Part shown: positions 1-24,597 of the stretch, piece by piece
How the letters are laid out: the number at the start of each line of letters is the position of its first letter
Position numbering within the stretch: the stretch's first letter is position 1
IMG/VR virus record: IMGVR_UViG_3300032829_000152
Span: 1-24,597 of that record
Source of the DNA: a virus
Reading direction: 5' to 3' (one strand)
DNA: 24,597 nucleotides
Notes under the pieces: generated by a model
Told to the model about the DNA's origin: nothing
The model's database searches: none
The model's input: only the letters and a program-made list of their open reading frames with translations
Program-made: the position numbers and the translations under genes

Positions 1-855
1 GGTCACCAAGGTGGTGGATGCATTGTGCACATAAGCCATCAGAGTCAGCGTATGATTCGCACTGACCAATGATTTGTGCGTGAAATGCCAGTCTATAGGG
101 AATTTATTGAATAGGATTTGACTCGAATCCAGACCCCACATGTACTGACGAGCGTTCGTCCCGTCCGCCACAAGCGCCATCACGTATGCGTAGTCGATTC
201 CGCCGCCTGACACAGTAAGGAATGCCGCCAAAGGCCCGAGATCAAAGTCCAGCAGATCCCCCGCCTTGACATTGTTGATCTGCATACCCAACGCGGTGCC
301 GTTGCTGTCCTGAATCGGAACTGGAGTAGCGCTTCCAGTTGAGAACGACACATACGAGAAGTTGGTAACGTCCGAGGAAAGCACAATCTGTTTTGTGCGC
401 CATGCTGAATCAACTTCGATGAGTGTCCATACTCCACCGATGAACATGCATTTGATCCGCGCAATATCGGAGCCGCCAATCGTGGCCAGAAGCGGACCCG
501 TCGGACTATTGTCACGAACTTGCATCGTGTAGGTGCGATCGAGACTAATTACCGTAAGCGTGCTTGAGCCATACACCCCACTGTCAACGGCTCCGGAGCG
601 CGATAAAACAATAATTCCGCCGCCGGAACTCCCGGGCATGACAATCGCTCCGGAGAATGTCGCCGCTCCAATAGTGTAAGTCGATCCGCTACTGGCAAAT
701 CGAGAGTATCGATCTCCAATGGTGTTCAGAAATTCAATTCCGTCTGCCAGAGATTGTAAGGCTGGGTTGTACGACGCTGCCTCTTGCGGATCGTCGTCGG
801 TGAGCAGTTGCACCGACGTGAGTTTTATCGGTGATGGGTTGTAGACTTCACTCAT
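1..855 (-). CDS. Tail fibre / receptor-binding candidate (3' end cut by window edge)
   Basis: An ATG at 855 opens a frame that stays open for 285 codons to the left edge, so the C-terminus is missing. The start overlaps the stop of the gpI-like gene upstream by 4 bases (ATGA). The protein begins MSEVYNPSPIKLTSV and is rich in Ser, Gly, Thr and Val. It has beta-type segments (around residues 60-120) and a hydrophobic stretch near residues 200-225, with no cysteine pattern or enzyme motif. I do not recognise a named family. Its place, the last visible gene after baseplate J and gpI-like genes, is where P2/Mu-type phages carry tail fibre or collar genes, so a role in host recognition is inferred from order alone. 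Confidence 0.6.
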   Translation of the reverse strand, partial: MSEVYNPSPIKLTSVQLLTDDDPQEAASYNPALQSLADGIEFLNTIGDRYSRFASSGSTYTIGAATFSGAIVMPGSSGGGIIVLSRSGAVDSGVYGSSTLTVISLDRTYTMQVRDNSPTGPLLATIGGSDIARIKCMFIGGVWTLIEVDSAWRTKQIVLSSDVTNFSYVSFSTGSATPVPIQDSNGTALGMQINNVKAGDLLDFDLGPLAAFLTVSGGGIDYAYVMALVADGTNARQYMWGLDSSQILFNKFPIDWHFTHKSLVSANHTLTLMAYVHNASTTLVT

Positions 856-1694
856 GTTGCGGTTCCCATCCAGTAACGAGCCGTTACTTTGTTTCGGTTG
901 ACCCAATGCTTCCACGTGCCGTTTGGAGGCGATGCCCAAAACGCGTCGTGGTTGAGTAGCAGAATGATCCCCATACAACACGTGTGCGGATCTCGGTAGG
1001 CTTCCATTCGTCGGCGGATCTCTGTCGAATCAGGCGTTGGACTAGTTGCATAATTTAGGTACGGCACGTCCGAGCCAACGAATCGCGAACCCGGCTGTGC
1101 TTTCCATGGATTGGGCTGTGCTACACTGACGTCTCCCGAAGACGAACCGCCGAGTTCAATCGGCATTTCAAGGGGCAACTCAAACGTGGGCTTGACAGTT
1201 TGCCCAGTCCCCATGGCGCCCACGTCACCGTTGTCAATCAATACCCAAAATCTAGACCACTGAGCGTAGTCCCTGTCCCAATTCCACGACGTCTGATCAA
1301 TCGTCCACGATCCGTCAGTGCCAAGCGTGTATCGAGTGCCGTTGTTGGACACAATCTCAATGCGCGCCACATCGGGTAGAAAGTACGCCGCGATCTGCTG
1401 CGCCATCGTCAAGAACGTGCCTGAATGCTTGGCGACGTCCCACCATGTAGACAGCCGCGCCGCGAATGAATCGGCGCTTTCATTGGGTCCCTGCCACATA
1501 CGCCGATCGGAACCAATGCGCGGCAGGCTCTCATTGGAGTAGCGTCCGGGAAATCTGATGTTGATTGCAGCCAGTAGCGCGTCACCCAGCATGTCCACGA
1601 TCAGCACAAACGCGTAAATCAGGCGGAACAAATTCCACCCACGCGCCCACGGGGGCAGCATGTTGTAAACGGCGTTGCGATGGGTGAATAGCAT
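852..1694 (-). CDS. Baseplate/tail protein, P2 gpI-like
   Basis: 280 aa, starting at the ATG at 1694 that overlaps the TAA of the baseplate J gene (TAATG). The N-terminal third (MLFTHRNAVYNMLPPWARGW, then a hydrophobic stretch around residues 22-50) and a segment near residues 85-105 (WWDVAKHSGTFLTM) resemble the layout of phage tail protein I, a baseplate component placed directly after gpJ. The C-terminal half is Gly/Ser/Trp-rich and probably a host- or fibre-facing extension. P2 gpI is shorter (about 180 aa), so this would be a long variant. The family call rests on position and weak motif likeness. Confidence 0.55.
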   Translation of the reverse strand: MLFTHRNAVYNMLPPWARGWNLFRLIYAFVLIVDMLGDALLAAINIRFPGRYSNESLPRIGSDRRMWQGPNESADSFAARLSTWWDVAKHSGTFLTMAQQIAAYFLPDVARIEIVSNNGTRYTLGTDGSWTIDQTSWNWDRDYAQWSRFWVLIDNGDVGAMGTGQTVKPTFELPLEMPIELGGSSSGDVSVAQPNPWKAQPGSRFVGSDVPYLNYATSPTPDSTEIRRRMEAYRDPHTCCMGIILLLNHDAFWASPPNGTWKHWVNRNKVTARYWMGTAT

Positions 1695-2893
1695 TAGGCG
1701 GCCTGGGCTACGATGTTTCCGGGTTCCGGGACTTGGTCGGTAGTCAAATAGACGTCCGTTGCTGGCGTGTAGATCTTGACAAGCAACGGGCGCGGATAGT
1801 TGGCGACAACGAATGCGTCTGAAATAATGTCACGCAAGGTATCGCGCGGAATTGTATTGGCTATAACGTTCGGAATTGTAAAGCCTCCGATTGGCATTTG
1901 CTGACTACCAAACCACGCCAGGACCGCGGCCGATGCAATGGCTTGCTGAACACTCGGTGGCACGATCGTATTCGGGTCAAAGTACGCCCAGAAAGACACA
2001 TCCACATTGACAGTCGTGGCCGTAGTTAAGCCCAACGTCACGGCTTCTGGTAACGCGTTCTTGACGAGTGATGCGAACACGGCACCAAGATCCGTGGTTG
2101 GATCGTCCACGGTACCCGGGACACTGCCCGCAGGGGATGCCACGATAACGTTTGCCTGTCCCGTGGTTGAGTACGGATATACGGTGCAACGATTGACGCC
2201 AACCGCTGTCCCGTCCTGGCGCGTGGCCGTAAGCGCAAAATAGTAATACGCACCACTGGGGCCGTCAGGCGAAAGGCTCTGGGGCTTGAGCTGGGCACGC
2301 GTTATCAACGCCGCGTCGGTCTCGACGTCATTGGCTACGAGCGCGTAGGTGTTGACAACCGATAGCCCGTTGGCGGCCGTGACTACCGTGGTGATTTGAC
2401 CAGGAATTGCATTCGAAGCCGTGCCCAGTTCGTCCGCCGCAAACGTCACGGTAGTGCTGACAGGGGTAGGATATCCGACACCCAACACTACCTCTTGCTG
2501 ATTGCGGTATGTCTTGCCCGTCAAGTCGTTGGCAATCACGAGCGCGCCAACCGCATAATCAAACGTACCGCCTCCTGAGTTCGTCACGATGACGGGACCA
2601 CTGGCGGCCGTCGCCGGGTTGCGAGGTGTTCCAAAGTAGTAATAGGCGACAAGAGTTAGCCAATTCGATACACTGGTGTTCAGAAATGCCGAACGTGCAA
2701 TCAATGCAATCAATAGACTGAACTTCGAAAGTATGATCGACACCGCCGATATGATGAGACGAACAACTGCTCCGGGTTTCCAGTTGGTTGTCGATACCCC
2801 AAGCTCGGCTAGTATCTGATAGATCTTCCCCTTGACCTGTAGTGGCGTCAGGCCTGTGATCAACTGGTCTATGGTCAAGGTGTTGTCGTTCAT
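1694..2893 (-). CDS. Baseplate J-like protein (wedge)
   Basis: 399 aa. The middle of the protein shows the run typical of Baseplate_J/gp47 proteins: a beta-rich segment with 'AVGALVIANDLTGKTYRN', then 'DELGTASNAIPGQITTVV', then 'DVETDAALITRAQLK' followed by a Ser-Pro-Gly-rich turn and 'YYYFAL'. In these families this part precedes the C-terminal wedge-forming domain, here the last ~150 residues with the expected alternating beta/alpha pattern. The N-terminus (LTIDQLITGLTPLQVKGKIY) is the usual helical arm. Start ATG at 2893 overlaps the preceding stop by 4 bases. Product expected in the baseplate wedge between the gp25-like protein and gpI. Confidence 0.88.
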   Translation of the reverse strand: MNDNTLTIDQLITGLTPLQVKGKIYQILAELGVSTTNWKPGAVVRLIISAVSIILSKFSLLIALIARSAFLNTSVSNWLTLVAYYYFGTPRNPATAASGPVIVTNSGGGTFDYAVGALVIANDLTGKTYRNQQEVVLGVGYPTPVSTTVTFAADELGTASNAIPGQITTVVTAANGLSVVNTYALVANDVETDAALITRAQLKPQSLSPDGPSGAYYYFALTATRQDGTAVGVNRCTVYPYSTTGQANVIVASPAGSVPGTVDDPTTDLGAVFASLVKNALPEAVTLGLTTATTVNVDVSFWAYFDPNTIVPPSVQQAIASAAVLAWFGSQQMPIGGFTIPNVIANTIPRDTLRDIISDAFVVANYPRPLLVKIYTPATDVYLTTDQVPEPGNIVAQAA

Positions 2894-3495
2894 GTTGACA
2901 GGGCCTTTGGAATAGTGTCGGAAGTCAGCGGCATCACGCCCTTATAGGCAATGCCCGAGTATAGCTCACCGCGGAAGAAAATCTTTGCCTTGCCGCCTTC
3001 GAATTCCTGCAAGGTGATTGTGCAAGTCTTGACACGGTCGTCCGATTGCATGAATGCGGCCGCTGCTAAATCGGTGTGCGCCTGGTATTCTCGAGCGTCC
3101 ATTCCTATCGACAACAGCTGCAAAAGGTTGTAGCCGTAGGTTGGATCTTCACCGACGGCAACGAGATCCGCTTGGGCTTCCGGGCTGCCATCGCCAAGCA
3201 ACTGACCGTTGGGAGTTGAGAAAAACCGAATTGCGGCCTGTTCAACTGCTAGTGGTGAGTTCGGATCGATCTCGCTGGCATTGTCGTCAATGTCAATGTC
3301 ACCCGTGCCATCGCCAGTGAACGCACACGATAGATCGGTTCCGTACCCCAACGCCTTTGGATCATTGGCAACGGGTCCGCCGCCAAGCGAAAGCGCCACA
3401 CCATCTGGTTCCGTAGCGCCGTCCACGATACTGGCGACAAACGCAGCCGTCATGGTGTCGATGTCGGCAAGCAGTTGAACGCTGGGATCAGGCAT
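2890..3495 (-). CDS. Baseplate wedge protein, gp25/W-like
   Basis: I place the start at the ATG at 3495 (MPDPSVQLLAD, 201 aa). It has a strong AGGGGGTG ribosome site a few bases upstream and overlaps the previous stop by 8 bases; the longer frame to 3558 has no such signal. The sequence follows the gp25/gpW-type wedge plan: 'GYGTDLSC' early, an aspartate-rich turn, 'LAVEQAAIRFFSTPNGQL' in the middle, then 'YGYNLLQLLSIGMD' and 'SDDRVKTCTITLQEFEGG' near the end. These match the usual order of a bias for Q-AI-RLxTP-G-L and DxRV motifs. The neighbour, baseplate J, is its normal partner. The subfamily is uncertain. Confidence 0.65.
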   Translation of the reverse strand: MPDPSVQLLADIDTMTAAFVASIVDGATEPDGVALSLGGGPVANDPKALGYGTDLSCAFTGDGTGDIDIDDNASEIDPNSPLAVEQAAIRFFSTPNGQLLGDGSPEAQADLVAVGEDPTYGYNLLQLLSIGMDAREYQAHTDLAAAAFMQSDDRVKTCTITLQEFEGGKAKIFFRGELYSGIAYKGVMPLTSDTIPKALST

Positions 3496-3988
3496 GGATG
3501 AACACCCCCTGCAAGGCCTGGATTGACGCGCCAGCTCGGGCCGCCAGAATGACGGCATAGCACTGGTCTATTGACTGGCCTCCAAGTATTCCGCCGCCTA
3601 ATTGTGCCGTAATGGTTGGCCCCATGCTTTTGGTGTCGCCTGAGTAAGCGGCGGCCAACACACCACCGGTTGCAAAGAAGTTGCCGATCCCAATCAGCGC
3701 CGTGAGCTCGGCTTCAAGTTGTGCAATCAGAGTCCCGACAGCCGTAATTTGGAAGTTAACGCCAGGTAGCCCCAGTGACAACGACGCCCGAAGAACAACT
3801 AGCAATTGCTCGCAGAGTGCAATTTTCGCTAACAACGTCGGCGGGGTAACGGTGAGCGCGGCTTTTAACTTGACCGCTCCGGCTAGCCTTGTCTGCAGGT
3901 CTCCCACCATAGCAGCGACAGCGGCGCCAAAATAGGGGACAACCGCGCCGATTGTCATCTCACCGAATACCGTCAGGGTTCCGCTCAT
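3488..3988 (-). CDS. Hydrophobic Ala/Gly/Leu-rich protein in baseplate cluster, function unknown
   Basis: 166 aa, starting at ATG 3988 with an ATGA overlap to the hub gene. The composition is strikingly Ala/Leu/Gly/Val/Thr-rich, with few charged residues and only one or two cysteines. Hydrophobic helices appear at about residues 10-28, 50-70 and 85-120, and there is a glycine-rich tail (TAQLGGGILGGQS). It is not an obvious holin, because it lies between hub/spike and wedge genes. I do not recognise the family. It may be a structural baseplate filler or a membrane-contacting baseplate part, which is inference from position. Confidence 0.6.
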   Translation of the reverse strand: MSGTLTVFGEMTIGAVVPYFGAAVAAMVGDLQTRLAGAVKLKAALTVTPPTLLAKIALCEQLLVVLRASLSLGLPGVNFQITAVGTLIAQLEAELTALIGIGNFFATGGVLAAAYSGDTKSMGPTITAQLGGGILGGQSIDQCYAVILAARAGASIQALQGVFIHA

Positions 3989-5196
3989 CCCGCCCCCACG
4001 TTGGCCCTGTTCGACCCGGTTGAAATGATGGCAACTAGCGGAGTCGTGAACACGGCCTCTGCTGTAAATAAACCAACACCGTCAATGCTACCGGTTAGCG
4101 TAGCGGTGCCACCAATGACGTCCACCGCATCCCCCAGTCCAGCAATTGGCTTGCCCGTCTCGCCGTTGCCGACGCAAATATCGAGAGACTGCGGCATGAA
4201 GTTGGGCGAGTCCTTGTCACCGGGCGCGGTCACGATTGGGTAATTCGGATCGCCGCCCTGTCCGAACTCGACCCAAACGAGACTGCCCGGGGTCAGCTTT
4301 GACCAACACCCTGGCAATCCCATGTTGAGTGTCACAGGCAGCGCGTCCGATAGCGGAGCACTGAGAGAACCGGTCGAGCGCGCCGCCTGGAGATTTACTT
4401 TGTTGCCGTCCATCGCGAACACGCGATAGAGGTACTTGCCCAAAAGTCGTTTGCTCAGGTACTTGGTGATCAAGGCGTCGAGCGCGTGACCAATTCGAGT
4501 CGATCCGTCTTCGCCGACCCATGCGTACATCGTGAGCTTGCCGGACTCCAGTTCAAGCACCATCGAGCGGATCGTCTTCGGATTTTTGAACCTGTCGGTC
4601 AGTACAGAACCAACCCACAACGCGGCAGGATCTAAGGCCTGGATGCGTGCCCAGCGGTTCATGGGGCTATAGGCGAGAACCGAGTAGGTACCGGTTTGCG
4701 GCGTCAGAATCGGGCGCTGCCCGCAGTTCGTCAGACCCGATTGATCTACCCACCACGAGCCGCCCGAAGCCTCCAGCAGATGCTCCAAGACGTTACTGGC
4801 GGGCCCCGGCGGACGCATCTCATAGGGCGTCATCGAACTTGCGCCGAAGTCGGTCGAGCCCAATTGCTCGCCACACTCGCGGGCCGCGTCCTGGGCGATC
4901 GTCAAGGGGTTCAGGCCTGACGGCTGCTGATACCACTTGGGGGGTAGTTCCGTGCCCCACCCGCCAGCTCCGGCCACGATGCTGACCGACCGTTGCTCGG
5001 CGAACACACCAGACGCCTGTGGATCAACGGTGCCGACGAGCTTGAGCGTGCCCAACGTAATGGTGACTTGACCCGTGACTGTAGCGTCGAGGTCATCGAG
5101 GATGGCGCGCACAACCCATGGACCCGTCCACGGCACGTCGAGCCAGAGTTTCTGGCACCGCGCTTGGCCGATCATTGCAAACAGGTCGTCCGTCAT
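3985..5196 (-). CDS. Baseplate hub/spike protein with OB-fold (gpD/gpV-like)
   Basis: 403 aa. The N-terminal ~250 residues look like a phage hub (gp27/gpD-like) domain: repeated beta strands, 'NPLTIAQDAARECGEQLG' and a 'LEHLLEASGGSWWVD' helix typical of hub lobes. Residues ~290-335 hold 'PGSLVWVEFGQGGDPNYPIV', which closely resembles the OB-fold entry of gpV/gp45 spike proteins (VWVEFexGDpxyPIV). So hub and spike functions seem joined in one chain. The C-terminal part is Gly/Thr/Val-rich and may be the beta-helix or tip region. Start ATG 5196 overlaps the preceding stop by 4 bases. Confidence 0.75.
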   Translation of the reverse strand: MTDDLFAMIGQARCQKLWLDVPWTGPWVVRAILDDLDATVTGQVTITLGTLKLVGTVDPQASGVFAEQRSVSIVAGAGGWGTELPPKWYQQPSGLNPLTIAQDAARECGEQLGSTDFGASSMTPYEMRPPGPASNVLEHLLEASGGSWWVDQSGLTNCGQRPILTPQTGTYSVLAYSPMNRWARIQALDPAALWVGSVLTDRFKNPKTIRSMVLELESGKLTMYAWVGEDGSTRIGHALDALITKYLSKRLLGKYLYRVFAMDGNKVNLQAARSTGSLSAPLSDALPVTLNMGLPGCWSKLTPGSLVWVEFGQGGDPNYPIVTAPGDKDSPNFMPQSLDICVGNGETGKPIAGLGDAVDVIGGTATLTGSIDGVGLFTAEAVFTTPLVAIISTGSNRANVGAG

Positions 5197-5846
5197 AGTC
5201 CCGCCGCCTCGTTGACTTGTTGACCCGACGCCAATGCATTGGCCTTTTCTTGATCGTCAATCGCCTTTTCGAGCGGTGACATCGGTGGCTTTTGCTGATC
5301 GGCTTCGGGCTTCGTGTAGGCCGCACGCGGCAGCGGCATGATGTGCTTGAACTTCAGAGGTATGACCGTCCGCATCTTTTCTTCAATGTCCTCTTGCGGC
5401 TCAAACTTCGTCACGACTTGGGTAATACCAAGCGGCATCAATTGCGGGTGCCAAATTGACATCGACTTGCCAGGCGCATAGCCACCGCCGGAAGCACTGA
5501 CAGGCGAGAATCGACGCGGCACGTCGTGGATCAACTCGCGAAACACTTGCCAGTCCTGCCAGTCTTCGTCAGTCAGCAGAATAATCGGCATCGTGAACTC
5601 ACCGAGCAGGCGACCCGTGAACACCACGATCGACCAGTCCATGCCGTATCCGCGACGGTCGTCGAGCGCGCGCTCAATGCCGGCGCCTTGCGGTCCCAAG
5701 CAAATCCCGGGTGACCATACGCTACACAACATGAATTTGCTGATTGGGTTGCGGTGCGGCGACCAGCCGTTATTGCGACCAGACGGGCGCGGCTGGTAGT
5801 TGTAGACCGGTAGGTTGCTCGGGTAGCTTGCGTCGCTGAATGCCAT
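5193..5846 (-). CDS. Baseplate/tail adaptor protein, function unknown
   Basis: 217 aa, starting at the ATG at 5846, whose A is the last base of the tape-measure TGA (TGATG). Visible features are a Trp/Gly-rich N-terminus, a central beta-rich block ('WSIVVFTGRLLGEFTMPIIL' then 'DEDWQDWQVFRELIHDV') and a charged C-terminal tail rich in Lys, Glu and Gln. A protein at this spot between tape measure and hub is usually a tail-baseplate adaptor (gpX/LysM/gp53 or distal-tail type). There is no LysM motif. The call is positional; the family is not recognised. Confidence 0.6.
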   Translation of the reverse strand: MAFSDASYPSNLPVYNYQPRPSGRNNGWSPHRNPISKFMLCSVWSPGICLGPQGAGIERALDDRRGYGMDWSIVVFTGRLLGEFTMPIILLTDEDWQDWQVFRELIHDVPRRFSPVSASGGGYAPGKSMSIWHPQLMPLGITQVVTKFEPQEDIEEKMRTVIPLKFKHIMPLPRAAYTKPEADQQKPPMSPLEKAIDDQEKANALASGQQVNEAAGL

Positions 5847-7729
5847 CAGAACGCCCCCGCTTGTATGGCGACATTCTCGAGAATGATGCCGATTTGGTTC
5901 TGCAACGCATGCAATGGAATCGTCACGGTTCCGGGCGCATTCTGGGCGGCTTGTGGAAAGTGCATGTCGCCAAATGACATCGAACGCGAAACATTGGCCG
6001 TGGGCCTTCCGACTTGTGCGGCCTGGACTTGAGGCACTCTCGCGGTCATGACAGCAGCGGCGCGTACCGCTGGTGCATTTGCGCGAATGCCAAGCGCGTA
6101 ACCTAGTGTCCAGTCGCGCCCCGTCACCATGGCCCGGCGTGACGGCGAGTGCGCTTGGATTGCATCCTTGGCGGCCTTGTCGGCTTGCTGGGCAGCATCC
6201 TTGGCAGCGGCGACAAGGGCGGGTGTTGCCTGGTGGATGCCTTCGATCATTCCGTTGATTGCACTAAGTCCCGTGTTGACAAAGCTCTTGGGGTCATCGA
6301 CTTCCTTGAACTTGTCTTTCATGAATTGGTACGAACTCTTGTAAGCCGAGATCAATTGCTTTGGACTCTTGGCTTCATCCACACTCTTGTTCAGATAGTT
6401 GATCGACTGGTACGTGGCGCCCAGATATTGGAAGGCTTTGACTAACTTCAACGCTGCACTGACCGACATCAGCATGCCGGTTGCGAGTGCCGCGGCTGCC
6501 TGGGCAAGCCCCGCCAATACAGATCCGCCATCGCCAAGGTTTTTGAAGTACTTACGGAACCCACCCATTTTGATAAACGCACCCTCGGCCTTGAGCGCAT
6601 ACAGCGTGATTTCCTGAAGGAAAATCTTCACCGTGCTGCCGGCCTTGGGCGCATTCGAAAACAGCGAGTCGAACATGCGCCCCAAGATACCGCGCCACGC
6701 ATTGAACGTTACGGTGCCCTGATCGAACACGCTCAGGACTTCGTGCATGCCCTTGAGCAAAGGGTCGATTTTCAGACCACGGAAAAGTGCGTTCAGGTTC
6801 TCTTTGAGCTTTCGACTCTGGACGTCGAGCGAAAGCATCTGCTGCTCGACAATTTTGCCAAACCGTGCATGCACCTTGGCGTACATCTGCGCGCCACTCT
6901 GGCCCGAGTACAGCGCAAACAACGCCATGTTCTTGACCAGTTGCGCCTGGCCTTCACCCGCCGCGCTTCCGGCTTCCGCCATGGCCTTGAGCGCGTAGCT
7001 GGCCGTCGCTCCCCGCAGGCCCATCTGATAGATCTCACGCGAGTACTGCAGAACCTTGTCACGGCCGATCGCGACATTCTGCGAGACCGCGTTGATATCA
7101 GCCTGCAGTTGCGTTGCACTGCCGGGCCTGAGCGCCATGCCCCACATGAACCGATAGGCATGAGTCAAGCCTTCGAGTTCGAGACGTTCCGAACGATAGG
7201 CATCGGCAGCCGTGACGGCATAACGCGCAAGACTAACAGCTGACTTGGCCATCCCGTAATCGAGTGCAATAACGGCCGCCAGCGCAATGATGGCGGCACC
7301 AGCAACCCCGGCCTTGCCAAGTGACATCGTCAGCGATCCGCAATGCTGGTGTAGCGACGCAAACGGACCGCCTGCCATCCGCATGCCGCTCGACAAGTCA
7401 CCGATGAACTTGTGCGATTCGCGCGTGGCTTGCCCGAGTTCCTTTTGTGACTTGAAAAGCTTACCAAGTCCGCCCTTCATTTGGGTCGCCGACAAGACAT
7501 TTAGGCCCATCTCTTTCTTAAAGGCCTTCTGCTTTTTGTTCAGCGCCTCGTATTGTTCGGAACTCTTGAGGCCCGCTTGTTTGAGAGCCGTCAATACCTT
7601 TTGCGTGACCTGGACTTGCTCGGTAAGCTTCCGGTGCGACTCGGCCAGAGTTGTGGCTCTTTGACGCGCAGCCTCGTAGGACTCCGCGCCCTTGAGCGAT
7701 AGATCTAGTTCCCAGGTTGCGTCAGCCAC
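5846..7729 (-). CDS. Tail tape measure protein
   Basis: 627 aa, starting with GTG at 7729 behind a GGAGG ribosome site (spacer ~5 bases). The N-terminal ~120 residues are helical and Lys/Gln/Glu-rich (coiled-coil-like). Hydrophobic segments follow at about residues 140-170 and 405-430, and the C-terminal third carries 'AHSPSRRAMVTGRDWTLGYA', the SPSxxxxxxG...G motif common at the end of tape-measure proteins. It follows the tail assembly chaperones, as in almost all long-tailed phages. Tape measures scale at roughly 1.5 angstrom per residue, so a tail near 90-95 nm is inferred. Confidence 0.9.
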   Translation of the reverse strand: MADATWELDLSLKGAESYEAARQRATTLAESHRKLTEQVQVTQKVLTALKQAGLKSSEQYEALNKKQKAFKKEMGLNVLSATQMKGGLGKLFKSQKELGQATRESHKFIGDLSSGMRMAGGPFASLHQHCGSLTMSLGKAGVAGAAIIALAAVIALDYGMAKSAVSLARYAVTAADAYRSERLELEGLTHAYRFMWGMALRPGSATQLQADINAVSQNVAIGRDKVLQYSREIYQMGLRGATASYALKAMAEAGSAAGEGQAQLVKNMALFALYSGQSGAQMYAKVHARFGKIVEQQMLSLDVQSRKLKENLNALFRGLKIDPLLKGMHEVLSVFDQGTVTFNAWRGILGRMFDSLFSNAPKAGSTVKIFLQEITLYALKAEGAFIKMGGFRKYFKNLGDGGSVLAGLAQAAAALATGMLMSVSAALKLVKAFQYLGATYQSINYLNKSVDEAKSPKQLISAYKSSYQFMKDKFKEVDDPKSFVNTGLSAINGMIEGIHQATPALVAAAKDAAQQADKAAKDAIQAHSPSRRAMVTGRDWTLGYALGIRANAPAVRAAAVMTARVPQVQAAQVGRPTANVSRSMSFGDMHFPQAAQNAPGTVTIPLHALQNQIGIILENVAIQAGAF

Positions 7730-8374
7730 GGAAGCCTCCGAGCGCGCGCAACATGGCCTCTATTTTCAAAAGCGAACCCAACCCTGTAGTCACGAAGTCA
7801 GCGAGCAGCAATGACGCTACCCGTTGATTCGTGAACTCTTCGGTGTTGGATGCTTCTGGAAATAATGCCATGAGATACCGTCCAGCCAGACCAGGGTCTC
7901 GGTGTGCTGCATCCCTGGCCTCTATTATTTTCCCTCGAAATCTGCGCCCGAGCGCCCGCTAATGTTGACCGCGACAGCCGCGGCGGCTTCCTTGGCATCC
8001 TTGCAACCCGGATCGGATAACCAATTCTCAAGTTCGGCACCCGTCGGATAAACCAACGTTGGAGACTTGAGCACGCCGTCGATATCCTGTGGATCGATCG
8101 CCAAGTTGTTGACCACAGCAACATTGATTTTGCGTCCATACTTCTCGTATCTGAGCGGTTCAAGTTGCTGGACAACGATCATATTGCCAGTCGGCAACCA
8201 CACAACGCCCAGATCGTGGCCTAGTGTCTTGCCGGTTTGCTCTTCGATCTCGCCTAGTTTCTCCTCGTTCAGCTCGCGTTGCCGGTTGGCTCCGTCGGCC
8301 AAGTCCTTGAGCTTGGCAGCTCGACGTTCGCGGATGAGTTCGATCTTGCTTTTCTCAGTGCTTTTTTCGGTCAT
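7722..8374 (-). CDS. Tail assembly chaperone, long -1 frameshift product (joined frames)
   Basis: Ribosomes reading the short chaperone frame (8374 to 7928) meet the slippery heptamer G GGA AAA at 7934-7928, directly before the TAA stop. A -1 slip there opens a frame of 68 codons (IIEARDAAHRDPGLAGRY ... LRALGGFRG) that ends with TGA at 7724-7722, overlapping the GTG start of the tape measure by 8 bases. The fusion would be 149 + 68 = 217 aa. Long-tailed phages conserve exactly this pair (lambda gpG/gpGT, P2 gpE/E+E', Mu gp41/42), in which both forms bind the tape measure and tube subunits during tail assembly. The frame was not flagged as an ORF because it has no start codon of its own. Confidence 0.85.
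7889..7934 (-). promoter_or_regulatory. -1 programmed ribosomal frameshift signal
   Basis: On the minus strand the order is: slippery heptamer GGGAAAA (7934-7928) in the correct X XXY YYZ phase, spacer TAATAGA (7927-7921, 7 bases, including the zero-frame stop), then an 8-bp hairpin GGCCAGGG (7920-7913) pairing with CCCTGGTC (7896-7889), one G-U pair, 16-base loop. All three elements and spacings fit the established -1 frameshift design. Position at the chaperone/tape measure junction makes coincidence unlikely. Confidence 0.85.
7925..8374 (-). CDS. Tail assembly chaperone, short form
   Basis: 149 aa. I choose the ATG at 8374 (MTEKSTEKSKIELIRER) because GAGGAG stands about 8 bases upstream, embedded in the end of the tube gene. 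The longer frame to 8479 lies inside that gene. The protein is charged and helical at the N-terminus (residues 1-50) and contains a compact alpha/beta domain with 'GHDLGVVWLPTGNMIVVQQL', 'DPQDIDGVLKSPTLVYPTG' and a 'DAKEAAAAVAVNISG' helix. Position between tube and tape measure and the frameshift signal at its 3' end identify it as the short chaperone. It is a non-virion assembly factor. Confidence 0.85.
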   Translation of the reverse strand: MTEKSTEKSKIELIRERRAAKLKDLADGANRQRELNEEKLGEIEEQTGKTLGHDLGVVWLPTGNMIVVQQLEPLRYEKYGRKINVAVVNNLAIDPQDIDGVLKSPTLVYPTGAELENWLSDPGCKDAKEAAAAVAVNISGRSGADFEGK

Positions 8375-8379
8375 TGTCG

Positions 8380-8946
8380 TTACTCCTCGGTGCTGTCGTA
8401 CAGCGTCGCGCCCGAGATATTCATGCGCAACGCGGTAAATTCTGTCTCGCACTTCAGGCCGTCGGCGCCCTTTTCCCACGTGCCACCGTCGCCGACCAAG
8501 TACACGGTGTAATAGTTGAGCACAGCCTGAATGCCACCATCATCAATGAACAGCTGCCAGTTCATCCGAATATCGCCGATGCTTCGGAGGCGACTTGGGC
8601 CAACGTCGGCATACTGCGAGAGGAACGCGAGGAAACTCTTCCACTGTTGAATACCCTGATTGCCTGGTGTGCCATTCAGCGGTTCGCTCAGGTAAGAGTG
8701 CGCGTGCCATCCGATCTTTGGCTTCGGGTTTTCATACTGGCCGGCACTGAAACCAAGCGGAGCGCCCGATCTCAGCTGACCATACTCGGCGGTACGCTCG
8801 CGCTTTTGCGCACCCATGTCGAATGAATGGATGCCATAGAAGCGGCCGCCAACGCCGCCGAAATCGGGAAGGCTAACGATCCAACGCGCGTGCGGCCAGG
8901 AAACTAAGTCTTGATTCAAAATGGGCAGGTCAATTCCGTTTGCCAT
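8380..8946 (-). CDS. Tail tube protein
   Basis: 188 aa, starting at ATG 8946 behind an AAAGGTGA ribosome site, 10 bases after the sheath stop. It lies exactly between sheath and tail chaperone, where contractile-tail phages encode the tube. The chain is beta-rich, with aromatic-rich strands ('GGRFYGIHSFDMG', 'VLNYYTVYLVGDGGTWEKG') and a helical stretch near residues 105-120. The length is typical of P2 FII/Mu M tube proteins (120-190 aa). No motif is diagnostic by eye, so the call relies on order and size. Confidence 0.75.
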   Translation of the reverse strand: MANGIDLPILNQDLVSWPHARWIVSLPDFGGVGGRFYGIHSFDMGAQKRERTAEYGQLRSGAPLGFSAGQYENPKPKIGWHAHSYLSEPLNGTPGNQGIQQWKSFLAFLSQYADVGPSRLRSIGDIRMNWQLFIDDGGIQAVLNYYTVYLVGDGGTWEKGADGLKCETEFTALRMNISGATLYDSTEE

Positions 8947-8956
8947 GGTTCACCTT

Positions 8957-10783
8957 TCATAGACTCGAGACGATTTGATCCGTCCATTCGATTGTTTGCA
9001 GGTAGGCAAGTGTAACGAGCTTTCCCGACACATTCATTGTCACGGGTAGGTTGTTAAGGTTGTCGGTACGCGACACAGTAACGCGCTGACCAGAGACTTG
9101 TTTGCCCATCACGTCATTGATCAAATCGTTGACAGTTTGTTCAAGCCTGCGCGCTTCGGACTCGAGGATATAGCCGGTCTTGGTGTCCTTGTCGATTCCA
9201 ATTGCCAACTGCTTACGGAAGTACGCGCGCGCAATGTTGGTATGCTTGTTCAGCAGGTCGCGCATCATAACGAACGTCATGCTAGTTGCAACCTGTTGCC
9301 AGAGCACGAACATGCGCGGGTTGTTTACGTAAATTCCCTCTGGCTGCGTCGTGGCCGTTATGAACCCGTAGTCGTCCATAGCTCCATTATCTAGCGAAGC
9401 ATCGTAGCAGTCGGGGTTACCGTTGACGTCTGCGAGGATGCAGGGCAAACCGGGGCGGTCGGTGCGAGCGGTGTCGATCTCTTCGCTTACCGTTGCCATG
9501 TCGAGCGCGGCCAGCAATGCGAACGGGCGCTTGTGCAAGAACCCTGTGATGGCGCTAATGATCTTGCAATCGCCGAAACCGATCGAACCGAAGAACATCT
9601 GCCCAACGAGCCCTTGGAATGTCTGTCCAGCGGTCGCATGAGCCGCGGAGCTTTCACCATCGTTCTGCATTCGGAAAGAGCCGATCCAAGACTTCTCTTG
9701 ATTGATACCAGTTTTGTAGTAGCTGGCGAAAATCGCATCAATGGCTTGTGCCATACCGGCATCGCCCGACTGGAATTGCCCGCACATGATAACGCGTCGG
9801 CCCCAGTTGGTTTTGTTCTGAAACAGCGCCGTAAGTGCCAACGATACACTGTTCTGATTGTACGACGGCGCGTAACAGCGGAACGACAATTGCGCACCCG
9901 TTATGATGGTTTCGGCGGACGTCCCGAGAATAACCTTGGCGCCACTAGTGCCCGTGCCTGTACCGGTTCCCGGCACTACAATGTAGAGTGCGGTTCCAAG
10001 GTTCATGATGGGCGACCAGTCACTTGGACTCGTCGTTGGCGTGCCGCCTAGCCCGCCTTTGCTCGTCGAATACTGGTACGTGATGCCAGCAGTCCCTAGA
10101 GCACCGCCAGTATTGAACTTAATTATGACGTCATAGTCGTTGTCGGGATAGTACGTATTATCAAGACTCGCCGAACCCGTGCCACCGGTTCCGGGGTATA
10201 GCGTAGTGTTGAGAGTTCCCTCGCTACCCTGCGCGATGAAACTGCACACCACGGTTATGATTTCGGAAGCCACCAGAGTTCCGGAACCAAAGTCCAAAGT
10301 GAGTGTTTTGGTTCCAAGGGTTATGGCAATCGACGTTGCCGTACTTAGCGCCGTGGTTGTTCCGTAGGTTTGTCCGCCGTCGGTTGACACCGCATACTGA
10401 CCGCCCGAAACCCCAATCGTGCAGCCCGTAATGATAGCGACGCACACGGTAACGTTTAGATCTGTGCCACTGCCGGCGTCCACGGTGACTGCCGATGTTC
10501 CGTGGTTACTCGTACGCCCAGGGGTCCCAAATGAGCTAGCGGCTGTTGCGGCCGCGCGCACTGCGAGCACTGGCAAGCCAAAGTACTTGATCGCAATTGC
10601 GGCCCACGAAGCCAAGGGCCCGCCCTTGAAAACCGACGAAGCCTGCGACGGTTGCGTCAATGGCGTTGGCGTGTTGAGCGGTCCGTCGTCAGCGGGTCCG
10701 ACCATCGGGACAAAAGGCACACCGCCCTGGGCGAATGCCGCGTCGTTTGAATAGATTGCGTTGGCAATAACTTGGTTGCGCAT
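8957..10783 (-). CDS. Contractile tail sheath protein
   Basis: 608 aa, ATG 10783 with CGAGG about 9 bases upstream and just beyond the stop of the preceding gene (TAAAATG). The N-terminus shows the sheath pattern 'GPADDGPLNTP' and 'FKGGPLASWAAIAIKYFG'. The C-terminal part has the helical and beta region leading to 'GQRVTVSRTDNLNNLPVTMN' and a terminal 'LQTIEWTDQIVSSL'. Residues ~90-300 hold two tandem beta-rich Gly/Thr modules, each with a 'Y..ST..GG' turn and a late 'GTLVASEII/ETIITGAQ' strand, one containing the GTGTGTGTSG tract. Mu L sheath is about 495 aa, so the extra modules likely decorate the outer tail surface. Confidence 0.85.
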   Translation of the reverse strand: MRNQVIANAIYSNDAAFAQGGVPFVPMVGPADDGPLNTPTPLTQPSQASSVFKGGPLASWAAIAIKYFGLPVLAVRAAATAASSFGTPGRTSNHGTSAVTVDAGSGTDLNVTVCVAIITGCTIGVSGGQYAVSTDGGQTYGTTTALSTATSIAITLGTKTLTLDFGSGTLVASEIITVVCSFIAQGSEGTLNTTLYPGTGGTGSASLDNTYYPDNDYDVIIKFNTGGALGTAGITYQYSTSKGGLGGTPTTSPSDWSPIMNLGTALYIVVPGTGTGTGTSGAKVILGTSAETIITGAQLSFRCYAPSYNQNSVSLALTALFQNKTNWGRRVIMCGQFQSGDAGMAQAIDAIFASYYKTGINQEKSWIGSFRMQNDGESSAAHATAGQTFQGLVGQMFFGSIGFGDCKIISAITGFLHKRPFALLAALDMATVSEEIDTARTDRPGLPCILADVNGNPDCYDASLDNGAMDDYGFITATTQPEGIYVNNPRMFVLWQQVATSMTFVMMRDLLNKHTNIARAYFRKQLAIGIDKDTKTGYILESEARRLEQTVNDLINDVMGKQVSGQRVTVSRTDNLNNLPVTMNVSGKLVTLAYLQTIEWTDQIVSSL

Positions 10784-10784
10784 T

Positions 10785-11384
10785 TTATGCCTCGGGTTGC
10801 GTGATCGATACTTCCGGATCTGTGTCGGACCCAGATTGAACGGTGTCGGTCAAAATCATTTGCGGGTGAACGCGATCGATAGTCAACTGGCCGTCGAACG
10901 CGTCAATGATGGGTTGTTGTGTCTGGCAAGGTATCATGCACTCGTAGCCCAAAATACTGGTCTCCATGGGCTTGAGTAGCCTGGCCCGCCCGTACTTGAT
11001 CGGCGAAGTAATGGCCGGGTGGTGGTGGGTTGCGTTGTGCAGCTGGCGCAACGCTTCGTGCAAGATCACTTTGAATACGTGGAAATGAGCAAAATCGCCC
11101 TGGATCTGCGATTGAGGATCATGTCCGTAGACAAACACGGTAAAGACTTCGTCAAGCTGAGAAAGTCCCTGGGCTGGCAAGGGCCACTGTTCAGAATCGC
11201 CAATCTGGCCCAGGTCGCCATCGACATTACCAGGAACGAAGAGCACGCGACCCAACAGGCCATAGTTGAGTTGCGCCGGCACGCGAGACTTACCCATTTC
11301 GACAACAACGCGAGCGCTAGTGCTCGATTCGATCTGCTTTTTGCATTCGGCAAATAGCGATTCGAAAGCGAAGACCACGCCCAT
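10785..11384 (-). CDS. Tail terminator / head-tail joining protein candidate
   Basis: 199 aa, ATG at 11384 sharing bases with the upstream TAA (TAATG). Seen in the sequence: an N-terminal helix (ESLFAECKKQIESS), a 'GRVLFVPGNVDGD' strand, 'LDEVFTVFVYGHDPQSQ' and a helix 'VFKVILHEALRQLHNATHHH' with three histidines, then a beta-rich C-terminus. This order of Arg-(hydrophobic)-Pro strand, a hydrophobic strand and an AL-helix resembles tail terminators of the gpU/gp37 neighbourhood. It lies directly before the sheath, where Mu has gp37/gp38. Product identity is inferred from position and is not certain. Confidence 0.55.
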   Translation of the reverse strand: MGVVFAFESLFAECKKQIESSTSARVVVEMGKSRVPAQLNYGLLGRVLFVPGNVDGDLGQIGDSEQWPLPAQGLSQLDEVFTVFVYGHDPQSQIQGDFAHFHVFKVILHEALRQLHNATHHHPAITSPIKYGRARLLKPMETSILGYECMIPCQTQQPIIDAFDGQLTIDRVHPQMILTDTVQSGSDTDPEVSITQPEA

Positions 11385-11881
11385 TACGCAGCCTCCTTAA
11401 AGATGCGATTGAATCGCTCTATTAGGACCTTGCGAATGATGGCCTTGAAAGGGCCCGGAAGTTGCGAGAATGGAATCAATGCGCGGCGGTAGCCGGTGTT
11501 AACCATCGGCACGCCAGCCGCTACCTTGGCAGCCTGCCAGGCCTGGGCGTGCTTGCCAACTTGCTTGTACGACCCGCCGTGGTAACCCCTCGCATTGCCG
11601 ATGTGATGCCGCGCCTCTGGGCCATCGACAGAGAATTTGATCGTGGTCTTCTCGGCCACGATCTTGATCGCGTTCATCGCGTTTACGAGCGCCGGGTAGC
11701 CGTCCTTTGTGGGTGGCCATGCGTGACCATAGGGATCGATCTGTGCCGCGATGTTGCTCGCCGTCTTCGCGCGCAACGCGTCCGCGCAAGCCTCGGTGTC
11801 GGATTGCTCGATATCCTCAACTCGACGCATCTTTTCCAAGAGGTCGTCAAGAGCGGCGTATCCGGCGGCGTTGTCATCCAT
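11384..11881 (-). CDS. Virion morphogenesis protein, gpG/HK97-gp10-like
   Basis: 165 aa. I choose ATG 11881 (MDDNAAGYAALDDLL), which overlaps the preceding stop by 8 bases; the frame upstream to 12010 runs inside the DUF1320-like gene. Residues ~45-130 contain 'IDPYGHAWPPTKDGYPAL' and 'GPEARHHIGNARGYHGG', followed by 'RRALIPF'. This is the order (dP.G..W...., RxHxxG..rG, R.liP) seen in tail-completion/virion morphogenesis proteins such as P2 gpS and Mu gpG. These act at the head-tail junction during assembly. Confidence 0.7.
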   Translation of the reverse strand: MDDNAAGYAALDDLLEKMRRVEDIEQSDTEACADALRAKTASNIAAQIDPYGHAWPPTKDGYPALVNAMNAIKIVAEKTTIKFSVDGPEARHHIGNARGYHGGSYKQVGKHAQAWQAAKVAAGVPMVNTGYRRALIPFSQLPGPFKAIIRKVLIERFNRIFKEAA

Positions 11882-12368
11882 AACGGCGATTTCCCTTGAC
11901 GCGGTCGTATTGCAGATGTTTGGCGGTGAATGGGCTTTGTTGCGCCGCCATGAGAGGCGCGGGTTGGGTGAACGCGGTGTCGTTGTCGGTTGGGGATAAG
12001 GGCAGATCAAACTTGTTCATCTGCGAGTCAGCAGCCTCCTCGAGATCCGACCGGGCAAGCTTTTCGCGCTCGACGATGCTGGCTTGGATTTCGTCCGAAG
12101 GCCGGCGGCCAAGCGAATCAAATGCACGAGGAGTCAGCAGATCCGCCACCCACTGCTTCACGATCTCAGGGGGGTCGGAGAACGGAATAGCATATGGCGG
12201 ACCTGCATAACTCACGCGCTTGCGTAATCTCGCGTCCACGAACCTAGAGCACATCTCGTCGAGCGCCGCGATGTGCCCCGGTCGTTTGGACTCAAGCTCT
12301 TCTGCCATCTGCTCGTTGAATGCCGAGCGAAGACAGAAGGCTTTCCAGGACCCGAGATAACCCGCCAT
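11874..12368 (-). CDS. Head-tail connector, DUF1320/Mu gp36-like
   Basis: 164 aa, ATG 12368, three bases after the capsid gene stop. The sequence is mostly helical: 'FNEQMAEELESKRPGHIAALDEMCSRFVDARLRKRVSY' is followed by 'PPEIVKQWVADLLTPRAFDSLGRRPSDE'. The pattern of a helix ending in (I/V)DxxL...Y, a Pro-rich turn, then a helix with LL...R matches DUF1320 proteins (Mu gp36), which cap the portal below the head. Its place between major capsid and gpG-like gene is as in Mu-like phages. A proline/glutamine-rich tail follows. Confidence 0.65.
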   Translation of the reverse strand: MAGYLGSWKAFCLRSAFNEQMAEELESKRPGHIAALDEMCSRFVDARLRKRVSYAGPPYAIPFSDPPEIVKQWVADLLTPRAFDSLGRRPSDEIQASIVEREKLARSDLEEAADSQMNKFDLPLSPTDNDTAFTQPAPLMAAQQSPFTAKHLQYDRVKGNRRYG

Positions 12369-12371
12369 GGC

Positions 12372-13541
12372 TCACCAGTACTGGACGCCAGAGCGGGGGG
12401 CTTCGTTCTTGAAGATGTAGTGAGGCGCGCCGACTCCAACGAACATGCGCGACTGCCCGATCATCTCCAAGCGATTGCTCTTTGCCAATTCGAGCATCAT
12501 GTCGGGCGTAAACAGTTTCATGTTCCACGGCTCCGACACGCCGATATTAAGACAGCCGATTTCCGACTGCTTGTTGTCTTCCTCACAAAGCAGGTACCAG
12601 TCCCAGTTCTCATTGGCAGTCAACTGGCTTGAATAGGCCAACTCTTCGAGGATGACCGGCTCCTTTTGACCAAGTCGGGTGATGGCCGCCGTAACGTCCG
12701 TGGTGCCACCGATTGACGAACTCGCCGCGCCTGCCAAGAACTTGGCGCCCGTAATGAGCGTTACGTTCTCCATGAGGCTCGGTCCGCAAATCAACGTGGT
12801 GGGCCGCAGGTAGCGGGGCGTCACGCCGTCGGACATCTTGATCCCCATAATCTGTGCAATGATGTAATACAGATTTTGGAGCGCTTGAATTGGCGTGATG
12901 TAGTTGCCCGCCGAGTACGCGCCATCTGTGCCGCCAAATGGGCCGCCAAGCGGATACCAAGTGCCACCTGACGTGTAAGACCAGTAGTTACTGAAGGTTC
13001 CGATCGCCGACTTCTTTGGATGCACCAAGTGCGACGCGCTGAATAGTGGCAGGTTGTCCCAATTCGCTTGCAGCAAATTGATCGTGTTGCCGTTCTCGGT
13101 CGTCATCGAACTAGCGGTTCCGTTTCGCAACGTGTTGATCAAGAGCTTCTGCGGCAGGTATGCGGCGGCCGCCGAGTGGTTCTTGATGTGTTGCTGCATC
13201 AGGTCGATACCTTCGCCGCCGACGTTGCCGCTACGCGACAAGTCCTTGAACTGGAATTCATTCCAGCGCCCAAGGGACTTGTACACGTGCTGACGGAAGA
13301 TGAAGTCCCCGATCGCCTGTTCGCGACCCTGGACTTCGCCGCCGTTTTCGCCAACGTCTTCGATCTTTGCATCTTCGATCAAAGTAGGAAAATGCATCTC
13401 GAGTGCCGTCGCCGGCATGACTTTGGCGAACCGTTGGTACTTCAGGTTCTGCGCGGCGCGCACGTACTCATTGAGGTACGTCGGCTGAACAAGCGTCCGA
13501 AGACCGGCATACAGTAACAGCTGTGGGTCAAGTTGTCCCAT
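12372..13541 (-). CDS. Major capsid protein, Mu gpT-like
   Basis: 389 aa, ATG 13541 behind a strong AAGGAG. The N-terminal arm (GLRTLVQPTYLNEYVRAAQ) leads to 'LKYQRFAKVMPATALEMHFP', a GEVQGREQ loop and 'IFRQHVYKSLGRWNEFQFKDLSRSGN', as in Mu gpT-type capsid proteins. The C-terminal 'ICGPSLMENVTLI' and 'SEPWNMKLFTPDMMLELAK' belong to the HK97-fold spine region. It is preceded by protease, scaffold and decoration genes, which is the expected head module. The length is somewhat above Mu gpT (about 305 aa). Confidence 0.8.
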   Translation of the reverse strand: MGQLDPQLLLYAGLRTLVQPTYLNEYVRAAQNLKYQRFAKVMPATALEMHFPTLIEDAKIEDVGENGGEVQGREQAIGDFIFRQHVYKSLGRWNEFQFKDLSRSGNVGGEGIDLMQQHIKNHSAAAAYLPQKLLINTLRNGTASSMTTENGNTINLLQANWDNLPLFSASHLVHPKKSAIGTFSNYWSYTSGGTWYPLGGPFGGTDGAYSAGNYITPIQALQNLYYIIAQIMGIKMSDGVTPRYLRPTTLICGPSLMENVTLITGAKFLAGAASSSIGGTTDVTAAITRLGQKEPVILEELAYSSQLTANENWDWYLLCEEDNKQSEIGCLNIGVSEPWNMKLFTPDMMLELAKSNRLEMIGQSRMFVGVGAPHYIFKNEAPRSGVQYW

Positions 13542-13554
13542 GATTCATTTCTCC

Positions 13555-13998
13555 TTAGCTCAGCAGCGATGCCACCGAGATGCCAATCCTTTGAATACCA
13601 ACGCCCTTGACCGAGTCAACGTCCCAAACGATCCCGGCTACTGCGTAGTAGTTCGAACTCGAGTGGTTGGTAGTTGACACCGTGTGCGCATCTTTGAAGT
13701 AGACTTTCTGTAGAAAGTTACTCGCTAGCGTGACGTTGTCGTTGTCGAAGTATTCAAGGTCAACGCCTTGAAACAACTCAACATTGACGTCAACGTCGCC
13801 GTTGGCCTGAATACGGTCTTCAAGCGGCATGCCGAGTGGAATCATCGGCACAGCGATTGCTGTGCTCGTGATCTCGGTTGCCGTATGGGTACCGTAAACA
13901 GCCCCCACCGCGTTGCCGCGTGTAGCGGTTCCGCCGGTTGCCAGCGGGATCGTGATGTTGTCCCAGTGGGCAGTATCCCTAACGCGTTCAGCAGTCAT
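13555..13998 (-). CDS. Capsid decoration/cement protein candidate
   Basis: 147 aa, ATG 13998 just after the scaffold stop (TAACATG). The chain is beta-rich, Thr/Val/Ala-rich and free of cysteines ('ITIPLATGGTATRGNAVGAV' at the start, 'VAGIVWDVDSVKGVGIQRIG' at the end). Size, composition and the place between scaffold and major capsid fit lambda gpD-like or DUF2190-type capsid decoration proteins. The call is from context and composition, not from a diagnostic motif. Confidence 0.55.
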   Translation of the reverse strand: MTAERVRDTAHWDNITIPLATGGTATRGNAVGAVYGTHTATEITSTAIAVPMIPLGMPLEDRIQANGDVDVNVELFQGVDLEYFDNDNVTLASNFLQKVYFKDAHTVSTTNHSSSNYYAVAGIVWDVDSVKGVGIQRIGISVASLLS

Positions 13999-13999
13999 G

Positions 14000-14872
14000 T
14001 TAGCTCACCAGCTTTCCGTATGTGGACGCGAGAAGCTTCTGCACTTCCGTTGCCTGCTCAGAATTCACGAGTCCAACACCAATGCGGCCGTCTGCAAACT
14101 GCAGAAGCGGGACCGACGATGCCGCAGGAATGATCCCGGCCTTCTCAAGGTTGTGCCGTGGGATCATCTTGAGGCCCTGAATTTCTTCAGGCGTCAACGC
14201 AAATGCGTTTTGTTGCTGCTCACCACGTACACCAAGCGCGCGACCGGGCAGGATTGGCGTCAGGGCTTCAGGAGCCTTGGGCGCCTTGGCCTTGACTTTG
14301 GTTGCCTTGGCGGTTGTTGCAACTTGTTTCTTCAGTCCGGCAATCGATCGCGCATTGGCAGCATTGACGGTTTGCTGGCGAGCATGTAGCTCGTAGCGCG
14401 ACGCCTGGGCGTCCAATGACTTGCACTGCGAGAGCTTGCGCGCGGCATCTTTGGCCTTGCCGTTGCACGCCAGCATCAGGGCATCGTCACGCGCCGCCGC
14501 GGACTGGGCACGCAGGGCCTTGGCCTTGGCTTTGGCTTTCTTGGCGTCGGTTTCCGACTCGTCGGCGCGCTTGGCATCTTCGCTGCCGTCATCAGCCTTG
14601 GCACTTCCATTGGCCGCTGCCTTGTCGTCGGTCTTGTCTTCGGCTTCGGTCTCGCCGCCGTCTTCGCCCTCGGTTTCGCCTTCGGCTTCGGCTTCGGTCT
14701 CGCCGCCGTCTTCGGATTGTTCCTCTTCATCCTTCTTTGGCCTAGGCTCGCCGTTGGGTTTCTCTTCCGGCGCTTTGTCTTCCATGTAGGCGTCAAATGC
14801 GCGCTTTGCGCGTGCAGCCTCTTCGCCATCGCCCGCTGCTTCGTCGAGCAGCATTTTCTTTAATGCACTCAT
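14000..14872 (-). CDS. Capsid scaffold protein candidate, acidic and repeat-rich
   Basis: 290 aa, ATG 14872 overlapping the portal-protease stop by 4 bases. Residues ~30-110 are dominated by Glu, Asp, Gly, Thr and Ala, with a repeated GGETEAE unit. Residues 110-180 are Lys/Ala-rich helices and include a basic run (KKAKAKAKALRAQ). The last ~100 residues are a compact domain ('LTPEEIQGLKMIPRHNLEKA' ... 'DGRIGVGLVNSEQ'). A long charged helical body plus a small C-terminal capsid-binding domain, placed after the protease and before the capsid gene, fits a scaffold that the S49 protease would degrade. It replaces the nested scaffold found inside the protease in many Mu/lambda-like phages. Confidence 0.7.
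   Translation of the reverse strand: MSALKKMLLDEAAGDGEEAARAKRAFDAYMEDKAPEEKPNGEPRPKKDEEEQSEDGGETEAEAEGETEGEDGGETEAEDKTDDKAAANGSAKADDGSEDAKRADESETDAKKAKAKAKALRAQSAAARDDALMLACNGKAKDAARKLSQCKSLDAQASRYELHARQQTVNAANARSIAGLKKQVATTAKATKVKAKAPKAPEALTPILPGRALGVRGEQQQNAFALTPEEIQGLKMIPRHNLEKAGIIPAASSVPLLQFADGRIGVGLVNSEQATEVQKLLASTYGKLVS
14638..14714 (-). repeat. 29-base direct repeat in scaffold gene
   Basis: A 29-base stretch occurs at 14638-14666 and again at 14686-14714, 48 bases apart (16 codons). Each copy encodes part of a Glu/Gly/Thr-rich GGETEAE unit. The repeat lies within the acidic domain of the scaffold, which probably grew by in-frame slippage. Confidence 0.85.
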
Positions 14873-17334
14873 GGTGTCTCACTTTCTTCGCCGCTCGACG
14901 CGGCCAATATGGTCGCAACCTCCAAAGCCTGCGAGTAGTCGCAAACCTTGTCGGCCAACCCTAACCTCACGAGATCAGCGCCGAGATACACACGGCCCCT
15001 GAACTCTCGAACCTTTTCGATGTCGAGCTTGCGCCGCTCGGCAACCAACGCGAAGAAAATTTCCGACTGCTCATCAACGCGGCGCTGTAACTCTTCGCGG
15101 GCTTCGTCGGTAAGCTCAAGGAACGGGTGACCATCGGCCTTGTGCTCGCCAGACCGAATCAACTCAACGTCGATGCCCGCGGCTTCATACGCGCGTTTTT
15201 CGCTCTTTGCCTCAAAGTACACACCAATCGACGCACCGCTGGCTTCCTGGGGTACCAACACCAAATCAGCTGCCATCGCCAATGCCCACGCCGCCGACGA
15301 CGTCTCGCCGTCAACGAACCAAACCAAGGGCTTGCCAGTAGCGTCTGCCATGCGGCGTAACTCGCGCGAGGCCTCGAAGCACCCCGCAACTTCGCCGCCG
15401 GGACTCGTGCAACGCACAAGCACGACCTTGGCTTCGCCATCGAACGCCTGGCGCGCGGTATCCAGAATCAAGTCGTAGGTATGGAAGGGCGGTTGCTGAC
15501 ACCATTCACATGCGCAGCCGTGGTGCTCAAGCGGACCCTGGATCGAAATCAGTGCAATGTCACCGACGGGTTCGACGTTGAGCGCATCAGCAGGGGCGTA
15601 TTGAGCATTGAGCCCCGAGTCAGTAATGGCCAAAATCTGTCCGGCATGCGTGGCTTTGAAGTCATGCTGATGCTTCAGTGTAGTCTGAACTGCACGGGCT
15701 TCAATCTTTGCCCTTGAACGCCGCGGAGCCTTGGCCTTTGGTTTCTTGGTTTGCTCGGCATGCTGGGCTTGGATCTCGTATGCCGCGAATCGTTCCTTTG
15801 GGATCTCGACGTCGTTTTGCGTGTACGCATTGGCGCGCGCCGAACGGAACGGGCCGCCCTTGTATCGCGCATTCGCGGCGGGCAACTGCGGCAGGCTTTC
15901 AGGAGCCTTGAGCGAGTCGGTCAGCTCCTGTATCGTCATCTTACCGCGTTCGTCGCCAATCGGTCCCAACCCTTGTGACATGCGGGCTTCGTCAACGGTG
16001 ACTACCTTGGCGACGTCAGTTGGAGCCATGCCAAGCTGAACCGATCGGCCTTGCTCTGGACGCTTGATCAGCGTGAGCCCGTAACGTCCGAAGACGGCAG
16101 CAACGTCAATGTCGTACCCGCTGCGAGCCGCCGCATCCTGTAGTTGTTGGATGCCCGCTCCTATTGCCGTGTAGACGCTGGCTTCCTTTGACAAGTCTTG
16201 TGGCTGCTCGACTTTGTACAGATACCCCGGGCATTCGTCGAACTCTTCGGGGAATCGGTTGTACGTGTAGATCGGCAAGATCTGAGTGTTGACGGTGTGC
16301 GCCAGCGGGACCGCGGTTTCTTCGAGCAAGTCTGTCCGAATGTTCATCGGCATGTCTTCGGAACTAAATCCCGAACCACCGGTAATGGACTGCAACTGCC
16401 CCGCCAATCCAATGATGATCTCTTCGCTCGCCAACTTGATCGCGGACTCGAAGCCTTCCCATCCGCGCCCATTGGTTTCAAGGATCTTGGCTTCCCAACC
16501 CGGGATCAACTCGAACACCGAATTGATGCCCCACATAGCCAACGACTCAAAGAAATTCTGGCGCTGCGTCGGCGTCGCGCCTTGCGGGGCGTAACCAACA
16601 CGCGCGGGATTGGCGAGCGTGAACATCCAGTTGTCAAACAGGTGTTGCGCCGAATCCTTGCGGACCCAGCTGCGCCCAACCGACCAGCACAAGCCGTCCT
16701 GCCATGGTGAGAGTCCACCGGCGGTCTCGAACACCCAACGCCCATCGCCAGGAATGATCGGCAAGATGCCGGCGGTCGATCGAAACACCCAAAGATTCCA
16801 CGGCCACAAGTAATAGAGGTTCTCTGGTTCCTTGCGTTCGAGTATTGGATAGTCTCGCCCCTCAACAGGCACGAGTTCGCCAACCGCTACACCCAACAGA
16901 TCGAAGTCTTCGGCCATCTTGCGCAGCTGTTGCGGAGGCGCGAGCAAGTCAAATCGTGGAATGCCGTGGTCGGTCTCGGTCAAGTCTTCGCGAACGCGCT
17001 CGGAACCAAACCACTCTTTTTTGAGTCGCGTGACGCCGCCCGACTTCGTGCGCAGCAAGCCGTGAATCAACAGGTCGCGCTTCATTGCGCGCGCCAGTCC
17101 TGCTGCACGTTGCATGTCGCCGATGTCAGCCATGCGGGTTGCGATGTCTACGTCCTCTAGCAGCCATTCGGTTTGCGTTATCGGCGGACGCTGCAGCTGG
17201 CCTCCAAGTGCCATCCGGACGGCGTCAACAATGCCGCTGTCAAGGGGTAGCCCCGGCAACGGCCCATTTTTCCTCCAGAATTTGCTGAATCCTAGAAGCT
17301 CACCTGCTCGCGCAAGAAAGCCAGCATTGGGCAT
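14869..17334 (-). CDS. Portal protein fused to S49 (SppA-type) capsid protease
   Basis: 821 aa, ATG 17334; an in-frame TAA two codons upstream fixes the start, and its ribosome site is weak. Residues ~1-470 look like a Mu gp29/DUF935-type portal: 'ENLYYLWPWN', 'GLSPWQDGLCW', 'EIIIGLAGQLQS', ending in a portal-like 'TVDEARMSQGLGPIG' near 446-460. A Lys/Arg/Pro-rich linker covers ~528-546. Residues ~590-800 are an S49 protease: 'ISIQGPLEHH', 'LVRCTSPGGEVAGCFEA', 'ETSSAAWALA' with the probable nucleophile S680, 'SGASIGVY', and 'IRSGEHKADGHPF' with the probable base K732, the Ser-Lys dyad. An unusual CACEWC cluster lies at 607-612. Portal and protease are normally separate genes. Confidence 0.85.
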   Translation of the reverse strand: MPNAGFLARAGELLGFSKFWRKNGPLPGLPLDSGIVDAVRMALGGQLQRPPITQTEWLLEDVDIATRMADIGDMQRAAGLARAMKRDLLIHGLLRTKSGGVTRLKKEWFGSERVREDLTETDHGIPRFDLLAPPQQLRKMAEDFDLLGVAVGELVPVEGRDYPILERKEPENLYYLWPWNLWVFRSTAGILPIIPGDGRWVFETAGGLSPWQDGLCWSVGRSWVRKDSAQHLFDNWMFTLANPARVGYAPQGATPTQRQNFFESLAMWGINSVFELIPGWEAKILETNGRGWEGFESAIKLASEEIIIGLAGQLQSITGGSGFSSEDMPMNIRTDLLEETAVPLAHTVNTQILPIYTYNRFPEEFDECPGYLYKVEQPQDLSKEASVYTAIGAGIQQLQDAAARSGYDIDVAAVFGRYGLTLIKRPEQGRSVQLGMAPTDVAKVVTVDEARMSQGLGPIGDERGKMTIQELTDSLKAPESLPQLPAANARYKGGPFRSARANAYTQNDVEIPKERFAAYEIQAQHAEQTKKPKAKAPRRSRAKIEARAVQTTLKHQHDFKATHAGQILAITDSGLNAQYAPADALNVEPVGDIALISIQGPLEHHGCACEWCQQPPFHTYDLILDTARQAFDGEAKVVLVRCTSPGGEVAGCFEASRELRRMADATGKPLVWFVDGETSSAAWALAMAADLVLVPQEASGASIGVYFEAKSEKRAYEAAGIDVELIRSGEHKADGHPFLELTDEAREELQRRVDEQSEIFFALVAERRKLDIEKVREFRGRVYLGADLVRLGLADKVCDYSQALEVATILAASSGEESETP

Positions 17335-17368
17335 CGGTTACCCAACCTGTGGGCCAATTCCCCTAAAC

Positions 17369-17387
17369 GGTCAACAAAAGATTGACC
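17369..17387. promoter_or_regulatory. Operator-like inverted repeat, GGTCAA-N7-TTGACC
   Basis: A perfect 6-bp inverted repeat with a 7-base centre lies in the 96-base gap between two divergent genes. Its right arm, TTGACC, also reads as a -35 box for the rightward operon, so a protein bound here would block it. The small helix-turn-helix-like gene starting at 17431 is the obvious candidate ligand, by inference. Confidence 0.5.
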
Positions 17388-17410
17388 AACCGCTCCAAAT
17401 ATTACATATT
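17382..17410 (+). promoter_or_regulatory. Candidate sigma70-type promoter for the accessory operon
   Basis: TTGACC (17382-17387; 5 of 6 to TTGACA) and CATATT (17405-17410; 4 of 6 to TATAAT) are separated by 17 bases, pointing at the gene that starts at 17431. Expected transcription start is near 17417, leaving a very short leader before the GAGG ribosome site. The -10 match is weak, so this is a guess pending transcription data. Confidence 0.4.
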
Positions 17411-17414
17411 GGAG
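17393..17414. promoter_or_regulatory. Second operator-like inverted repeat, CTCCAA-N10-TTGGAG
   Basis: CTCCAA at 17393-17398 mirrors TTGGAG at 17409-17414, with an AT-rich centre (ATATTACATA) that is itself nearly symmetric. It overlaps the candidate -10 box. Its arms differ from the upstream repeat, so either two different proteins bind here or only one of the two repeats is functional. Confidence 0.45.
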
Positions 17415-17430
17415 ACATGAGGCGAACACA

Positions 17431-17637
17431 ATGAGCACACAACGACTAGGACCCGGCGAGCAGAAAATCATTTCAACCACAGTACCCTGCGACAAGCGCA
17501 CGGTTCGGCGATACGCGCAAGGCGAACTCAGTCCGCGATCGATCGCGTTCGTTAAGATCGAAATGAAGTGCCGCGAACTCGGTTACCCCACAATCCCGCA
17601 AACCCGATCGCAGTCGCAAGGCAAGACGAAGTCATGA
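17431..17637 (+). CDS. Small helix-turn-helix-like DNA-binding protein
   Basis: 68 aa, ATG 17431 with GAGG about 8 bases upstream. Residues ~8-45 ('GEQKIISTTVPCDKRTVRRY', then a helix 'SPRSIAFVKIEMKCREL') have the spacing of a helix-turn-helix: a helix, a turn at VPCDK, a recognition-helix-like TVRRYAQGE, and a further helix. The tail (residues 50-68) is basic and polar. It is the first gene of a rightward operon and stands next to two operator-like repeats, so a repressor/activator of the cassette, possibly autoregulating, is likely. It resembles small phage Cro/excisionase-type proteins in size only; no family is assigned. Confidence 0.6.
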   Translation: MSTQRLGPGEQKIISTTVPCDKRTVRRYAQGELSPRSIAFVKIEMKCRELGYPTIPQTRSQSQGKTKS

Positions 17638-18200
17638 AAATTCTAGACGTCACGCCGCTCGCCATCCCGGACGTCAAGCTCATAAGGTTTGCGCGCTTCG
17701 AAGACGAACGCGGATTTTTCACCGAGCCCTACCGGCAGAGCCAATTGCAGGAAGTCATCGGTGCGCCGATCGTTCAGATGAACGAAAGCTACTCGCGCGC
17801 TGGCGTGCTGCGTGGCCTGCACTTCCAATGGAACCCTTACATGGGAAAGCTTGTGCGAATTATCTACGGAGAAATGGACGACCTGACGATGGACATTCGC
17901 TTGGGCTCACCGACGTTCGGTAAAATAGTTTCACAGCTTATGGCACCAGGGGGGAGAAATATTGATGAATGGCTTTGGGTCCCACCGGGTTTCGCACACG
18001 GAAATTATTTCAATGACAATTCGCACATCGAGTACCTGTGCACCGGAGAATACAACCCCGACTGCGAGGCCTGCATTCGGGCGAGTTATCGGCGTCGTGA
18101 TTCTATTGTCAGCGACAAGGACCGCCACGGCATGACGCTCGAACAATGGAAGAACGATCCTAGGTCTGAGAACTTCCGTTACCCAATGGTGACGCCATGA
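17634..18200 (+). CDS. dTDP-4-dehydrorhamnose 3,5-epimerase-like (RmlC-type cupin)
   Basis: 188 aa. ATG 17634 overlaps the preceding TGA by 4 bases; the frame upstream to 17568 lies inside that gene. The RmlC signature is clear: 'DERGFFTE' (25-31), 'NESYSRAGVLRGLHFQ' with catalytic H63, 'MDIRLGSPTFGK' (86-97), 'EWLWVPPGFAHG' (112-123), a candidate catalytic Tyr at 140 in 'EYLCTGEYNP', and 'SDKD' (160-163) with the dyad Asp. The usual RWNDPxLxIxWP segment is replaced by a different stretch (RASYRRRDSIVS), so the exact sugar substrate may differ. Known family members epimerise dTDP-4-keto-6-deoxyglucose in L-rhamnose synthesis. Cytoplasmic. Confidence 0.88.
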   Translation: MKILDVTPLAIPDVKLIRFARFEDERGFFTEPYRQSQLQEVIGAPIVQMNESYSRAGVLRGLHFQWNPYMGKLVRIIYGEMDDLTMDIRLGSPTFGKIVSQLMAPGGRNIDEWLWVPPGFAHGNYFNDNSHIEYLCTGEYNPDCEACIRASYRRRDSIVSDKDRHGMTLEQWKNDPRSENFRYPMVTP

Positions 18201-19054
18201 TGGTATTGGTATTTGGTGGGACCGGCATGCTGGGGTCCGATGTCTGTCGAGCGCTAGAACTTCGTGAACACGAAGTTGAGGCACCCCGACACAATCGCGT
18301 CGATATTGAGAACTTAAAGGAGCTGCGCGAGTGCGTCCTAGCAGTCAAGCCTAATGCAGTCGTAAACTGCGCGGCGTTGCATGACTGCGCCGAGTGTGAA
18401 CGCAACCCGGTGTCGGCCTTGTCAGTGAACTCACTAGCCGTCAGTTACATGGCAACGTTGTGCGGGATCGTTGGTGCAAGGTTTATGACGGTCAGCACCG
18501 ATTACGTGTTTGATGGCACGAAGCCCGAAGGCTACACAGAAGACGATGAAACCGATCCGGTCAACCGATACGGGGAAACCAAATTGTTGGGAGAGATTTA
18601 CGCGACGGCACAATCTAAGGTCTTCGTTGTCCGTGTCCAAAACCTGTACGGCCTGGCGCCGTGCCGCGGAAAGGGCAAGGGACTGGTTGACGCCATCATT
18701 GAGAAATCCAAAACTGGTGCCAATGCCTATGTCGATCAGCGCATAGCGGCGCCGACGTGGACCTATCCACTCGCTGAGAACATGGTCAGGCTACTCGAGA
18801 CCGAACACTACGGCTTGTATCACATGAGCTGCCAGGGTCCCGTTAGCTGGTTTGCATTTGCCAGACAACTTGCGTACATGCTCGGCGACAAGTGTCACGT
18901 CGAACCCGTTGAGAACAACTACATCAAAACAACGTTCAGGCGTCCCGAGAATACGTATTTGATCAATCGAAACCTACAACGCGTCGGCATGGACTACATG
19001 CCAGACTGGAAAGTTGCACTAGACGACTACCTGAGAGCAAGGGGGCTACTGTGA
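18197..19054 (+). CDS. dTDP-4-dehydrorhamnose reductase-like (RmlD-type)
   Basis: 285 aa, ATG 18197 overlapping the previous stop by 4 bases. Seen: the Rossmann motif GGTGMLG (7-13), 'VVNCAALHDCAECE' (55-67), 'STDYVFDG' (100-107), the catalytic Y125xxxK129 ('YGETKLLGE') and 'DQRIAAPTWTYPLAE' (180-194), the order of RmlD. Family members reduce the 4-keto group of dTDP-L-lyxo-4-hexulose using NAD(P)H to yield dTDP-L-rhamnose. Length (285 aa) is normal. The gene is coupled to an RmlC-like partner, so they very probably act in sequence. No rmlA or rmlB is nearby. Confidence 0.88.
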   Translation: MMVLVFGGTGMLGSDVCRALELREHEVEAPRHNRVDIENLKELRECVLAVKPNAVVNCAALHDCAECERNPVSALSVNSLAVSYMATLCGIVGARFMTVSTDYVFDGTKPEGYTEDDETDPVNRYGETKLLGEIYATAQSKVFVVRVQNLYGLAPCRGKGKGLVDAIIEKSKTGANAYVDQRIAAPTWTYPLAENMVRLLETEHYGLYHMSCQGPVSWFAFARQLAYMLGDKCHVEPVENNYIKTTFRRPENTYLINRNLQRVGMDYMPDWKVALDDYLRARGLL

Positions 19055-20001
19055 AAATCCTAGTTATTGGAGGCGCGGGCTACATTGGCTCGGTGCTGGT
19101 TCTGGCATTGCTTGAACACGGGTATCGTGTGGACGTATTAGACATCGGTTGGTTTGGCAGTGTCCTTACGCTGGCGAGCTTGCCACGCGATGCTCACCAG
19201 TTAAAGGAACATCACTTGGAACGCTACGACCAAGTGATCAACCTAGCCGGCGTGTCGAATGACCCGATGGCAGAACACGACCCAGCGCGTAACTTCGTGG
19301 ACAACGGCGCCTTAGCCGCGCACATCGCCTACACGGCCAAGCGCGCTGGCGTACGTCGTCTCATTTATGCTTCGTCTTGCTCGGTGTACGGCTACACCGT
19401 CAACGAGTTGTATGATGAGCAGAGTCCAACGCCTTGCACGTTTCCCTACGGGATCAGCAAGTTGCAGGGCGAGTGCGGTGTCATGCATCTTCAGGATTCG
19501 ACATTTTCGGTCATCGCACTGCGCAAGGGAACGGTCTGCGGCTACTCGCCAAGGATGCGGTTCGATCTGCTCGTTAACACCATGTACAAATGCGCCGTTA
19601 CGGATGGCAAGATCACGGTCAGCAACGCGTCGCTATGGCGGCCCGTGTTGGACATTCGGGATTGTGTCGCGGCATACCTGAGAGCCGTGCAAGCCAATTA
19701 CTCGGTCAGCGGCGTGTTCAACGTGGCGTCACAGAATTGCACGGTCGGGCACGTTGCCGATAGGGTCAAGGACACGTTGCTAATGGACTACGATATTCCG
19801 TGCGCGGTCGAGATCCAAGACGTTCAGGATTTGCGCAACTACAAGGTTTCAACCCAGCGGGCGCGCAACACCCTGAACTTTGAACCGCGCTACGAAATCG
19901 GCGATATCGTACGCAGCATTCACGAGAACCGCGCCGAGTATGGCGACATAAATGCCGATAAGTACTACAACATTCGCGTATTCAAAGGACTGACACCATG
20001 A
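19051..20001 (+). CDS. NAD-dependent sugar-nucleotide epimerase/dehydratase (extended SDR)
   Basis: 316 aa, starting with GTG 19051 (GTGA overlap with the previous stop). Motifs: GGAGYIG (7-13) NAD-binding, 'VINLAGVSNDP', 'IYASSCSVYG' (105-114), the catalytic Y133xxxK137 ('YGISKLQGE') and 'LRKGTVCGYSPRMRFDLLVN' (157-176), a segment characteristic of epimerases in lipopolysaccharide gene clusters, plus 'RPVLDIRDC'. Such enzymes epimerise or dehydrate a nucleotide sugar, often at C4. The substrate cannot be told from sequence. It provides a second activated sugar or alters the first one in the pathway of the adjacent RmlC/RmlD pair. Confidence 0.85.
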   Translation: MKILVIGGAGYIGSVLVLALLEHGYRVDVLDIGWFGSVLTLASLPRDAHQLKEHHLERYDQVINLAGVSNDPMAEHDPARNFVDNGALAAHIAYTAKRAGVRRLIYASSCSVYGYTVNELYDEQSPTPCTFPYGISKLQGECGVMHLQDSTFSVIALRKGTVCGYSPRMRFDLLVNTMYKCAVTDGKITVSNASLWRPVLDIRDCVAAYLRAVQANYSVSGVFNVASQNCTVGHVADRVKDTLLMDYDIPCAVEIQDVQDLRNYKVSTQRARNTLNFEPRYEIGDIVRSIHENRAEYGDINADKYYNIRVFKGLTP

Positions 20002-22121
20002 GATCCTGCCTAGTCGTGTTATCTGTGCACAACGGTTTGGAATACGTCAAACCATGCCTTGAGTCGGTTCTGCGCAATACCAATCCAGATGTTCCGATAC
20101 TGGTCGTGGACGATGCCAGCACCGACAGGCGGACCATTGAGTATCTTGAGACGTTGCCACGTGAGCGCGTGATTCAGTCGCGCAACAAATGGAACATGGG
20201 CTTCCCGCGCACGATGAACGAAGTCATGACGGCATGGGCTGATTGCGATGTATTGATGCTCAACACCGACACCATTGTTCCGCCGAGCTGGGTCGAGCGA
20301 ATGCAACGAGCGTTGTATGCCAGACCCAAGACGGCAGGCGTCTGCGCACTGTCGAGTAATGCGACGCTTGTCAGCGTACCAAATTCTGGTGAAAATGAGT
20401 GGCCTAAATGGCTGGGCGTTGACGATATGGACCGAATCGTCAACGAAACATCCGATCACTGCTACCCCGAGTTGCCAACGCTGCACGGCTTTTGTATGCT
20501 GCTCAGTCGAGATGCAATCGAAGACCTGGGAGTGTTCGATCACGCATTCGGTAAAGGATACGGAGACGAAACTGAATGGAGCCTCAGAGCAATTGCAAAG
20601 GGCTGGAAAGTCTTAGCCTGTGATGACCTGTACGTCTGGCACCGAAGTCACGCGACGTATGGGGTTGAGCAACGCGACAAACTTTCTAAGAATGCTATAC
20701 GGATCATTCTTGACCGGTATCCACATTATCCCGAAAGTGTTCGCGAATGGTGGAACACGTCTCCGCTGCGAGCACACAAAATGCGGATCTTTGACAGGCT
20801 GCGCGCCAGGCCTGCCGACGGGCACCGCAGAGTTAAGGTCCTATATGTCGTGCACAACTGGGACGGGTGGGGCGGACTCGAGATCTACTCGCGACGAATG
20901 GTCAAAGAGCTGTGCGACGAAATTGAGTTTTCAGTTGCATACCCAACACGGTTCCCGATTGGTGACGACGGGTACGTCGATACAGAGACTAACGGAGTCT
21001 TGCGTTTGCGCATGGCGCAACAACTGACAGACACCGAGGTTTGGATTGGTGAATTCCCGTTGAGCAATAGCAACGCGAATGTCGAGCACTGGTTCGACGA
21101 AGTCCTAACTGGACTACAACCAGACGTTGTGCACTTCCATCACCTGGGCGGCTGGGGTACGTTCGAGTTACCAGCCATTGCCAAGCGGCATGGCTGCGCG
21201 ACTGTGATGAGTCTACACGATGACTTCTATTTGTGCTCACTGCTCAGAATTGGCGGATCGTGTCACAAATCCGGCATGAGTGGCAATGCCGAGTGTCTGG
21301 AGTGCATTCAAGGAAACGATCGCCTATGCTGCCACAAACAAACCACCGAATCCGACATTCTGAGAAGACTTGACGGCAGACTCCCGGCGGCGCGCGCCAT
21401 GGCGCAACACATTGACAAGGTTGACGCACCTTCGGAATACCTCAAGCAAACCTACATGGATATTTTCGGCGACCGCATTGAAGTCATCCCGCACGGTGTC
21501 AAGGTCGAACCGGTTGTTTCGCTACACCACAAGTCCGACAAGCTGCGCGTGGGTTGGATCGGTGCAGCCAATGACCGCAAGGGTTTCCAGGCTTTCGCCG
21601 ATGCGGCCTATGAACTTAATGGCCGTCAAGATATTGAATGGAATGTTTGGGGACCGCTCAACAATTCGGTGAACGTCTCAAAACTGTCGCATGTAAAATT
21701 CCATGGACCCTTTGACGCCGGAACCCTTGGGACATGGCTGCAAACCATTGACTTGGCAGTTGTGCCGGCAATGCGGAACGAAACCTATGGATCGATCGTG
21801 GACGAAGTCGCATCTTACGGCATACCGACGCTTGTTGGAAATGTTCCGGCAATTCACGAGAGACTTAACTCCGAGCACTATCCGAACGTTGTCGAGTACG
21901 AATGGGGGAACGGTTCAGAGCTGGCGGACATAATAACTGGGCTAGCGCGGGAACGTCATCAGCATCTTCCATTCGTCAAGCTCAAGTCCTTCGAAGACAA
22001 TGCGCGCGACTACTTGAGGATCTATCTAGAGCTTACAACAATGAAAGGATGCGATAATGTCCACTCTGCAAACGGTGAAAGTTTCAGCGGTCAACATCGA
22101 CTGGGAGCATGGTTTCCCTAG
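19998..22121 (+). CDS. Two-domain glycosyltransferase (GT2 + GT4)
   Basis: 707 aa, ATG 19998 with a 4-base overlap. Residues ~1-250 are GT-A/GT2: 'ILVVDDASTD', the D-x-D-like 'LMLNTDTIVPPS' (86-97) and 'HGFCMLLSRDAIEDLGVFD', followed by 'GYGDETEWSLRA' (187-198) with the likely catalytic acidic residue. Residues ~278-680 are GT-B/GT4: 'KVLYVVHNWDGWGGLEIYSR', 'PDVVHFHHLGGWG', 'VGWIGAANDRKGF' and the EX7E motif E595-E603 in 'NETYGSIVDEVASYGIPT'. Cysteines 422-445 are of the kind seen in some GT4 enzymes. One chain could add two sugars, or different sugars at two steps. The last ~20 codons overlap the next gene. Confidence 0.88.
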   Translation: MRSCLVVLSVHNGLEYVKPCLESVLRNTNPDVPILVVDDASTDRRTIEYLETLPRERVIQSRNKWNMGFPRTMNEVMTAWADCDVLMLNTDTIVPPSWVERMQRALYARPKTAGVCALSSNATLVSVPNSGENEWPKWLGVDDMDRIVNETSDHCYPELPTLHGFCMLLSRDAIEDLGVFDHAFGKGYGDETEWSLRAIAKGWKVLACDDLYVWHRSHATYGVEQRDKLSKNAIRIILDRYPHYPESVREWWNTSPLRAHKMRIFDRLRARPADGHRRVKVLYVVHNWDGWGGLEIYSRRMVKELCDEIEFSVAYPTRFPIGDDGYVDTETNGVLRLRMAQQLTDTEVWIGEFPLSNSNANVEHWFDEVLTGLQPDVVHFHHLGGWGTFELPAIAKRHGCATVMSLHDDFYLCSLLRIGGSCHKSGMSGNAECLECIQGNDRLCCHKQTTESDILRRLDGRLPAARAMAQHIDKVDAPSEYLKQTYMDIFGDRIEVIPHGVKVEPVVSLHHKSDKLRVGWIGAANDRKGFQAFADAAYELNGRQDIEWNVWGPLNNSVNVSKLSHVKFHGPFDAGTLGTWLQTIDLAVVPAMRNETYGSIVDEVASYGIPTLVGNVPAIHERLNSEHYPNVVEYEWGNGSELADIITGLARERHQHLPFVKLKSFEDNARDYLRIYLELTTMKGCDNVHSANGESFSGQHRLGAWFP

Positions 22122-22230
22122 TTTCAGCGTACAGTTCAACGGGTCCAGTCGTCGCCAAGTCGTTGATGAAGATATTGCAGAAGCGTTCGTTCAAGAACTA
22201 TACGAGAGGCAAGATCCATGCAAACCCTAG
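22057..22230 (+). CDS. 57-aa protein of unknown function
   Basis: The ATG at 22057 (MSTLQTVKVSAVNIDWEHGF) is preceded by AAGGA about 8 bases upstream, stronger than most signals here. It runs 57 codons to TAG at 22228-22230, in a different frame from the glycosyltransferase, whose tail it overlaps by 65 bases. The next gene's ATG (22218) also lies inside it, so the genes are chained. It shows a beta-like first half ('FPSFSVQFNGSSRRQVV') and an acidic C-terminal helix ('DEDIAEAFVQELYER'). No family recognised; too short to appear in the usual length filter. Confidence 0.55.
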   Translation: MSTLQTVKVSAVNIDWEHGFPSFSVQFNGSSRRQVVDEDIAEAFVQELYERQDPCKP

Positions 22231-22682
22231 AAACATACCTACTCAAGTTCACGCCGTGTCTGTTGCTTGTTTGGATACTGGTCGGTTGTAGCGGTCCCGC
22301 TTTCACTACAGATGACACCGCGCCCGATCCACAACTTGCCACGACCGGCGGGCAATCGTCCATGATAGCAACGGGTGGATCGAACTCTGTCGACTCGCCA
22401 GAAAATAACAACTACGGACCAGACGCGACTGGAGGCGCGGCGGCACACGAGACCGGAGGACGCATGGCAACCGGTGGCAATGCGCCCACGGGTGGCAATG
22501 TCTCGACTGGCGGCGCTCAGAATACCACTGGTGGATCGGCTTCGGCACCGTGTCTAGGCTTGGAGTTGCCGCAAGAATATCCGGCGCAAATGTGTTGCTG
22601 CATTACGCCGTCTGGTGCCAAGCCCTATTGGAATTGCATTGACATCTCCGGTTGTACCGCCGGTGAGAATTGCGGGTGCTAA
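22218..22682 (+). CDS. Phage-encoded lipoprotein with TGG repeats and Cys-rich C-terminus
   Basis: 154 aa, ATG 22218 behind GAGAGG. Residues 1-24 form a signal peptide ending in the lipobox L-V-G-C (C24), so the product should be lipidated at the outer membrane or cell surface of a Gram-negative host. Residues ~40-110 are a low-complexity ATGG/TGGN linker (for example 'ATGGNAPTGGNVSTGG'), as in many Myxococcota surface lipoproteins. The C-terminal ~45 residues hold eight cysteines (CLGLE, MCCC, WNC, GC, NCGC), suggesting a small disulphide-stabilised domain. It may be an outer-membrane spanin subunit, a superinfection-exclusion factor or a cell-surface moron; the sequence does not decide. Confidence 0.75.
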   Translation: MQTLETYLLKFTPCLLLVWILVGCSGPAFTTDDTAPDPQLATTGGQSSMIATGGSNSVDSPENNNYGPDATGGAAAHETGGRMATGGNAPTGGNVSTGGAQNTTGGSASAPCLGLELPQEYPAQMCCCITPSGAKPYWNCIDISGCTAGENCGC

Positions 22683-23042
22683 ATGAATCTCGGTACAAAA
22701 GTTCTTATAGTGATGTTGTGGGCGTACTCCATCTCGACGATTGGATACGGCTTCTATCGCGCTAATACGCGGGCACCAATTCAACCGCCCGCCAACTCGC
22801 TGCACCTCGTCGCCATCGAATCCAAACTTGCCGATCTGCAGAAGCAAATCGACACCCTGAAACAACGCGCCGACATTGAGAACGATGTCGTTGGCGATGT
22901 GATCAAATCGCAACGCAAACTAGCACTCCAGTCTGTGAAACCCAAGACGGTTTGGACGGACTGTTGGACATCAATCGAGCACGGATCTACTTACCGCAAC
23001 TGTGTCGATGCTCAGGGCAACACGTCGAAACGGAATTACTAA
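22683..23042 (+). CDS. Single-pass membrane protein with coiled coil
   Basis: 119 aa. ATG 22683 follows the lipoprotein TAA directly (TAAATG). Residues ~6-25 ('KVLIVMLWAYSISTIGYGFY') are one transmembrane helix with a short cytoplasmic N-terminus. Residues ~42-80 ('LVAIESKLADLQKQIDTLKQ' then 'RADIENDVV') form a heptad-like coiled coil. The C-terminal ~30 residues contain two cysteines (WTDCW, YRNCV). An N-terminal membrane anchor with a long coiled coil is the i-spanin (Rz) layout, and the partner lipoprotein lies immediately upstream, but gene order and strand differ from classic Rz/Rz1. Its stop overlaps the stop of the convergent lytic gene. Confidence 0.7.
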   Translation: MNLGTKVLIVMLWAYSISTIGYGFYRANTRAPIQPPANSLHLVAIESKLADLQKQIDTLKQRADIENDVVGDVIKSQRKLALQSVKPKTVWTDCWTSIEHGSTYRNCVDAQGNTSKRNY

Positions 23043-23593
23043 TCAGCAACCAATATACGAAGCCTTGCGGACGTCGATTGTATCGACTTTGCCATTAATT
23101 CAAAGCGCTGTGCGTCGCACATAAAGCCCGTGTTGAACCTGCCTAGGCTGCCGGCAAGTGAACCGCACTGGCCAACCCCACCAGCAATCAGACGCGCCAC
23201 ATGGGTAGCGGTAAAGACCGTGGCAGCTAGCCCGTCACTATGAAGTGCCGCCCATGTTTCGTCGCTCCACGCCCGCAGCCGATGCGTCTGCCAAATGCCT
23301 ACGGCTTTACCGTTGTCGCATTCGTGTCGTCGGCATTCGGACCTGTGAATGCGTGACGCAAACGCAGACTCAACCCAGCCCAACTTGACCAATGTGGCTG
23401 CCAACTCGAACCGGTCGTGATAGATGGGCTTGCACGCTTCGCGATCAAAACACGTGGCTTCGTTGACAGCCGATTCGATACTGTTGGCAATGGTGTCAAG
23501 TCGCACGAGTCTTTGCTCGGTGGGTTCGTCTCTGTCTGACACGTGCCGCGGCATCGCGGTTAAAACTACGAGTAGTGCTTCTGCTAACGTCAT
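23039..23593 (-). CDS. Lytic transglycosylase-like endolysin candidate
   Basis: 184 aa, ATG 23593 with a 4-base overlap to the gene upstream. A lysozyme-like SLT core is visible: 'LAATLVKLGWVESAFASR' with the probable catalytic E75, 'AVGIWQTH' (97-104, the G-L/I-x-Q motif), and 'GSLGRFNTGF' (148-157, like AxxxYNxG). These match soluble lytic transglycosylases that cut the glycan strand of peptidoglycan. Six cysteines, in pairs 48/54 and 87/92 plus 143 and 159, suggest disulphides and so an extracytoplasmic protein. The N-terminus has only a short hydrophobic run (residues 6-14), a possible signal or signal-anchor, not certain. Likely the phage endolysin. Confidence 0.78.
   Translation of the reverse strand: MTLAEALLVVLTAMPRHVSDRDEPTEQRLVRLDTIANSIESAVNEATCFDREACKPIYHDRFELAATLVKLGWVESAFASRIHRSECRRHECDNGKAVGIWQTHRLRAWSDETWAALHSDGLAATVFTATHVARLIAGGVGQCGSLAGSLGRFNTGFMCDAQRFELMAKSIQSTSARLRILVAD
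23073..23090 (+). terminator. Weak intrinsic-terminator-like hairpin after the accessory operon
   Basis: GTCGAT-TGT-ATCGAC (23073-23087) is a perfect 6-bp hairpin with a 3-base loop followed by TTT, 31 bases past the stop of the membrane-protein gene. It lies inside the coding end of the convergent gene. The T-tract is short, so termination would be partial at best. Confidence 0.25.
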
Positions 23594-23922
23594 TGCCTGA
23601 TCCTGTTCTTTGCCGTTGCCAAATCCTGAAGAGCCTCCACGGCCTTGTCGGTACCGTGACGACGTTCGATGTACTCAAGCTGATCGAGAAACTGTCGGCG
23701 GATCTCATAGGGCCGAAGGTTTCGCGACCGCTTGGGAATGCGGCCCTCGCGGCGTCCTTGCTTTACCAAAGCTTCCGCGGCCTGGCGTTCACGCGCCAAC
23801 GTCTCTTCGTTGACGACTGGCGGCGTTGGCGTTGTCGGGTTTGGCTTCGGTGGCTCCGACACCAAGTCGATCAATTCAATCACGCGTGTCAGGATTGTGC
23901 GAACGGTCTTCAGCAGTGGCAT
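23590..23922 (-). CDS. 110-aa basic, proline-linked protein next to the endolysin
   Basis: I place the start at ATG 23922 (MPLLKTVRTILTRVIELIDL), which has GAGGG just upstream; the longer frame to 24018 overlaps a better ORF in another frame. Residues 1-21 form an amphipathic hydrophobic helix. A Pro/Thr linker (EPPKPNPTTPTPP) follows, and the rest is a Lys/Arg/Glu-rich helix with possible coiled coil ('LEYIERRHGTDKAVEALQ'). The hydrophobic helix carries three basic residues, so a true membrane span is doubtful. Coupling to the lytic transglycosylase by a 4-base overlap suggests a lysis-related or accessory role. Function unknown. Confidence 0.6.
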   Translation of the reverse strand: MPLLKTVRTILTRVIELIDLVSEPPKPNPTTPTPPVVNEETLARERQAAEALVKQGRREGRIPKRSRNLRPYEIRRQFLDQLEYIERRHGTDKAVEALQDLATAKNRIRQ

Positions 23923-24034
23923 TGCTTCCCTCGAGTCTTCGGATCTTATTCCGAATGTCGTCTTCGTCTTCGTCCGAATCGGCGTGCCTGAGTTCTTCGC
24001 GCAGCCGCCGGAGTTCATCGTTTCTGCGGCTCAA
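23876..24034 (-). CDS. 52-aa acidic coiled-coil protein, TTG start, overlapping gene
   Basis: TTG at 24034 overlaps the stop of the 48-aa gene as TTGA and has GGGGG a few bases upstream. The frame runs 52 codons to TGA at 23876-23878, overlapping the following gene's first 47 bases in another frame. The product is highly charged: 'NDELRRLREELRHA', then an Asp/Glu run (DSDEDEDD), then 'IRNKIRRLEG', typical of a short coiled coil. Without it, 24030-23922 would be an unusual 109-base gap in a packed operon. No family recognised. Confidence 0.5.
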   Translation of the reverse strand: MSRRNDELRRLREELRHADSDEDEDDIRNKIRRLEGSNATAEDRSHNPDTRD

Positions 24035-24177
24035 TCCAACCCCCAGTACGTTGTTTGCTCGTCGCAGTCATCGTAGACAATCTGGTCTAGCAAGTCATCG
24101 TCGGGGAATACGGCAAGGCCTTGACCGCCCAGAAGCATTGACAACTCGAATGGAAGTTCCGCGGTGTCTTCGTTCAT
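24031..24177 (-). CDS. 48-aa acidic protein of unknown function
   Basis: The ATG at 24177 (MNEDTAELPFELSML) overlaps the terminase stop as ATGA, with TTAGGT upstream; an in-frame ATG at 24216 lies inside the terminase gene and is less likely. The product is very acidic (about a quarter Asp/Glu) with two hydrophobic patches (LPFELSMLLG, LLDQIVY) and one cysteine. No homology recognised. Small acidic proteins beside terminase genes are common in phage operons, but its role cannot be read from the sequence. Confidence 0.5.
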   Translation of the reverse strand: MNEDTAELPFELSMLLGGQGLAVFPDDDLLDQIVYDDCDEQTTYWGLD

Positions 24178-24597
24178 CTTGTACCTAACTTTCGGTTGGC
24201 ATAGCGTTGCATCCAATTATTACCAGATGCCCGCTGTTGTGCCATGCGTTGCGTTCTTGGGTCAGCGTTGCCAATTGGACGGATCTTGGAATTAGCATCC
24301 AGCTGCGCGGCTTCCGACATTTCAGGAGCCGTGGCCAGGGCGTTGTACATATAGGCCACGAAGGCGAACAACAGCATGGCGTCCAGGGTGTCAGGACTTC
24401 GGTGCAATAGGTGTTGGTAGGTTTCCTTGCCAACACCTTCTTTTTTGGTCGATGTCAAGAGCAGCCTCTTGAGCACGCCACCGCGGTCCCGGTAGACATT
24501 CTGCCACCTCGAATAATGCATCTCTTGTTGTAGGTGCGGATCTACTGGCCACACACCGCCGAACAGCTGCCAGTCCCTGAGCTTGGCGTGGGCTTCG
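24174..24597 (-). CDS. Terminase large subunit, C-terminal end (5' end beyond window)
   Basis: The frame is open from the right edge to TGA at 24174-24176, about 140 codons. A GTG at 24554 is not the start, since reading continues upstream (KLRDWQLFGG). The key segment is 'ETYQHLLHRSPDTLDAMLL', which matches the end of the TerL RNase H-like nuclease domain (SPDxxDAL), followed by a Met/Ala/Asn-rich tail (MAQQRASGNNWMQRYANRK). TerL is the ATPase/nuclease that packages DNA through the portal. The fragment lacks the ATPase motifs, which lie outside the window. Lysis genes separate it from the portal. Confidence 0.75.
   Translation of the reverse strand, partial: EAHAKLRDWQLFGGVWPVDPHLQQEMHYSRWQNVYRDRGGVLKRLLLTSTKKEGVGKETYQHLLHRSPDTLDAMLLFAFVAYMYNALATAPEMSEAAQLDANSKIRPIGNADPRTQRMAQQRASGNNWMQRYANRKLGTR

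Follow-up and report, generated by a model that had tools for sequence, protein, structure and literature searches.

A probable lambda G/GT-type -1 frameshift at the tail assembly chaperone of a divergent contractile-tailed phage

Knowledge of frameshifted tail assembly chaperones goes back to lambda, and the device is textbook material for tailed phages. In lambda G/GT the two frames overlap between the major tail protein and the tape measure, the shift is -1 on G GGA AAR (GGGAAAG, read as G GGA AAG) and the extension ends at the tape-measure gene. The contractile-tailed phages Mu (gp41/42) and P2 (E+E') also make a short and an extended chaperone at this gene position, Mu with a -2 shift and P2 with a -1 shift. 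The lambda shift occurs at a low level and makes G and GT, where the G part binds the tape measure and T binds the tube protein, and the ratio of the two products matters (PMC5009743). Many long-tailed phages share the arrangement, the shift being -1, -2 or +1 depending on the phage (PMC5009743). It is not universal: the transposable phage KS10 is reported to lack a recognisable site (PMC2628397).

Here we describe such a junction in a 24,597-base IMG/VR virus record (IMGVR_UViG_3300032829_000152), the whole of which was analysed and is called the window, and which is probably a fragment. The phage is contractile-tailed, with a divergent Mu-like tail module, and its tail genes lie on the minus strand in the order sheath, putative tube, 149-aa ORF, tape measure and baseplate genes. 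The order tube, chaperone, tape measure that the first-pass annotation of this DNA had given was borne out, the sheath and tape measure being assigned by PHROGs and the tube by position (the tube ORF had no family match), and the same order occurs in L008, a related contig described below. The features of the junction and its neighbours are:

8957..10783, minus strand: tail sheath protein (phrog_279; tblastn to the sheath of Thermus phage Riverbug and to L008)
8380..8946, minus strand: putative tail tube protein (by position)
7925..8374, minus strand: probable short form of the tail assembly chaperone (gpG-like; 149 aa in the zero frame; lies between tube and tape measure, and its fold weakly resembles YqbN and HK97 chaperones)
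7928..7934, minus strand: slippery heptamer G GGA AAA, in phase (same heptamer at the same place in contigs L008, L018 and L016)
7922..7927, minus strand: tandem zero-frame stops TAA TAG (read from the strand)
7889..7920, minus strand: candidate stimulatory hairpin of 8 pairs (one G.U) with a 16-nt loop (putative role; not conserved)
7722..7928, minus strand: -1 frame extension (gpT-like), 68 codons and TGA (profile built without the window, E 0.002; phrog_4594, E 0.0017)
5846..7729, minus strand: tape measure protein, 627 aa, GTG start (PHROGs tape-measure matches to 3.9e-12; 33% identity to L008)

The junction resembles lambda in its gene position, overlapping frames and shift motif, and differs in its heptamer (GGGAAAA against GGGAAAG) and in belonging to a contractile-tail module. 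No sequence match was found between the window proteins and lambda G/GT or the Mu gp41/42 and P2 E+E' families. Contigs of a P2-like type (L035-L054; e.g. L035 15045, L052 15730) carry an in-phase TTTTTTG, rather than GGGAAAA; ahead of the tape measure they have a -1 extension, much as is known for P2 E+E'.

A GAGGAG ribosome-binding site precedes the ATG of the 149-aa ORF by 8 nt, and the 3' end of the ORF reads ...GAT TTC GAG GGA AAA TAA TAG, with the heptamer at 7934-7928 followed in the zero frame by TAA (7927-7925) and TAG (7924-7922). The placing of GGGAAAA in the right phase and immediately before the stop of the short chaperone, as first annotated, was checked by script and by reading the strand and is correct; it is the single in-phase instance among the window's 17 structural genes. 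The -1 frame reads on as GGG AAA ATA ATA GAG ...; counted from after GGG-AAA it has 68 codons and closes with the TGA at 7724-7722. Recomputation reproduced the claim that this frame stays open for exactly 68 codons and ends 8 bases inside the tape measure gene. The tape-measure GTG (7729-7727) stands behind GGAGG, and the ribosome-binding site is located within the extension, with which the gene overlaps by 8 nt. The short product would have 149 aa and the joined product 217 aa. A simple ORF caller does miss the extension, as had been proposed, with no ORF of at least 60 aa called there; its stop-to-stop frame is 78 codons long and has no early start.

An open 68-codon -1 frame arose by chance in 8.6% of shuffles and in 10% of the -1 frames of real genes. 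The other two forward frames across the same stretch contain 6 stops and 1 stop. An extension in the -2 (+1) frame, as in Mu gp41/42, was not found, the window's extension being in the -1 frame. Codon bias favours the extension as the best of six frames, but weakly: it scores 0.02 per codon (gene mean 0.26, wrong-frame mean -0.30), a value that 5.4% of non-coding (wrong-frame) chunks also reach. The site and open frame taken alone are moderately above chance and suggestive.

The first-pass annotation had also counted a hairpin as part of a complete signal. Its geometry is as claimed, a 7-base spacer followed by an 8-bp hairpin (7920-7889; one pair G.U), and in a 40-nt folding segment it is more stable than expected (z = -2.0; better than 191 of 200 shuffles). 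A different fold displaces it in segments of 56-71 nt, where it is close to background, and at the equivalent place in relatives z is -1.6 in L008 and near or above 0 in L016-L018. The hairpin is present as described but not conserved, and is a candidate stimulator. Codon statistics and hairpin, on their own, do not prove frameshifting.

Relatives of the phage were difficult to find. Queries with single proteins (chaperone, sheath, portal-protease, capsid, baseplate J) gave no match in viral and genome collections, tblastn against 50,697 phage genomes found no relative of the chaperone, tube, tape-measure or capsid (nor, for the chaperone, any phage match at E 10), and the extension as a phage-search query gave chance-level matches only. 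Identities of 23-31% link the sheath, portal and baseplate J to Meiothermus phages MMP7/MMP17, Thermus phage Riverbug and Myxococcus phage Mx4. The portal ORF has a protease half, which matches S49-type head proteases of many phages. Judged by these comparisons the phage is very divergent and would belong to a lineage without a close isolate.

Other genes of the window were noted as well. One 821-aa ORF (14869-17334, minus strand) contains both a Mu-type portal (Portal_Mu, residues 80-392) and an S49 head-protease domain (residues 665-811); MMP7, Riverbug and Mx4 each have a separate portal gene. Adjoining the structural genes on the opposite strand is a sugar cassette (17631-22121, plus strand) comprising a dTDP-4-dehydrorhamnose 3,5-epimerase, an RmlD-like reductase, an NAD-dependent epimerase and a two-domain glycosyltransferase (GT2 and GT4), and at 22218-22682 (plus strand) there is a lipoprotein-like ORF with many repeated TGG residues.

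An alignment of baseplate J used as query recovered 48 loci in viral contigs. The best of the 48 was L008, another IMG/VR contig from another metagenome, with 40% identity over the length of baseplate J. It is syntenic with the window in its sheath, tape measure and baseplate proteins; besides baseplate J, the sheath, the tape measure and three other tail proteins match, and their order is unchanged. The L008 ORF between tube and tape measure ends ...D L A G K stop, with an in-phase GGGAAAA (4908) one codon before the stop, the sole XXXYYYZ heptamer on that strand of the 11,881-nt contig. Its -1 frame is open for 59 codons and leads to the tape measure. The same in-phase GGGAAAA stands at the junction in L018 (5089) and L016 (2797), and an in-phase AAAAAAA in L017 and Mx4, each with a -1 frame leading to the tape measure; L014 keeps the -1 extension without a strict heptamer, the sequence there being CACCAAAAATAG. 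The first-pass annotation had named, as evidence against its reading, relatives that keep the short protein and lose the slippery site and open -1 frame. We looked for these and found the opposite in L008, L018, L016, L017 and Mx4. At the level of sequence, the signal and frame arrangement are conserved in relatives, and we hold the frameshift signal to be real because a relative as distant as L008 carries it, the window alone being only suggestive.

These relatives also bear on whether a one-base sequencing or assembly indel in the run of A has split what is in truth a single 217-aa frame. Errors are common in homopolymers, and GGGAAAA is where the frame breaks, but we regard an error as very improbable because the independent and much diverged contig L008 breaks at the identical heptamer; equivalent breaks occur in L018, L016, L017 and the finished phage Mx4, and in the window two consecutive zero-frame stops follow, which is at odds with an indel.

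To examine the homology of the extension, those of five relatives (Mx4, MMP7, Riverbug, L008 and L017, the window being left out) were aligned, and the resulting profile was compared with all 480 stop-to-stop frames of at least 30 aa in the window. The window's -1 frame ranked 1 of 480 (E 0.0021, 12.9 bits; next 0.99). A three-sequence profile also placed it at rank 1, at E 0.52. The matched core is around RDPGLAGRYLMAL, with a VASLLLAD-like stretch next in the alignment. We treat the profile match as independent evidence for translation of this frame because the test uses neither codon usage nor the heptamer. Comparisons by hhalign with profiles of 3-4 sequences were not significant, nor was the window extension against that of L008 in a pairwise comparison alone (p 0.10), significance being reached with the profile only. 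The PHROGs family phrog_4594 also matches the extension (E 0.0017), but at a strict cut-off it had no match in 398 genomes and at a loose cut-off unrelated control genomes also matched, and it was left out of the main evidence because it could not be placed in genomes. By the five-member profile, the window extension is homologous to the presumed chaperone extensions of other phages.

It is likewise highly improbable that the extension is translated separately instead of as a fusion, whether through reinitiation or from a start codon within it, for instance the ATG at 7871. The short gene terminates within the -1 frame region, which makes termination-reinitiation conceivable, and the annotations of Meiothermus phage MMP7 and Mx4 show separate small ORFs here. 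We consider independent translation unlikely because the conserved core, most of what matches the family profile, starts upstream of the internal ATG, which itself has no preceding ribosome-binding site; separate translation would also leave the conserved in-phase heptamer at the stop without purpose. Least probable of all is slippage of RNA polymerase, adding or losing an A to give the same two proteins, because although some relatives have longer A runs (eight in Mx4, seven in L017), in the window, L008, L018 and L016 the GGG is followed by just four A, a run on which polymerase would not slip efficiently, and the in-phase tandem-slip pattern G GGA AAA is preserved.

The short protein itself gave little direct indication of function. 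Pfam, PHROGs and NCBIfam give no significant family match for it, nor did a profile built from seven related N-terminal parts find it significantly. Its AlphaFold model is poor (pLDDT 59), with a long helix, a beta hairpin and a helical part, and none of its PDB fold matches is significant, YqbN being at the top (E 0.08) and the HK97 tail assembly chaperone at rank 5 (E 1.1); several of the top BFVD matches of the model carry the name tail assembly chaperone. A profile of the aligned relatives matches 3fgx (RBSTP2171) at 5e-8. The identification of the short protein as a chaperone rests mainly on position, frame arrangement and extension.

The locus very probably encodes a standard -1 programmed ribosomal frameshift of the lambda G/GT type, yielding two forms of the tail assembly chaperone. 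The mechanism we infer, with its slippage in cells, its rate, a function for the hairpin and the protein contacts, would have most ribosomes stop at the TAA to give the 149-aa G-like chaperone, while a minority would slip back one base on G GGA AAA, the tRNAs re-pairing on GGG AAA, and read 68 further codons to give the 217-aa GT-like protein. By analogy with lambda, the common part may coat the tape measure and the extension may recruit tube subunits. We take the signal to be real and to be an ordinary case, within a divergent lineage, of a device that is well known.

The phages that share the extension do not all share the direction of the shift. Mx4 p57/p58 (OK085710) is like the window in its order of sheath, tube, chaperone, -1 extension and tape measure and has a related extension, and differs in its heptamer (A AAA AAA, in phase near the stop), in its low identity (about 21%) and in that the extension is annotated as a separate hypothetical gene. 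Mx4 p58 (L006 10264-10476) is best read as a -1 extension of p57, which has the in-phase AAAAAAA, and not as a separate gene. MMP7/MMP17 and Riverbug share the Mu-like tail module, a kinship shown by sheath, portal and baseplate J, and their extensions are part of the profile that finds that of the window. In contrast to the window, their extensions (L003 9310-9778; L004 17977-18440; L002 12547-13012) are in the +1 (or -2) frame without an XXXYYYZ heptamer, and a different shift would be needed. The annotations of MMP7 and Riverbug give part of the extension as a small hypothetical gene in its own right. We lean slightly towards the view that the direction of recoding has switched within one homologous pair of chaperone and extension, between -1 (window, L008, L017, Mx4) and +1/-2 (MMP7/MMP17, Riverbug).

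Our findings extend the frameshifted chaperone to a divergent contractile-tailed lineage whose short chaperone matches no Pfam, PHROGs or NCBIfam family. The extensions of the window, L008, L017, Mx4, MMP7 and Riverbug would form a small family whose members are called as separate small genes or missed by annotation pipelines. If the switch in direction is true, both products would have been conserved while the mechanism that makes them was exchanged.
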